From positions 663,501 through 727,500 of the forward strand of contig JAMZNZ010000002.1 in the NCBI GenBank assembly GCA_024178355.1: DNA of 64,000 bases, in the 5' to 3' direction. Made by a program: the position numbers and the translations under genes. The notes below the pieces were generated by a model, which was not told the origin of the DNA, ran no database searches, and saw only the letters and a list, made by a program, of their open reading frames with translations. Below are positions 1 through 64,000 of the stretch, in pieces. Source of the DNA: Maricaulaceae bacterium EIL42A08. GTDB taxonomy: Bacteria; Pseudomonadota; Alphaproteobacteria; Caulobacterales; Maricaulaceae. How positions within the stretch are numbered: the first letter of the stretch is position 1; every line of letters starts with the position of its first letter.

Positions 1-290
1 CGATGCGCAGCATCTCTTCGCCATAGCCGTCATAGCGCCCGCTTTCGCGCCACAGATCGGCCAGCTGAAGCGTCGGCATCAGCATTTCAACAGCACCGGC
101 CCGGTCCTGCTCCTCGCGCACGATCTGTTCGATTTTCTTCAGCACACGAAACCCTAGCGGCAACCAGGCATAAATGCCGGCTGCTTCCTGGCGAATCATG
201 CCCGCACGCAGCATCAGGCGGTGAGAGGCAATCTGGGCCTCGGACGGAGTTTCCTTCAGGACGGGTAGGAAAAAGCGGGACAGGCGCATG
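1..290 (-). CDS. proS: Prolyl-tRNA synthetase, N-terminal part (runs off the left edge)
   Basis: Class II aminoacyl-tRNA synthetase that charges tRNA-Pro in the cytoplasm. Only about the first 96 residues lie in the window. They open with [15 protein letters not shown] and continue with [19 protein letters not shown] and [18 protein letters not shown], which is the start and motif 1 region of bacterial-type ProS. The start is the ATG at 288-290; no in-frame upstream start looks better. It is the last gene of the long minus-strand run that begins with nuoA, with about 118 bases between it and the DUF1467 gene. Confidence 0.93.
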
Positions 291-408
291 GGACAGGTAG
301 GCTCCGGTTAAACCGCAGCGCGCAGACGGCTCTGCGCACCAAAGGTATGAAGCCTTCACTTAGACCGTGCCGAACGCGCCTTGCAAGACAAGTCCGCGCC
401 TTTGGCGT

Positions 409-771
409 TTAAGCCGCTGCAACGGGCTCCGGCGACCAGCCGAACGGAATGGCATCAAGGCTGACAAGCTGGAACTCAAACAGCACGAAATAGACCAGCC
501 ACAGCCCAGCTGTGATCAAGGACGTGATCCACATCTTCCACTTCAAACGCGGGTCGACAGGCGCGCCTTCATCAGAGCCTGGAACGATGTCGCCTGCTTC
601 ATGCTGGCTCTGCACGCTGACCGGTAGCACCATGAAGAACACCATCCACCACACGATCAGATAGACGACCGCGCCTGTGACGAAGCCCACGCCATTGTCG
701 GGCAGAAAAAGCTGGGCAATCCAGAGGCTGCCAACCAGCCCCAGTAGGACGTATTGCAAATAGCGGATCAA
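409..771 (-). CDS. DUF1467 family inner-membrane protein
   Basis: A 120-residue protein of unknown function. Three hydrophobic segments are visible (about residues 4-23, 28-53 and 86-105), and the sequence VVYLIVWWMVFFMVLPVSVQS followed by an acidic stretch and GSDEGAPVDPRLKWK is the DUF1467 signature as I know it (WW..F..LP then PG...GAP). The start codon overlaps the stop of the methylmalonyl-CoA epimerase gene by four bases (ATGA), so it is translated from the same message. It shares this position next to mce and proS in other alphaproteobacteria as far as I recall, but its role is not known. Confidence 0.8.
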   Translation of the reverse strand: MIRYLQYVLLGLVGSLWIAQLFLPDNGVGFVTGAVVYLIVWWMVFFMVLPVSVQSQHEAGDIVPGSDEGAPVDPRLKWKMWITSLITAGLWLVYFVLFEFQLVSLDAIPFGWSPEPVAAA

Positions 772-1208
772 TGTCCGCCCTCGCCTTTGTAAAGCGCAGG
801 GTCCTGCATCAGCTCGATCAGAACTCCGCCGGTATCTTTGGGGTGAACGAAGATCACCGGCACGCCGTGCGCCCCGATATAGGGCTCGCCGGTGCCCAGC
901 ACGGTGGCCCCGCGCGAAACCATTTCATCGCGAGCTTCAATGATGTCGGGCACTTCAAAGCACATATGGTGCTGGCCACCCTTGGGGTTCTTTTCCAGAT
1001 ATTTGTGGATCGGGCTTGCGTCACCCAGCGGCTCGATCAGTTCAATCTGCATGTTGGGAACCGACACAAAAATGACTTTCACACCGAGCTGAGGAAAATC
1101 TCTGGCGGGCGTCGCTTCGACAGCGCCATAGAGCCGCGCGTAGACTTTCGCTGCCTCTTCAACGTCCGGCGTTGCCACACCCACATGGTTCAAGCGTCCG
1201 ATTTTCAT
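768..1208 (-). CDS. mce: Methylmalonyl-CoA epimerase
   Basis: Interconverts (R)- and (S)-methylmalonyl-CoA in propionate and branched-chain catabolism, between propionyl-CoA carboxylase and methylmalonyl-CoA mutase. The 146-residue protein is a vicinal-oxygen-chelate fold enzyme made of two beta-alpha-beta-beta-beta halves. Visible metal-site candidates are His8 (LNHVGVAT), the His80/81 pair (GGQHHMCFEV) and Glu132 (GVLIELMQ). Length is normal for the family. It lies 18 bases after the RNase J stop and overlaps the DUF1467 gene by four bases. A generic glyoxalase-family assignment is the only alternative and is less likely. Confidence 0.9.
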   Translation of the reverse strand: MKIGRLNHVGVATPDVEEAAKVYARLYGAVEATPARDFPQLGVKVIFVSVPNMQIELIEPLGDASPIHKYLEKNPKGGQHHMCFEVPDIIEARDEMVSRGATVLGTGEPYIGAHGVPVIFVHPKDTGGVLIELMQDPALYKGEGGH

Positions 1209-1226
1209 GGCTCTGTCTCCGTGGAC

Positions 1227-2891
1227 CTAGCGGCTTAGAATGATGACTTCGACATGGGGCTTCTTACCCCAGATGCGGTTGGCGTCGCGTCGCACCGCAC
1301 GGCGCAGCTGTTCTTCAATGGCAGCTTCATCGCGGCGCTCCCGGCGGCCCATGCGCTTGAAGGCCTCATCAGCTGTTTGCGCAAGATCATCGAGAAAATC
1401 GTCCAGGTCATACTCGTAGGTCGAGGCGACACCCATGGCGCGCACATCGATCTCGCTGACCAGATCACCATCTTCCAGAATGGCCGCGACAACGATATGG
1501 CCGGATCCTGCCAGTCGGCGGCGTTCCTTGATGGACTCTGCTTCGCCTTCAACCAGGAAATTGCCGTCCACATACATGCGCCCGGACGGGGCTTCATCAA
1601 CGATACGCGCACCGTCGCGGGTAATCTCGATGACCGATCCATTTTGCGGGGCAAGCGCGTGAGGGATCTGCAGCGACTTTGCAAACTCAGCATGCTCTAT
1701 CAGATGGCGACGTTCGCCATGGACGGGAATGGCCACGTGGGGCTTTGCCCAGGCATACATCTGGCGCAGCTCATCACGGCAGGGGTGACCGGACACATGG
1801 ATATGCTCATCCTTCTCGGTAATCAGCTTCACCCCGCGCGCAGCCAACCGGTTCATGAGATCGAAGATACCTCGCTCGTTTCCTGGAATGATGCGCGAGG
1901 AGAAGATCACGGTATCGCCCCTGCCCAGCGTGACATGGCGATGGGTGCCTTCAGCGATACGCGACAGCGCCGCGCGCGGTTCGCCTTGCGAGCCGGTACA
2001 AAGATAGAGGATCGAGTCGTCGGGGAAGTAGCCCGCCTCTTCCTCTTCCACGAAGGGCTGAACGTCAGCAAGTAATCCCACAGCCTTCGCGGCTTGAGTC
2101 ATGCGGTGCATGGACCGACCAACAAGGCAGACCCGACGTCCATTGGCTTCTGCGGCGCGGATGGCGGTATCCAGGCGCGCTACGTTGGACGCAAATGCGG
2201 CAATTGCGACCTTGCCCTTTTGCTCTCCAACCAGCTTGGTGAGGTTTTCCTTCACACCAGCTTCGGAGCCGGATTCGCCTTCGGTGAAGACGTTGGTGCT
2301 GTCACACACCATGGCGAGTACGCCCTCTTCACCGACCGCTTCAAGCGCGGCGACATCGGTGCTGCTGCCAATCAGCGGGTCAGGGTCAATTTTCCAGTCA
2401 CCGGTATGAAGGATCGCGCCGGTCGGCGTGCGGATGATCAGACCGTTCGGCTCGGGGATGGAGTGGGTCAACGTGACGAGTTGCAGGTCAAAGGGACCCA
2501 GCTCAAACCGACTGTGAAGACCGATTTCATGCATCGGCGCTTCACCCAGAAGGCCATGCTCTGCCAGGCGGTCACGCATCAGCCACGCCGTAAACGGCGT
2601 GGCATAGATTGGGCATTCCAGCCGCCGCCAGAGATGGGCCACCGCACCCATATGGTCCTCGTGGGCGTGGGTCAGCACGATGCCCTTAAGCTGGTGCTTG
2701 CGATCCTCAATGAAGCGTGGGTCGGGCGTAATGATATCAACGCCCGGCGTATTCAGATCACCAAAGGTGACACCACAATCGACGATAATCCAGGAGCGAT
2801 CCTCCTCCGGGCCGTAGCCGTAGAGGTTCAGGTTCATCCCGATTTCATTGGACCCGCCAAGCGGCACAAAATAGATGGGGTCGTTGCTCAT
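1227..2891 (-). CDS. rnj: Ribonuclease J
   Basis: Beta-CASP metallo-beta-lactamase ribonuclease with 5'-3' exonuclease and endonuclease activity, taking part in mRNA turnover and rRNA maturation. The 554-residue protein begins with [18 protein letters not shown], carries the zinc motif [11 protein letters not shown] (His75, His77, Asp79, His80), then [11 protein letters not shown] and CDSTN, and later the beta-CASP segments ending in [12 protein letters not shown] and PVHGERRHL. Length is typical. The start ATG overlaps the stop of coaX by four bases, so the two genes are coupled. Confidence 0.95.
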
Positions 2892-3673
2892 ACGCCTTTG
2901 GCCTCCGGTGCGTTTCTGCGCCAGACTTCAAGAAGGCCGCGAATGGTTACGTCGGGATCGTAGAAGTCGATAGTGCGGGCCGCGCCGTCGAACAGCGAGG
3001 TCACACCGCCTGTAGCAATGACTGTCATGGGGTGGCCGTACTCGGCTTTCAGGCGCTCCACAAGGCCATCGATCAGGTCGATATAGCCCCAGAAGACACC
3101 CGACTGCATGGCACCCACCGTGTCCTTGCCCAGCACACGCTGAGGCTTTTCAATTGCGATACGCGGCAGACGAGCCGCCGCTTTGTGCAGGGCCTGCATG
3201 GACAGGTTGATGCCCGGGGCAATAACGCCGCCCTCAAAGGCTCCCTCAGCGCTGACCACATCGAAGGTCGTTGCGGTACCTGAGTCCACGATCAGCAGGG
3301 CACCTTCATACTTCACCCGGCAGCCAAGCGCATTCACAAGGCGGTCAGCGCCAGCGTCCTGGGGTCGGGACAGATTGACCGTCACGCCCAGGTCCAGCTC
3401 AGGATCGCCAACGACGATCGGCTCAGCATTAAAATAGCGCCGGGACAGATTACGCAGATTGAAAATCGATTGCGGGACGACCGAGCTGATGACGCAGCCA
3501 GTGATGTCCTTCAAAGTCAGATTCTGCAGCTGTAACAGCTGGCTGAGCCAGACTGCGAACTCATCAGCGGTGCGCGTAGAATCGGTGGAGGTTCGCCATT
3601 GAGCGCGCCAGTCATCGCCGTCGTGTACCGCGAAAAGCGTATTGGTATTGCCGCAGTCGATTGCGAGCAGCAT
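2888..3673 (-). CDS. coaX: Type III pantothenate kinase
   Basis: Phosphorylates pantothenate in the first step of coenzyme A synthesis. The 261-residue protein has the ASKHA-fold phosphate motif [13 protein letters not shown] with Asp6, the segment [12 protein letters not shown], and [13 protein letters not shown], all characteristic of CoaX, which unlike type I/II kinases is not expected to be feedback-inhibited by CoA. It sits between birA (29 bases upstream) and rnj (four-base overlap), an arrangement common in alphaproteobacteria downstream of nuoN. Confidence 0.95.
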
Positions 3674-3702
3674 GGGTATTTCCTCTGTTTTCCCAAGGTC
3701 GC

Positions 3703-4446
3703 TCAGCGACCGGGAAAGAACACATCACCCGCGGAGATAAAGCGCCGGGTGCCATCCTTCAAATCAAGCCGCAGTGATCCGTCAGCGCCAAGGTCGGCAA
3801 ACACGCCCTCGACCGTCTCATCGGACAGGCGTGCGGTGCAGGTTTCGCCCAGCCCCCAGGCACGGGCAAGCCACGCTTCGCGCACGAAGGCAAAACCATC
3901 CCGGTCCCAGACCTGCAACCAGTGTTCAAAGCGCTCCGCCAGAATGTCCACCGCGGCTTCAGGGCTCAGCGAGGCACCGTGAACGGAGAAGTCAGTCGCG
4001 GGGCGCACTGAATCGTCTGGATGATGCGCCAGATTGACCCCGATCCCGACCGCCAGCCAGAGCCCACCATTGGGATGCGAGCCAGACTCCAAGAGGATGC
4101 CGCAAACCTTACGCCCTGCCACCAGCACATCGTTTGGCCATTTCAGCTTTATCAAAGCCGGATCAATCGCACTAGCGGCCAGATCTCCAACCGCAAGTGC
4201 TGCTGCAAAGGAAAGCTGGGCCGCGCGCGCCGGGCCGCTATCAAGTTGAAACAGCCCGGTCGTGAACAGATTACCGGTCTTGCTGGTCCAGACGCGCCCT
4301 CGCCGCCCGCGACCCGCGGTCTGGGCTTTGGCGACAATCCATAGTGGACCTGCCTCCCCGGCCAGCGCCCGGCGCCTGGCTTCTTCGTTGGTGGAGTCGA
4401 GCTCCTCGAAGACCTCGACGCGCGCCAACCTAGCCGCCAAGGCCAC
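3703..4446 (-). CDS. birA: Biotin--[acetyl-CoA-carboxylase] ligase
   Basis: Activates biotin with ATP and transfers it to the lysine of biotin carboxyl carrier domains. The 247-residue protein has the ligase core only: [11 protein letters not shown], the biotin loop [33 protein letters not shown] and [11 protein letters not shown]. There is no N-terminal winged helix, so it should not act as a biotin operon repressor like the E. coli protein. The annotated start is a GTG that overlaps the end of nuoN by 17 bases; a slightly later TTG would also be in frame. Overlap with nuoN suggests translation coupled to the complex I message. Confidence 0.93.
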
Positions 4447-5884
4447 CGCCGGCGTTCACCACCAGCGTGATCAGCGCGATCATGAAGGGCAGCAGGAGCA
4501 CGGTTGCCAGACCCGTCGCACGGCTGACAAAGGCCACCCCGGCAGGAGCTGGCAAAAACTCACCCGTCGGCTCGTCAAACCAGATCACCTTCACCACCCG
4601 CAGATAGTACGCAATCGACACGGTGGAGAAGAGCACGGCGACCACCACGAGCCAGACAAGGCCCGCAGACGCTGCCGCATAAAATACGAAGAACTTGCCG
4701 AAGAAGCCCACTAGGAAGGGCATGCCACCAATGGAGAACATCAGCGCCGTCATGGCCCAGGCGAGCGCTGGACGAGTCTTGGACAGACCAGCAAGATCAT
4801 CGATCCGTTCCACCATGCCTTCGGCCTTGCGCATGGACAGGATTACGGCAAATGCACCAGCCACACCAATGATGTAGAGCGTGAAGTAAAGCAGCACGGC
4901 CCAGACACCGATTGCAGTGCCCGAAGACAGGCCGACGAGCGCATAGCCGACATTGCCAATCGACGAGTAGCCCATCAGACGCTTGATATTGGTCTGCATC
5001 AGAGCGCCAAACGAGCCGACCGCCATGGACAGGATGGCCAGCACAATGATCACCTGCTGCCACTGGTCTACCATTGCGCCAAACGGCTCGGTCAGAACAC
5101 GTGCCAGCAGCGCCATTGCGGCAAGCTTGGGCGCGGTGGCAAAGAAGGCCGCCACCGGCGTCGGTGCGCCTTCGTAGACGTCCGGCGTCCACATGTGGAA
5201 GGGCGCAGCAGAAATCTTGAACGCCAGGCCGGACACCAGGAAGACCAGACCAAAGAGCAGGCCGACATTGTTGCCGGCCTCAGCCGCCGCGATAGCGATA
5301 CCGTCAAAGTCGGTGGTGCCGGAGAAGCCGTAGATCAGCGATGCACCGTACAAAAGCAGACCCGACGACAACGCGCCGAGTACGAAATACTTCAGGCCAG
5401 CCTCAGACGAACGCAGGGAATCCCGGTTAAAGGCCGCCAGAATGTAGAGCGACAGCGATTGCAGCTCGAGGCCCATGTAAAGCGTGATGAGGTCATCGGC
5501 GCTGACCATGATTGCCATGCCCAGAGAGGCCAAGGCAATCAGCACCGGGTACTCGAACTTGGCGAGCTTCTCTGCTTCGAGGAATTTGAAGGCCAGCAAC
5601 AGCGCTACAGCCGCAGCGAAAAAGACCGCCGTCTTGGCATAAAGCGAGAACGCGTCGACGTTGAAGGCCCCGTTGAAGGTGTCGCCGCCGTCACCTTGCG
5701 CAAGCCAGATGGCGGCACCGGCCGCCAACACCAGAAGACCAATGGTGAGGCGCATCACGATGCGGGCACCACCAAGCTCTGACTTCCAGTAGACACCCAC
5801 CAGCAGCAGAGCGAGCGCGCCAACGGCCAGCATCAGCTCCGGCGTCATGAGGGTGAGATCGGCTAAGAGCATCGAGGCAGTCAT
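4430..5884 (-). CDS. nuoN: NADH-quinone oxidoreductase subunit N
   Basis: One of three antiporter-like proton-pumping subunits of complex I in the inner membrane. The 484-residue protein is made almost wholly of hydrophobic segments (about 14). Family marks include SLYILAAFNRDSLRSSEAGLK, FKISAAPFHMWTPDVYEGAP with the conserved Lys and His, and MQTNIKRLMGYSSIGNVGY. It is the last nuo gene, five bases after nuoM, and its 3' end overlaps birA. Confidence 0.96.
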   Translation of the reverse strand: MTASMLLADLTLMTPELMLAVGALALLLVGVYWKSELGGARIVMRLTIGLLVLAAGAAIWLAQGDGGDTFNGAFNVDAFSLYAKTAVFFAAAVALLLAFKFLEAEKLAKFEYPVLIALASLGMAIMVSADDLITLYMGLELQSLSLYILAAFNRDSLRSSEAGLKYFVLGALSSGLLLYGASLIYGFSGTTDFDGIAIAAAEAGNNVGLLFGLVFLVSGLAFKISAAPFHMWTPDVYEGAPTPVAAFFATAPKLAAMALLARVLTEPFGAMVDQWQQVIIVLAILSMAVGSFGALMQTNIKRLMGYSSIGNVGYALVGLSSGTAIGVWAVLLYFTLYIIGVAGAFAVILSMRKAEGMVERIDDLAGLSKTRPALAWAMTALMFSIGGMPFLVGFFGKFFVFYAAASAGLVWLVVVAVLFSTVSIAYYLRVVKVIWFDEPTGEFLPAPAGVAFVSRATGLATVLLLPFMIALITLVVNAGGGLGG

Positions 5885-5889
5885 GGCGG

Positions 5890-7425
5890 TTAGCCTTCGG
5901 CTTCACCGGCTGCAGGCTCGACATCGGTGACGAGCGCAGCCTGGTATTGCTGGATCAGGGCGTCGACAGACGCCTTGGTGGTATCGGTGATCGGCGTCGT
6001 GATGAAGCCGAAATAAAGGGTCAGAGCGGCGAGAACCGACAGATTGATCCACTCGCGGCGACCAAGGTCGGTGGCACCTTCAAGCTTCTCATTGGTCATC
6101 TGACCAAAGACGACCTTCTTGTAGACCGTCAGCATGTAAACGGCCGAGAAAATCACGCCGAGCGCTGCGCCGAAGGCGACGCGCGGATCGACCTGGAAGG
6201 CCCCCATCATCGTCATGATTTCGCCCACGAAGCCCGACGTGCCCGGCAGGCCGACATTTGCCATGGCAAACAGGCCAAAGAAGACCGCAAAGACCGGCAT
6301 CTTGTGAACAAGGCCGCCATAAAAGGCGATGTCGCGGGTATGGAAGCGGTCATAGATCACACCCACACACAGGAAGAGCGCGCCGGAGATGAAGCCGTGG
6401 GAGATCATCTGGAAGATGGCCCCTTGCACGCCCAGCTCGTTCATCGCGAACAGACCCATGGTCACAAAGCCCATATGCGCCACTGAGGAGTAGGCAATCA
6501 GCTTTTTGATATCGGTCTGCCGGAAGGCGACGATCGAGGTGTAGACGATGGCAATGATCGACAGCACGAAAACCATCGGCGCAAAGAAGGCGCTGGCATC
6601 AGGGAACATCGGCAGCGAGAAGCGCAGGAAGCCGTAGCCGCCCAGCTTCAGAAGGATGCCCGCCAGGATGACCGAACCTGCGGTGGGAGCCTGCACGTGG
6701 GCATCGGGCAGCCAGGTGTGGACCGGCCACATGGGCATCTTCACCGCAAAGCTGGCGAAGAAGCCAAGCCACAGCCAGGTCTGCAGGCTTTCAGCGAACG
6801 CGAACTGCTGCATCGCCTCGATATCGGTGGTGCCGGCCTGGATGAACATCACGATCATCGCCGCCAGCATCAGCACCGAGCCCAAGAAGGTGTAGAGGAA
6901 GAATTTGAACGCGGCATAGATCCGGTTCTGACCACCCCACACCCCGATGATCAGGAACATCGGGATCAGCGAGCCTTCAAAGAAGATGTAGAAGAGCACC
7001 AGGTCGAGCGCGCAGAACACGCCAATGACCAGCGTCTCCAGGATCAGGAAGGCCGCCATGTAGTCGGCGACGCGCTTCTCGATCTTCCAGCTGGACAGGA
7101 TGCAAATCGGCATCAGGAAAGCCGTCAGCAGGACAAAGAGTACCGACAGGCCATCCACGCCCATCTTGTAGCTGATGCCCAGATCACCAAGCCAACCAGC
7201 GTTTTCAACGAACTGATAGCCCGGCTGGCACGCGTCAAACTCAACCACAAGAAGGGCCGCCAGCGCAAACACCACCAGCGTGACAAACAGAGCCACGCCC
7301 TTGGCATTTCGATCAAGCAGAGCGGCATCTTCGCCGCGCATGATCGCGCGCAAAATCAGAATTGCGACCGCACCCAGCGTAGGCAGGAAGGTGATCGCAG
7401 AAAGAATGGGAAGCTGATCCAGCAT
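5890..7425 (-). CDS. nuoM: NADH-quinone oxidoreductase subunit M
   Basis: Antiporter-like proton-pumping subunit of complex I (511 residues, about 14 membrane segments). Diagnostic segments are [40 protein letters not shown] with the functional Glu in the fifth helix, [21 protein letters not shown], and [19 protein letters not shown]. Its start lies seven bases after the nuoL stop, and its own stop is five bases before nuoN. Confidence 0.96.
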
Positions 7426-7432
7426 CGAACCG

Positions 7433-9511
7433 TTAGACCCCCGCGCCAGCGATCAGAACCAGGGCGAGAACAACCACCCCGATCAGCATGACGAACGCAT
7501 AATGATAGACAAAACCGCTTTGCATGCGGGCGAGACGACGCGCTCCAGCCATCACCGTGGCTGCGATCCCGTTGGGACCCCCGCCATCAATGATGCGCTC
7601 ATCGCCAACCTTCCAGAACAGGTCACCCAGGGCGCGCGTGCCGCGCACAAAGATGAAGTCGTAGATCTCGTCGAAATACCACTTGTTCTGAAGGAAGCGC
7701 AGAAGCGGTCCATTCGTGGCCGCAATCCGACCGGGAAGGTGCGGATTGGCCATGTAGAAATACCAGGCAAGGATAAAGCCGCCGGCAGACACCACCACTG
7801 GCAGGACCAGCACCCAGGTCGGATGACGCTCAGAGTGGTCATCACCATGTGCCTCGTCACCGTAGCCAGCCTCTTCGGAGTGGCTTTCGTCAGCGTGGTC
7901 CTCTTCACCATAGCTGTCACCGCTGGTGTAATCGCCTGAGCCGTAATCGCCATACTTGTAGTCTGAGTAGGCACCGGCTGGCAGGCTTTCGCCCCAGAAG
8001 GACTGAGCGCCCTTAGCCACGAAGTCTGACTTGAAGACACCGCCCGCAAACAGCGCGCCAATAGCCAGCAGAACCAGCGGGACCAGCATGACCGGTGGGC
8101 TTTCATGGGCATGCTTGAGAGTTTCTTCCTTACCGCGGAACTTGCCGTGGAAGGTCATGAAAATCAGACGCCATGAGTAGAAGCTGGTCAGGGCCGCCGC
8201 CGTGATGCCAATCCAGAAGGCAAACATGCCGAAGGTCACGCCCTCGGTGCCCATGGCGAACGCTTCCTCGATGATCATGTCCTTGGAGTAGAAGCCAGCA
8301 AAGCCAAGACCGCCGAGCACAATCGGAAGACCCACACCGGTCAGCGCCAGCGTGCCGATGATCATAAGGATCCAGGTGGCGGGCAGCAGCTTGTAGATGC
8401 CGCCCATATTGCGCATGTCCTGTTCATGGTGGAGGCCGTGGATCACCGAGCCGGCCCCAAGGAACAGGAGCGCCTTGAAGAAGGCGTGCGTGAACAGATG
8501 GAACATCGCAGCCGAATAAAGCCCGAGGCCTGCTGCAAAGAACATGTAGCCCAGCTGCGAACAGGTTGAGTAGGCAATCACGCGCTTGATGTCGTTCTGA
8601 GCCAGACCAACCGTGGCCGCAAACAGAGCCGTCACCGCACCGATAAAGGTGATGAAGGCGCTGGTATCGGGAGCCACCTCGTAGATCGGGAAGCAGCGGC
8701 ACACCAGGAACACGCCAGCGGTCACCATGGTGGCGGCGTGAATCAGCGCGGATACCGGCGTCGGGCCTTCCATGGCGTCGGGCAGCCAGACATGCAGGAA
8801 GAACTGTGCCGACTTGCCCATTGCGCCGATGAACAGAAGGAAGGCGATGAGCTCAAGCGCCTGGAAGTTCATTCCGAAGACGGTGAGGATTTCGCCGCTC
8901 ATCTCAGGAATTTGGGCAAAGACCTCATCAAACTTCACGGTCCCGAAGACTGCGAAGGTCGCCATGATGCCGAGCGCAAAGCCAAAATCGCCAACCCGAT
9001 TGGTCACAAAGGCCTTGATGGCCGCGGCGTTGGCCGACTCCTTCTTGTAGTAGAAGCCAATGAGCAGGTAGGACGCCAGGCCCACACCTTCCCAGCCGAA
9101 GAACATCTGGATGAAGTTGTCAGCCGTCACAAGCGCTAGCATCGCGAAGGTAAACAGCGACAGATAGGAGAAGAAACGCGCCCGGTGCGGATCGTCGGCC
9201 ATATAGCCCCACGAATACACGTGCACGAGGCTCGACACGCTGGTGATCACCACCAGCATCACCGCAGACAGGGTATCGAGGCGAATGGCCCAGTTCACTT
9301 CAAACTGACCAACAGCCATCCAGCTGACGATATCAATCGTGCGCGCGTTACCGCCATAGGCAACGTCAATGAGAAGATAAACCGACGCGAGCGCAGCGGA
9401 GATCGTGGCACCGGTGGTGATGATCTGGGCTGCACGATCGCCGATCTGTTTTTGGAACAGACCCGCAATGATCGAGGCGATCAGCGGTGCAAAGACGACG
9501 AGATAGGCCAT
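7433..9511 (-). CDS. nuoL: NADH-quinone oxidoreductase subunit L
   Basis: Largest antiporter-like subunit of complex I (692 residues), carrying the long lateral helix that runs along the membrane arm. Visible family segments are [40 protein letters not shown], and [21 protein letters not shown]. Between about residues 510 and 562, after the antiporter core and before the C-terminal helices, there is a low-complexity acidic stretch with repeated YGDYGSGDY-type units and five histidines, which I do not know from ordinary NuoL. The gene lies eleven bases after nuoK. Confidence 0.96.
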
Positions 9512-9522
9512 GGAGACTGCCC

Positions 9523-9831
9523 TTAGCCTTTCATCATATTAGCGCCGTCCACGGCGATGTCGCCGCGGTTACGGAAGAAGACAACGAGGATGGCAAGACC
9601 CACGGCCGCCTCTGCAGCCGCTACGGTCAGGATGAACATGGCAAACACCTGCCCCACCAGGTCACCCAGGAAGGACGAGAACGCCACCAGATTGATGTTC
9701 ACCGCCAGCAGCATCAGTTCCACGCACATCAGCAGAATGATGATGTTCTTGCGGTTCGCGAAGATGCCGAACACGCCAATCGTGAACAGGATGGCAGCCA
9801 GTGCCAGATAATGGCCGATCGTGATTTCCAT
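9523..9831 (-). CDS. nuoK: NADH-quinone oxidoreductase subunit K
   Basis: Small membrane subunit of complex I (102 residues, three membrane helices). The conserved acidic residues in the helices are seen in [17 protein letters not shown] and in [17 protein letters not shown], which contribute to the central charged axis of the membrane arm. The start ATG shares one base with the nuoJ stop (TAATG), so reinitiation is likely. Confidence 0.96.
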
Positions 9832-10439
9832 TAGCCAATCCCCTCACCGGGTTCGACGTCGACAATTTCGACGGAGTCTTCGCGCTTGCGGTTGACCTGC
9901 TTGTGCATGTCCTGGCGTTTGACGCCATCACGATGACGCAGGGTCAGCACAATCGCGCCAATCATCGCCACCAGCAGGACAAGGCCAGCCAGCTGGAAGA
10001 ACAGGACGTAACGGTCGTAGATCAGCGCACCGAGCGCGGCCACATTGGACACACCCTCAGGCGTTGGAGCCGCGAGGTTCGCCTGAGCACTGTTAGCGTC
10101 CACCCAGATGAAGCCACTCAGGACCAGCACGAGCGCCAGCACCGAAGCCACAGCGCCGCCGACAATCGCGTTTTCGGCAAAGCCGGCTTTCAGCTCAGCA
10201 AAATCGATGTCGAGCATCATGACCACGAAGAGGAAGAGCACCGCGACCGCGCCCACATAGACAATAACCAGGATCATCGCGAGGAATTCAGCACCAAGCA
10301 GGATGAAAAGCCCCGCCGCCGAAAAGAAGGCCAGGATCAGGAAGAGCACGGCGCGAACCGGGTTCTTTGCAAAGACGACCATCAGGGCGGAAAACACCGC
10401 AATGGCCGAGAAGATATAAAAGGCCGCTGCTTGCAGCAC
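9831..10439 (-). CDS. nuoJ: NADH-quinone oxidoreductase subunit J
   Basis: Membrane subunit of complex I (202 residues, five hydrophobic segments), containing the flexible third helix region [27 protein letters not shown]. The start is a GTG at 10437-10439 with a strong ribosome site AAAGGGGG five bases upstream. It is separated from nuoI by 111 bases, the only sizeable gap inside the nuo operon. The C-terminal tail after the last helix is rich in charged residues ([15 protein letters not shown]). Confidence 0.95.
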
Positions 10440-10550
10440 TTTTGCCCCCTTTAATCATGGCCCGTCAGCAGGTGGGCACCCGCCGGGCTTTCAGACAGCT
10501 GCAGCGAGGAGAATCCCCACTGCCAGGATGGAGTTGCGCGCCGTATAACG

Positions 10551-11039
10551 TCAGCGATACCGCGCGTCGAGTTCGAGATTCCGTGCGATTTCACGTTCCC
10601 AGCGATCACCGTTATCCAGGAGCTTCGCCTTGTCGTAGTAGAGCTCTTCGCGGGTTTCCGTTGCGAACTCGAAATTCGGACCTTCAACGATGGCATCCAC
10701 CGGGCACGCCTCTGCGCAAAAGCCGCAATAGATGCATTTGACCATGTCGATATCGTAGCGCGTGGTGCGGCGCGAGCCGTCTTCACGCGGTTCGGCTTCA
10801 ATCGTGATGGCCTGTGCCGGGCACACGGCTTCGCACAGCTTGCAGGCAATGCAGCGTTCTTCGCCATTGGGATAGCGACGCAGCGCATGCTGACCGCGGA
10901 AGCGCGGGCTCAGACGTCCCTTTTCGAAGGGGTAGTTGATCGTCGGCTTCTTTCTAAAGAAGTAGCGCATGCCCAGGCCAAACGCGCCCCAGAAGTCCAG
11001 AAGCGCCGCGCCACGCAGGGTTTGAGCGATACGGTTCAT
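10551..11039 (-). CDS. nuoI: NADH-quinone oxidoreductase subunit I
   Basis: Carries clusters N6a and N6b in the peripheral arm of complex I and passes electrons towards N2. The 162-residue protein has two classical 4Fe-4S motifs: [12 protein letters not shown] (Cys63, 66, 69, 73) and [12 protein letters not shown] (Cys102, 105, 108, 112). An N-terminal amphipathic region ([15 protein letters not shown]) probably anchors it to NuoH. It begins three bases after the nuoH stop. Confidence 0.97.
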
Positions 11040-11042
11040 ATC

Positions 11043-12122
11043 TTAGCCCCCAAGAGCAGCATTGCGGGTGTAAACAACGATGGCCCCCATCACGAAGACG
11101 GCCGCGAGCGAGGTCGGCAGGAAGATCTTCCAGCCCAGACGCATCAGCTGGTCATAGCGATAGCGGGGCACCAGAGCCTTCACCATGGCGAACATGAAGA
11201 AGAAGAAGACCACCTTGATCGCGAACCAGAACACCGGCGGGACCCAGGTGAAAGGTGCAAAATCGAACGGTGCATGCCAGCCGCCGAAGAAGAGCACTGT
11301 CATCAGGGCGCACATCAAAACGATGTTGAGATATTCGCCGATCATGAACAGCAGATACGGCGTGGAGGAATACTCCACCTGATACCCGGCCACGAGCTCT
11401 GATTCTGCCTCCGGCAGGTCAAACGGCGGACGATTGGTTTCAGCGAGCGCCGAGATGAAGAAGATCACGAACATCGGGATGGTGATCAGGAAGGTCGGCC
11501 AGGGCAGCATGTCCAGTGACAGCACATGCCAATTCCAGAAGCCCCCGCCCTGCGCCTCAACAAGCGCTGACAAGTTCATCGTGCCCGCCATAAGAAGGAC
11601 GGTCACAAGAATGAATCCAATGGAAACCTCGTACGACACCATCTGTGCTGCCGAACGCAGTGAGCCGAGGAAGGGATATTTCGAGTTCGAGGCCCAGCCG
11701 CCAATGATGATCCCGTACACGCCCAGCGATGAAATCGCGAAGATGTAGAGAATGCCCACATTGATGTCGGAGATCACCCAGCCCGGTGCCACCGGCACCA
11801 CAGCCCAGGTGATGAAGGCGAACACGAAGGTTAGCAGCGGAGCCAGCAGGAAGAGCGGACGATCCGCGCCGGCCGGAACCACGATTTCCTTGACCACGAA
11901 CTTGATGAAATCAGCAAAGGACTGGAGCAAACCGAACGCGCCGACCGTATTCGGGCCCTTGCGCATTTGAACCGCCGCCCAGACCTTGCGGTCCATCAGC
12001 AGCAGGAACGCCAGCGACAGAAGCAACGGCACGACAAAGGCCATGATCTGACCGATGGTCGCCAGCGACCAGGTCAGCTCGGCCGGAAGTGAGCCCCACC
12101 AATTTGCAATTGCTGTGAACAT
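11043..12122 (-). CDS. nuoH: NADH-quinone oxidoreductase subunit H
   Basis: Membrane subunit that forms most of the quinone chamber at the junction of the two arms of complex I. The 359-residue protein has eight hydrophobic segments and the conserved loop sequences [21 protein letters not shown]-like (here [19 protein letters not shown]), [20 protein letters not shown] and GYQVEYSS. Length matches the family. It lies eight bases after nuoG. Confidence 0.97.
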
Positions 12123-12130
12123 GACTGTCG

Positions 12131-14242
12131 TTACTCCGCGGCCTGAAGTTCAGCGCGTGCATCGGCGACCAGGGCAGAACATTCCGCCATCGTCTTCGAG
12201 GCCCGGGCCACCGGGTTGGTCAGGTAAAAGTCTTCGATCGTCGCTGCGAACGGTGCGTCCGACACATCGCCAGCTTCGCCAAGCTCAGCAGGCTTGAACG
12301 TCGCAGCGGACACCGAACCTGGCGCATGGTCGATCTGGCCAAAGCTTTCAATTTCGCCGATCAGCTTTGCGCGCAGCGCGTTCAGGTCGTCATAGCCTAG
12401 CGTCTTGTTCAGACGAGCCGACAGGGCGCGGAAAATCGCCCAGTCTTCTTTCGCTTCGCCCTTCGGGAACACCGCGCGCTGGCCCATCTGGACCCGCCCC
12501 TCGGTGTTTACGTAAAGCCCGTTCTTTTCGGTGTAAGCTGCTGACGGCAGGATCAAATCTGCGCGTTGCGCGCCCTTGTCGCCGTGATGACCCACATAGA
12601 TGACAAAGGCCTCCCCAAGCGCGTCCATGTCGATCTCGTCAGCGCCCAGAAGCACGACGGTTTCAACTTCTCCCGACGTCGCACCCGCCAGGATGCCCGC
12701 CGTGTCACGGCCACCCTCACCCGGCAGGAAACCAAGGTCGAGCGCGCCAACGCGGCTTGCCGCCGTGTGCAGCACATTAAAGCCGTTCCAGCCGTCCTTC
12801 ACTGCGCCAATCTTGTCAGCCAGCTCACCGGCTGCGCGCAGCACCTGAGCACCGTCTTCGCGAGCCAAAGCACCGGAGCCGAGAATGATCATCGGCTTCT
12901 CGGCAGCTTTCAGCGCCTTGATGAAGCCAGAGCGCTTCTTGGCAAGGCCAGCCAGATCAGCCGGGCCGGTCCCCACATGATCGAAATCGTAGGTCAGATC
13001 CACCGCTTCGCCGATCACACCCACTTCACACTGGCCGGTCAGCCAGCGCTGGCGGATGCGGGCGTTGAGGACCGGAGCTTCAAGGCGCGGATTGGAGCCG
13101 ACGATCAGGATGGCGTCGGCTTCATCAATGCCCTTGATGGTGGAGTTGAAGAGATAGCCTTCACGAGCGCCGCCACCGGCCTTGGAGCCATCCTGACGGC
13201 AATCGAGCGAGGTCACGCCAAGCGATTCAAACAGCTCCTTGGCGGCGTAAAGCCCCTCAACATCATTGAGGTCGCCGCCTATGACACCGATCTTCGACGC
13301 GTCGCCGGACAGCTTCTCAGCCGCTACGCTCAGGGCATCGTCCCAGCCAACAGGGGCCAGCTTGCCGTTCTGGCGGGCATAGGGACGGTCCAGACGCTGG
13401 CGGTTGAGGCCATCCCACACGAAGCGGGTTTTGTCGGAGATCCACTCTTCATTCACGTCGTCATGGATGCGCGGCATGATGCGCAGCACCCCGCCCATGC
13501 GGGCGTCGACGCGGATATTGGAGCCCAGAGCGTCCATCACGTCGATGGTCTCGGTCTTATTCAATTCCCACGGACGGGCGTTGAAGGCGTAAGGCTTGGA
13601 AGTCAGCGCACCAACCGGGCATAAATCGATGACATTGCCGGACAGCTCCGACGTCATGGACTGTTCCAGATAGGTGGTGATTTCCATGTCCTCACCACGC
13701 CCGATGGCCCCCAGTTCAGGCACGCCGGCAATCTCGGTGGCAAAGCGCACGCAGCGGGTACACTGGATGCAGCGGGTCATGATCGTCTTGATCAGCGGGC
13801 CCATATTCTTGTCTTCAACCGCGCGCTTGTTCTCAGCATAGCGCGAGCCGGAGCGGCCATAGGCCATGGACTGGTCCTGCAGGTCGCATTCCCCGCCCTG
13901 GTCACAGATCGGGCAATCGAGCGGGTGGTTGATGAGCAGGAACTCCATCACCCCTTCGCGCGCCTTCTTCACCAGGGGTGAGAGCGTGCGCATTTCCGGT
14001 GGCTCGCCATTGGGCCCGCCACGCATGTCGCGCACCAGGAAGGCACAGGAGGCCACCGGCTTGGGCGCGCCCACAAGCTCAACCAGGCACATGCGGCAGT
14101 TACCGGCGACCGAAAGGCGCTCGTGGTAGCAGAAGCGCGGAATTTCCCGACCCGCCGCTTCAGAGGCCTGAAGCAGGTTGTAATCGTTCGGGACGGTGAC
14201 TTCCTCGCCGTCGATGATGATGGTGCGCATGTTGTCGGTCAT
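12131..14242 (-). CDS. nuoG: NADH-quinone oxidoreductase subunit G
   Basis: Peripheral-arm subunit of complex I with a chain of iron-sulfur clusters and an inactive molybdopterin-oxidoreductase-like C-terminal domain. In the 703-residue protein the 2Fe-2S ferredoxin domain shows [18 protein letters not shown] and CAF, followed by the His/Cys ligated cluster region [20 protein letters not shown] and a 4Fe-4S motif [10 protein letters not shown] with the fourth Cys in [12 protein letters not shown]. The rest matches the domain in which alphaproteobacterial NuoG has lost molybdenum cofactor binding. It starts nine bases after nuoF. Confidence 0.96.
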
Positions 14243-14251
14243 GTGTCGCCC

Positions 14252-15568
14252 CTACTCCGCCGCTACTGGCGCGGCCACGAAGACCGGCTTGCCGCTGCGA
14301 TAATTCTCGATGCGCTCTTCAATTTCGTGGCGGAAGTGGCGGATCAGGCCCTGGACCGGCCAGGCCGCTGCATCGCCGAGGGCGCAGATCGTGTGGCCTT
14401 CCACCTGACCTGCGACCTCCAGAAGATCATCGATTTCGCTGGTTTCGGCTTCACCGCGCGCCATGCGCTCCAGCACGCGCCACATCCAGCCCGTACCTTC
14501 ACGGCACGGCGTGCACTGGCCGCAGCTTTCGTGCTTGTAGAAGTAGGAAATGCGCGCGATCGCTTTGACGATGTCGGTGGACTTGTCCATCACGATCACC
14601 GCAGCGGTGCCAAGACCAGAGCGATGCTCTTTAAGCGCATCAAAGTCCATCAGCACGTCATCGCAAATTTCCTTGGGCAGAAGCGGGACTGATGACCCAC
14701 CCGGGATCACTGCTTTCAGGTTATCCCAGCCGCCGCGAACACCGCCGGCATATTGCTCGATAAGCGTGCGCAGCGGGATGGACATGGCCTCTTCCACATT
14801 GCATGGCGCGTTTACATGGCCGGAGATGGAAAACACCTTGGTGCCCGCATTGCCCTCACGGCCAAACTGGGAAAACCAGTCGGCCCCGCGGCGCAGGATC
14901 GTGGGTGCCACCGCGATGGATTCCACATTGTTCACCGTCGTCGGGCAGCCATAAAGGCCTGCGTTCGCCGGGAATGGCGGCTTCAGGCGCGGCTGGCCCT
15001 TCTTGCCTTCCAGGCTTTCCAGAAGCGCGGTCTCCTCACCACAAATGTAAGCGCCAGCGCCGTGGTGGATGTAGAGATCAAAATCCCAGCCGTGGACATT
15101 GTCCTTGCCAATCAGCTTGGCGTCATACGCCTCGTTGATTGCGCGTTCCATCACCGACAGCTCGTACTGATACTCGCCGCGGATATAGATGTAGCAAGCG
15201 TGGGCCTGCATCGCGAAGCTGGCAATCAGGCAGCCTTCGATCAGGTGATGCGGGTCATGGCGCATCATCTCCCGGTCCTTACAGGTGCCGGGCTCAGATT
15301 CGTCAGCGTTTACGACCAGATAATGCGGGCGATTGCCGACTTCCTTGGGCATGAAGGACCATTTCAGGCCGGTCGGGAAGCCAGCGCCGCCACGGCCGCG
15401 CAATCCCGACTTCTTCATCTCGCCGATGATCCAGTCGCGGCCCTGCTCCAGGATTTCCTTGGTCCCATTCCAGCAGCCGCGCTGTTTCGCACCTTCCAGC
15501 GTCACCGGGTGGTGGCCGTAGAGGTTGGTGAAGATGCGGTCTTTGTCTTGAAGGAGCTGATAGGTCAT
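14252..15568 (-). CDS. nuoF: NADH-quinone oxidoreductase subunit F
   Basis: NADH-binding flavoprotein subunit of complex I, where electrons enter through FMN and cluster N3. The 438-residue protein contains the glycine-rich NADH/FMN site [17 protein letters not shown], the segment [19 protein letters not shown], and the 4Fe-4S motif [12 protein letters not shown] with a later Cys in [10 protein letters not shown]. It begins directly after the nuoE stop with no gap. Confidence 0.97.
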
Positions 15569-16246
15569 TTACCCCTCCGCCGGTTCGGTATTGGGAAGCT
15601 TGATGGGCTTCGCGCGCGAGCCATCGTAGAGGCTCTCATCGGTCAGCACGCTGACCTTGGCTTGGGTTGGCTCAGATGCCTTGCGGCCCGAGACCGGACC
15701 GGCCTTGACCGGCTTGTCCGCGGCCAGATCGTCAATCATCTGCTCAAGCGCGTCAGCGGTCAGGTCCTCGTAGTAAAGATCGCCTTCGGTGTTGGAGATC
15801 TGGACCATTGGCGCGTTTGCACACGCCCCCAGGCACTCCACCTCTTCCCAGGCAAGCTTGCCATCGTCAGAGACGTGGTCACGCCCCTTCCTGCCGATCT
15901 TTTTCTCACACACGGCCTTCAAGTCATCTGCACCGCGCAGCCAGCATGGCGTCGTGCCGCACACCTGGATGAGATGCTTTCCGGTCGGCGCCAGATTGAA
16001 CATCGTGTAGAAGGTCGCGACTTCGTAGACGCGAATGTAAGGCATGTCGCAGCGCGCCGCGATTTCTCGCATGGCAGGCTCGGACACCCAGTTGTCCTGC
16101 TTCTGGGCAATCCACAGAAGCGGGATCACTGCTGACGCGCGACGCTCTTCAGGATACTTGTTCAGCCAGAACTTTACTTTCTTCTCGCTTTCCTTTGAAA
16201 ACGCGAAGCTTTCCGGCTGCTCAGCTGCGAGACGGCGGACACTCAT
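15569..16246 (-). CDS. nuoE: NADH-quinone oxidoreductase subunit E
   Basis: Carries the 2Fe-2S cluster N1a next to NuoF. The 225-residue protein has the thioredoxin-like ferredoxin ligands Cys96 and Cys101 (VCGTTPCWLRG) and Cys138 and Cys142 (ECLGACANAPM). After the ferredoxin domain there is a tail of about 50 residues rich in Lys, Pro and Ser that is typical of long alphaproteobacterial NuoE. Its ATG overlaps the stop of the preceding SnoaL-like gene by four bases. Confidence 0.97.
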   Translation of the reverse strand: MSVRRLAAEQPESFAFSKESEKKVKFWLNKYPEERRASAVIPLLWIAQKQDNWVSEPAMREIAARCDMPYIRVYEVATFYTMFNLAPTGKHLIQVCGTTPCWLRGADDLKAVCEKKIGRKGRDHVSDDGKLAWEEVECLGACANAPMVQISNTEGDLYYEDLTADALEQMIDDLAADKPVKAGPVSGRKASEPTQAKVSVLTDESLYDGSRAKPIKLPNTEPAEG

Positions 16247-16626
16247 GAGCCCGGCTCCTCTTTGATGAAATCGACGCGCGCGATAAGGCCATCGCGCACG
16301 GTGTAGATAACGACGAGATCGACCGGCTCGCTCTTGGCCGGACCCTCCAGCCAGACGCGCTCATGGTCGATGACACGGGCACCAATGACGGCGCGGTGAA
16401 CGGCGATGGCGTGCAGGCCTTCTGACTTGAACCGCTCGGCATAGCGCGCACGGAAGTCCGCCTGGCCCTTCAGGCTCAGCGCGCCGGGAAAGCCATAGAC
16501 CTCCACGTCATCGGCAAAGCACGCGACAAACGCATCCAGATCGCGCGCGTTATACGCAGCAAGCTGGGCTTCCGCGAGCATGGCCGGGCTTAAGGCCTCG
16601 TTGGCTATGGTGGCAGCAGCCAGCAT
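16243..16626 (-). CDS. SnoaL/NTF2-like small protein inside the nuo operon
   Basis: A 127-residue protein that looks like an NTF2/SnoaL-like cone fold: an N-terminal helix (AEAQLAAYNARDLDAFVACFADDVEVYGFPG), a segment FRARYAERFKSEGLH, and alternating beta strands ending in VIYTVRDGLIARVDFI. Such folds serve as isomerases, hydrolases or simple ligand-binding dimers, so no reaction can be named. It is locked into the operon: its ATG shares one base with the nuoD stop (TAATG) and its stop overlaps nuoE (ATGA). It is not one of the 14 conserved subunits. It may be an assembly or stability factor, or a passenger. Confidence 0.8.
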   Translation of the reverse strand: MLAAATIANEALSPAMLAEAQLAAYNARDLDAFVACFADDVEVYGFPGALSLKGQADFRARYAERFKSEGLHAIAVHRAVIGARVIDHERVWLEGPAKSEPVDLVVIYTVRDGLIARVDFIKEEPGS

Positions 16627-17816
16627 TAGCGATCAATCTCCCCGAACACGATATCTAGCGAGCCGAGGATCGCTGACACATCAGCGAGCATGTGGCCCTT
16701 GTTCAGGTGATCCATGGCGGCCAGGTGGGCAAAGCCCGGGGCGCGGATCTTTAACCGGTACGGCTTGTTGGTGCCGTCCGCGATCATGTAGACGCCAAAC
16801 TCACCCTTGGGTGCTTCAACAGCGGCATAGGCCTGGCCTTCAGGCACGTGAACGCCTTCGGTGTAGAGCTTGAAGTGATGAATGAGCGCTTCCATGGAGC
16901 GCTTCATTTCAGCCCGCCGCGGCGGCGCGAACTTGGTGTCGGTCGGCAGCACTTCGCCCTGATTGGCGTCCTTCGACAGCCATTCGGTGCACTGCTGCAT
17001 GATCTTCACGCTCTCGTGCATCTCTTCAACGCGGCACAGATAGCGATCGTAGTTGTCGCCATTCTTGCCAACCGGAATCTTGAATTCCAGCTCGTCATAA
17101 ACCTCGTAGGGCTGCGATTTGCGCAGGTCCCAGGCCATGCCAGAGCCGCGCACCATCACGCCAGAGAAGCCCCAGGCGAGCGCATCTTCCTTGCTCACCA
17201 CGCCGATATCGACGTTACGCGCCTTGAAGATGCGGTTGTCAGTCAGAAGGGTTTCGAGATCGTTCAGGTGCTGGCCGAATTGCTCGGTCCAGGTCTGGAT
17301 ATCGTCGATCAGTTCCTGCGGCAGGTCCTGGTGGACGCCGCCGGGGCGGAAATAGTGGGCGTGCAGGCGCGCACCCGAAGCGCGCTCATAAAAGCCCATC
17401 AGCTTCTCACGCTCCTCAAAGCCCCACAGGGGCGGCGTCAGCGCACCGACGTCCATCGCCTGTGTGGTGATGTTGAGCAGGTGATTGAGGATGCGGCCAA
17501 TCTCGCAGTAAAGCACGCGCACGTACGAGCCACGCTTGGGCACTGGAATATCGGCAAGCCGCTCGGCAGCCAGGCAGAAGGCATGCTCCTGATTCATCGG
17601 CGCGACGTAATCGAGACGGTCGAAATAGCCGATGCCCTGAAGATAGGTCTTGTGCTCCAGCAGCTTTTCGGTGCCGCGGTGCAGAAGACCGATATGCGGA
17701 TCAACGCGCTCGACGACCTCGCCATCAAGCTCCAACACCATGCGCAGCACGCCGTGCGCGGCCGGGTGCACTGGGCCAAAGTTGATCGTGAAATTGCGGA
17801 TATCTGTTTCAGCCAT
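16626..17816 (-). CDS. nuoD: NADH-quinone oxidoreductase subunit D
   Basis: 49-kDa-type subunit of complex I that builds the quinone site with NuoB and NuoH. The 396-residue protein shows [42 protein letters not shown] (limited here to the core [12 protein letters not shown]) and [11 protein letters not shown], and the conserved C-terminus ending in [11 protein letters not shown]. It is a degenerate relative of the NiFe-hydrogenase large subunit and lacks the nickel-binding cysteines, as expected. It is five bases from nuoC. Confidence 0.97.
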
Positions 17817-17821
17817 GGGAC

Positions 17822-18439
17822 TTACGCCTTGCCCTCTTCCGCTTTCTCATCACCGGGCAGCACGTATTTCGCGCCTTCCCACGGAGAGAGGAAATCAAAG
17901 TCACGGTATTCCTGAACCAGCTCCACCGGCTCGGAGACCACGCGCTTGGCTTCCTCGTCATAGACGACCTGGGTAAAGCCAGTCAGCGGGAAGTCCTTGC
18001 GCAGCGGGTGTCCGTGGAAGCCGTAATCAGTCAGGATTCGGCGTAGGTCCGGGTGGCCGTCAAACAGAATGCCATACATGTCGAACGCCTCACGCTCGAA
18101 CCAGTTGGCCGCCGGGAACAGCTCAACAACAGAATCGATCGGCGTGTCTTCATCGGTCGCCAGCACAACGCGAACACGCTGATTCAGATGCATGGAAAGC
18201 AGGTGATACACCACGTCGAAGCGATCGGCACGGTTCGGCCAGTCAACGCCGCAGATATCAATCAGCGTCGTAAAGCGGCAGACCGGATCATCGCGCAGGA
18301 AGCGCAACACCTTTTCCACGCGATCCCGGTGGATCGTCACAGTCAGCTCGCCATGGGCGACTTCATGCCCCGTCACGTGCTCGTCGAGCTCAGCGGCGAT
18401 ATGTTCGCCCAGCTCTGCAGGTTTGTTCGTATCGCTCAC
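17822..18439 (-). CDS. nuoC: NADH-quinone oxidoreductase subunit C
   Basis: 30-kDa-type peripheral subunit of complex I that packs against NuoD. The 205-residue protein contains the family signature [20 protein letters not shown] and [10 protein letters not shown]. It is a separate gene here, not fused to nuoD as in E. coli. The N-terminal 30 residues are acidic and low in complexity. It is 15 bases after nuoB and five before nuoD. Confidence 0.97.
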
Positions 18440-18454
18440 GATAATCCCCTCGCC

Positions 18455-19018
18455 CTAGCGCTCAATTGAGCCTTCGCGGCGAATTTTCTTTTGAAGCTGC
18501 AGGATGCCGTAAACCAGCGCTTCAGCGGTCGGCGGGCAGCCCGGAACATAGATGTCGACCGGAACGATGCGATCACAACCGCGCACCACCGAGTAGGAGT
18601 AGTGATAATATCCGCCACCATTGGCGCAGCTGCCCATGGAGATGACGTAGCGCGGCTCTGGCATCTGGTCGTAGACCTTGCGCAGGGCCGGAGCCATCTT
18701 GTTGGTCAGCGTGCCTGCCACGATCATCACGTCGGACTGTCGAGGTGAGCCGCGCGGTGCCGCACCCAGACGCTCCACGTCATAGCGCGGCATCGAGGCT
18801 TGCATCATTTCCACAGCGCAGCAGGCCAGACCAAAGGTCATCCACATCAGCGAGCCGGTACGCGCCCAGGTGATGAGATCGTCTGCGCGCGCAACAAGGA
18901 AGCCCTTGTCAGCCAGCGCATCAGACACGCCATCAAAGAACGGGTCGTGCTTCTTGGGATCGTACAGCGGGGTGTTCGCAGTTGCTGCGCTGCCCGCAGG
19001 GACAGGTGCGTCAGCCAT
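18455..19018 (-). CDS. nuoB: NADH-quinone oxidoreductase subunit B
   Basis: Subunit of complex I that holds the terminal cluster N2, the electron donor to quinone. In the 187-residue protein the four ligands are the adjacent pair Cys66-Cys67 ([10 protein letters not shown]), Cys131 ([15 protein letters not shown]) and Cys161 (YVPGCPP). The first 15 residues are a flexible Ala/Pro-rich extension. The gene lies three bases after nuoA. Confidence 0.97.
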
Positions 19019-19021
19019 GGA

Positions 19022-19387
19022 TTACTCCCAATCCAGGGCGCCTTTGCGCCACTCATACAGGAAGCCCACCGTCAGGACGGCGAGGAAAACAGCCATCGAC
19101 CAGAAGGCAAAGATATTCCCCTCAAAGATTGGGAAGATCCACGGGAAGAGGAAAGCGACTTCCAGGTCGAAGATAATGAAGAGGATGGCCACCAGATAGA
19201 AGCGGACATCGAATTTCAGGCGCGCGTCATCAAACGCGTTGAACCCACATTCATACGTAGAGACTTTTTCCGGGTCCGGATCAGACGGAGCCAGCACAAA
19301 GGCTGCCACCATGAAAGCAAGACCGAGAACCGTAGCAATCCCGAGGAAAATCAGGATGGGCAGATATTCAAGAAGGAGGGCGTCCAT
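19022..19387 (-). CDS. nuoA: NADH-quinone oxidoreductase subunit A, first gene of the operon
   Basis: Small membrane subunit of complex I with three hydrophobic segments; the loop between the first two carries the family sequence [24 protein letters not shown] with the conserved Cys used to probe active/deactive states. I place the start at the ATG 19385-19387 ([10 protein letters not shown]), giving 121 residues, because GGACATAGG stands just upstream. A GTG seven codons earlier is in frame but would put charged residues before the first helix. This is the promoter-proximal nuo gene. Confidence 0.95.
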
Positions 19388-19717
19388 CTCGCACCTATGT
19401 CCTTTCACTACGCCATATGACGCAAACCGTAGCGTTGGGCAGTGAGGCGTTTTCGCGCACCTCTAGCTCGCTGGCACGAGCTTTCAACCCCGGTCTGGTA
19501 AATTCGCGCGGAAGCTAGAGTGACACGCGTTCAGCCGCAAGACGCTTTGACCGCGTCATGGCGCCTCGTTTCAGTAGATAATCCGTCTTTTTCTGCAAAT
19601 GATTTTCAATTCAATGGAAAAGACTTACGCAAAATCCATTTTTGCGACGGGGCGCAACATGCTAGCGCGTATAACGTGTACCAGGAGCGGGTGCCGTTTG
19701 CATTGAAGGTGGGCAGA
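19388..19717. other. Intergenic region between divergent nuoA and the efflux operon
   Basis: About 330 bases without a convincing gene. It contains the candidate nuo promoter described separately. The half nearer the efflux operon (19560-19660) is clearly more AT-rich than its surroundings, with TTTTTC and AATTCAATGGAAAA-like runs, as expected for a promoter region, but I cannot name a clear -35/-10 pair there. A plus-strand frame open from a GTG at 19520 is continuous with the adaptor gene, but would place 66 residues before the membrane anchor and is not accepted as coding. Confidence 0.5.
19460..19487 (-). promoter_or_regulatory. Candidate promoter of the nuo operon with an internal inverted repeat
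   Basis: On the minus strand TTGAAAG (19481-19487) is followed after 13 bases by GCTAGAGG (19460-19467), a fair match to the Caulobacter sigma-73 consensus TTGaCgS-N10-14-GCTANAWC. The spacer holds a perfect six-base inverted repeat, AGCTCG and CGAGCT around six bases (19465-19482), that could bind a dimeric regulator. The element is about 70 bases upstream of nuoA. Confidence 0.35.
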
Positions 19718-21199
19718 GTGAACTTCAAAATTATTGGCGTAATCGTGGCTGCAGCACTCGTGGCAGTGGCGGTATGGTTCTTTGGCTTCAAAGATGCCGG
19801 AACGACTTCTGCCGGTGGGCTGCAAATCGAAAAAAGTGCGATTGAACGCCGGGACCTGCAGCGGGTCGTGGCCTGCTCGGGGAGGATTGCGCCCCTGGTA
19901 ACGGTGGAAGTGGGTTCTCAGCTTTCCGGTCAGATTCAAGAGATCAATGCCGACTTCAATGATGCGGTATCTGCCGGCGACCTTCTTGCGCGCATTGACC
20001 CGCAAACCTTTCAGACCCGCGTTCAGGAGGCCCAGGCCTCGCTTGAAGTGGCCCGCGCCCAGGTCAGCGTTGCCGAAGCCAATGTCCAGCGCTCCCTGTC
20101 AGAACTGAACGCCGCGGAGCGCGCCTTTGCTCGCGCCGAATCGTTGCGCGAACGCGGCACATTCTCTGAAGCTCAGTACGATAGCGCCCAAACCGCATTC
20201 GAAAGCGCCCGCGCAGGGCTCGCAGTTTCACGCGCCAACCTTAGAAACTCTCAAGCTACCTTGCAGCAGCGCACGGCCAACCTGGAAAGCGCGCAGGTGG
20301 ATCTGGAGCGCACCTTTATTCGCTCCCCCATCGACGGGGTCGTCATTGATCGCCAGATCGACGAAGGCCAGACGGTTGCCGCCTCGTTCAACGCGCCAGT
20401 GCTTTTCCTGATTGCCCAGGATTTATCACGCATCCAGATCGAGGCTGAGATCGACGAAGCCGATATCGGCCAGATTGATGAGGGTCAGCAAGTTACATTT
20501 GATGTAGATGCCTATCCAGATCAGGAGTTTACAGGCGAAGTGGTTCAGGTCCGCCTCGCCGCGAACGATGAACAGAATGTGGTCACCTACACAGTAGTCA
20601 TTGAAGCGGTGAACCGGGGCGGACGGCTTCTGCCCGGCATGACCGCCAATGTCACCATCGTAACCGGTGAGGTTGAAGGTGCCCTCGCCGCTCCAAACGC
20701 GGCCCTGCGCTTCGCGCCGCGCGGCGCAGCCGAAGCCCTTGTGGTTGAAAGCGAAGGCGGTCAGGGCGGTGGTCGTCGCGGTGGCGGTGGCGGCCCGATG
20801 GGCGGAATGCTGAACCAGCTGGCCGAGGATCTCGACCTCACTGACGAGCAACGCGAGGCAGCGACAGCCGCTCTCCAGGAGACATTCGCCAATATTCGCC
20901 GTCAAATGCAGGCGGCCCAGGCCGGTGGTCCGCGTCCCGACTTTCAGGCTATGACCCGCCGCGCCCTCTCAGAAGTCCTCACCGCGGACCAGATGCGCCG
21001 CTACGATGAACTTGCAGCGGAGCGAGCCGCGAACCGTCAGAATGTGAGGCGCGGCCAGTTATGGGTCGAGACAGACACCGGTCAGCTGCAGGCGCGTCCC
21101 GTCGGGCTTGGCCTTTCTGATGGCCAGTTCACACAAATTCTCGGCCCCGGCCTTGAAGAAGGTGATGAGGTCGTCACCCGGGTGCGCGAGGCCAACTGA
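19718..21199 (+). CDS. MacA-like periplasmic adaptor of an ABC efflux pump, with LTxxQ insert
   Basis: Membrane-fusion protein linking an inner-membrane MacB-type transporter to an outer-membrane channel. I choose the GTG at 19718 (AAGGTGG eight bases upstream), which puts the anchor helix IIGVIVAAALVAVAVWFFGF near the N-terminus and gives 493 residues. Next come the lipoyl half (VEVGSQLSGQIQEINADFND), a long alpha-helical hairpin rich in Ala/Arg/Glu, the second lipoyl half (LERTFIRSPIDGVVIDRQID) and the beta barrel. Residues about 346-443 are an insert: a Gly/Arg-rich linker, then helices with LTDEQ and LTADQ, the motif of Spy/CpxP proteins. The membrane-proximal domain resumes at QLWVETDTGQ. 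The stop shares one base with the ATPase start. Confidence 0.88.
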   Translation: MNFKIIGVIVAAALVAVAVWFFGFKDAGTTSAGGLQIEKSAIERRDLQRVVACSGRIAPLVTVEVGSQLSGQIQEINADFNDAVSAGDLLARIDPQTFQTRVQEAQASLEVARAQVSVAEANVQRSLSELNAAERAFARAESLRERGTFSEAQYDSAQTAFESARAGLAVSRANLRNSQATLQQRTANLESAQVDLERTFIRSPIDGVVIDRQIDEGQTVAASFNAPVLFLIAQDLSRIQIEAEIDEADIGQIDEGQQVTFDVDAYPDQEFTGEVVQVRLAANDEQNVVTYTVVIEAVNRGGRLLPGMTANVTIVTGEVEGALAAPNAALRFAPRGAAEALVVESEGGQGGGRRGGGGGPMGGMLNQLAEDLDLTDEQREAATAALQETFANIRRQMQAAQAGGPRPDFQAMTRRALSEVLTADQMRRYDELAAERAANRQNVRRGQLWVETDTGQLQARPVGLGLSDGQFTQILGPGLEEGDEVVTRVREAN

Positions 21200-21882
21200 T
21201 GAGCACACCGCTTATTCGGGCCCGCAATCTGACCCGCGTCTACAGACTGGGCGGCGGAGACGTACACGCACTTGCCGGGATCGATGTGGATATCGAACGC
21301 GGCGAATATGTCGCTGTGATGGGTGCCTCCGGCTCCGGCAAATCGACGTTCATGAACCTTCTTGGGGCCCTTGATCGGCCAACGTCAGGCACGCTCGTCG
21401 TAGATGGCGCATCGCTGGCAGACCAAACACCCGACCAGTTGGCGGCGTTTCGCAACAAGTCGGTCGGTTTTGTGTTTCAGCAATTCAACCTGCTGGCCCG
21501 GACAACGGCTTTGGACAATGTATCCCTTCCCCTGATCTATCGCGGCATGAGCGCGGCCAAGCGCAAGGCACGGGCTGAGGACTGCCTGCGCATGGTGGGG
21601 CTCGGCGACCGCATGGACCACCACCCATCTCAGCTGTCCGGGGGGCAGCAGCAACGCGTTGCCATCGCGAGGGCGCTTGCTGGCGAACCGTCGATTCTGC
21701 TGGCTGACGAACCTACAGGTGCCCTAGATTCGCAGACTTCCGCGGATGTGATGGGTATCTTTGACGAACTCAACACAAGCGGCATCACAATCATTCTCGT
21801 CACTCACGAGGACGAAGTCGGAGCCCACGCCAAGCGTCGCCTCTGGTTCCGCGACGGCCTGATTGTGGAGGATCAGCGATGA
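21199..21882 (+). CDS. MacB/LolD-type ABC transporter ATPase
   Basis: Cytoplasmic ATPase that powers the neighbouring permease. The 227-residue protein has Walker A GASGSGKST, Q-loop FVFQQFNLLARTTALDNV, signature LSGGQQQRVAIARAL, Walker B ILLADEPTGALDS and the switch His in LVTHED. It belongs to the LolD/MacB family of mechanotransmission transporters and is a separate gene, whereas E. coli MacB fuses this domain to the permease. It overlaps the adaptor gene by one base and the permease gene by four (ATGA), so the three are one translational unit. Substrate is unknown. Confidence 0.93.
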   Translation: MSTPLIRARNLTRVYRLGGGDVHALAGIDVDIERGEYVAVMGASGSGKSTFMNLLGALDRPTSGTLVVDGASLADQTPDQLAAFRNKSVGFVFQQFNLLARTTALDNVSLPLIYRGMSAAKRKARAEDCLRMVGLGDRMDHHPSQLSGGQQQRVAIARALAGEPSILLADEPTGALDSQTSADVMGIFDELNTSGITIILVTHEDEVGAHAKRRLWFRDGLIVEDQR

Positions 21883-23132
21883 ACATGATGGCCGCCCTTC
21901 CCGTCGCGCTTACTGCGCTTCGGGTCAACGCGCTTCGTAGCTTCCTGGCTATCCTGGGCGTGATCATTGGTGTCGCGGCAGTCATTGCAACCGTGTCGCT
22001 TGCACAGGGGGCTTCGGACGCCGTTGAAGAACAAATCGCCAGCCTGGGAGCCAACTCGCTGAATATCCGTGCAGGATCAAACCAGCGTGGTGGTCGTCGT
22101 GGAGGCGCTGGAAGCGGCACCCCCTTCTCTTCAGACGATGTAGACGCCCTTCGCACCCAGCTTCCGATCATTGTCGCGGCTTCAGGCACAGTCCAGGGAT
22201 CAATCACGGCTGTGGTCGATGGCATAAACTGGCCAACACAAATTCTCGGAGCGCACCCGGATTATGTCGAGGTCCGCGACTGGACGATTGGCGAAGGCCG
22301 CCTTTACACGCCTCAGGAAAATCTGCGCGGCTCGCGCGTCGCGGTGCTTGGACAGACCGTCGTTGACGAGCTGTTTCCGTCGGGCGGTGCTGTCGGAGCG
22401 ACGGTCCGCGTGGCGGGTCAGCCGTTTGAAGTGATTGGCATCCTGGCTGAGCGCGGCCAGGGCGGGTTTGGCCAGGATCAGGACGATATCATTCTGGCGC
22501 CCATTTCCACCGTGCGCGATCGCGTTGTCGGGTTTGCCCGAGCCGGCGTTCGCGATCCGGTTCAAACCGTGTGGGTCGAAATTGCACCCGGTGAGGACAT
22601 GGATCTCGCCGTGGCTGAAGTCGAAGATTTCCTTCGGATTCTGCGCGACATCGAGCCGGGCGAAGAAGATGATTTCGCAGTCCGAAATTTTGCCGAGTTT
22701 ATCCGGGCCTTTAACGAGACGGAGAATATTCTCGGTCTCATGCTGGCTTCGGCGGGCCTGATCACGCTGTTTGTTGGCGGAATTGGCATCATGAATGTGA
22801 TGCTGGTCTCAGTAACTGAGCGCACGCGCGAAATCGGCCTGAGACTGGCCATCGGGGCCCGGCGTGCCGATATCCGAAATCAGTTTCTGATCGAATCGGT
22901 TGTCCTTTGCTCTCTGGGCGGCGCGATAGGTCTGGCCCTCGGAGTTGGAATATCGCTGTCTGCAGAGAGCCTTGGCCCCATGGTGGGTGCTGATGACCTT
23001 GCGGTTTCCGTCGACCCAACCATTGCGCTTGTCGCGATTGGAGCGTCAGCTGGCGTTGGTGTCCTGTTTGGCTTTTATCCGGCCATGCGCGCAAGTCGCC
23101 TCGATCCGATTGAGGCCCTGCGCCACGAGTAG
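21879..23132 (+). CDS. MacB-like ABC transporter permease
   Basis: Membrane partner of the preceding ATPase. The 417-residue protein has an N-terminal helix (SFLAILGVIIGVAAVIATVSLA), a large periplasmic domain of the MacB_PCD type (residues about 45-270), and three C-terminal helices with GGIGIMNVMLVSVTERTREIGLRLAIGARR, the typical FtsX/MacB coupling sequence. The periplasmic domain starts with a short Gly/Arg-rich segment (RGGRRGGAGSG) similar in composition to the linker in the adaptor. No TolC gene is nearby. Macrolide export should not be assumed; the family also exports toxins, lipopeptides and heme compounds. Confidence 0.92.
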   Translation: MNMMAALPVALTALRVNALRSFLAILGVIIGVAAVIATVSLAQGASDAVEEQIASLGANSLNIRAGSNQRGGRRGGAGSGTPFSSDDVDALRTQLPIIVAASGTVQGSITAVVDGINWPTQILGAHPDYVEVRDWTIGEGRLYTPQENLRGSRVAVLGQTVVDELFPSGGAVGATVRVAGQPFEVIGILAERGQGGFGQDQDDIILAPISTVRDRVVGFARAGVRDPVQTVWVEIAPGEDMDLAVAEVEDFLRILRDIEPGEEDDFAVRNFAEFIRAFNETENILGLMLASAGLITLFVGGIGIMNVMLVSVTERTREIGLRLAIGARRADIRNQFLIESVVLCSLGGAIGLALGVGISLSAESLGPMVGADDLAVSVDPTIALVAIGASAGVGVLFGFYPAMRASRLDPIEALRHE

Positions 23133-23160
23133 AGCCATAGGGCTGAGCGTCGCCAACAAC

Positions 23161-23193
23161 AAAAAAGCCGCCGGGCAAACCGGCGGCTTTTTT
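23161..23193. terminator. Bidirectional intrinsic terminator between efflux permease and tRNA-Asp
   Basis: A run of six A, a GCCGCCGG / CCGGCGGC stem with loop GCAAA, and a run of six T. It reads as a terminator in both directions, ending the plus-strand efflux operon and the minus-strand tRNA-Asp transcript. Confidence 0.9.
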
Positions 23194-23207
23194 CGTTTGA
23201 TCTGAGA

Positions 23208-23284
<77 letters not shown>

Positions 23285-23450
23285 CCAGATCATCTCCCGG
23301 CGCGGCGAACCGCGTCGAGGAGCGTTTGTCTAAAGCCGAGGCCTGAGACGGTCAAGCAGGTTTGTGCGCACATTGCACACGCAATGCAGCAACCATCAAA
23401 CTCGCGTGAGGGTGCTCGCTCAAAGACTTAAAGCACGGTAGCGTTAGCCC

Positions 23451-24746
23451 ATGTCCTGGTCAGTCCTGCTTCGCCGCCTTCTTCTCCTCGTCATTCTCGT
23501 AATTTTCGGGTTTGCTGGCTTTGTGGCGGCGTGCACGCCGGCACGCCATTTACTGGTCACAGCAGATTCTTCTCCGTCCGGCCCGGAGCCCGAGCCTGAC
23601 CTCTTTGCAGAGCTCGGCGTTACCGAAGAACAGCGCCTTGCTGCATGGGAGGCCTTACGCCCAAGGCTACAGGCCGAGCTTGATGCGACAATATATGGTC
23701 GGGCACCCGCGCCAGGACGGGTACGTCAAATCGGGCAAGACAGCGCCTTTGGATCACCGGATCTGCCCGGCGAAAGACGGCTCCGCCAGATTGAGATTCG
23801 CCCTGAAGGCGGTGATGCCCTGACTTTGGACCTCGCGCTCATAACGCCAGCCAACGGCGTGGAACTGCGCGGTGTCTTCCTGCTGCCCTACGAATGCGGC
23901 CTGAGATCGGCCTTGCGTGACGAGAGTTTGCCCGAGCCAGCCGGATTCACGCCCGGTTATTGCAATGCTGAGGGTTTTCTCGCCGACCTGATTGGTCCCA
24001 TGTTTGGCGAATGGGTCGGCGGGCCGCCAGTGGAGTGGATCCTGGAGCGGGGCTACGCGGTCGCCAGCTGGCATGAAAGCGATATCGCACCTGATAATCC
24101 GGCACTGCATCACGAGGCCCTGTCTCGCCTGGGTCTTGATCCAGAAGCACCTGACCGGCCCGGTTCGGTCTCTCTTTGGGCCTGGAACATCTCCAGGGTG
24201 ATAGATGCGCTGGAGCAAGATGGCGAATTTGCTGACGTACCAATGCTCACGCTGGGACATTCGCGGCGAGGCAAGGCCGTTCTTCTTGCCGCAGCACGCG
24301 ACAGGCGTGTGAGTGTGACCATCGCTCATCAGGCAGGAACGGCCGGTGGTGCCCTTCATGGTGACGGCGTTGGAGAACCAATTGCGGCAATTACAGACAG
24401 CTATCCTCACTGGTTCACACCTGCCTATGCAGGATACAGCCAGAACGAGCGCGCCCTGCCCGTTGACCAACATGCGCTTATCGCATTGGCGGCTCCCAAT
24501 GCTGTTCTGCTTGGCAATGCCTGGCGGGATACATGGGCCGATCCATCCGGAGCCTGGCGAGCGGCTCAGGCGGCAAGCAATGCCTGGACGCTTTATGGAG
24601 AGAGCGGGCTTGTCCAGCAGCAGATGCGCACCATGAATGCAAATGGCCACCTTGCCATGCATATCCGGCCCGGGACCCACGGGGTTACTGGCGAGGACTG
24701 GTGCACCTTTCTCGATTTTGCCGACGCACACACCGCGCCTCGTTAA
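23451..24746 (+). CDS. CE15-like (glucuronoyl-esterase-like) alpha/beta-hydrolase lipoprotein
   Basis: A 431-residue exported protein. The N-terminus (RRLLLLVILVIFGFAGFVAAC) is a signal peptide with a lipobox-like VAAC, so Cys28 may be lipidated. The hydrolase core resembles bacterial CE15 esterases, which cleave esters between lignin alcohols and glucuronoyl side chains of xylan: the nucleophile elbow LGHSRRGKAVLL with Ser271, then ITDSYPHWFTPAYAGY, ALPVDQHALIALAAPNAVLL, and WRDTWADPSGAW. His410 in PGTHGVTGEDW is the likely catalytic His. The usual SGCGGAA after the nucleophile is AGTAGGA here. Monocistronic; no other carbohydrate genes are adjacent. True substrate is unknown. Confidence 0.72.
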   Translation: MSWSVLLRRLLLLVILVIFGFAGFVAACTPARHLLVTADSSPSGPEPEPDLFAELGVTEEQRLAAWEALRPRLQAELDATIYGRAPAPGRVRQIGQDSAFGSPDLPGERRLRQIEIRPEGGDALTLDLALITPANGVELRGVFLLPYECGLRSALRDESLPEPAGFTPGYCNAEGFLADLIGPMFGEWVGGPPVEWILERGYAVASWHESDIAPDNPALHHEALSRLGLDPEAPDRPGSVSLWAWNISRVIDALEQDGEFADVPMLTLGHSRRGKAVLLAAARDRRVSVTIAHQAGTAGGALHGDGVGEPIAAITDSYPHWFTPAYAGYSQNERALPVDQHALIALAAPNAVLLGNAWRDTWADPSGAWRAAQAASNAWTLYGESGLVQQQMRTMNANGHLAMHIRPGTHGVTGEDWCTFLDFADAHTAPR

Positions 24747-24846
24747 CCTGCACCCGGTTGCGAACAGACTATTGGTCGCGCTTGCGTGCTTATAGCGCAT
24801 GTCTCACTCTGGGCTTTGCGAAATTCGCCTTGAGGGAAAATCATAC

Positions 24847-26355
24847 ATGCGTTTGCTGACCTTACTGATTGCGGCTGCGAGCCTTCTGATCTCGTCGCCC
24901 ACCTTTGCACAGGACGAAGCAGACGATTTACCGGGGCTGTTTGAGCGCGCTTATAACGCGCTGGACGTGGGCGAGTATGAGACAGCCCTGCGCACAATCC
25001 AGATCCTCTTGGCTCATCCTGACTTTGATGCCCTGCCCGAAGAAGCCAGAGCTGATGCCTATGGCCTTGCTGGCTTTGCTAACCTCTATCGGAGCGACCA
25101 TGACACCGGCCGGGCGATCGAATACCTCAACGAGGCAGAACGGTTAGGCTCGCGAAATCCGCTGATTTATTTAACGCGCAGCTTTGCGAACATGTCTGAG
25201 GACAAGCCAGCTCTGGCCGCCCAGGACATGATGCGCGCCGACCGGCTTGCAGCTGGCCTTCTGAATGGCCTACGCGGTCGTGACTTCTTTGTTCTAATGG
25301 ATATGCTGGCACAGTCCGACAGCGAAGAAGCGGTTGAAGTCTATCCGCTCTTTGTTGAGTACGTCCTCAAGCGCTGGGTTCCTGAAAACCCCTTCGAGAC
25401 CACTGAGTATGTGCGTTACCATGCTGCGCGCATCGAAGTCGCTGAGGGCGACCTGATCAAGGCTGGCCGCCTGGTCGAAGGACTGGAGTTTGCCGAAACT
25501 CGCCTGCGGGTTCAGATCGAGCGAGAGTTCGAGGCCTTCTGGATTGAGGATGAGCAGGCGCTTCGCGATCACATTCGTGAAGGTGCTGAGCATACAATTC
25601 GCTATTTTGGCGCGCTTGCCGATGAAAACCCAGGATATATCGAGCCCGTCGCCTTAAAAGCTCAAGGGTACACGCAGCTTGGGCAGCCAGAGCTCGCATT
25701 TGCTGAGCTGGAAGCTGCGCGCGAGCAGGTCTTCAACGGCGAACTCATAAATGATGTGGGCGAGCAGCTGACGTGGCTCCTGAACGACATGGCCACGGCA
25801 GCTGAACAGCAGGGTCATTTTGAACAGGCCGTGAGCCTTATGGATGAAGCGGCAAGCTTGAGCGAGTTCAACTCCGCCAATGTAAGCCAGCGTATCAACC
25901 TGGCTTTCATGCTGGCGCTTAATGGGCAGGCTGAGCGTGCACTGGAGCAGCTTGAGCAGGTTGATGTCGAGCAGACCTCAGCCCATGGCAAGGCCATGAT
26001 TCTGACCACGCGCATTTGCGCAGAAGCTTTGGGCGGGGTTACCCGCGAATTTGATGCTGAGCTGCAGGAACTCAGCGAAGCGGGCCTGATCATTTCAGGC
26101 TTCCACCAATACGCCCTCGCCTGCATCGATGATCGCGATGAGGCCGCCGCCTTGCTGATCGAGCGGCTCAATCATCCGGCCGCTCGCGCCGATGCCCTGG
26201 TTTCACTTCAGGAGTATCTCGACGTTGAGGGCGAATATAAAAGCCCCTTCCGCCCTCAGCTCGACGCCCATGAAGACGCTGTGATCGCACGGCCCGAAGT
26301 CGCCGCCGCGATCAATCGCGCAGGCCGCATTATCGAAGTTGGGGTTACGTACTGA
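24847..26355 (+). CDS. Secreted helical-repeat (TPR-like) protein
   Basis: A 502-residue protein of unknown function. Start is taken at the ATG 24847, where the signal peptide MRLLTLLIAAASLLISSPTFA begins and GAGGG stands upstream; an ATG 16 codons earlier would spoil the signal. The mature part is acidic and almost wholly predicted helical, with TPR-like units such as YNALDVGEYETALRTIQILL, GYTQLGQPELAFAELEAA and LALNGQAERALEQLEQ. This suggests a periplasmic scaffold. It starts 100 bases after the CE15-like gene and may share its transcript. Confidence 0.75.
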   Translation: MRLLTLLIAAASLLISSPTFAQDEADDLPGLFERAYNALDVGEYETALRTIQILLAHPDFDALPEEARADAYGLAGFANLYRSDHDTGRAIEYLNEAERLGSRNPLIYLTRSFANMSEDKPALAAQDMMRADRLAAGLLNGLRGRDFFVLMDMLAQSDSEEAVEVYPLFVEYVLKRWVPENPFETTEYVRYHAARIEVAEGDLIKAGRLVEGLEFAETRLRVQIEREFEAFWIEDEQALRDHIREGAEHTIRYFGALADENPGYIEPVALKAQGYTQLGQPELAFAELEAAREQVFNGELINDVGEQLTWLLNDMATAAEQQGHFEQAVSLMDEAASLSEFNSANVSQRINLAFMLALNGQAERALEQLEQVDVEQTSAHGKAMILTTRICAEALGGVTREFDAELQELSEAGLIISGFHQYALACIDDRDEAAALLIERLNHPAARADALVSLQEYLDVEGEYKSPFRPQLDAHEDAVIARPEVAAAINRAGRIIEVGVTY

Positions 26356-26367
26356 AACGGGAAGAAA

Positions 26368-26443
26368 TGGTGGGCGGTGACGGGGTCGAACCGCCGACCT
26401 ACTGGGTGTAAACCAGTTGCTCTACCAGCTGAGCTAACCGCCC
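26368..26443 (-). tRNA. tRNA-Val (TAC)
   Basis: 76 bases including CCA. Acceptor strands GGGCGGT and ACCGCCC pair fully, the anticodon arm ACTGGTTTACACCCAGT presents TAC, and the T loop is GGTTCGACCCC. Its 5' end is only 12 bases after the pheA stop codon on the same strand, so it is probably cut from, or overlaps, the pheA transcript. Confidence 0.97.
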
Positions 26444-26455
26444 GGAGCCTTCTTC

Positions 26456-27631
26456 TTACGCCGGACGCTCCACTGGCTTCAAGCGGTCTGAGCCGTAACA
26501 GCCAAGATTTCTCACAGTTTTTGCATGCGCGCCGAGCTTTTCCAGCGCACGAGCCACAGCTGGATCGTCCTGATGGCCTTCGATGTCGAGGAAGAAGAGC
26601 TGCTCCCAAGGCGCGCCAGCGATCGGCCGACTTTCCAGCTTGGTCATGTTCACGCCTTCCTGACGAAGACCATCCAGCGCATCCACCAGCGAGCCGGCCT
26701 CATCTGAGGTCACAAAAACCAGCGAGGTTTTACAGGGCAAAAGCGTGCTGGCCGGTTCCGGGTCCCGCGCCAGAGCTACAAAGCGGGTCTGGTTATCTTC
26801 CACATCAGAGATGCGCGGCTCGATCACATGCAGGCCAAACAGAGCCGCGGCTTCAGGGCCTGCGACTGCAGCAACCGAAGACCCTTCATCCATGGCCCGT
26901 TCAAGCGCGCGCGTTGTGGACGACACGGGCACCTGTCGCACATCAGTACGGGCATTGAGCCAGCGTTGCGCCTGGCGCAAAGCCTGAGGGTGGCCGTAAA
27001 TCACACGGACCGGACCAAGGTCGGTCGCCTTGCCCAGTACAGCATGCTCGATGCGGTGATAGTGCTCGCCAGCGATCTTCAGCGAGGTGTCACGCAAAAG
27101 GTCATAGACCTCCACGATGCCGCCGGTACCGGTGTTTTCAATCGGAACAAAGCCGTAATCGGCCTCGCCATCCGCCACAGCCCGGAATATCCCTGAATAG
27201 TCTCGCTTGATATCCGGCTGCAGCCCCGAATACCGCCCGGCAAAATGGCTATGGACGGCAAAGTGGGAATAGCTGCCCGGACCACCCAGATAAGCCACGC
27301 TGGCCTCAGATAGCATCTGGTCGTTCGCCCGGGCATCGAGGCCAGCGCGTTGGCGACGCAAAGAGTCATCGATAAGCAGTTGGAAAAGCTTTTCAACAAA
27401 GGTCGCATCAAGGCCGAGTGCCTCACCGACCGAAACACCACGTGCAATCACATCGGCTTCACGCTCGATATCACGAACGGGGGCTTTCTCCCCCGCCTTC
27501 AGCGCCCCAAGCGCCTCGCCCAGACGCCGGCGGTCTGCCAGAAGGCGCAGGATTTCCCGGTCTGCGCTGTCGATCGCCTGGCGCAGAGCGGCACGGTCCG
27601 ACGTCTGGTCAGGTTTGGCTGTGTTTGACAT
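26456..27631 (-). CDS. pheA: Bifunctional chorismate mutase / prephenate dehydratase (P-protein)
   Basis: Converts chorismate to prephenate and then to phenylpyruvate, the committed route to phenylalanine. In the 391-residue protein residues about 10-95 form an AroQ-type chorismate mutase (REILRLLADRRRLGEALGALK); 110-290 form the dehydratase (AYLGGPGSYSHFA, FVPIENTGTGGIVEVYDLL, and NQTRFVALAR with the catalytic Thr-Arg-Phe); and 300-385 an ACT domain with LESRP, the Phe-binding motif, implying feedback inhibition. Expression is probably controlled by the Phe/Tyr-rich leader peptide and terminator just upstream. An AGGAG stands 11 bases before the ATG. Confidence 0.95.
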   Translation of the reverse strand: MSNTAKPDQTSDRAALRQAIDSADREILRLLADRRRLGEALGALKAGEKAPVRDIEREADVIARGVSVGEALGLDATFVEKLFQLLIDDSLRRQRAGLDARANDQMLSEASVAYLGGPGSYSHFAVHSHFAGRYSGLQPDIKRDYSGIFRAVADGEADYGFVPIENTGTGGIVEVYDLLRDTSLKIAGEHYHRIEHAVLGKATDLGPVRVIYGHPQALRQAQRWLNARTDVRQVPVSSTTRALERAMDEGSSVAAVAGPEAAALFGLHVIEPRISDVEDNQTRFVALARDPEPASTLLPCKTSLVFVTSDEAGSLVDALDGLRQEGVNMTKLESRPIAGAPWEQLFFLDIEGHQDDPAVARALEKLGAHAKTVRNLGCYGSDRLKPVERPA

Positions 27632-27652
27632 TGATCCGGCTACTCCTGGTAC

Positions 27653-27679
27653 AAAAAACCCCGCCGTTTCGGGCGGGGT
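27653..27679 (-). terminator. Attenuator terminator in the pheA leader
   Basis: On the minus strand CCCCGCC, loop CGAAAC, GGCGGGG and six T form a textbook intrinsic terminator 22 bases before pheA. Its 5' arm (plus the preceding GGA) is exactly complementary to GGGGTCC near the end of the leader peptide gene, so two alternative folds are possible. Confidence 0.88.
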
Positions 27680-27722
27680 CCTGATGGCTTGGTTTCGACA
27701 CGCGTCGCCTCAGCCGGACCCC
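27675..27722 (-). promoter_or_regulatory. pheA antiterminator pairing
   Basis: GGGGTCC at 27716-27722 (leader codons 17-19) can pair perfectly with GGACCCC at 27675-27681, which includes the 5' arm of the terminator stem. A ribosome stalled at the Phe/Tyr codons would leave the first arm free, form this helix and prevent termination; a ribosome reaching the leader stop codon would cover it and let the terminator form. Confidence 0.75.
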
Positions 27723-27772
27723 AAGGGATCAGCAAAGTAAAACCCGTAAAAATATGCGGCGCACGTCTTCAT
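27710..27772 (-). CDS. pheA leader peptide (20 residues, Phe/Tyr-rich)
   Basis: A short open frame upstream of pheA encoding M-K-T-C-A-A followed by YFYGFYF and ADPLGSG, i.e. three Phe and three Tyr codons within seven positions. This composition, the position before an intrinsic terminator and the mutually exclusive pairing identify it as a transcription-attenuation leader sensing charged tRNA-Phe and possibly tRNA-Tyr, analogous to enterobacterial pheL. There is no clear Shine-Dalgarno sequence; an in-frame ATG four codons further upstream (27784) is an alternative start, but the promoter geometry favours a leaderless message beginning at this ATG. It is too short for standard gene callers. 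Confidence 0.85.
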   Translation of the reverse strand: MKTCAAYFYGFYFADPLGSG

Positions 27773-27779
27773 AGGATGA

Positions 27780-27809
27780 AGCATGGCCACCATCGCTTCG
27801 GTCGGTCAA
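27780..27809 (-). promoter_or_regulatory. Candidate promoter of the pheA leader
   Basis: On the minus strand TTGACC (27804-27809) and CATGCT (27780-27785) are 18 bases apart. Transcription would start six to eight bases downstream, at about 27772-27774, which is on or next to the leader ATG. The -35 is a strong match; the -10 is only moderate. Confidence 0.45.
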
Positions 27810-27929
27810 GCGGTCGGGTGGGTTTTGTCATTCGCGCAGACATCCGTGCGGCATCTAAGCCACGCAAGTATTTGACAGAAAGCCCCGCACGCTATCCCAT
27901 CGAGCCTTGGAGCACCTGGGGAGACAATC

Positions 27930-28586
27930 ATGTACCGCACCACCCTCACCTTTGCTGTGATCAGCCTTCTGGGCTTAACCGCCTGCAGCCCTACAGGCTC
28001 CGAAGAAACGTCATCGTCAGACGAAATGGACGCTCAAGGCGAAACGACTGTTCTGATTGCGACCGAACTAGGCGACATCACGGTTGAGCTCAACCCTAGT
28101 GCAGCGCCTATAACTGTCGCGAATTTCCTGATGCATGTCGACGCCGGCGTTTATGAGGGTGGGTCATTTTACAGAGCCGTGCGCGATGAGAATGAGCGTC
28201 CGGACATAGATCCCATGAATCTCATCCAGGGCGGATTTGGGCGAGACGGCTATCCCGGCGCTGAAGGCATCACCCATGAACCAACAATCCAAACCGGTCT
28301 TACCCACTCACGCGGCGCGATATCCATGGGCCGGTATGAGGTCGGCACCGCCGCGACGGAATTCTTCATCATGGTCAACGACTACCAGGGTCTTGATGCT
28401 GGTCAGGGCACCCGAAATCCCGATGAAGCGGGCTATGCGGTATTTGGCCAGGTTCTGAGCGGCATGGACGTGGTGGAGGCCATCTGGGGCCAGCCCACAA
28501 GCCTCGCCAACGCACCGGACGACTATCAATACCCGCAATACATAGATGCGCCGGTAGAGATCACTGAAATTCGAGTGATCGAATAG
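27930..28586 (+). CDS. Cyclophilin-type peptidyl-prolyl isomerase, lipoprotein
   Basis: Catalyses cis-trans isomerisation of prolyl bonds in exported proteins. The 218-residue protein has a lipoprotein signal (FAVISLLGLTAC, Cys19) and an acidic Ser-rich linker, then a cyclophilin domain: TELGDITVELNPSAAPITVANFL, FYRAVRDE, NLIQGGFGRDGYPGAEGITHE, THSRGAISMGR and AATEFFIMVND, ending in AVFGQVLSGMDVVEAIW. GGGGAG lies before the ATG. Location is periplasmic, probably anchored in the outer membrane. The gene is transcribed away from pheA. Confidence 0.93.
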   Translation: MYRTTLTFAVISLLGLTACSPTGSEETSSSDEMDAQGETTVLIATELGDITVELNPSAAPITVANFLMHVDAGVYEGGSFYRAVRDENERPDIDPMNLIQGGFGRDGYPGAEGITHEPTIQTGLTHSRGAISMGRYEVGTAATEFFIMVNDYQGLDAGQGTRNPDEAGYAVFGQVLSGMDVVEAIWGQPTSLANAPDDYQYPQYIDAPVEITEIRVIE

Positions 28587-28589
28587 ACC

Positions 28590-29489
28590 CTAGCCCCCAC
28601 GCACGGTCTTTGCGTACTGGTCTGCCACCCACAGGCTGCGCTCTCGCGCGGAGAACTCGTGGGTTTTGCCTTCATGCTTGATGCGCGCCACTGGCGTCAC
28701 CTCAAAGGCCGAGCCGGTCAGGAAGATTTCGTCCGCATCTAGCAACTCTTCAGGGCTGATCCGGCGGGTATCATCGACTTCCAGACCGTGATCACGGCAA
28801 AGCTTGATGACGGTCTGGCGGGTGATACCGTTCAGGAAGCGGTCCGCGTTCGGCGTGTGAAGCGTGTTGCCCTTCACGTAAAAGATATTTGATCCGCTCG
28901 ACTCTGCCACATTGCCTTCCCAGTCGAGCATCAGGGCATCATACGCCCCAAGCGCCTGGGCTTCAGACTTTGCGCAAATACTGATCTGGTAGTTACCAGC
29001 GGCCTTGGCCTGAACCCGGATACATTCCGGCGGAGGACGGCGGGTAGGAACGGTCGCCAGATCAACGCCCTTCGCCAGGGTGTCAGGGTCCACATAGCTG
29101 TCCCAGTCGGTCCAGACAGCCACTGCAAAGTGCGCCGGGCCTGCTTGTGACGGGTCGACACCCATCTTCTTGGAGCCAAGGAAAGCAAACGCGCGCACAT
29201 AGGCGGTCTCGAAGCCGTTGGCTTCAAGGGTTTCGTACTTGGCGTTGTCGATCTCTTCTGCAGTCACGTTAAGCGGAAGGAAGATGGCTTGCGCGGACCG
29301 GATCAGGCGCTCGGAGTGCTCACGGCATTTGAATATCTTGCCGCCATAAGCGCGCTCGCCCTCAAATACGGCGGTGGAATAATGCAGCGCATGGCTTAAC
29401 AGGTGGGTACGCGCTTCACGCCAGGGGATCAACTTGCCATCGAGGTGAATGAAACCGTCGCGGTCGTCGAAATCAGGCATGATAGCCAT
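28590..29489 (-). CDS. ilvE: Branched-chain amino acid aminotransferase
   Basis: Fold-type IV PLP aminotransferase that performs the last step of leucine, isoleucine and valine synthesis. The start is set at the ATG 29487-29489 with AAAGGG seven bases upstream, giving 299 residues; a longer frame exists but lacks a ribosome site. Features are HYSTAVFEGERAYGG, the PLP lysine Lys162 in RVQAKAAGNYQIS, EGNVAESSGSNIFYV and LNGITRQTVIKL. It converges with the cyclophilin gene, the stops being three bases apart. A D-amino acid or aminodeoxychorismate enzyme is excluded by length and motifs. Confidence 0.93.
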   Translation of the reverse strand: MAIMPDFDDRDGFIHLDGKLIPWREARTHLLSHALHYSTAVFEGERAYGGKIFKCREHSERLIRSAQAIFLPLNVTAEEIDNAKYETLEANGFETAYVRAFAFLGSKKMGVDPSQAGPAHFAVAVWTDWDSYVDPDTLAKGVDLATVPTRRPPPECIRVQAKAAGNYQISICAKSEAQALGAYDALMLDWEGNVAESSGSNIFYVKGNTLHTPNADRFLNGITRQTVIKLCRDHGLEVDDTRRISPEELLDADEIFLTGSAFEVTPVARIKHEGKTHEFSARERSLWVADQYAKTVRGG

Positions 29490-29589
29490 GCGGTAACCCT
29501 TTATGTGGCCAGTGAGCCGGATCGGAATGACCACCACCCGGCTCGAATTCGCCGGGAAACTAGCCCGTTAGCGGCCAGAACCAAAGCCC

Positions 29590-29625
29590 GAAACAACACC
29601 GGGCGCAGCTGTTAACTGCGCCCGG
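29590..29625 (-). terminator. Terminator of lon
   Basis: Perfect ten-base stem CCGGGCGCAG / CTGCGCCCGG with a seven-base loop (29599-29625), followed on the minus strand by TGTTGTTT. It lies about 40 bases after the lon stop. Confidence 0.75.
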
Positions 29626-29661
29626 CTCTAATGTCTCACGATGTCTAAACCCAGGGGCGAA

Positions 29662-32061
29662 TTAGTGCGGACGAACTTCGCCTGTTCCCTCGCCCTTTTG
29701 AGCAAGCCCAGCCAGCGCCGCAGCGTCAGCCTCGGTCCACTCCACCGCTTCCAAAGGCTTGGTCAGCGCGTGTTTCAGGACCTCGTCGACCGTTTCCACC
29801 GCGATGATCTCAAGATTCTCTTTGACGTTATCAGGTACCTCTTCAAGGTCCTTCACGTTCTCAGAGGGGATCAGCACGGTTTTGACGCCGCCACGGAGCG
29901 CCGCAAGCAGCTTTTCCTTCAGCCCCCCGATGGGCAGCACACGGCCACGCAACGTGATCTCGCCCGTCATGGCCACGTCCTTGCGAACCGGAATACCGGT
30001 GAGCGCGGATACAATCGCGGTGATCATGGCACCACCAGCGGACGGGCCATCTTTTGGCGTTGCGCCTTCAGGAACGTGCACGTGAATATCGGTGGTCCGA
30101 AAGACCGTTGGCTTCACACCCAGCTGCGGCGCGCGCGCCTGAACGTAGGAATTTGCGGCGGAGATGGATTCCTTCATCACATCACGCAGGTTACCGGTCA
30201 CCGTCATCTTTCCGCGACCGGGCATATCGACCGCTTCAATTGTCAGCAGGTCACCGCCGACTTCGGTCCAGGCCAAACCTGTAACGAGACCAACCTGGTC
30301 TTCGGCTTCGGTTTCGCCGAAACGGTGCTTACGCACACCAGCAAAATCAGCAAGGTTGTCTGAAGTAACGGTGATTTCAGTCGCCTCACCGGAGACCAGC
30401 TTGCGGACGGTCTTCCGAGCCAGACGGGCCAGCTCACGTTCCAGATTTCGAACACCAGATTCGCGCGTGTAATAGCGAATGAGATCACGAAGTGCGTCGT
30501 CGCTTACTGTCCACTCACCCTCCTTCAGGGCGTGGTTTTTGATCTGCTTGCGGATCAGGTGACGACGGGAAATCTCAATCTTTTCGTCTTCGGTGTAACC
30601 GGCGATCCGGATGATCTCCATGCGATCCAGCAAGGGCTGGGGCAGGTTCAACGTGTTCGCCGTGGTGATGAACATCACGTCTGACAGGTCGTAATCGACT
30701 TCCAGATAGTGATCGTTGAACGTGGAATTCTGTTCCGGGTCCAGCACTTCCAGAAGCGCAGCAGCCGGATCACCGCGATAGTCAGCCCCGAGCTTGTCGA
30801 TCTCATCAAGAAGGAAGAGCGGATTAGAGCTTTTGGCCTTCTTCATCGACTGGATCAGGCGCCCCGGCATGGACCCGATATAGGTGCGGCGGTGCCCACG
30901 AATTTCCGCCTCATCGCGCACACCGCCCAGCGACATGCGCACAAACTCACGCCCGGTGGCCTCCGCAATAGAGCGCCCCAGCGACGTTTTACCGACACCA
31001 GGCGGGCCAACGAGGCACAGGATAGGACCTTTGAGCTTCTTGGTGCGTGCCTGAACAGCGAGGTGTTCAATGATGCGCTCTTTGACTTTTTCCAGGCCAT
31101 AGTGGTCGCGATCCAGGGTGGATTCAGCCTTGCTCAGGTCAGCCTTGATCCGCTTCTTCTTGTTCCACGGAATGGAGAGAATCCAGTCCAGATAATTGCG
31201 TACCACGGTGGCTTCCGCCGACATGGGGCTCATCTGGCGCAGCTTCTTCATCTCCTGATCGACTTTGGCGCGCGCCTCTTTCGACAGCTTGGTCGCTTCG
31301 ATGCGCTCTTCAAGCTCGGCAAGCTCTTCCTTGCCTTCATCGCCCTCGCCCAGCTCGCGCTGGATCGCCTTCATCTGCTCGTTGAGATAATACTCGCGTT
31401 GGGTTTTCTCCATCTGCCGCTTCACGCGGTTGCGGATTTTCTTCTCCACTTGAAGGACGGAGATTTCGCCCTCCATCAACCCAAAAACCTTCTCGAGGCG
31501 CGACGATACGCTGGCGTCAGCGAGCAAATCCTGCTTTTCGGCGATCTTCACCGCCAGATGTGAGGCGATCGTGTCAGCCATCTTGGCTGCATCCGCGATC
31601 TCACCGACCGCCGTCAGCGCTTCTGGCGGCACCTTCTTGTTCAGCTTCACATAGTCGTCGAACTTCTCAGCTGCGGCGCGCATCAGCGCTTCAACCTCAG
31701 CCGGATCAGCGACGTCTTCCTCAACCAGGTCCGCCTCGGCTTCGAAATAGGCCTCATTATCGAGGAAACGCTTCACCTCAACCCGGCGTCCACCTTCGAC
31801 CAGAATCTTTACAGTCCCGTCGGGCAGCTTGAGGAGTTGAAGTACGCTGGCAAGCACACCGGATGTATAGATCGCATCGGTACTTGGGTCGTCATCCGCA
31901 GCGCTCTTCTGTGTCGCCAGCAAGATTTGCTTATCCGCGCGCATCACCTCTTCAAGGGCGCGCACCGATTTATCGCGCCCCACGAAAAGCGGCACAATCA
32001 TGTGAGGGAAAACGACAATGTCGCGCAGCGGCAGCAGAGGAAGAATTTTTGTTTCGGTCAT
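29662..32061 (-). CDS. lon: ATP-dependent protease Lon
   Basis: Cytoplasmic AAA+ serine protease that degrades misfolded proteins and specific regulators (in Caulobacter, DnaA, CcrM and SciP). The 799-residue protein shows the LON N-domain (ILPLLPLRDIVVFPHMIVPL), coiled coil, Walker A LVGPPGVGKTSLG, the lid, and the protease domain with the catalytic Ser in TPKDGPSAGGAMITA near residue 676 and a downstream Lys. GGAG stands nine bases before the ATG. It follows clpX with about 207 bases between. Confidence 0.98.
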   Translation of the reverse strand: MTETKILPLLPLRDIVVFPHMIVPLFVGRDKSVRALEEVMRADKQILLATQKSAADDDPSTDAIYTSGVLASVLQLLKLPDGTVKILVEGGRRVEVKRFLDNEAYFEAEADLVEEDVADPAEVEALMRAAAEKFDDYVKLNKKVPPEALTAVGEIADAAKMADTIASHLAVKIAEKQDLLADASVSSRLEKVFGLMEGEISVLQVEKKIRNRVKRQMEKTQREYYLNEQMKAIQRELGEGDEGKEELAELEERIEATKLSKEARAKVDQEMKKLRQMSPMSAEATVVRNYLDWILSIPWNKKKRIKADLSKAESTLDRDHYGLEKVKERIIEHLAVQARTKKLKGPILCLVGPPGVGKTSLGRSIAEATGREFVRMSLGGVRDEAEIRGHRRTYIGSMPGRLIQSMKKAKSSNPLFLLDEIDKLGADYRGDPAAALLEVLDPEQNSTFNDHYLEVDYDLSDVMFITTANTLNLPQPLLDRMEIIRIAGYTEDEKIEISRRHLIRKQIKNHALKEGEWTVSDDALRDLIRYYTRESGVRNLERELARLARKTVRKLVSGEATEITVTSDNLADFAGVRKHRFGETEAEDQVGLVTGLAWTEVGGDLLTIEAVDMPGRGKMTVTGNLRDVMKESISAANSYVQARAPQLGVKPTVFRTTDIHVHVPEGATPKDGPSAGGAMITAIVSALTGIPVRKDVAMTGEITLRGRVLPIGGLKEKLLAALRGGVKTVLIPSENVKDLEEVPDNVKENLEIIAVETVDEVLKHALTKPLEAVEWTEADAAALAGLAQKGEGTGEVRPH

Positions 32062-32172
32062 CGGTCAAATCTCCAGGCAGCGCATCAGCCCGCCCTGTAA
32101 AGGCACAGAATACTGACGCGAGTCGGCCCCTTCAGGGCGCCGACGCAAACACCCCGCGCTCACATTGAGAGC

Positions 32173-32199
32173 GTGGGGCCATTTGCTTCCCTACTCAAG
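32173..32199 (-). promoter_or_regulatory. Possible heat-shock (RpoH-type) promoter of lon
   Basis: CTTGAG (32194-32199) and CCCCAC (32173-32178) are separated by 15 bases on the minus strand, resembling the RpoH consensus CTTGAA-N12-16-CCCCAT. It is about 110 bases upstream of lon, in the right direction. The -10 also forms one arm of a hairpin (32152-32178) that could instead end the clpX transcript. Confidence 0.35.
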
Positions 32200-32268
32200 T
32201 GGCGGCAGTCTTACGACGCTTCAAGTCTGACAGCTGCGAAGCGCGCCAATATCCAAGCTCACAAGGCT

Positions 32269-33540
32269 TTAAGCGCCCTGCTGCTCTTTAGCGTCTTTCT
32301 GGGACTTGGCGTAGATGTAGAGCGGCGCTGCATCGCCGGTGACGACCTCAGCGTTGACCACGACCTCCTCAACGCCTTCCATGCTCGGCAGATCGAACAT
32401 GGTATCCAGCAGGATGCCTTCCATGATGGACCGCAGACCTCGAGCACCCGTCTTGCGCTCAATGGCCTTTTCAGCAATGGCGGTCAGGGCGTCTTCAGTA
32501 AAGGACAGGCCAACACCTTCCATCTCGAACAGGCGCTGATACTGCTTGACCAGAGCATTCTTTGGCTCGGTCAAAATCTTCACCAGAGCATCAGTATCCA
32601 GATCCTCCAGCGTTGCAATCACAGGAAGACGGCCGACGAATTCCGGGATCAGGCCGAAACGGGTCAGGTCATCCGGCTCCACATCCTTCAGAACATCACC
32701 CTGGCGACGGGCATCAGGATCACGCACATCAGCGCCGAACCCGACAGCAGAGCCCTTGCCGCGCTGGGAGATAATCTTGTCGAGCCCGGCGAACGCACCA
32801 CCGACGATGAAGAGGATGTTCGTCGTATCCACCTGCAGGAATTCCTGCTGAGGATGCTTACGGCCACCCTGAGGGGGAACCGAAGCGACCGTGCCCTCCA
32901 TAATCTTCAGAAGTGCCTGCTGCACGCCTTCACCAGACACATCGCGGGTGATGGACGGGTTGTCGGACTTGCGGCTGATCTTGTCGATCTCATCGATGTA
33001 GACGATGCCGCGTTGGGCGCGCTCGACATTGTAATCGGCTGATTGAAGCAGCTTCAGAACAATATTTTCGACGTCTTCGCCCACATAACCGGCTTCAGTC
33101 AGAGTGGTGGCATCGGCCATACAGAACGGCACATCGAGGATACGCGCGAGGGTCTGGGCCAGCAGCGTCTTACCGCAACCGGTTGGACCAATCAGCAGGA
33201 TGTTGGACTTGGAAAGCTCCACGTCCTGATTCTGAGTCGCATGGTTCAGGCGCTTGTAGTGGTTGTGCACCGCCACGGAGAGTACGCGTTTTGCCGTCTG
33301 CTGACCGATCACATAGTCCTGAAGGACCTCAAATATCTCGGTCGGGCTTGGTACGCCTTCCTTGGACTTCACCAGCGAGGATTTGTTCTCCTCGCGAATA
33401 ATGTCCATGCAAAGCTCAACGCATTCATCGCAGATAAAGACCGTTGGGCCAGCAATCAGCTTGCGGACCTCGTGCTGGCTCTTTCCGCAGAAGGAGCAAT
33501 ACAGCGTGCTCTTGCCGTCGCCTGTCGTTGCCTTGGTCAT
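32269..33540 (-). CDS. clpX: ClpX, ATPase subunit of the ClpXP protease
   Basis: AAA+ unfoldase that feeds substrates into ClpP; essential in Caulobacter for cell-cycle proteolysis of CtrA. The 423-residue protein starts with a zinc-binding domain (Cys15, Cys18, Cys37, Cys40 in [10 protein letters not shown] and [10 protein letters not shown]), followed by Walker [14 protein letters not shown], Walker [11 protein letters not shown], the pore loop GYVGEDVE region and the IGF-like loop segment. AAGGAG lies five bases before the ATG. It lies between clpP and lon, the usual order. Confidence 0.98.
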
Positions 33541-33549
33541 AACCGCTCC

Positions 33550-33627
33550 TTACGGTCTGCCGCTTCGCGCTTTCGCGCCTGTCTCGCTTGAGGCCTGCCC
33601 GGTTGCCTTGGCATCAATGGGAGACAC
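33550..33627 (-). CDS. Possible 25-codon upstream ORF before clpX
   Basis: A GTG-started frame on the clpX strand, with GGGAG six bases upstream, coding for 25 residues rich in Ala, Lys, Ser and Gly (MSPIDAKATGQASSETGAKA and five more). Its TAA merges with the clpX ribosome site TAAGGAG, so translation could be coupled. There is no homology I recognise; it may be chance. Confidence 0.25.
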   Translation of the reverse strand: MSPIDAKATGQASSETGAKARSGRP

Positions 33628-33796
33628 TCGACTCTCCCTACGCAAGATCAAGGCCGGACCTTAGCGAAACGTTTCATTTTGCATTCGACCACACGCCATG
33701 TGCAGTGATCAAGCACGCAAAACGGTCGAAGGGCCACCAACGGCAGCCCTTCTCATTCTAATCACCTAAGGATGAACAGCCGGTATCAGGCTGTTA

Positions 33797-34420
33797 TCAG
33801 GCCGCTTCGGGGCCACCACGCTTTTCGTAGACGTGATCAATAACACCGAAGTCACGCGCTTCTTCAGCGCTGAGATAGGTGTCTCGGTCCAGTGTTTTCT
33901 CAACCGTTTCAAGGTCCTGACCGGTATGCTTGACATAGATATCATTCATGCGGCGCTTGATTTTCAGGATATCTTCGCCGTGGCGCTCGATATCAGCCGT
34001 GGTGCCGCGGAAGCCGCCAGACGGCTGGTGCATCATGATTCGCGCGTTCGGCGTGGCAAAGCGCATATCTTTCTCGCCAGCAGCCAGAAGCAGCGAGCCC
34101 ATAGATGCAGCCATACCCACACAGGCGGTCGCAACGGGACACCGGATGTATTGCAGCGTGTCGTAGATCGCCAGCCCTGCACTCACCGAGCCACCCGGCG
34201 AGTTAATGTACATGGCGATTTCCTTGTTGGGATTTTCCGACTCAAGGAAAAGGAGCTGCGCAACCATAAGACTGGCCATGTGATCTTCGATCGGACCGGT
34301 CACGAAGACGATGCGCTCCTTCAAAAGGCGCGAGTAAATATCATAGGACCGTTCTCCACGGGCGGTTTGCTCAACCACCATCGGGACCAGGGCCATCATC
34401 GTTTCGTGCGGATCCTGCAT
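33797..34420 (-). CDS. clpP: ClpP, proteolytic subunit of the ClpXP protease
   Basis: Serine protease that forms the 14-mer degradation chamber. I take the ATG at 34418-34420 ([18 protein letters not shown]) with GGGAG seven bases upstream, giving 207 residues; the longer frame lacks such a site. The catalytic triad is Ser106 ([11 protein letters not shown]), His131 ([11 protein letters not shown]) and Asp180 ([13 protein letters not shown]). It sits downstream of tig and upstream of clpX. Confidence 0.97.
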
Positions 34421-34515
34421 CGTCAGCTCCCGTAGCGCGCAAGAATAGAACTCAGAGGCCAAGGACATGGCCTGCGTTGCACACTCTGGCAAGGAGTGAG
34501 CGACGGCGCAAACGC

Positions 34516-34548
34516 AGCGGGCGCCTAAATGGCGCCCGCTTTGTTTTT
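34516..34548. terminator. Hairpin between tig and clpP
   Basis: A perfect ten-base stem AGCGGGCGCC / GGCGCCCGCT with loop TAAAT directly after the tig stop codon. A T run (TTGTTTTT) follows on the plus strand; on the minus strand, the direction of tig, only GCGTTTG follows, so termination of tig may be partial and let transcription reach clpP. Confidence 0.5.
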
Positions 34549-36088
34549 AGTCTTTGGCTTTCTTGGCTTCTGCCTTTTTGGCCGGAGCCTTCTTGGCAGG
34601 GACTTTCTTAGCCGGGGCCTTCTTCTTGGCAGCGGGCTTTTCCTTGGCCTCGCCGTCATCGGCCTTCTTCTTGGCTGCAGTTTTCTTGGCCGGAGCCTTT
34701 TTTGCAGGCGCTTTCTTTTTTGCGGGCTTCTTGGCCGGGGCCGGTTCGTCGTCGTCGGCGAACAGCGTTTCGCGATCAACCTCGACCTCGGTTACCTCGG
34801 CCAGCTCAAGCACATAGTCGACGACCTTTTCTTCGTAGATCGGCGCGCGCAGACCCTGCAGGGCACCCGGGTTCTTCTGGTAGAAGTCGATGACCTGACG
34901 TTCCTGACCCGGATATTTCTGGGCTTCCTGGTTCATGGCGCGAGCCAGCTCTTCCTGGCTGACGTCAACGTTGGCCTTGCGGCCGATCTCGGCGAGTACC
35001 AGGCCAAGGCGAACACGCCGCTCTGCGATCGTGCGGTATTCCGCCTTCAGCTCGTCTTCTGACTTGCCCTTATCTTCTTCGTCCAGCTGATCAGATTCGA
35101 TGGCCTTGGCCACCTCGCTCCAGATGGCATCGAATTCCTGATCAACCATGCGACCGGGTAACTCAACGTCCTCGTGCGCCGCATCAATCTGGTCCAGCAG
35201 CGCGCGCTTGACCTTCATGCGGGAGGCCTGGGCATGCTCGGTCTCAAAGCGCTTGGACAGGGCGTCCTTGAGCGTCTCGAGGTCAGACAGACCCAGCTTT
35301 TCGGCCAGGCTGTCGTCAATCTGGGTCTCGACCGGACCCTGAACATCGGTCACTTCGGTTTCAAAGATAGCTTCCTTACCGGCTAGGTGATCGGCCTGAT
35401 AATCTTCCGGGAAGGTCACGGTAACGTCAGTCTTGTCGCCCGGCTTGGCACCAACCAGCTGGTCTTCAAAGCCCGGAATGAACTGACCAGAACCCAGTAC
35501 CAGCTCAGCGCCTTCAGCGGTGCCGCCATCAAAGGCTTCACCGTCGATCCTGCCGGTGAAGTTGATCACAACCTTGTCGCCGTCTTTTGCCTTGGCTTTC
35601 GCGCCCGTGCCTCGGCTCTCGTAGGACTGGGCCTGCTTGGCCAGCTCTGCGAGGGCTTCATCGATCTGCTCATCGGCGATCGGCGCAACCGGGCGGGTCA
35701 CCTTAAAGGACTTGGCATCGGCCGGCTCAAAGTCAGGCATGACCTCAACCGAAATCTCGAAGGCGAAGTCCGCTCCATTCTTCATCACGTCGTCAGCGTC
35801 AGACTTTACGTCCACAGACGGCTGGGCAGCCGGGCGCAGATTGCGCTCGCTAAGGGTTTCCTCGGTGGCCTTCGGGACGATCTCCTGGAGGATGTCGCCC
35901 ATGATGGACGCGCCGAACATCTTGCGGATGTGGCCAGCAGGAACCTTGCCCGGGCGGAAGCCCTTCAGGCGGACTTCGGGACGGATCTCATCGATCTTGG
36001 CGGTCAGCTTTTCTTCGAGCTCGGAAGCCGGAACAACGACTTCAAACTGGCGTGACAGCCCTTCGGAGGATTTTTCAACAACGTTCAT
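34547..36088 (-). CDS. tig: Trigger factor with a Lys/Ala-rich C-terminal tail
   Basis: Ribosome-bound chaperone and prolyl isomerase that meets nascent chains at the tunnel exit. The start is the ATG 36086-36088 (MNVVEKSSEGLSRQFEVVVP), giving 513 residues. The ribosome-binding signature GFRPGKVPAGHIRKMFG, a PPIase domain (GDKVVINFTGRIDGEAFDGG) and the C-terminal chaperone arms are all present. About 65 residues at the end are a run of AKKKAPAKKAPAKK-like repeats, resembling histone H1 tails, which standard trigger factor (about 430-450 residues) lacks. An in-frame ATG further upstream is less likely because it adds an unrelated acidic segment. Confidence 0.95.
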   Translation of the reverse strand: MNVVEKSSEGLSRQFEVVVPASELEEKLTAKIDEIRPEVRLKGFRPGKVPAGHIRKMFGASIMGDILQEIVPKATEETLSERNLRPAAQPSVDVKSDADDVMKNGADFAFEISVEVMPDFEPADAKSFKVTRPVAPIADEQIDEALAELAKQAQSYESRGTGAKAKAKDGDKVVINFTGRIDGEAFDGGTAEGAELVLGSGQFIPGFEDQLVGAKPGDKTDVTVTFPEDYQADHLAGKEAIFETEVTDVQGPVETQIDDSLAEKLGLSDLETLKDALSKRFETEHAQASRMKVKRALLDQIDAAHEDVELPGRMVDQEFDAIWSEVAKAIESDQLDEEDKGKSEDELKAEYRTIAERRVRLGLVLAEIGRKANVDVSQEELARAMNQEAQKYPGQERQVIDFYQKNPGALQGLRAPIYEEKVVDYVLELAEVTEVEVDRETLFADDDEPAPAKKPAKKKAPAKKAPAKKTAAKKKADDGEAKEKPAAKKKAPAKKVPAKKAPAKKAEAKKAKD

Positions 36089-36696
36089 CGCAAGCAGGCC
36101 TTCGTGTGGATCGGCGAACCAGTCGTCCGGTAATCGCTCGTCATGAATGGAAAAGCGTACCGACAACCAGCCGGAAAATGAGCGCGCGTTATGTCACGGG
36201 GAAATTCCAGACGCAACGGGGTCAAAGCGGTTGGGGTGTAGAGGACATGAATTGGCTCATCGCCTCAGGACCGGACGGAGGTCTCTATCCACTGCAGATC
36301 AAATGATTTTGGGACCGATCACGGATGGTTATTCACAGATCGCAATCACTATACAATGGGTCCCGGCCGACCGGATATTAGGCAAGACAAGGAAAACCGA
36401 GCGCATCGCGCTCGCAAGGCGAACAGCCGTCCGCAGCGAGCCGGCCTGACCCCGGCGCAGCGAGGACCGACCAAGCGGAGCGCAGAAGAACAAGAATAAG
36501 GGTGCGGGTTGGTGAACCGACCTTGAACCGCTCAACACCCCCTCCGCTCCTTTCGGGAGCACCTCCCCCGCAAGCAGGGGAGGAAACCCAATGCTCTTCG
36601 CTTCATAAGCTTAGCGATGGTCTCGAGAAGATGATGAAGGCTGAGGGGGCTGTCATCGCGCCCGACGACCCGGATGTGTCGGAGGACAGGAAAAAG
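36089..36696. other. 600-base intergenic region upstream of tig
   Basis: I find no convincing gene. The part next to tig should hold its promoter, but only weak candidates are visible. From about 36400 to 36500 the sequence has GCAGCGAGCC / CGCAGCGAGGACCGACC-like units, and 36536-36588 is a pair of hairpins, both described as repeat candidates. The last 90 bases have a plus-strand open frame ending inside tRNA-Leu that could be a gene remnant. Confidence 0.5.
36536..36588. repeat. Candidate dispersed intergenic repeat with two hairpins
   Basis: CACCCCCTCCGCTCCTTTCG is followed by GGAGCACCTCCCCC, GCAAGCA and GGGGAGGAAACCC. GCTCC/GGAGC and CCTCCCC/GGGGAGG form two adjacent stems. This layout, C-rich arm, small hairpin, then G-rich arm, resembles short intergenic repeats I know from several alphaproteobacterial genomes. 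A single copy is visible in this window, so repetition is not shown. Confidence 0.4.
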
Positions 36697-36781
<85 letters not shown>

Positions 36782-36798
36782 AACGGACCGGTGGTGTA

Positions 36799-36832
36799 CA
36801 CAAGCCCTCCTCGTGCGTGAAGAGGGCTTGTG
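36799..36832 (-). terminator. Hairpin downstream of the 272-residue orphan gene
   Basis: Perfect 11-base stem CACAAGCCCTC / GAGGGCTTGTG with a 12-base loop, 30 bases after the stop of the orphan gene. No T run follows on the minus strand, so it is a weak or factor-assisted terminator, or it protects the 3' end. Confidence 0.45.
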
Positions 36833-36863
36833 CAATGCCTGTGAAATTAAACTTGGATTTGCG

Positions 36864-37682
36864 TCAGCATTTGCTGTGCTCAAGCCGGAACGGGATCTTT
36901 GCCTCGGCCAGCGACTTGTTGAATCCGTCGATGTCAGCAGCCTTCGGGTCCACGGCCGCCAGCATCCCGGCAAGATTCGCCCCAAAATCCTCCGCGGAGG
37001 CGTCCAGCAGTACGCTTTCCACACCCGCTAATCGCTCAGCAAATCCGATCGGACCAATCGGGCGGAATGGTGATTCAGGTGGGATCTCGATACAGGCCTG
37101 CCCGGCGCAGACCGGATAAGTAGATTGGGTCTGGTCGATAACATTACCGGCGAGGTCCTGGTAAACGGTACGCTTCTGACCCGTGACCATGACTTTGACA
37201 GGCTCGCTCGCTTGGGGCCCAAAGCTGAAAAGCGGGAAGCCGCCTGGTCCTGTCCCCAACTGCTTGAAAACCGGGGGCAACCGAAGGCGCGCATAGCCAT
37301 TCACCTTGAACTCCGGATTGGCGATGGGTGATGGATCAAAAAAACTGGCAAAAACACTCGGGATAACGGTGACGAGTACCGACGCTCTTGGTGCGATTTT
37401 TTTCGTCCCGGAGTCGGGCCGATAGGTATCCGGCCCACCGATCAACGCCCCGCCAGTATCCCCATTCACAGCGTTGGTCACAAAGACCTGGGTGTTTCCC
37501 GACAGAGATCTTAACGGGTCGCCTGAAGTCGGTTCGGGTGCGATGAGGTTGAGCAGAAACTCATATTCTTCATCTTCGAGATTTGTGATCTCCAGAAAGT
37601 ATCCTTGAGTAAGGATGATGTCTTCCAGTCCAGGGGCTGGCGAAAGTGGATTGTAGAGAAGTTCAAACTGGGTAACGTCCAT
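36864..37682 (-). CDS. Unrecognised 272-residue protein
   Basis: I do not recognise this protein. The start is the ATG at 37680-37682 with AAAGG eight bases upstream. No signal peptide or membrane segment is evident; the sequence is rich in Pro, Gly and Phe with beta-like segments such as ASVLVTVIPSVFASFF and EPVKVMVTGQKRTVYQDLAG, and it has Cys only near the end (PVCAGQACIEIPP, and the C-terminal Cys). The first 100 residues (YFLEITNLEDEEYEFLLNL, TQVFVTNAVNGD) look like a beta-sandwich. A good sigma-73-like promoter precedes it. It lies next to tRNA-Leu in a locally more AT-rich patch, which is compatible with acquisition by transfer. Confidence 0.65.
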   Translation of the reverse strand: MDVTQFELLYNPLSPAPGLEDIILTQGYFLEITNLEDEEYEFLLNLIAPEPTSGDPLRSLSGNTQVFVTNAVNGDTGGALIGGPDTYRPDSGTKKIAPRASVLVTVIPSVFASFFDPSPIANPEFKVNGYARLRLPPVFKQLGTGPGGFPLFSFGPQASEPVKVMVTGQKRTVYQDLAGNVIDQTQSTYPVCAGQACIEIPPESPFRPIGPIGFAERLAGVESVLLDASAEDFGANLAGMLAAVDPKAADIDGFNKSLAEAKIPFRLEHSKC

Positions 37683-37731
37683 ATTTTCAACCTTTGGATT
37701 TAGCCATAAGAATAATGCACGCAACATTTTC

Positions 37732-37759
37732 GTTATAGCAGATTAATATGCAACCTAAA
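37732..37759 (-). promoter_or_regulatory. Candidate sigma-73-type promoter of the 272-residue orphan gene
   Basis: On the minus strand GCTATAAC (37732-37739) is a perfect match to the Caulobacter -10 consensus GCTANAWC; TTTAGGT (37753-37759) lies 13 bases upstream as a weaker -35. The surrounding 60 bases are AT-rich. It would give a leader of roughly 40-45 bases. Confidence 0.5.
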
Positions 37760-37823
37760 GTATATTTTTGTGGAGTGCGAAAACGGCCTTTCAACGGCGG
37801 CGCTGACATGTAATGTGCGCGGC

Positions 37824-38426
37824 ATGACAGAAAGCACCCAAACACCCATGGACTGGGAAGCGCGTTTCAAGGCTGATGATGTGCCGTGGGAGCGCGGCGG
37901 CGTGCATCCGGCTGTGGCGCACTGGATGGCGACAGGCGCGCTTGCGCCGGGTTTGAGCATTTATGTACCAGGGTGCGGGCGCGGGCCTGAACCTGGCCAT
38001 CTTGCTGAAGCCGGGCTTGAGGTGACGGCGAGCGATCTGGCTCCCAGCGCCACAGCGTATCAGCGTCAGGCGCTTGAGGGCTTTGATAACGCCACGGCGC
38101 TAGAGGCTGACGGGCTGAGCTGGCGACCAGGCGCCCCCTTTGACCGGCTTTATGAGCAGACTTTTCTTTGCGCCATTCATCCGCGTGATCGCGAGGCCTA
38201 TGAGCAGATGGCATTTGAGGTCCTCAAGCCCGGCGGGCAATTTCTGGCCCTATTTATGCAAAAGGATGAGCGCGGGGGGCCGCCCTATGGCTGTTCCATC
38301 CCGGCGATGATGAAGCTGTTTCCTGAGGAGCGCTGGATCTGGCCAGGGGCAGAGAGCCTGACGCCCTTCCCTCACCCGCGTCTGAACGACAAGGCGGAGC
38401 TGGCAGGCGTGCTTACTCGGCGCTAG
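37824..38426 (+). CDS. TPMT-family SAM-dependent methyltransferase
   Basis: A 200-residue protein of the thiopurine methyltransferase type: MDWEARFKADDVPWERGGVHP is the family's N-terminal substrate/SAM lid, IYVPGCGRGPEPGHLAEAG is the SAM-binding glycine motif, and VTASDLAPSATAY supplies the acidic ribose ligand. FEVLKPGGQFLALFM is motif III. Members methylate thiols, selenium, tellurium or halides, so the natural substrate cannot be told. The ATG at 37824 is the most reasonable start; an in-frame GTG 18 codons earlier gives a poor extension. It converges with and overlaps the MATE gene by 14 bases. Confidence 0.85.
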   Translation: MTESTQTPMDWEARFKADDVPWERGGVHPAVAHWMATGALAPGLSIYVPGCGRGPEPGHLAEAGLEVTASDLAPSATAYQRQALEGFDNATALEADGLSWRPGAPFDRLYEQTFLCAIHPRDREAYEQMAFEVLKPGGQFLALFMQKDERGGPPYGCSIPAMMKLFPEERWIWPGAESLTPFPHPRLNDKAELAGVLTRR

Positions 38427-39822
38427 GAGCCTGAGGCTGGGGTTTAGCCGGCTTTGCGGGCCGCCCCCTGCCCTCTACTGCTGACAGCGGCGCGAATTTC
38501 AGAACGAAGACAGTCCCGACAACGCCTATGATCAGATTGGCCGCGAACACACCCCAGATAACGCCGGTGGCTCCGCCCAACACACCACCAAGCCAGGCCA
38601 GTGGCGCGATCAGGACCAAGCCACGTGCTGCATTGATTGCAACACCATACAATGGTCGCCCAAGTCCGTTAAAACCGGCGCTGGCCGCCATGGCGATACC
38701 GTAACCGGCAACGGCAAAAGGTGCGATATCCCAATACTGCTCGGCTATCGCCTGCCCACCCTCGCTGGGCAGGAAGACCGGAGCTAGAAAATCACCAGCG
38801 AAAAACAGAATGACGGCGATCGAAACGCCCCACCCCACGCAGAACAGGAAGGATTTCGCAAAGGCTTCGCGAACCCGATCGCCGTGCCCAGCACCGCCAT
38901 TCTGACCGGTAATTGGTCCGATAGAGCCTGACAGTGCAAACAGCGGAATCAGCGCAAACGCCTCCACCCGCATGCCGACACCAAAACCGGCCACGGCCGC
39001 TTCACCGAAGCCCGCCACTGCAGCAAACACGATGGTATTAGAAAGCGGGCCGATCATGTTGGATCCTGCCGCAGGTGCGCCAATGCGGGCAATTTCGCGC
39101 CAGTTCCAGAAGATTTCTTCAAAGCCCGGCCAGGTGAGATCAATCAGCTTTTCGCGGAAGGTCAGGATCGCCATGGCAATCAGGAAAACGATCAAGTTGG
39201 AGATGAGCGTGGCATAGGCTGCGCCTTCGACCTCCATGCGCGGGATCGGGCCCCAGCCAAAGATAAGCAGCGGATCGAGCGCCATGTTGATCACCGCGCC
39301 GACGATCATAATCAGGCTGGGCAGAACCGCATCACCCAGCGCGCGCAGGATGTTGCTGGCAACCATCGGACCAACAACGAAGACGATCCCGGCAAACCAG
39401 ATCACCATGTATTCGCGAACATAGGGCATCATGGCATCGGTCGCGCCCATGAGCCGGAAGATCGGGTCGATGGACAGCACGCCGAGAATGCTTACGCCGC
39501 CCACAATCAGGAAGGACAGACTGACCGCATCAGTTGCCGTGCGCCTGGTGCGACTGTCATCGCCGCGCCCGGCAGCCCGCGCAACGACGCTGACCGCGCC
39601 CGCGCCGAGCCCGATTGCAACACTCATGACCAGCATGGAGACCGGGAAAACGAACTGTACCGCTGCCTGCTGCGCGGTGCCCAGCTTACCGACCCAGTAG
39701 GCGTCCACGACGCCTACCAGCATCATGGCGACAATCCCTGCGCTCATCGGAATGACGAGGCGCAGAATATGCCCGAATACGGGCCCTTTGGTGAGATCCC
39801 TTGAACTGCGACCGGCGGCCAT
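38413..39822 (-). CDS. MATE family efflux transporter
   Basis: Inner-membrane antiporter of the multidrug and toxin extrusion family, exporting small organic cations or metabolites in exchange for sodium ions or protons. The 469-residue protein has 12 hydrophobic segments in two similar halves (GHILRLVIPMSAGIVAMMLVG, then ARIGAPAAGSNMIGPLSNTI). I move the start five codons in from the longest frame to the ATG at 39820-39822, because AAAGGG stands five bases upstream. Monocistronic. Substrate is unknown. Confidence 0.92.
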   Translation of the reverse strand: MAAGRSSRDLTKGPVFGHILRLVIPMSAGIVAMMLVGVVDAYWVGKLGTAQQAAVQFVFPVSMLVMSVAIGLGAGAVSVVARAAGRGDDSRTRRTATDAVSLSFLIVGGVSILGVLSIDPIFRLMGATDAMMPYVREYMVIWFAGIVFVVGPMVASNILRALGDAVLPSLIMIVGAVINMALDPLLIFGWGPIPRMEVEGAAYATLISNLIVFLIAMAILTFREKLIDLTWPGFEEIFWNWREIARIGAPAAGSNMIGPLSNTIVFAAVAGFGEAAVAGFGVGMRVEAFALIPLFALSGSIGPITGQNGGAGHGDRVREAFAKSFLFCVGWGVSIAVILFFAGDFLAPVFLPSEGGQAIAEQYWDIAPFAVAGYGIAMAASAGFNGLGRPLYGVAINAARGLVLIAPLAWLGGVLGGATGVIWGVFAANLIIGVVGTVFVLKFAPLSAVEGRGRPAKPAKPQPQAPSAE

Positions 39823-39919
39823 AACGGCCCTTTCCATAAATAGAAGCGCGTCTAATCAACGCCGCCGAAGGTAGGGTGTTTGCCCCTCACCTTCCATGCC
39901 TGATGTGGAAAGCGTGTTT

Positions 39920-42205
39920 TCACTCCGCCAGGGGCGCGTCTTCACATCCCGTCAGGTCAAAGCTGGCAAGCCCTGCAAGGTTGACCAGATCGGACACGCT
40001 GGAACCTACACGGGCGATCTGTACCGACTGTTCAAAGCCGATAAGCAGGCCTTCTGTCAGGGTGCCACCGCCAACGGCTTTCAAGAGCCGGGTGGAGATG
40101 GAGGCCGAGTGCACCGCCGGCATGATCAGTACATTGGCTGCATCGGTCAGGCGCGAGAACGGGTATTGCTCACGATGGTTGAGATCAAGCGCGATATCCG
40201 CCGCCATCTCACCCTCGTATTCAAAGTCCATGCCGCGCTCATCGAGGATGCGAACACCTTCCTGCATCTTTTCGGTGCGTTCACCCGGCGGGTTGCCGAA
40301 GCTTGAGTAGGACATGAAGGCCACGCGCGGCGTCAGACCCAGACGCCGCGCCGCGTTGGCGGCACCCTCTGCGATATCGGCCAGCTCGTCTGGCGTCGGG
40401 AATTCGGTGACGTTAGTATCGGCGATCAGGAAAGTCCGCCCTTGCGCCATGGCCAGTGCCAGACCGATCACGCGGCGCCCCGGTGCCGGATCGAGAACCT
40501 TCTGAATATCCGCCAGAGTATTCGTGAAGTGTCGGGTGACGCCCGTGACCATGCCGTCAGCATGGCCAAATTTCAGCATGCAAGCGGAAAATACGTTGCG
40601 GTCATTATTGACCAGGCGCTGCACATCACGGCGCAGATAGCCCTGTCGCTGCAGCCGCTTGTATAGCCAGTCGCCATAGTCAGCGTTTTCATCTGACAGT
40701 CGCGCATTGATGATGCGTAGCGTGTCATCGGGAAGGCCAAGCTCGCGCATGTTTGCTTTCGCCCGGTCTTCGCGGGCGACCAGGATTGCTTCACCCAGCC
40801 CCTGGCTCTGGAAGGCATAGGCGGCACGAATGACGCTTGGCTCTTCGCCCTCAGCAAACACAATGCGCTTGCCCTTGCCTTTGATCGCCGCGGTGACCTT
40901 CTGCTGGATGGCTGCGGTCGGATCAAGGCGGCGCTCCAGCCCCTCCTCATACTTCGCCATGTCTTCGATAGGCTTGCGCGCAACCCCGCTGTCGACGGCC
41001 GCTTTGGCCACATAGGGCGGCACATGGCTGATCAGGCGCGGGTCGAAGGGAGACGGGATGATATAGTCACGGCCAAATTTCAGGCCATCGGCTTTGTTCG
41101 CGGCACCCACCTCATCGGGCACATCCTGACGCGCAAGGTCAGCAAGGGCGCGGGCCGCCGCCAGCTTCATTTCTTCATTGATGGTGGTGGCGCGCACATC
41201 TAGCGCCCCACGAAAGATGTAAGGAAAGCCGAGTACATTATTGACCTGATTGGGAAAATCAGAGCGACCAGTGGCAATAATCGCGTCAGAGCGTACCGCT
41301 TTGATCTCATCTGGCATGATCTCAGGCGTGGGGTTGGCCATCGCAAAAATGATCGGATCAGCGGCCATGGATTTGATCATGTGCGGCTTGACGATACCGC
41401 CCGCCGACAGGCCGAGCATCACATCAGCATCGACCATCGCCTCTTCCAGCGTGCGCAGCTCGGTCTCGCGCGCATGCTTGCGCAGGCGATCATGCAGATC
41501 GTCGCGTCCGGTATGCACAACGCCGTTAACGTCAACAATCGTGACCTTGTCATCGCGGACACCGAGCGACTTGATCAGCTCCAGCACAGACAGGCCCGCA
41601 GCCCCTGCTCCAATGAGGACCACATTCAGGTCCTCAAATTTGCGATTGGTCAGCTGGCAGGCATTGATCAGCCCTGCTGCAGCGATGATGGCGGTACCGT
41701 GCTGGTCATCATGGAAAACCGGGATGTCGAGGATTTCGCGCAGGCGTGCCTCAATCTCGAAGCATTCAGGGCTCTTGATATCTTCCAGATTGATGCCGCC
41801 GAAACTGTCGCCGAAGCCAGCGACACACTCAACGAATTTGTCAGGATCGGTATAGTTCACCTCAACATCAAAGCCGTCGATATCGGCAAAGCGCTTGAAC
41901 AGGACAGCCTTACCCTCCATCACCGGTTTGGATGCCGCTGCGCCCAGATTGCCCAACCCCAGGATCGCCGTCCCGTTGGAGACCACAGCGACCGTATTGC
42001 CCTTGGCCGTGTAGTCGTAAACTGCGTCCGGATCCGCCGCGATGGCACGCACCGGTGCCGCCACGCCCGGCGAATAGGCCAGCGCCAGATCGCGCTGCGT
42101 CGCCATGGGTTTGGTCGGTTTCAGGGCAATTTTGCCGGCTGGTTCGGCCTTGTGAAAGGCCAGCGCGTCTTCGTCGGTCTTGGAGAGCTTTTCAGCGTCA
42201 GACAT
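39920..42205 (-). CDS. maeB: NADP-dependent malic enzyme with phosphotransacetylase-like domain
   Basis: Oxidatively decarboxylates malate to pyruvate, supplying NADPH and gluconeogenic carbon. The 761-residue protein has a malic enzyme part (residues about 1-425: [60 protein letters not shown]) and a C-terminal part related to phosphate acetyltransferase (about 440-761), which in MaeB is regulatory and binds acetyl-CoA without showing Pta activity. This is the usual form in Gram-negative bacteria. It is monocistronic on the minus strand. Confidence 0.96.
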
Positions 42206-42270
42206 GGATCGGTTATCTCGTCACGGATTCGATTGGATGGCGGGGCTATACGCCCCTGAGTGAGCTTCGG

Positions 42271-43797
42271 CTAGCCACCGTTCAGGTGAACGCGACGCAA
42301 AGCCGCTTTGCGCGCCTGCAGCGACTGGATGTGACCGAGCGCCACGGGAAGTTTCTCCAGCACCGTCAACGCTGTCGCGCCTGAACCGCAGCGACGGCCA
42401 GCCTCGCCATGAACCCATACCCCGGCGCTGGCCGCATCAAACGCAGCAGCGCCTTGGGCCATGAAAGCACCGATCAGGCCAGCCAGGATGTCGCCGGTGC
42501 CCATGGTGGCCAAAGCCGTGCTCGCATGCACGTTCACGCGCACCGCACCGGAAGGGGCAGCCACTACGGTATCCGGACCTTTGTAAACGATGACTGCGCC
42601 AGATTGCAGAGCGGCCTGGCGTGTCTTGTCGATCTTGTTGAGATCATTGCGAGCAGCAATGTCGGGGAAAAGCCGCGCGAATTCAACGCTGTGGGGCGTT
42701 ATAACAGCTTTGTGGTAAAGTGCGCTGAAGAGGGTTTTGGGATCATCGGCGAAGACGCTGATCGCGTCGGCATCAATGATGAGCGGAATATTCAGCTGGA
42801 GCGCCGACAGGGTCTGGTCGTGCAACCGATCGGTCAGCCCCCCGCCCGGTCCCAACACCGCGGCATTGGCTTTGTGTCCGGTGAGGCAATGACTGAATTC
42901 CTCGACAGGATCGTAAGCTCTGACCACGAGGGCGGGCTCCGCCATGGCCAGGTCATGCACCAGGCCCTTTGTCACCAGCATTGTTACAAAGCCTGCACCA
43001 CCAATCAGCCCGGCCCGCGCACTCAGGCGGGCTGCACCCACCGCGCCAGCGGGGCCTGACAGCACGCACAGGCGACCTCGGGCGTGTTTGTGGGTGTCAG
43101 CCTTTAAAGGCTGGAGCACGTCACTCCACAGGTCTGGATGGTTAAGCATCGCACAAGGCGCGGCCTCGTCAGCCCAACCATCTGGAATCCCGATATCGAT
43201 GCACTCCACCTCGCCGCAGAACGTGCGCCCAGGCTCAAGCAGGTGAGCCGGTTTCAGGCGATGAAAGGTCACGGTGAGGTCAGCCTTGAAGACAGGACCT
43301 TTCGCTTGAGCGATATCACCGTCCAGGCCGCTTGGAACATCGGCTGAGACGATCACCGCATCAGCCGAGCAAGCCTCAGCCAGGCGAGCGGCTTCACCCT
43401 CAAGCGGGCGTGACAACCCGACACCAAACAGCGCATCGACGATCAGACCGAAGCCACCGGGATCACAGGCTTCCAGCGGCTCGACCGCTCCCGCCCAGTC
43501 CCGCGCTGCCTGCGCTGCATCACCGCCAAGCCTTGCCCTCTCCACCATGGAAAAGACGCGGACCGGCCAGCCGCGCCCTGCTAGCTCGCTGGCAACAACC
43601 CATCCATCACCGCCATTATTGCCAGGACCGCACAGCACGGCTGTTGGGCGGGGCGCATGGCGAGCGCAAATGGCATCGGCGATGCCCTGCCCGGCGGCAC
43701 GCATCAGGGTGAGACCTGCCTGCCCGTGCGCAATGGCATAAGCGTCCGCGCGTCGCATGGCGTATGTTGTCAAAATGGCCTGCTTGAACTTCATCAT
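42271..43797 (-). CDS. nnr: Bifunctional NAD(P)H-hydrate epimerase / ADP-dependent dehydratase
   Basis: Repairs hydrated NADH and NADPH. The N-terminal half (about residues 1-215) is the NnrE epimerase (LMRAAGQGIADAI, LCGPGNNGGDGWVVASEL, VDALFGVGLSRPLEG, VSADVPSGLDGD); the C-terminal half is the NnrD dehydratase (VLGPGGGLTDR, and STALATMGTGDILAGLIGAFM with the catalytic Asp). The protein is about 508 residues. The start is uncertain: two ATGs (43797, 43794) stand in tandem without a clear ribosome site. It lies upstream of maeB by about 65 bases on the same strand and is divergent from glnB. Confidence 0.94.
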   Translation of the reverse strand: MMKFKQAILTTYAMRRADAYAIAHGQAGLTLMRAAGQGIADAICARHAPRPTAVLCGPGNNGGDGWVVASELAGRGWPVRVFSMVERARLGGDAAQAARDWAGAVEPLEACDPGGFGLIVDALFGVGLSRPLEGEAARLAEACSADAVIVSADVPSGLDGDIAQAKGPVFKADLTVTFHRLKPAHLLEPGRTFCGEVECIDIGIPDGWADEAAPCAMLNHPDLWSDVLQPLKADTHKHARGRLCVLSGPAGAVGAARLSARAGLIGGAGFVTMLVTKGLVHDLAMAEPALVVRAYDPVEEFSHCLTGHKANAAVLGPGGGLTDRLHDQTLSALQLNIPLIIDADAISVFADDPKTLFSALYHKAVITPHSVEFARLFPDIAARNDLNKIDKTRQAALQSGAVIVYKGPDTVVAAPSGAVRVNVHASTALATMGTGDILAGLIGAFMAQGAAAFDAASAGVWVHGEAGRRCGSGATALTVLEKLPVALGHIQSLQARKAALRRVHLNGG

Positions 43798-43915
43798 GTT
43801 GGCGATTTTCGCCACTGCCTCACAAGCGTGCAAGGGCGCCTCACAATCGAGCAGGACACCATCTTATCTCGCGCGAGCCGCCGCACGCGCTTGAAGGCTG
43901 GCAATGCGCCGATAG

Positions 43916-44281
<366 letters not shown>

Positions 44282-44335
44282 GTCGGCCATTATGTCGCAC
44301 CCTTAAGCCTTAACCCTTGTAAGAGGTCTATCCCC

Positions 44336-45739
44336 ATGTCCGAGAAAAACCTGAAGCTTATCGCGGAAGAAGACGTCGAGTTCGTCGATCTGCGCTTTAC
44401 CGATCCGCGCGGCAAGCTGCAGCACGTGACGTTCGACAAGTCCATGGTGGACGAAGACTTCTTTGAAGACGGCTCCATGTTCGACGGCTCGTCCATCGCT
44501 GGCTGGAAGGCCATCAACGAGTCTGACATGACCCTGATGCCGGACCCTGACACCGCCGTGATCGACCCATTCTACCAGCAGACCACGCTGGCGATCATGT
44601 GTGATATTCTCGAGCCGTCCACCGGCGAGGCCTACAACCGCGATCCGCGCACGACCGCCAAGAAAGCCGAGAAATTCCTTGCCGCGTCTGGTATTGGCGA
44701 CACCGCCTTCTTTGGTCCGGAAGCCGAGTTCTTTGTCTTTGACGATGTGCGCTGGAAAACCGCGCAGAACGAAACCGGCTACTTCCTGGATTCAGAAGAA
44801 GGCCCATACAATTCCGGCACCAAGATGGAAGGCGGCAATCTGGGCCACCGCCCCGGCGAAAAGGGTGGCTACTTCCCTGTGAACCCGATCGATTCAGGCC
44901 AGGACATGCGCTCTGAGATGTTGTCGGTGATGGCTGAACTCGGTCTCGAGCCGGAAAAGCACCACCACGAGGTGGCCCCGTCACAGCACGAGCTGGGGAT
45001 GAAATTCTCCACCCTGACCACAATGGCCGATCGCCTGCAGCAGTATAAATATATCGTGCACAATGTGGCCCACGCCTACGGCAAGTCGGCCACCTTCATG
45101 CCCAAGCCGGTTTACGCCGATAATGGTTCGGGCATGCACGTGCACCAGTCGATCTGGAAGGACGGCAACCCGCTCTTTGCTGGCGACAAGTATGCTGATC
45201 TGTCGGAAACCTGCCTCTACTATATCGGCGGTATCATCAAGCACGCTCGGGCCATCAACGCGTTCGCGAACGCGTCGACCAACTCTTACAAGCGTCTGGT
45301 GCCGGGCTTCGAAGCCCCGGTTCTGCTGGCCTACTCGGCTCGCAACCGGTCTGCATCGATCCGTATCCCGCACGTTCCGTCGGCCAAGGGCAAGCGCATC
45401 GAGACCCGCTTCCCGGATGCTGCAGGCAACCCCTATCTGACCTTCGCCGCGCTTCTCATGGCTGGCCTTGATGGTATTGAGAACCAGATCCACCCGGGCG
45501 ACGCCATGGACAAGGACCTTTACGATCTGCCGCCAGAGGAACTCAACGACATCCCGACCGTATGTCACTCCCTGCGTCAGGCCTGTGAGTCGCTTGATGC
45601 AGACCGCGACTTCCTGAAGAAGGGCGGCGTCATGGATGACGATCAGATCGATGCCTACATCGATTTGAAACTGGAAGAGGTGACGCGGATCGAGCACCAC
45701 CCGCACCCTGTGGAGTTCGACCTGTATTACAAGGTCTAA
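44336..45739 (+). CDS. glnA: Type I glutamine synthetase
   Basis: Makes glutamine from glutamate, ammonia and ATP; forms a dodecamer. The 467-residue protein has the family signatures [17 protein letters not shown], the ATP/metal region [15 protein letters not shown] and [21 protein letters not shown], the NRSASIRIP loop, and the adenylylation site Tyr396 in [10 protein letters not shown], showing control by GlnE. AAGAGG lies about nine bases before the ATG. It is followed by a strong terminator and is probably co-transcribed with glnB. Confidence 0.98.
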
Positions 45740-45763
45740 CTGACCCTGGCCCGTACAGACGAC

Positions 45764-45804
45764 AAGGCCGCCTCTCCACATCGGAGGGGCGGCCTTTTGT
45801 TTTC
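45764..45804 (+). terminator. Terminator of glnBA
   Basis: AAGGCCGCC-TCTCC and GGAGG-GGCGGCCTT form a long stem (with a small internal irregularity) ending in TTTTGTTTT, 25 bases after the glnA stop. Confidence 0.9.
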
Positions 45805-45947
45805 CATCAGCTGACAAATTGGACCGGCCCTCGCCTTCCCACAGCACGGGGTGTCGACGAGGCTCAAACTCTGCTTTAGAACGCTGATCTGAGGGATTTT
45901 GCCTGCAGCGATTTGCGGGCGACCAGAATACCATTCGGAGACTGCCC

Positions 45948-48900
45948 ATGCGCCGCCGCTTGTTTGCTGCCGTATCCTTGACCGCCCTGCTCAGCGCACC
46001 GGCATTCGCTCAGGAAACCACTGTCGACGACGAGCGCACCGAGCCGGTTGACACGGCCACCGCGGATAACGGATCTCCGGCAAACCTGATTATTGGCGCA
46101 AATGGGCGCGTCCGGCTGACCAACCAGACCGGACCAGCCGTACGCGTAAACTCGGATAATGACCTGACCATCGAGCCCGGTGGCACAATCGAAATTCTCG
46201 ACACCGACGCCAACGGCGATAACGTCGTGCTAAGCGACGCCATCGGTGTCCAGGTCGATCCAGGGGTAACGGGCAACATCACACACGGTGGTGATATCCT
46301 GCTGGGCGATTCATACGAGCCGCCTGCCTCTGACGATGAAACTGTCGACCCGGACCGGGTTGATACCGATGGAGACGGTGAACCTGATTCTCCCGACACA
46401 GAAGTTGACGGCCCTTTTGCAGAGGACCTGCGCAAAATTGGTCTGCTCATCGGCGAGCTTGATGGCAACTACGCGCCGACCGCTGGCCAGGCTGGAGTCA
46501 CCGGAAACCTGACTACGGAGCTGGGTTCGCGCATCCTGGTTCGCGGCCAGGACAGCTACGGCATTCGCGTTGCTGCTCCGCTGGACGGCGACCTGATTTC
46601 AAACGGCCGCATTCAGGTTGTGGGCGAACGTTCGACGGGTATCGCTGTAGAGAATGGCGTGACCGGCGATGTGGAAATCGGTCTGGTAACGGCCCGCTCA
46701 CCCGGCGGCAACGGTGTTTCTCTGGAAGGCGACATTGGCGGCGGCGTGCGCCTGACGACGACTGTCGAAGTCAGCGGATATCGCACAACAACAAGGACCA
46801 TCAGTGAATTGATGGCCCTGTTTGATGAAGGTGACGACAATCTGGACTCTGGATCAGCCATTGTCATTGCCGGCTCAGTTGTTGATGGCGTGTTTATCGC
46901 CCGAAACGCCGACATCCAGCTCTACAGCGGTTCTGGCGCAGGGATCGATATTGGCCGTGGTGGTGAAACCATCACGATTGGCACCGCGACCGTCCCGGAC
47001 GACTTTGATGTGCTTGAAGCCGACGAAGACGATGCTGAAGACACATACGACTACGCAGTCGTCAATCGCGGCACAATCAACTCCCGCGGCATTTTCGACG
47101 GCAAGTCCACAACAGGTTTTCTGATCGGGGGCCGCGATGACCAGGGCCAACTGCGCGCCGTCATTCTAGCTGGCGACGGCTTCTTGAATTCAAGCAACAT
47201 TCTGGCGCGTTCCTTCGATGCTGAGGCCGTCGGGCTACGCGTTGGAGAGGGCACTCAGGCCGATACCATTAACAACGAAGGTGTGATCGATGCGCGCAGC
47301 TTCATCGGATATTCCGATGATGATCTGGCAGACACCTCATACCGTCAGACCGCCGCATTTGGTATCATCCTTGATGAAGGCTCAGCCATTCGCCAGCTTC
47401 TCAATAGCGGCGACATCATCGCCAGTGTGCAGGAAGGCTCGCTGGGAGGAGGCGCGACTGCGGTTCGCATCGATTCAGATAGCGTTGAGCTGGTGCTGAA
47501 CGAAGGCCTGATCAGTGCCGGGATCGGCGCACCGGCACCAACTGATATCGACGATACGGATCCAACCCGTATCGCAATCGACGCCCGCAACCATGATGGT
47601 GGCCTGACCATACGCCAACAGCGTGCTGTCGACGAAAACGGCGACCCGGTCGACAACCGCCTTGAGATGGTTGGCGACATCCTGTTTGGCGACGGCGATG
47701 ACACGCTTGAAATCCTTGATGGTTCTATCGAAGGCGATATCAGCTTTGGTATCGGGGCAGACCGTCTGATCGTAGATGGTGCGCAGATCAACGGCGCTGT
47801 TAACGATGCTGATGCAAACCTGACGATTGACGTCACGAATGGCCGCATCATTCTGGGCGGCGAGGATAGCATCGCGTTGACGGATGCGACCTTTAACGAT
47901 GGCGGCATCCTGGAAATCAGGATTGAAACGGCAAGCCGCACTGGCGCATTCTTTGATGCCTCTGGCGCTGTGAGTTTTGCTGAGGGCTCAGATCTGACGG
48001 TCAGCCTGAGCGGTCTTCTTGAAAACGTTACGAATTTTGAGCTGGTGAGCGCGGGCTCGCTCTCGATCGCCGACGAAGCAATTCTTAACGCGACCGATGC
48101 GCCCTACCTTTACAACGCTGATATCTCACGCGCTGAAGGTGATCCAAATACGCTGCTGTTGACCCTGTCGCGCAAAACCGCAGACGAGCTTGGCATGAAT
48201 GTCAGCCAGGCTGCGGCCTATGACGAAGCCTTCGCAGCGATGACGGCAATCAACGAGCTGGGCAACGCCTTTGCTGCCATCCAGACGGCTGATGACTTCT
48301 TCGGCGCGTACAATCAGCTCCTGCCAGAATACGCGTCAAGCGCCATCCAGTTTGCACTAGCGTCGAATGACGCCGCAGCTGGGGCCCTGTCTAGCCGCTT
48401 GCGCAACGCGCGGCTGTCACCGGATGACCTCGCCGGAGTGTGGGTGCAGGAGTTCGGCTATTTTGCCGACCGTAATGCCACGAGTTTTGGCCCTGGCTAT
48501 CGCGGCCAGGGTGTTGGCCTTGCCATGGGTATCGATCGTCCGGTTGGCCCGTTCTACGCCATGGGCTTCCACCTTGTGGGCGCGGCCAGCGAAGTTGAAG
48601 AGATTGACGGCTTTGATGAGCCAATGGTTGCGATTTCCGGCCAGTTTGGAACCTATGCGGCAATCGATCTGGGCGGCGTAGACCTTTCCGGCTCCTTCGG
48701 AGTTGGCTACGACTACTTCGAAACCGAGCGCAACATCCTGATCGACAGCTTCTCAACTGTGAACACCGCAGAATGGTCTGGCTGGCACCTGACCGCTTCA
48801 GCCCAGGCCGGACGCGATTTCCAGGTCGGAGCGTGGACATTGCGCCCTGAAGCCAGCCTGACCTGGCTTTCACTGTTTGAAAGCGGCTACACCGAGCAGA

Positions 48901-49268
48901 ATGAAGATCCGGATTTTAACCAGCTTGCGTTGATCGTCGACGATCGTGAGAGCTCGGTGCTGACCGCGGGCGCGACCTTTACGGTCGGGCGTCGCTTCGG
49001 CACCGATATTAGCTGGTGGGCCCCCTCTTTCCGACTTGGCTACCGTGGTGAGCTGCTTGGCGAGGACATGGACACGGTTGCCCAGTTCGGCGAAAGCGGT
49101 TCGCCCTTCACGCTACAGTCAGAAGCCCTTCCTGGGAGCGGCATTCTTGGCGGATTTGGGCTGAGTGCCGGGTCGCAATACACCACCTTCACGTTCGCCT
49201 ATGACACTGACGTGCGTGACGACTTTATTCGCCACGTCGCCCGGCTGGTGGTTCGCCTGACATTCTAA
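45948..49268 (+). CDS. Autotransporter-domain outer-membrane protein
   Basis: An 1106-residue type V secretion protein. The signal peptide is MRRRLFAAVSLTALLSAPAFA with cleavage before Gln22. The passenger (to about residue 760) is Asp/Gly/Ala-rich and made of short beta-helix rungs (NNEGVIDARSFIGYS, LNSGDIIASVQEGSL, DGDDTLEILDGSIEGDISFG), with a calcium-loop-like acidic patch DTDGDGEPDSPDTEVDGPF near residue 139. The segment AYNQLLPEYASSAIQFALAS leads into a beta barrel (about 830-1106) ending in the outer-membrane signature VRLTF. GGAG stands seven bases before the ATG. Function of the passenger (adhesion, surface layer) is unknown. Confidence 0.88.
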   Translation: MRRRLFAAVSLTALLSAPAFAQETTVDDERTEPVDTATADNGSPANLIIGANGRVRLTNQTGPAVRVNSDNDLTIEPGGTIEILDTDANGDNVVLSDAIGVQVDPGVTGNITHGGDILLGDSYEPPASDDETVDPDRVDTDGDGEPDSPDTEVDGPFAEDLRKIGLLIGELDGNYAPTAGQAGVTGNLTTELGSRILVRGQDSYGIRVAAPLDGDLISNGRIQVVGERSTGIAVENGVTGDVEIGLVTARSPGGNGVSLEGDIGGGVRLTTTVEVSGYRTTTRTISELMALFDEGDDNLDSGSAIVIAGSVVDGVFIARNADIQLYSGSGAGIDIGRGGETITIGTATVPDDFDVLEADEDDAEDTYDYAVVNRGTINSRGIFDGKSTTGFLIGGRDDQGQLRAVILAGDGFLNSSNILARSFDAEAVGLRVGEGTQADTINNEGVIDARSFIGYSDDDLADTSYRQTAAFGIILDEGSAIRQLLNSGDIIASVQEGSLGGGATAVRIDSDSVELVLNEGLISAGIGAPAPTDIDDTDPTRIAIDARNHDGGLTIRQQRAVDENGDPVDNRLEMVGDILFGDGDDTLEILDGSIEGDISFGIGADRLIVDGAQINGAVNDADANLTIDVTNGRIILGGEDSIALTDATFNDGGILEIRIETASRTGAFFDASGAVSFAEGSDLTVSLSGLLENVTNFELVSAGSLSIADEAILNATDAPYLYNADISRAEGDPNTLLLTLSRKTADELGMNVSQAAAYDEAFAAMTAINELGNAFAAIQTADDFFGAYNQLLPEYASSAIQFALASNDAAAGALSSRLRNARLSPDDLAGVWVQEFGYFADRNATSFGPGYRGQGVGLAMGIDRPVGPFYAMGFHLVGAASEVEEIDGFDEPMVAISGQFGTYAAIDLGGVDLSGSFGVGYDYFETERNILIDSFSTVNTAEWSGWHLTASAQAGRDFQVGAWTLRPEASLTWLSLFESGYTEQNEDPDFNQLALIVDDRESSVLTAGATFTVGRRFGTDISWWAPSFRLGYRGELLGEDMDTVAQFGESGSPFTLQSEALPGSGILGGFGLSAGSQYTTFTFAYDTDVRDDFIRHVARLVVRLTF

Positions 49269-49355
49269 CCGAAATTCTCTTTACACGCGCTAATGGTTAA
49301 GTTTAGGGTTGAAATGTCTTCCCTGTCCTGACCCCATGCATTGACGGCGAAGACC

Positions 49356-49400
49356 GGGGTTGGCGCGTTCGACGCAGGCGCGCCAACCCCATTTCATTTC
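49356..49400 (+). terminator. Hairpin after the autotransporter gene
   Basis: Perfect 12-base stem GGGGTTGGCGCG / CGCGCCAACCCC with an 11-base loop, followed by ATTTCATTTC. It lies about 90 bases after the stop and is probably a terminator, although the T run is interrupted. Confidence 0.6.
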
Positions 49401-49456
49401 AACGGGCATACTCAGCTTTCACCTCCGCTTAACCAAGCTGGAGCGATGATACTGGC

Positions 49457-50065
49457 ATGTTGCGGGCTTCAATCATGCTGGCTGCCAGCGCAGCCTTTTT
49501 GGCCACTGGCTGTGCATCTTCGCCGCCGGATCAGGTCCATGACGCTTGTATCATCCTTGAAGATAATCGGGCCTGGTATCGCGACCTTCAACGTACCGAG
49601 CGTCGCTGGGGCGTATCACCGGGGGTGCAGCTGGCAATCCTGAAACGCGAATCCAGCTTTAACGCCCACGCCCGCCCCGCACGGACGCGCTTGCTAGGCT
49701 TCATCCCGGGACGTCGCCCCTCTTCAGCCTACGGCTATGCGCAAGCGCTGGACAGCACTTGGGACTGGTACCGCCGTGACAGTGGTCGGCGCGGTGCAGA
49801 TCGCGATGATTTTGGCGACGCGGTTGATTTCATCGGCTGGTACTCCAACCAGAGCCGCGAGCGCTCGGGCATCTCTCTGGATGATCCCTACCGTCTGTAC
49901 CTTGCCTATCATGAGGGCCATGGCGGCTTTAACCGGGGCAGCTATCGCGGCAAGTCCTGGCTCAACCGCGCTGCGCGCGAGGTTGAGACCGATGCCCGGC
50001 GCTACGATGCCCAGATCGACCGCTGTGAGCGCCGCCTGCGCCGTGGTTGGATCCCTTTCCTGTAG
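49457..50065 (+). CDS. Lytic transglycosylase-like lipoprotein
   Basis: A 202-residue cell-wall enzyme candidate. The signal SIMLAASAAFLATGC has a lipobox with Cys19. The catalytic domain shows QLAILKRESSFNAHARP with Glu65 as the probable general acid of an SLT-type muramidase, SSAYGYAQALDSTWDWYR in place of the usual GLMQ segment, and LYLAYHEGHGGFNRGSY. It ends with a basic tail. It is probably anchored in the outer membrane facing peptidoglycan. It stands alone between the autotransporter and parE. Confidence 0.8.
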   Translation: MLRASIMLAASAAFLATGCASSPPDQVHDACIILEDNRAWYRDLQRTERRWGVSPGVQLAILKRESSFNAHARPARTRLLGFIPGRRPSSAYGYAQALDSTWDWYRRDSGRRGADRDDFGDAVDFIGWYSNQSRERSGISLDDPYRLYLAYHEGHGGFNRGSYRGKSWLNRAAREVETDARRYDAQIDRCERRLRRGWIPFL

Positions 50066-50134
50066 ACAACTGGCCGATGCGCTGTAGCGCGTGCTTTGCG
50101 ATTGAGGGGGCTCGCGTGCACTCTGTCGCCTGTT

Positions 50135-52255
50135 ATGGCTAGCGATTCGCAAGACGATCTATTTTCCGGCGGCCCAGCGCCGAAGAAGGAGCCTGCTCCG
50201 GCAGCGCCCACACCTGCGCCCAAAGCAGAGCCCGCACCTGTGCCTGAAGCCAAGGCTGCACAGCAAGCTGCTGCACCAAAGGCGACGCCCAAACCCGCTG
50301 CGCCTACGTCTGGCAACAACACAGGCTACGACGCCAACTCCATTGAGGTACTGGAAGGCCTGGAGCCGGTGCGCAAGCGGCCGGGCATGTATATCGGCGG
50401 CACCGATGAGCGCGCCCTACACCACCTGTTCGCCGAAGTCCTCGATAACTCGATGGACGAAGCTGTGGCTGGCCACGCTGACCGCATCGAAGTCAGCCTT
50501 GATCTTGATGGCTATCTGACCGTTACCGACAACGGGCGCGGTATCCCCGTCGATCCGCACCCGAAATTTCCTGACAAGTCTGCGCTGGAAGTGGTTCTGA
50601 CCACGCTGCACGCGGGCGGCAAATTCTCCGACAAGGCCTATGAGACGTCCGGCGGCCTGCACGGTGTCGGCGTATCGGTGGTCAACGCCCTGTCTGAACA
50701 TCTTGAAGTGGAAGTGGCGCGCGATCGCACGCTGTGGCGTCAGATCTATGCGCGCGGCCTGCCTCAGGGGCCTATTGAAAAGGTCGGAAGCGCCCCGAAC
50801 CGGCGCGGCACTTCTGTGCGCTTCAAACCCGACACGGAAATCTTCGGCCCGCGAACCGCGTGGAAGGCCCCTCGCCTGTTCACCATGGCGCGCTCGAAAG
50901 CCTTCCTTCGCCGTGGCGTGGAGATTCGCTGGAAATGCCCGCCGGAACTGGTTGAGGGCACGGAGATCCCTGCTGAAACGACGCTGTGTTTCCCCGGCGG
51001 GCTGGCCGATCGCCTCACAGAGCTGCTCGGTAATGCCAACCTGGTCACCGACGCCTTTTCGGGCCGCGTGGAGCGCTCCGGGCGCATGGGCGCGGTGGAA
51101 TGGGCAATTGCCTTTTCTGAGAATGGCTTTGGCGACCAGGACGGCTTTACGCAGAGCTATTGTAATACCGTGCCCACCCCCATGGGCGGCACGCATGAGC
51201 AGGGCTTCCGGGCAGCGATCTCCAAGGGGCTGCGCGCCTATGGCGATATCGCTGGCGTGAAGAAGGCCGGCACGATCACGGCTGACGATGTTCTAGGCGG
51301 TGCTGGGTCGCTGCTGTCGGTCTTCATCAAGGACCCGGAGTTTCAGGGCCAGACTAAAGATCGTTTGTCGACCGGTGAGGCACAGCGCCTTGTGGAACAG
51401 GCCATTCGTGACCAGTTCGATCACTGGCTCGCCGCGCGCCCGAAGGACTCCGCGCGCCTGGTTGAATGGGCAGTCGAGCGCGCTGAGGACCGGCTGAAGC
51501 GCAAGCGCGAGAAAGAAGTCAAACGCCAGTCCGCCACCCGCAAGCTACGCCTTCCCGGCAAGCTGGCGGATTGCTCACAAAGCGCGGCCGAGGGCACCGA
51601 AATCTTCCTGGTGGAGGGTGATTCTGCTGGTGGTTCTGCCAAGCAGGCGCGCAATCGCGCGACGCAAGCCATCCTGCCGCTGCGCGGTAAAATCCTGAAC
51701 GTGGCCTCTGCCACCGCTGACAAGATCGCGGCCAACCAGGAAATCTCTGATCTGGCGCTGGCGCTCGGTGTTCAGCCCGGCAAGCATTTCGACGTCGAGG
51801 ACCTGCGGTACGAGCGCGTCATCATCATGTGTGACGCCGACGTTGACGGGGCCCATATCGCAGCGCTTCTGGCGACCTTCTTCTACAAATTCATGCCAGG
51901 CCTGATCGAATCCGGTCGCCTCTTCATGGCTCAGCCGCCGCTCTACCGCCTGACCCAGGGCGGCAAGACGCTCTATGCAGCCGACGACGCCGAGAAAGAC
52001 CACCTGATCGAGACCGAATTCAAGTCCGGCAAGGTGGATGTGGGCCGCTTTAAGGGTCTGGGCGAGATGACGCCCGCGCAGCTGAAATCCACCACCATGC
52101 TGCCTGAAACCCGCTCGCTTGCCCGCGTGACGGTATCGCCTGAAATGCGTGAGGCGGCAGATGCCATAGTGGAAACCCTGATGGGCAAGAAGCCGGAAAA
52201 ACGCTTCCAATTCATTCAGGAAAACGCGGCCTTTGTTGAGGACGTGGATGTCTAA
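50135..52255 (+). CDS. parE: DNA topoisomerase IV subunit B
   Basis: ATPase subunit of the type II topoisomerase that decatenates daughter chromosomes. The 706-residue protein starts, as I place it, at ATG 50135. Residues about 15-60 are an Ala/Pro/Lys linker absent from ordinary ParE, then the GHKL ATPase (SIEVLEGLEPVRKRPGMYIGG, LFAEVLDNSMDEAVAG, TDNGRGIPVDPHP, GGKFSDKAYETSGGLHGVGV), transducer and TOPRIM domains (LVEGDSAGGSAKQAR, IIMCDADVDGAHI). GyrB is excluded by the short C-terminal half without the GyrB insert. No good ribosome site precedes this ATG; an in-frame TTG 13 codons upstream is the alternative. Confidence 0.94.
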   Translation: MASDSQDDLFSGGPAPKKEPAPAAPTPAPKAEPAPVPEAKAAQQAAAPKATPKPAAPTSGNNTGYDANSIEVLEGLEPVRKRPGMYIGGTDERALHHLFAEVLDNSMDEAVAGHADRIEVSLDLDGYLTVTDNGRGIPVDPHPKFPDKSALEVVLTTLHAGGKFSDKAYETSGGLHGVGVSVVNALSEHLEVEVARDRTLWRQIYARGLPQGPIEKVGSAPNRRGTSVRFKPDTEIFGPRTAWKAPRLFTMARSKAFLRRGVEIRWKCPPELVEGTEIPAETTLCFPGGLADRLTELLGNANLVTDAFSGRVERSGRMGAVEWAIAFSENGFGDQDGFTQSYCNTVPTPMGGTHEQGFRAAISKGLRAYGDIAGVKKAGTITADDVLGGAGSLLSVFIKDPEFQGQTKDRLSTGEAQRLVEQAIRDQFDHWLAARPKDSARLVEWAVERAEDRLKRKREKEVKRQSATRKLRLPGKLADCSQSAAEGTEIFLVEGDSAGGSAKQARNRATQAILPLRGKILNVASATADKIAANQEISDLALALGVQPGKHFDVEDLRYERVIIMCDADVDGAHIAALLATFFYKFMPGLIESGRLFMAQPPLYRLTQGGKTLYAADDAEKDHLIETEFKSGKVDVGRFKGLGEMTPAQLKSTTMLPETRSLARVTVSPEMREAADAIVETLMGKKPEKRFQFIQENAAFVEDVDV

Positions 52256-52381
52256 GCGCGATCTCGACGGCTGCGCCCACAGCGGCAATGTAACACAATA
52301 ACCCCTTCCCTTCTGTGGCCATGCGCGCGACTGTGGCGGCGATGCGCGTACCTCTCACGCGCGCGACCACGGGGAGTATCC

Positions 52382-53821
52382 ATGTTTACAGATTTAAAGG
52401 CGCTCGGCGTCGGGCTTTCGGCATTTGCCGTGCTCGGACTGGCGGGCTGCGCACAGGACGGCGGTGAGGCCGATAATAGTTCCGGAAGCGATGGCGGCGA
52501 CGTTGAAGTTGTCCGCCACGACACCAACCCGTTTCCGTCCACCTACACACCTGCCCCCAGCGGCACCACGCTGATCCGCGGCGCAACGGTGTTTGATGGG
52601 ATTGGCGGCGAAATGGCCAATACCGACATTCTGGTCGAGAATGGTCGCATCTCCGCTATCGGCCAGGGACTGGAAGCGCCTGAAGGCGCTGAAGTCATTG
52701 ATGCAGCGGGGCGTTTTGTGACGCCGGGCGTAATCGACATTCACTCCCACCTTGGTGTCTACCCGTCGCCATCGGTCAATGCGCACTCTGACGGCAATGA
52801 AGTCACCGCCCCTGTCACCGCTGAGGTCTGGGCCGAGCACTCAGTCTGGCCACACGACCCGGGCTTTGACACGGCACTGGCCGCAGGTGTGACCACGCTC
52901 CACGTGCTGCCAGGCTCTGCCAACCTGTTCGGCGGTCGCGGCGTGACCCTGCGCAATGTGCCTTCGCGCACCACGCAGGGCATGAAGTTTCCCGATGCGC
53001 CCTACACGCTGAAAATGGCTTGCGGTGAAAACCCAAAGCGCGTTTACGGCAATCGCGGCCGCGCGCCGGGCTCACGTATGGGCAATGTCGCTGGCTATCG
53101 CGAAGCCTGGGCCCGAGCCGCAGAATACCGCCAGCGCTGGCAGGATTACTGGGAGGATGCAGAGGCCGGTGAGGATGTCTCCCCGCCGAGCCGCGACCTT
53201 GAGCTGGACACCCTGATGGGCGTTCTGGATGGCGAGATCCTGGTCCAGATGCACTGCTACCGCGCTGATGAGATGGCAGTGATCCTCGATATGGCTGAGG
53301 AATTTGGCTACCAGGTCACGACTTTCCACCACGCCGTTGAAGCCTACAAAATCCCTGACCTGCTTGCAGAGCACGGTACCTGTGCCGCGGTCTGGGCTGA
53401 CTGGGGCGGGTTCAAGATGGAAGCGTATGATTCCATCCCGGAAAACCTGCCGATCACTCATGCGGGCGGAGCCTGCGCCATGATCCACTCGGACTCTGAT
53501 TTGGGCATCCAGCGTCTCAATCAGGAAGTGGCCAAGGCGCTGTCTGATGGCCGCCGCATGGGACTTGAGATCACCGACGGTGAAGCCATGGCCTGGATGA
53601 CCAGCCGTCCGGCCGAAGCGCTCGGCATTGGCGATGAAACCGGCTCCATCGAGACCGGCAAGCGTGCCGATATCGTGATCTGGTCCGGCCACCCCTTCTC
53701 CAGCTACTCGCTGGCCGATGAAGTCTTCATCGACGGGGCACTGATGTATGACCGCAGCAATCCTGAGCGTCGCACCATTCGCGACTTCATGCTCGGCCAG
53801 CCGGGTGAAGGAGACTACTAA
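52382..53821 (+). CDS. Amidohydrolase family lipoprotein
   Basis: A 479-residue exported metal-dependent hydrolase. The signal GVGLSAFAVLGLAGC gives lipid Cys23, followed by a Gly/Asp/Ser linker. The amidohydrolase barrel carries GVIDIHSHLGVYP with His121 and His123, then LVQMHCYRADEM, TTFHHAVEAYKI and IHSDSD, so the metal ligands look complete. The end (TGSIETGKRADIVIWSGHPFSS, DEVFIDGALMYD) is the usual small beta domain. Relatives include imidazolonepropionase-like and dipeptidase-like enzymes, so the substrate is unknown. It is directly followed by a second amidohydrolase gene. Confidence 0.9.
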   Translation: MFTDLKALGVGLSAFAVLGLAGCAQDGGEADNSSGSDGGDVEVVRHDTNPFPSTYTPAPSGTTLIRGATVFDGIGGEMANTDILVENGRISAIGQGLEAPEGAEVIDAAGRFVTPGVIDIHSHLGVYPSPSVNAHSDGNEVTAPVTAEVWAEHSVWPHDPGFDTALAAGVTTLHVLPGSANLFGGRGVTLRNVPSRTTQGMKFPDAPYTLKMACGENPKRVYGNRGRAPGSRMGNVAGYREAWARAAEYRQRWQDYWEDAEAGEDVSPPSRDLELDTLMGVLDGEILVQMHCYRADEMAVILDMAEEFGYQVTTFHHAVEAYKIPDLLAEHGTCAAVWADWGGFKMEAYDSIPENLPITHAGGACAMIHSDSDLGIQRLNQEVAKALSDGRRMGLEITDGEAMAWMTSRPAEALGIGDETGSIETGKRADIVIWSGHPFSSYSLADEVFIDGALMYDRSNPERRTIRDFMLGQPGEGDY

Positions 53822-53822
53822 G

Positions 53823-55097
53823 ATGAAAAAGCTACTCGCAAGCTTGGGGCTTGCCGTTGCGCTGTGCGCACCGGCCATGGCCCAAAGCATCGCCGTCACC
53901 AATGGCCGCATCGTGACCAACACGTCTGCTGGCATCATTGAAAACGGTGTGGTTGTCATCCGCGACGGCGCTATCGTCGCTGTTGGAAATGACGTGGAGT
54001 TCGAAGACCAGAGCGTAACCGTGATCGACGCCAATGGCGGCTGGATTACGCCGGGTCTCTTCCACCCTCACACCCAGCTGGGTCTGATCGAGGTGGGCGC
54101 TGAGGGCTCCACCCGCGATAACGCCGCTGACGACAGCAGCTTTACCGCCGCTCTGGATGTGGCCGACGGCTTCAACCCATCCGGCACGCATATCGATGAG
54201 GCTCGCTCTGAAGGCATCACGCGCTTTGCCGTGCATCCTTCAACCGGGTCAGCGATCATCGCAGGCCGCGGTGCCCTGGCCGACAGCTCTGGCGACTATG
54301 ACAGCCTGTTTGCCTCGCGCCGCTTCATGCTGGTGGATTTGTCCACCTCCGGTGCCAGCACCGCTGGCGGTGCCCGCACCGCCGCCTGGGCTTTCCTGCG
54401 CTCAGCCATTGAAGATGCCCGCTTCTACCCGGGTCGCTTCATGGCCCACCACGAAGGCGATGCGATCGATCGCTATGACGCCGCCGCCATGGTGGGTGTC
54501 GTTCGCGGTGAGATGCCGCTGATCATGGTCATGGACCGGGCCAGCGACATCCTGCGTGCACTTGCCTTTGCTGAAGACTATCCGGCCATCCGGATCATCA
54601 TCGCAGGAGCAGCAGAGGCGCATCTCGTGGCTGAAGAGCTGGCAGCAGCTGACGTGCCGGTGATCTATGATCCGATGCGTAACCTGCCGGACAGCTTCTC
54701 CACGCTTGCTTCCAGCACGGATGGCGCATCCATCCTGCATACCGCTGGCGTTCAGGTGGCCTACACCACCATGGGCTCTGACCTGTACTTCAATCCCCGC
54801 TTGTTGCCTCAGCATGCCGGCATTGCTGTAGCGCACGGGGCTGACTGGGCGGATGCCTTCCGCTCCATCACCCTGACGCCGGCCGAATTGTTTGGTGTTG
54901 GCGACCAATATGGTGCGCTGGCGGCGGGCTACACGGCGGACGTCGTCGTTTGGGATGGTGATCCGCTGGAAGTGATGAGTGCTCCGACAAGCGTCATCAT
55001 TGACGGCGAGATCCAGAGCCTGGAGACCCGTCAGACCCGTCTGCGCGATCGCTATGCGACGCTTGGTGATGAGGGCGTACACGCTTATCGCCACTAG
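53823..55097 (+). CDS. Second amidohydrolase-like periplasmic protein, metal site apparently degenerate
   Basis: A 424-residue protein encoded one base after the preceding amidohydrolase, with GGAG nine bases before its ATG; the pair is an operon. MKKLLASLGLAVALCAPAMA is a cleavable signal. The fold is recognisable (NGRIVTNTSAGIIENGVVVI, WITPGLFHPHTQLGLIEVG, AAGYTADVVVWDGDPLE), but the canonical HxH is HPH in a shifted context, and the usual His of the second ligand segment is replaced in LIMVMDRASDIL. It may be a non-catalytic partner of the first protein; this is inference. Confidence 0.82.
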   Translation: MKKLLASLGLAVALCAPAMAQSIAVTNGRIVTNTSAGIIENGVVVIRDGAIVAVGNDVEFEDQSVTVIDANGGWITPGLFHPHTQLGLIEVGAEGSTRDNAADDSSFTAALDVADGFNPSGTHIDEARSEGITRFAVHPSTGSAIIAGRGALADSSGDYDSLFASRRFMLVDLSTSGASTAGGARTAAWAFLRSAIEDARFYPGRFMAHHEGDAIDRYDAAAMVGVVRGEMPLIMVMDRASDILRALAFAEDYPAIRIIIAGAAEAHLVAEELAAADVPVIYDPMRNLPDSFSTLASSTDGASILHTAGVQVAYTTMGSDLYFNPRLLPQHAGIAVAHGADWADAFRSITLTPAELFGVGDQYGALAAGYTADVVVWDGDPLEVMSAPTSVIIDGEIQSLETRQTRLRDRYATLGDEGVHAYRH

Positions 55098-55265
55098 CAA
55101 ATCCGGGTAATCAGGCAACAGCGTTACCTGAAACACACTATAAGGGGCCGGCCGCGTTGACAGCGCGCGCCGGCCATTTATGTTCCGCGCCAGTACGGAG
55201 CGCCCAAACGCGGCGCATCGAGCCTGGCGAACGCGCCAGAGCCAATCAAGATCGTCCAGAGGCGC

Positions 55266-56669
<1,404 letters not shown>

Positions 56670-56708
56670 CCAAAAAAATCGCCCGCGTTTACCTGATCTT
56701 TCCATTCA

Positions 56709-56730
56709 ATTGAGTAGGTTCAAACTCAAT
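56709..56730. promoter_or_regulatory. Inverted repeat directly before the diguanylate cyclase transcript
   Basis: ATTGAG and CTCAAT, six bases each, around a ten-base spacer. It touches the ATG of a 14-codon ORF. It could be an operator or an mRNA hairpin that hides a start; no regulator can be named. Confidence 0.3.
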
Positions 56731-56771
56731 ATGAACGATCTTTTCAGATCGCGTGACGTCAGGGGCGACAG

Positions 56772-57827
56772 GTGACAGGCAGGCTTAACTCAGACGAAGG
56801 TATCGATCTGGCGCGAAAAGCGCTCGATCTGATGGCCAATAACAGCGTGGCACCGACCGCTCACAACTATGCAGTCTTCACTGCCTATGTGGCCGATTCT
56901 AATCAGGAATTGAGCAGCGAGCTTCAGCTCCACATTGATTCTGGCGGGCCGATCCCAGAAGCGCTCCTGGAAGACTTTTACGACCGATTCTTTACCTTCA
57001 AGCGCATCCAGGACGCCGTCATGGACGTTGGCGGTGCGATGAGTCGCGAGCTTGGCGCGGTGGTCAAGATGCTGGAAACGGCTGAGCGAGACACCGCAGC
57101 CTACGGCAAAGCGCTCGAAGGCGCGTCGGGTAAGCTGGACGAGACCACAGACACTGCCAGCTTCAAGCAGATGGTCGAAGGCCTTGTGGCTGCAACTGCC
57201 CGCATGCAGCGCCGCTCGCGCGAGCTGGAACAGCGCCTGCAGGAAACGTCTCAGGAAGTCGACCAGCTGCGCACAAATCTTGAGAAAGTTCGCGAAGAAG
57301 CGATGACAGACGCCCTCACCGGCGTTGCCAATCGCAAACGGTTCGATGAATCCATGCGCCGTGCTCGCCGCGATGCTGAAGTGAAGGGTGAGCCCTTCTC
57401 ACTGATTCTGTGTGATATCGACCACTTCAAGCGCTTCAATGACACCTGGGGTCACCAGACGGGTGACCAGATCATCCGCTTTGTCGCCGCTTGCCTGTCA
57501 CGCTTCTCAGCCGATACCCAGGTGGTGGCCCGCTATGGCGGCGAGGAATTCGCAGTCGTCCTGCCCAACACCAGCCAGCATGACGCCCACACGATCGCTG
57601 AAAAGGTCCGCGCGACTATCGAAAGCAAGCGGCTGCTTCGCAAATCGACCAACGAGGATCTGGGCAATATCACCGTGTCGCTCGGTGTTTCGCAGTTCAA
57701 AGCCAGCGAAAGCGTGGAATGCCTGATCGAGCGCTGTGACACCAATCTCTATAAGTCCAAGCAGACAGGTCGCAATCGCGTCACCGTTGATGGACAGGAA
57801 GGCTCAGGCTCGCGCAGTGCGGCTTAG
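56772..57827 (+). CDS. Diguanylate cyclase (GGDEF protein)
   Basis: Makes cyclic di-GMP from two GTP, controlling attachment and motility. The 351-residue protein starts at a GTG with AGGGG six bases upstream. Residues 1-135 are helical without membrane segments (an unrecognised input region), 140-178 form a coiled coil, and the catalytic domain has DALTGVANRKRF, the metal residues of CDIDHFKRFNDTWGH, and GGEEF at 256-260, so it should be active. The RxxD inhibitory site expected just before it is absent (SADTQVVARYGGEEF), so product inhibition is unlikely. A 14-codon ORF overlaps its start (GTGA). Confidence 0.93.
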   Translation: MTGRLNSDEGIDLARKALDLMANNSVAPTAHNYAVFTAYVADSNQELSSELQLHIDSGGPIPEALLEDFYDRFFTFKRIQDAVMDVGGAMSRELGAVVKMLETAERDTAAYGKALEGASGKLDETTDTASFKQMVEGLVAATARMQRRSRELEQRLQETSQEVDQLRTNLEKVREEAMTDALTGVANRKRFDESMRRARRDAEVKGEPFSLILCDIDHFKRFNDTWGHQTGDQIIRFVAACLSRFSADTQVVARYGGEEFAVVLPNTSQHDAHTIAEKVRATIESKRLLRKSTNEDLGNITVSLGVSQFKASESVECLIERCDTNLYKSKQTGRNRVTVDGQEGSGSRSAA

Positions 57828-57847
57828 CCCACAAGACTTTATTCAAG

Positions 57848-57880
57848 AAAAAGCCCCGCTGATCTCCAGCGGGGCTTTTT
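57848..57880. terminator. Bidirectional terminator between the diguanylate cyclase and glutathione S-transferase
   Basis: AAAAAGCCCCGCTG and CCAGCGGGGCTTTTT with a four-base loop. A and T runs flank both sides, so it serves the converging plus- and minus-strand genes. Confidence 0.92.
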
Positions 57881-57897
57881 GCATCTGACCGTCAGCT

Positions 57898-58497
57898 CTA
57901 TGCGGGCGGCTCAGTGCGTTTGAAACTCTCGCGCTCAGACCAACGCCCATAAAACGCACCCAGCTCCGGGAAGCGCCCCCGCCAGTCCAGCTCAGCGTAG
58001 CGTAGATCCAGATATCCCAGCGAGACCGCCACCGACAACGCGCCAAGATCCACCGAGCGTTCAAACTGGCCGCGCTCCTCGTTCAGCTGAACCAGGGTTC
58101 GCTCAATCGCGGCTTCCCACCGCTCCTTCCAGAAATCCCATTGCAGCTTTTCATCGCGCATCATCTCGATGCGGCGGCCAATGGTAATGTCCATCAACCC
58201 GTCGGCAATTGCCTGCTGACGCAAGACCAGGATGCGGCTTTCACCGGACGACGGAATCCAGTTCTCATCATTAAGGCTGTCGATGTATTCGCATATCAGC
58301 GGCGAATCCATCAGGGCCGGGCCGCGATCACGCTCCAGCGCGGGCACTTTGCCAAGCGGGTTGCTAGCCTGCAGCGCATCCGGATTTTCGAGCGGCGCTG
58401 CCTCTTCGATCTCAATGCGGTTTTCCAAACCCTTCTCGATGATAAGGGCCCGGCATTTGCGCGCATAGGGAGATGTATTGGAGATGTATAGCTTCAC
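57898..58497 (-). CDS. Glutathione S-transferase family protein
   Basis: A 199-residue cytosolic GST. I place the start at the GTG 58495-58497 (VKLYISNTSPYARKCRALI) with a G-rich CGGGGGCGG upstream, because this begins the thioredoxin-like N-domain exactly; an upstream ATG adds a hydrophobic stretch that is not part of the fold. LGKVPALERDRGPALMDSPLICEYI contains the cis-Pro and the Glu/Asp-Ser glutathione loop. The helical C-domain follows. Substrate unknown. It lies 91 bases downstream of the SufA-like gene on the same strand. Confidence 0.9.
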   Translation of the reverse strand: MKLYISNTSPYARKCRALIIEKGLENRIEIEEAAPLENPDALQASNPLGKVPALERDRGPALMDSPLICEYIDSLNDENWIPSSGESRILVLRQQAIADGLMDITIGRRIEMMRDEKLQWDFWKERWEAAIERTLVQLNEERGQFERSVDLGALSVAVSLGYLDLRYAELDWRGRFPELGAFYGRWSERESFKRTEPPA

Positions 58498-58588
58498 AGA
58501 ACCGCCCCCGGGTTGTGATATCTGGAGCGGCAATCTGCCCATATCACTGGCTAAAGCAAGGCTGTAATCCACTTAACCAAGCGGGTTA

Positions 58589-58948
58589 TCAACCATCAAG
58601 CTGGGCCGGTACCAGAGTAACGCTTTCACCGCAGCCACAGGCGTCGGATTCATTGGGATTTTTGAACACGAATTTGGCGTGTAGCGGGGTGACTTCATAG
58701 TCTACCTGAGCTCCGAGAAGAAAGAGCAAAGACTTGGCATCAATAACGATTTCAACGCCCTGGTCCTCCACCCGCTCGTCCAGCGGATCGGGCTGCTCGA
58801 CATAGTCCATGACATATTCCATGCCTGCACAGCCACCGTTCTGAACGCCGACGCGCAGATAGCCGGCCCCACGGTCCGCCATCAGCGCTTTGACGCGCTC
58901 AGCGGCCGCTTCGGTGAGGGTCAGAGCCTTGGGTCTTGGACGCGCCAT
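58589..58948 (-). CDS. sufA: A-type iron-sulfur carrier protein (SufA/IscA family)
   Basis: Accepts and delivers Fe-S clusters. The 119-residue protein starts at ATG 58946-58948, with AAGGAG upstream. Conserved cysteines are Cys40 in QNGGCAGMEY and Cys104/Cys106 in SDACGCGESV. It ends the suf operon, 11 bases after sufT. It could equally be called erpA or iscA from sequence alone; the location inside suf favours the sufA name. Confidence 0.9.
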   Translation of the reverse strand: MARPRPKALTLTEAAAERVKALMADRGAGYLRVGVQNGGCAGMEYVMDYVEQPDPLDERVEDQGVEIVIDAKSLLFLLGAQVDYEVTPLHAKFVFKNPNESDACGCGESVTLVPAQLDG

Positions 58949-58959
58949 TATCAAGCTCC

Positions 58960-59394
58960 TTAAAGCATGTTTAGCATCAGCCGGGCCTCATCGGACATGC
59001 GGTCCGGGGTCCACGGCGGATCAAAGGTCAGCGAGACGTCTGCGCGCTCAACACCATCCACGGTCTCGCAGGCGTCTTTCACCCAGACCGGCATCTCGCC
59101 AGCCACAGGGCAGCCAGGAGCCGTCAGGGTCATCTCCACTTTCAAAAGGCCTTCAGCCTCAAGATCGACCTGATAGATCAGGCCCAGCTCATAGATGTCA
59201 GAGGGGATTTCCGGGTCATGGACCGTCTTCAGCGCCGCGATCACGTCATGGGTGATGCGTTCAATTTCAGCCGGCGGCAGATCGGGATCCTTGCGCTCAG
59301 GTTTCGCGGCCTGCGCAGCAGCCTCTGGCTCGGCAGAGGCAGAGCTACCCAGATCAATCACATCACGTTGCGGCATGTCAGTGTCGTCGCTCAT
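58960..59394 (-). CDS. sufT: SUF-associated Fe-S protein with MIP18/DUF59 domain
   Basis: A 144-residue protein whose C-terminal 100 residues are a MIP18-family domain (VIAALKTVHDPEIPSDIYELGL, VEMTLTAPGCPVAGEMPVWV, VSLTFDPPWTPDRMSDEAR). SufT takes part in maturation of Fe-S proteins. The N-terminal 45 residues are a Glu/Ala-rich linker. A start at ATG 59392-59394 is slightly better spaced from AGGGGG than the preceding one. It lies eight bases after sufS and 11 before the SufA-like gene. Confidence 0.9.
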   Translation of the reverse strand: MSDDTDMPQRDVIDLGSSASAEPEAAAQAAKPERKDPDLPPAEIERITHDVIAALKTVHDPEIPSDIYELGLIYQVDLEAEGLLKVEMTLTAPGCPVAGEMPVWVKDACETVDGVERADVSLTFDPPWTPDRMSDEARLMLNML

Positions 59395-59402
59395 CATTCC
59401 CC

Positions 59403-60644
59403 CTAGATGAGAAAGCTCTTGGCTTTGTGCAAGGCCTCAAGGAAAGCATCCACCTCATCGGCGGTGTTATACGGTGCAAAGCTGGCACGCACCGTACCGG
59501 GCACACCATAGCGCTTCATCAGCGGATGCGCACAATGGTGCCCGGCCCGAACGGCAACGCCATACTTGTCCATCAATTGTGCGAGGTCGTGCGGGTGCGC
59601 CCCATCGATCAGAAAGCTGGCAATAGCGCCCTTGTTCTGGGTGCGGCCAAACAGGCGGATTCCTTCAATCTCTGACAGTCCGGCCTCAGCGCGATCCAGC
59701 AGGCTGCGCTCATGCTCCAGAGCCGCAGTGCGATCGAGTGCATTGACCCAGTCGATCGCCGCGCCCAACCCGATCACATCAGCGATGGCCGGCGTGCCGG
59801 CTTCGAATTTGTGAGGCACGTCGGCGTAAACGACGCCATCTTCGCTAACCTCGGCAATCATCTCACCCCCGCCCTGGTAAGGCGGAAGACGGTCCAGCCA
59901 GTCGCCAGCAGCGTAAAGCACGCCCGCACCATTGGGGCCGTAGAGCTTGTGGCCTGTGAAGACGTAGAAATCACAACCGATTTCAGACACATCAACCGGC
60001 ATGTGAACGGCGGCCTGTGTGCCATCAAACAGGATCGCCGCGCCATGCTGGTGAGCGACGCGGGTCAGTTCTTCAGCCGGATTAGCCGTACCCAGCACGT
60101 TGGACATGTGAACAATGCTGACGAACTTCGTGCGCTCTGTGAACAGGCCGCGATAGGCCTCCATGTCCAGCGCGCCATTCTCATCGACCGGGATCCACTT
60201 GATCACCACACCCTTCTGCTCACGCAGGAAGTGCCAGGGCACAATGTTGGAGTGGTGCTCCATCTGAGACAGGATGACCTCGTCGCCCTCTTTCAGGCTT
60301 TGCCCAAAGCTTGAGGCCACAAGATTGATCGCGTCCGTCGCACCCTTGGCAAAAACGATGTTGGACGCTGCTTCAGCGCCCAGAAACGCCGCCGTCTTGG
60401 TGCGCGTGGCCTCAAACGCCTCGGTCGCCTCGTTGGCCATGGTGTGCAGGCCGCGGTGCACATTGGCGTAGGAGGTGCGCCAGACATTGGCCACCGCTTC
60501 AATCACCGCTTCAGGCTTTTGCGCAGACGCCGCGTTGTCGAAATAGACCAGCGGCTTGCCATTCACCTGCCGCGACAGGATCGGGAATTCAGCACGCAGG
60601 GCGTCGACGTCAAACGCTGCCACCGTTTTGGTGTGGGCCGTCAT
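59403..60644 (-). CDS. sufS: Cysteine desulfurase SufS
   Basis: PLP enzyme releasing sulfur from cysteine for Fe-S cluster building. The 413-residue class V aminotransferase-fold protein has the PLP lysine Lys233 (FTGHKLYGPNGAG) and the active Cys371 in RAGHHCAHPLM, the short SufS-type loop, which distinguishes it from IscS. It directly follows sufD. Confidence 0.96.
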   Translation of the reverse strand: MTAHTKTVAAFDVDALRAEFPILSRQVNGKPLVYFDNAASAQKPEAVIEAVANVWRTSYANVHRGLHTMANEATEAFEATRTKTAAFLGAEAASNIVFAKGATDAINLVASSFGQSLKEGDEVILSQMEHHSNIVPWHFLREQKGVVIKWIPVDENGALDMEAYRGLFTERTKFVSIVHMSNVLGTANPAEELTRVAHQHGAAILFDGTQAAVHMPVDVSEIGCDFYVFTGHKLYGPNGAGVLYAAGDWLDRLPPYQGGGEMIAEVSEDGVVYADVPHKFEAGTPAIADVIGLGAAIDWVNALDRTAALEHERSLLDRAEAGLSEIEGIRLFGRTQNKGAIASFLIDGAHPHDLAQLMDKYGVAVRAGHHCAHPLMKRYGVPGTVRASFAPYNTADEVDAFLEALHKAKSFLI

Positions 60645-61736
60645 TTACAGCGTCTCCAACCGGTCTGTCAGGCGTTCCAGCAACGCCTCACGAAGACCTT
60701 CATGGTTCATCTTTTCAATGGGTTCTGCCAGGAAGCTACAGGTCAGCATCGCCCGCGCGCTGGCTTCATCCAGGCCGCGCTGGCGCATATAGAACAGCGC
60801 ATCCTCATCAATGGCCCCAAACGCATTGCCGTGGGCGCAGATCACGTCATCGGCGTAAATCTCAAGCTCAGGCTTGGCGTCGATCTCCGCACCCGCATCC
60901 ATCAGCAGGCCGCGATGCTGCATCTGGGCGTCGGTCTTCTGAGCCGCACGTTCAACGTGGATCTTGCCCTGGAAGACACCTCGCCCGCCCTTGGCGACAG
61001 CGCCTTTAAACAGCTCGTCGGTTTCTCCGTTTGGCCCGGCATGACGCACGTTGGAGGTCTGATCGAGATGCAGCCCTTCACCCAGCACGTATGCACCATT
61101 CATGGAAAGCTTCGCGCCCTCGCCGCTATGCAGAACGTGGGTTTCCAGCCGGGCAAGCTTCGCTCCAAAGCCCAGCGTGGTTTGCTCCACGCTCGCCTCA
61201 GGGCCCAGCGACAGGCCGGAGGTCACCACCAGTGCCGAATTTGGCATGGCGTTCTGCTCGATCACGCGGGTCAGCTTTGCGCCTTCAGCCACAGTGATGT
61301 TCACCGCGATATTGGCAAAGCTGCCCTTACCGCCCTGATAGCTTTCGTGCAGCACCGCTTCCACGCCCGCAGGCACTGTCACCGAGACGATACGATGGCC
61401 GGTGGCTGAACCGATAAAGTCTAGATTGAGCGTTTCACCATCGGCAAGCTCATAGACCGCGCAGTCACCGCCCAGCGCCGCGGCCAGGCGCGGCATGATC
61501 ATGCTGGGCTCGCGCTCAAGCTTTGCAACGGCATCGGGCTCGCGGCTGGCATGCAGGATGACCTCACCGGCTTCAGCGGGAAAGCGGGACAGGACCGTCT
61601 TCAGGTCCGTCCACTTCCACGCTTCCACGCGGCGGTGGGGCAGCCCCTTGGCCATCAGTTCATCAAGCAGCGCGCCCTCAGGCAGCGCGTCAGCGATCGC
61701 GTTTTCAAAGTCGGACAGGCGTACCGGTGCCGTCAT
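60645..61736 (-). CDS. sufD: Fe-S cluster assembly protein SufD
   Basis: Part of the SufBCD scaffold; pairs with SufB and needs SufC ATPase. The 363-residue protein has a helical N-terminus (EALLDELMAKGLPHRRVEAWKWTDL) and the beta-helix with DAGAEIDAKPELEIYADDV, CAHGNAFGAIDEDALFYMRQRGL and the final REALLERLTDRL. It shares one base with the sufC stop and abuts sufS. Confidence 0.96.
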   Translation of the reverse strand: MTAPVRLSDFENAIADALPEGALLDELMAKGLPHRRVEAWKWTDLKTVLSRFPAEAGEVILHASREPDAVAKLEREPSMIMPRLAAALGGDCAVYELADGETLNLDFIGSATGHRIVSVTVPAGVEAVLHESYQGGKGSFANIAVNITVAEGAKLTRVIEQNAMPNSALVVTSGLSLGPEASVEQTTLGFGAKLARLETHVLHSGEGAKLSMNGAYVLGEGLHLDQTSNVRHAGPNGETDELFKGAVAKGGRGVFQGKIHVERAAQKTDAQMQHRGLLMDAGAEIDAKPELEIYADDVICAHGNAFGAIDEDALFYMRQRGLDEASARAMLTCSFLAEPIEKMNHEGLREALLERLTDRLETL

Positions 61737-62500
61737 TATGCTGCGGCTCCCACGTATTTGTCATAGCCTTCACGTTCCAGTTCATGGGCCAGCTCAGGGC
61801 CGCCCGTCGCCTGGATTTTCCCGTCTGCCATCACGTGAACCACGTCAGGTTTGAGGTAATCGAGCAGGCGCTGGTAGTGCGTGATGACCAACATGGACCG
61901 CTCCGGCGAGCGCAAGGCATTCACACCTTCAGCCACCACTTTGAGCGCATCGATATCAAGCCCGGAGTCAGTCTCATCGAGGATCAGAAGTTTCGGCTCT
62001 AGCATCAGCGCCTGGAAGATCTCCATGCGCTTCTTCTCACCACCGGAAAAGCCGACATTGACCGGGCGCTTCAGCATTTCATTGGAAATGCCCAGCTTGG
62101 CTGCAGCTTCGCGCGCCTGCTTCATGAAGACCGGCGCGGTCACTTCGTCTTCGCCACGGGCGCGGCGCTGAGCGTTGAGCGCTTCTTTCACAAAGGTCAG
62201 CGTCGGCACGCCGGGGATTTCCACCGGATACTGGAAGGACAGGAAGACGCCGTTCGCGGCGCGCTCTTCCGGGTCCATGTCCAGGAGGTCAGCGCCAACA
62301 AGCGTCGCGCCACCGCCGGTAATTTCATAACCATCACGGCCCGACAGAATGTAGGACAGGGTGGACTTGCCACAGCCATTGGGCCCCATCACCGCGTGAA
62401 CCTCGCCTTTCGGCGCGGTCAGCGTGACACCCTTCAAAATCTGGCGGCCATCGCCCTCTTCGGTTTCAACACGGGCGGCCAGGTCTTTGATCTCAAGCAT
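61736..62500 (-). CDS. sufC: Fe-S cluster assembly ATPase SufC
   Basis: ABC-type ATPase that drives SufBD rearrangement during cluster assembly. The 254-residue protein has Walker A GPNGCGKSTL, the SufC-type signature FSGGEKKRMEIFQALML, Walker B LLILDETDSGLDIDAL and switch His in VITHYQRLL. It shares one base with the sufD start. It lies 12 bases after a small membrane-protein gene that separates it from sufB. Confidence 0.97.
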   Translation of the reverse strand: MLEIKDLAARVETEEGDGRQILKGVTLTAPKGEVHAVMGPNGCGKSTLSYILSGRDGYEITGGGATLVGADLLDMDPEERAANGVFLSFQYPVEIPGVPTLTFVKEALNAQRRARGEDEVTAPVFMKQAREAAAKLGISNEMLKRPVNVGFSGGEKKRMEIFQALMLEPKLLILDETDSGLDIDALKVVAEGVNALRSPERSMLVITHYQRLLDYLKPDVVHVMADGKIQATGGPELAHELEREGYDKYVGAAA

Positions 62501-62512
62501 ATCGTCTTTCCT

Positions 62513-62836
62513 CTAGCGCGCCGTTGTCCGGCTGGCGCCATTTTTTGCTTTACCCGTTTTGTAGTCGGCGGCGGTCCGGTCCGGATCGCCCTTGGTCTTC
62601 ACCGCGATGAATAGCACGCCAAAGCCGATGACCGTCAGGAAGGCAAAGCCCTTCCAGCCGCCGCTAAGCCCCTGCGCGTTGGACTCCGTCCACAGGCCCA
62701 GACCCAGCGTCATCAACGCCATGAAGGCAGCAACGCTCATCCAGCCTTCCCAGGTTATGGGCCGGAAGCTGCCATACCAGAGCGGCTTGCCCACATGGGA
62801 CCGCGCGCGGCGTGCGAACCAATAGCGCTGGGTCAT
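62513..62836 (-). CDS. Small membrane protein inside the suf operon
   Basis: A 107-residue protein of unknown function. Two hydrophobic segments (about residues 34-53 and 62-80) are flanked by a basic, aromatic N-terminus (MTQRYWFARRARSHVGKPLWYG) and a Lys/Thr-rich C-terminus (KTKGDPDRTAADYKTGKAK). It overlaps the preceding small gene by four bases and is 12 bases before sufC, so it is translated with the suf genes. A role in cluster assembly is only suggested by position. Confidence 0.75.
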   Translation of the reverse strand: MTQRYWFARRARSHVGKPLWYGSFRPITWEGWMSVAAFMALMTLGLGLWTESNAQGLSGGWKGFAFLTVIGFGVLFIAVKTKGDPDRTAADYKTGKAKNGASRTTAR

Positions 62837-63117
62837 TGGCCGCCCTCCTCACTCTCACTGAGCGCGCGGGTTTGGGCGAGCTTCACACAAAGCCACTGGG
62901 TCAGCATGACAACGCCACCGACCGACATGAATGCTGCACCGAAGAGTGACCACCAAGCAGGGCCGTCAAAAAGGTCAACAACACCCAATGCATCCAATAA
63001 AAGCAGCACCGGCATCCCGACCATGCCCACGATAAACACAACGAGCGTCGCGCGGTCGAGGCCACGATTCAGGGTGTTCCAAATCTTTTGCGCTGTTTCG
63101 ATGGGATTGCGGCTCAC
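62833..63117 (-). CDS. Second small membrane protein inside the suf operon
   Basis: A 94-residue protein of unknown function with two hydrophobic segments (about residues 25-50 and 55-77) separated by a short acidic/aromatic turn (DLFDGPAWWSLF), and an acidic C-terminal end (SESEEGGQ). Its start shares one base with the sufB stop and its end overlaps the next gene by four bases, so translation is coupled to both. Confidence 0.72.
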   Translation of the reverse strand: MSRNPIETAQKIWNTLNRGLDRATLVVFIVGMVGMPVLLLLDALGVVDLFDGPAWWSLFGAAFMSVGGVVMLTQWLCVKLAQTRALSESEEGGQ

Positions 63118-64000
63118 TACCCCACACTCCCCTCAAGGCTCACCTTCACAAGCGCCTGGGCTTCGACGGCGAACTCCATGGGCAATTCCTGGAGCACGTC
63201 GCGGCAGAAGCCGTTGACGAGCAGGGCCACGGCCGTCTCCTCGTCGAGGCCGCGCTGGCGGGCGTAGAAGAGCTGGTCGTCTGAAAGCTTGGAGGTTGTC
63301 GCCTCATGCTCCAGCGTGGCCTTGGGCGTCTTGGCTTCCACGTAAGGCACGGTGTGCGCCCCGCACTGATCGCCGATCAGCAGGCTGTCACACTGGGTGA
63401 AGTTGCGCGCGCCTTCGGCCTTGGCATGCACTGAGACGAGACCGCGATAGGTCTGGTCGGAACGCCCGGCAGAAATGCCCTTGGAGATCACGCGCGACTT
63501 CGTGTTCTTGCCCAGATGGATCATCTTGGTGCCAGTGTCGGCCTGCTGACGCCCATTGGTCACGGCAATGGAATAGAACTCACCCTGGCTGTTATCACCC
63601 TTCAGGATGCAGCTGGGGTATTTCCAGGTAATCGCTGAACCGGTCTCAACCTGGGTCCAGCTGACCTTGGAGTTGCGACCGCGGCAGTCGGCGCGCTTGG
63701 TCACGAAGTTATAGACCCCGCCCTTGCCGTCCTTGTCGCCCGGCCACCAGTTCTGAACCGTGGAGTATTTGATCTCTGCGTCATCGAGCGCCACCAGCTC
63801 CACCACAGCGGCGTGCAGCTGGTTTTCGTCGCGCATGGGCGCGGTGCACCCTTCGAGATAGGAGACGTAAGCGCCCTCATCGGCAATGATCAGCGTCCGC
63901 TCAAACTGGCCGGTGCCTTCAGCATTGATGCGGAAGTAAGTCGACAGCTCCATCGGGCAGCGCACACCCTTGGGCACATAGACAAAGGAACCATCGGTAA
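63117..64000 (-). CDS. sufB: Fe-S cluster assembly protein SufB (runs off the right edge)
   Basis: Core scaffold of the SUF machinery. About 294 C-terminal residues are visible, read without a break to the window edge ([16 protein letters not shown] upstream of the first internal Met). Conserved segments are [93 protein letters not shown], and [19 protein letters not shown]. The 5' part and any iscR are beyond the window. Confidence 0.97.

Follow-up and report, generated by a model that had tools for sequence, protein, structure and literature searches.

A putative attenuator with phenylalanine and tyrosine codons in its leader precedes pheA in a family of the Caulobacterales

The window analysed here, a stretch of 64,000 nucleotides, carries on its minus strand a pheA gene for a P-protein, in which chorismate mutase and prephenate dehydratase are fused, and upstream of it a short leader ORF, an intrinsic terminator and a helix that competes with the terminator stem. 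The features of the locus are as follows.

26456..27631, minus strand: pheA, P-protein with CM_2, prephenate dehydratase and ACT parts (Pfam PF01817, PF00800 and PF01842, all above their cut-offs)
27653..27772, minus strand: the whole element (leader, terminator and competing helix), read from 27772 to 27653 and ending 21 nt before pheA
27710..27772, minus strand: leader ORF MKTCAAYFYGFYFADPLGSG, with ATG at 27772 and stop TGA at 27712-27710; 20 codons, including 3 Phe and 3 Tyr
27804..27809, minus strand: -35-like element TTGACC of the leader promoter, assigned by its consensus
27780..27785, minus strand: putative -10 element CATGCT, placed by its spacing, 18 nt past TTGACC and 7 nt before the leader ATG
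27716..27722, minus strand: antiterminator 5' arm GGGGTCC, within the last leader codons
27675..27681, minus strand: antiterminator 3' arm GGACCCC, complementary to GGGGTCC and overlapping the terminator 5' arm
27653..27681, minus strand: intrinsic terminator, a hairpin of GGACCCCGCC and GGCGGGG followed by six T, read directly and showing two-sided changes in relatives

A sequence-only reading of this DNA had described a 20-codon leader containing Tyr-Phe-Tyr-Gly-Phe-Tyr-Phe and a terminator with six T's just before pheA, and direct reading of the minus strand bears both out. The leader frame (27772-27710) has the residues Y7 F8 Y9 G10 F11 Y12 F13, giving the run YFYGFYF; the terminator (27681-27653) consists of the 5' arm GGACCCCGCC (27681-27672), the loop CGAAAC, the 3' arm GGCGGGG (27665-27659) and TTTTTT (27658-27653), with the pheA ATG following at 27631. 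Among the 659 ATG ORFs of 10-34 codons in the window, the leader is the sole frame with at least five Phe or Tyr in ten codons (it is counted three times in the ORF list, owing to two in-frame ATGs upstream). Ten first-order Markov windows gave one ORF with at least five such codons and none with at least six.

A full-length P-protein is found in 45 of 119 genomes of the window's family, and in none of 160 genomes from four other families (within 200 genomes of the order), where no match is better than 4e-43; the weakest of the family's P-proteins stands at 8e-100. The named relatives of the window PheA are from Oceanicaulis and Alkalicaulis; against NCBIfam NF007910 (PRK10622) it scores 312.9 bits, under the cut-off of 577. 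A leader precedes the gene in 41 of the 45 genomes; 40 of these leaders were read whole, and that of G088 is interrupted by a contig end, its other copy being L187. A covariance model built from the 40 leaders of the window's family only (R1) matches at E<1e-5 in 47 of 137 family genomes, all of them within the 51 known P-protein genomes, which comprise the 45 from the protein search and six added by reading downstream of the leader; these six extra g9 leaders precede a frame that, by eye, begins like the chorismate mutase part. The other 90 genomes lie above E 0.003, the best value in a family genome without a P-protein match being 0.0035. The three parts of an attenuator that the sequence-only reading had recognized are conserved in relatives; among related Caulobacterales the element is kept in the P-protein genera of one family, but it is not order-wide.

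Four P-protein genomes gave no match to the element, L043 and L083-L085 of genus g7. At L043 (also L003; genome G004), a close relative with 84 % PheA identity, the leader and terminator are lost by eye, R1 gives no match, and the sequence directly upstream of pheA is unrelated. L083-L085 keep the P-protein, and the only hairpin terminator there stands farther upstream and apparently belongs to the preceding gene; three sister genomes retain the attenuator.

The element is absent from all 25 loci of stand-alone dehydratases. A looser screen, for four Phe, Tyr or Trp in ten codons, listed six of these 25 loci, none of them leader-like by eye. The window's own genome holds no second copy, the next best R1 value being 0.24 against 2e-17, and 32 other loci (L010-L041) yielded one doubtful case of a Phe/Tyr leader (L040). 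Candidate second sites in relatives at L182, L186 and L188-L193 proved by eye to be gene ends or interiors. Across 385 genomes of the class, R1 gave three matches at E<=0.001, of which only the window's own is real; L218 and L219 lie at unrelated gene ends and not before pheA. At L218:1501-1613 a gene end coding ..YGFNFGGPAG, together with a terminator, mimics R1 at 38.3 bits and is a false positive. Such mimicry by gene-end terminators, one 38.3-bit chance match among the 385 genomes, is what could be said for a chance short ORF lying beside the terminator of another transcript and regulating nothing. That explanation is contradicted by the conservation in 47 genomes and by the codon composition, promoter spacing and fold contrast described below, and we regard it as exceedingly improbable.

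The distance from TTGAC to the leader ATG is 35, 36 or 37 nt in all 40 leaders (17, 11 and 12 leaders, respectively), in a scan that permitted 22-47 nt to the start codon and after which the common ATG was chosen where leaders had extra in-frame ATGs. The base preceding this ATG is a pyrimidine in every leader (C in 34, T in 6), and a Shine-Dalgarno-like 4-nt core within 14 nt is absent in 38 of the 40. A promoter scan of the site returned no sigma-70 consensus. This arrangement suggests that the leader mRNA is probably leaderless, the transcript starting at or beside the first base of the leader ATG. That it starts on this A itself is the simplest reading, by analogy with trpL of Sinorhizobium meliloti, where, in the part of the account available, the attenuator transcript, rnTrpL, begins with the leader ATG (PMC7298713). 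Both would be alphaproteobacterial attenuators transcribed from the leader ATG, as the same partial account has it for trpL and as we infer for the window (PMC7298713); trpL senses Trp and controls trpE(G).

The terminator stem changes on both sides in relatives, for example at columns 115/133, which are C-G in 25 and U-A in 13 of the 40 leaders, although the U-A pair occurs mostly in one genus and the stem changes mostly separate one genus from the others. For the competing helix, the sequence-only reading had proposed seven base pairs. GGGGTCC and GGACCCC are indeed complementary in the window, but a fixed set of seven pairs is not conserved among the 40 leaders: two pairs are G-C in 39 and one is G-C or G-U in 38, while the remaining four are variable and show no covariation in the alignment. 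As judged from this alignment, what is conserved of the antiterminator is a core of about three G-C pairs, to which a variable part is added; a column test accordingly gives the antiterminator no support, because the core hardly varies and the other pairs do not covary. The stability of the segment as a whole is unremarkable (z -1.46). A terminator scan did not list the site at 27681-27653, a probable reason being that its rule allows the stem to extend into the T stretch.

We compared the alternative structures, as the sequence-only reading had suggested, by modelling the nascent RNA, ended at the terminator loop, while a ribosome masks 12 nt counted from the first base of the A-site codon. 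Over the 40 leaders, the terminator 5' arm has a mean pairing with upstream RNA of 0.72 for a ribosome stalled at Phe codons and 0.74 at Tyr codons, against 0.14 at the stop codon; for the window leader the values are 0.75-0.77 when stalled and 0.15 at the stop codon. The stop-codon values for a cover of 10 or 14 nt are mostly close to those for 12 nt. The difference between stall and stop is 0.56, compared with 0.13 in spacer shuffles (highest of 30 shuffle-set means 0.21), and exceeds the median of a leader's own shuffles in 39 of the 40 leaders, although for the window leader alone three of 30 shuffles switch equally. The stalled value by itself does not stand out, at 0.67 where shuffles give 0.56, and just three of the 40 leaders have a stalled value reached by at most two of 50 shuffles. 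L042, L044, L071, L082 and L086 switch poorly in the model, with stop values of 0.39 to 0.51. In the model, then, the competing antiterminator is governed by the position of the ribosome; both codon types therefore stand where a stall would free the antiterminator arm.

These observations suggest the following mechanism. Transcription would begin on the A of the leader ATG or on an adjacent base, with a ribosome following RNA polymerase closely. When either Phe or Tyr is short, the ribosome would stall on the YFYGFYF run, leaving the G-rich arm in the last leader codons free to pair with the terminator 5' arm, so that pheA would be transcribed. With both amino acids plentiful, a ribosome at the stop codon would cover the G-rich arm and the terminator would form. 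That the element is an attenuator, as the sequence-only reading had proposed, is very likely; joint sensing of Phe and Tyr by the leader, at which that reading had hinted, is likely. The full proposal, that pheA is under a ribosome-mediated transcription attenuator sensing charged tRNA-Phe and charged tRNA-Tyr jointly, we hold to be probable.

The short transcript or its peptide might instead act mainly in trans, as described for rnTrpL/peTrpL of S. meliloti, an action that would be compatible with attenuation. If the leader RNA is terminated and has an ATG at its 5' end, it would share the layout of rnTrpL, as far as the partial account of that RNA goes (PMC7298713). The leader, however, is seen only before P-protein pheA and not before the 25 stand-alone dehydratases, and the peptide ends vary by genus (GSG, GGG, GAVAG) while the cis fold contrast persists, which makes a mainly trans-acting leader very improbable.

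The codons of the leaders bear on which amino acids an attenuator would sense. The 40 leaders contain 122 Phe, 81 Tyr and no Trp among 847 codons; they were picked with at least three Phe plus Tyr, a choice that favours the sum but not Tyr over Phe. Background frequencies of Phe, Tyr and Trp are 4.2, 2.1 and 1.05 % in 32 window frames of at least 300 aa (not all genes), placing Tyr in the leaders about 4.5-fold above background. Tyr codons occur alongside Phe in 46 of the 47 leaders and Trp in none. The check by which the sequence-only reading could have failed, a lack of conserved leader codons or arms, came out in its favour: at one aligned position 34 of 40 leaders have Tyr, written both as TAT and as TAC, and at the following position 31 have Phe. 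Several other positions swap freely, aligned codon 21 being Phe in 18 and Tyr in 17 of the 40. Codon choice also differs from that of the pheA genes, with TAT/TAC at 68/13 in leaders against 155/166 in pheA (Fisher 4e-9) and TTT/TTC at 77/45 against 119/414 (Fisher 2e-17), the rows being related and kinship uncorrected in both comparisons. On these counts both the Phe and the Tyr codons look selected.

The free swaps are what a plain Phe attenuator would lead one to expect, one in which only the Phe codons matter and Tyr is tolerated, TTT and TAT being one change apart. The aligned codon that is Tyr in 34 leaders, with both TAT and TAC, speaks against this explanation, as do the enrichment of Tyr and its bias to TAT, and we consider it unlikely; further points on either side come from the tyrosine route and from the leaders of E. 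coli, below.

PF02153 gave no match to TyrA at E<=0.001 in the window's genome, which is 99.99 % complete, and the short TyrA of G034 and g9, used as queries, gave none there either. The genome does encode a phenylalanine 4-hydroxylase (PhhA; G000 C4), with 270.6 bits against TIGR01267, over the cut-off of 264.75, and 236.8 bits against NCBIfam NF008877, under the cut-off of 247. Its motifs HDVFGH and WYTVEFGL, which we take to hold the iron ligands, agree with 3tk2. PheA would thus supply both amino acids if Tyr is made from Phe by the hydroxylase, and pheA probably feeds both Phe and Tyr in the window's marine-type bacterium. A switch that reads both makes sense in a bacterium that appears to make Tyr from Phe, and the absence of a TyrA match together with the presence of the hydroxylase adds a reason for joint sensing that the sequence-only reading did not have. 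A comparable case is Dyella japonica, which in the portion of the GapMind account at hand has no confident prephenate or arogenate dehydrogenase, the hydroxylase being proposed as its Tyr route (PMC7311316). The two bacteria share this pairing of enzymes as that portion gives it; Dyella is a different bacterium, and the same portion describes no attenuator (PMC7311316).

The hydroxylase of genus g1 (L207:506-1666, G000:C4, a 387-aa frame) matches the profile in two pieces around an insert, and the match is a single piece for the hydroxylases of other genera. The same genome has a second CM_2 protein (L214:914-1312, G000:C1), which scores best with an isochorismate lyase model and next with a chorismate mutase-like one, below the cut-off in both cases.

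A hydroxylase match is present in 44 of the 47 leader genomes, and an accepted TyrA match in 17, leaving 30 without. A PF02153 match no stronger than 6e-6 was treated as no match, in some cases after reading and in others unread; the weak PF02153 or TyrA matches of G006, G020, G023, G042 and G013 are among those counted as TyrA-less unread. Other dehydrogenase models gave far better scores than PF02153 for three TyrA candidates, L215, L216 and L211 (G007, 26.6 bits with PF02153, just past its Pfam cut-off of 26.5), and a fourth, L212, was rejected by eye.

The sole Tyr-free leader of the 47, with 3 Phe and 0 Tyr, belongs to G034, which is 100 % complete and is the only near-complete leader genome with TyrA and without a hydroxylase match. 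In its genus-mate G017 the situation is inverted: this genome has PhhA and no TyrA match, and its leader carries 2 Phe and 3 Tyr. G285 and G290 also give no hydroxylase match, but they are 65 and 69 % complete. Within g9, Tyr codons number 3, 3 and 4 in the three genomes without a TyrA match and average 2.0 in the 16 with TyrA (Mann-Whitney p 0.018; 0.044 for all TyrA-less against all TyrA-bearing genomes), both tests ignoring kinship and the g9 contrast being one that may represent one subclade. Those 16 g9 genomes, of which 14 also match PhhA, nonetheless keep 1 to 3 Tyr codons, a point in favour of the plain Phe attenuator, whereas the one Tyr-free leader coming from a TyrA-bearing genome without a PhhA match counts against it. 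The Tyr codons therefore do not simply follow the loss of TyrA; they may accompany the hydroxylase route generally and have preceded that loss. A link between the Tyr codons of the leader and the Phe-to-Tyr route is plausible, with one clean contrast.

The closest known counterpart is the enterobacterial pheL-pheA (RF01859, Phe_leader), which likewise has a Phe-rich leader peptide, a terminator and a competing antiterminator before a fused chorismate mutase/prephenate dehydratase. E. coli pheL differs in having 7 Phe and no Tyr, where the window leader mixes 3 Phe with 3 Tyr; in the window, moreover, transcription probably starts at the leader ATG, and the leader ORF contains the G-rich arm. 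RF01859 scores 18.3 bits (E 1.1) on the window element against a gathering score of 55, so the element is not a member by Rfam's own score, though it should work alike; an Rfam scan of the whole window at gathering scores returned three tRNAs only.

In the opposite direction, R1 finds E. coli pheL with 44.1 bits (E 1e-9), the match beginning at the ATG. It also matches 22 of the 29 related pheA loci when E values up to 0.1 are allowed, with 20 of these 22 matches starting on the leader start codon; seven of the 30 E. coli-type loci exceed the 38.3-bit chance match. The 29 loci were taken from genomes of the phylum and should be gammaproteobacterial, since E. coli falls among them. In 14 of the 29, tyrA lies within the short flanks of pheA. 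Leaders were counted in E. coli and 23 of the 29 loci, and in none of L229, L234, L236, L238, L244 and L250. A further frame, one with Tyr codons, is present in L242, L243, L245 and L246, where the Phe frame was counted instead; the Phe frame is the R1 match from its ATG in L243, L245 and L246, and was chosen by eye in L242 and L239. The resulting 24 leaders contain 144 Phe and 0 Tyr, in keeping with the earlier remark that Tyr codons are unusual beside enterobacterial pheL. Drift from Phe to Tyr is therefore not the rule in leaders of this type, which tells further against the plain Phe attenuator.

In a tree of 91 P-proteins, the 45 of the family stand on one side of a branch (99/97) and adjoin the 30 E. 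coli-type proteins (100/99), with 16 other beta- and gammaproteobacterial P-proteins standing apart; the tree program warns of long branches meeting at these joins, likewise in an earlier tree with stand-alone dehydratases, and the root is a midpoint from which the direction of transfer cannot be read. With a homologous leader before a related P-protein, leader and gene look like a single cassette that shares ancestry with pheL-pheA in E. coli and its relatives. One acquisition of a leader-pheA cassette, with Tyr codons then added in this family, fits these data. We give about even chances to the wider history in which an E. coli-type cassette was rewired into a two-amino-acid sensor, Tyr codons being added as Tyr came from Phe via the hydroxylase, TyrA being lost in most genera, and the leader codons recording the pathway of each genome.

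Leaders that read two or more amino acids are known from thrL and ilvL of E. coli, and in the thr case Ile is made from Thr. The window leader would resemble these in reading several amino acids, with Tyr made from Phe as Ile is from Thr, and differs in the amino acids and genes concerned. Among the papers listed in searches of the open literature, none describes a Phe/Tyr pheA leader or alphaproteobacterial pheA attenuation. The joint Phe/Tyr attenuator would link the codons of a regulatory leader to a rearranged metabolism, the switch of the Phe gene reading both amino acids where Tyr comes from Phe. If this is true, leader peptides can help to predict hidden pathways, here a biosynthetic phenylalanine hydroxylase in TyrA-less alphaproteobacteria, and the genus-mates G034 and G017, with opposite enzymes and opposite leaders, offer a ready test. 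The element also adds a pheA attenuator that Rfam misses at its cut-off.

Three further candidate second sites in relatives, L183-L185, are leaders of other operons instead. L184 (G097:C17) has the leader MMSGLILLSIIIGLALAGALPTPV and L185 (G049:C14) the leader MTAGLITISIIIGAALLGALPTPV, both with terminators and both, by eye, before a threonine-dehydratase-like gene. On the minus strand of L183 (G038:C1), at about 1391-1529, the leader MTLGLLLLVLVLITSSITGAVGAPA and a terminator stand before a gene that by eye resembles ilvD, for dihydroxyacid dehydratase, an attenuator of the Leu/Val/Ile type.
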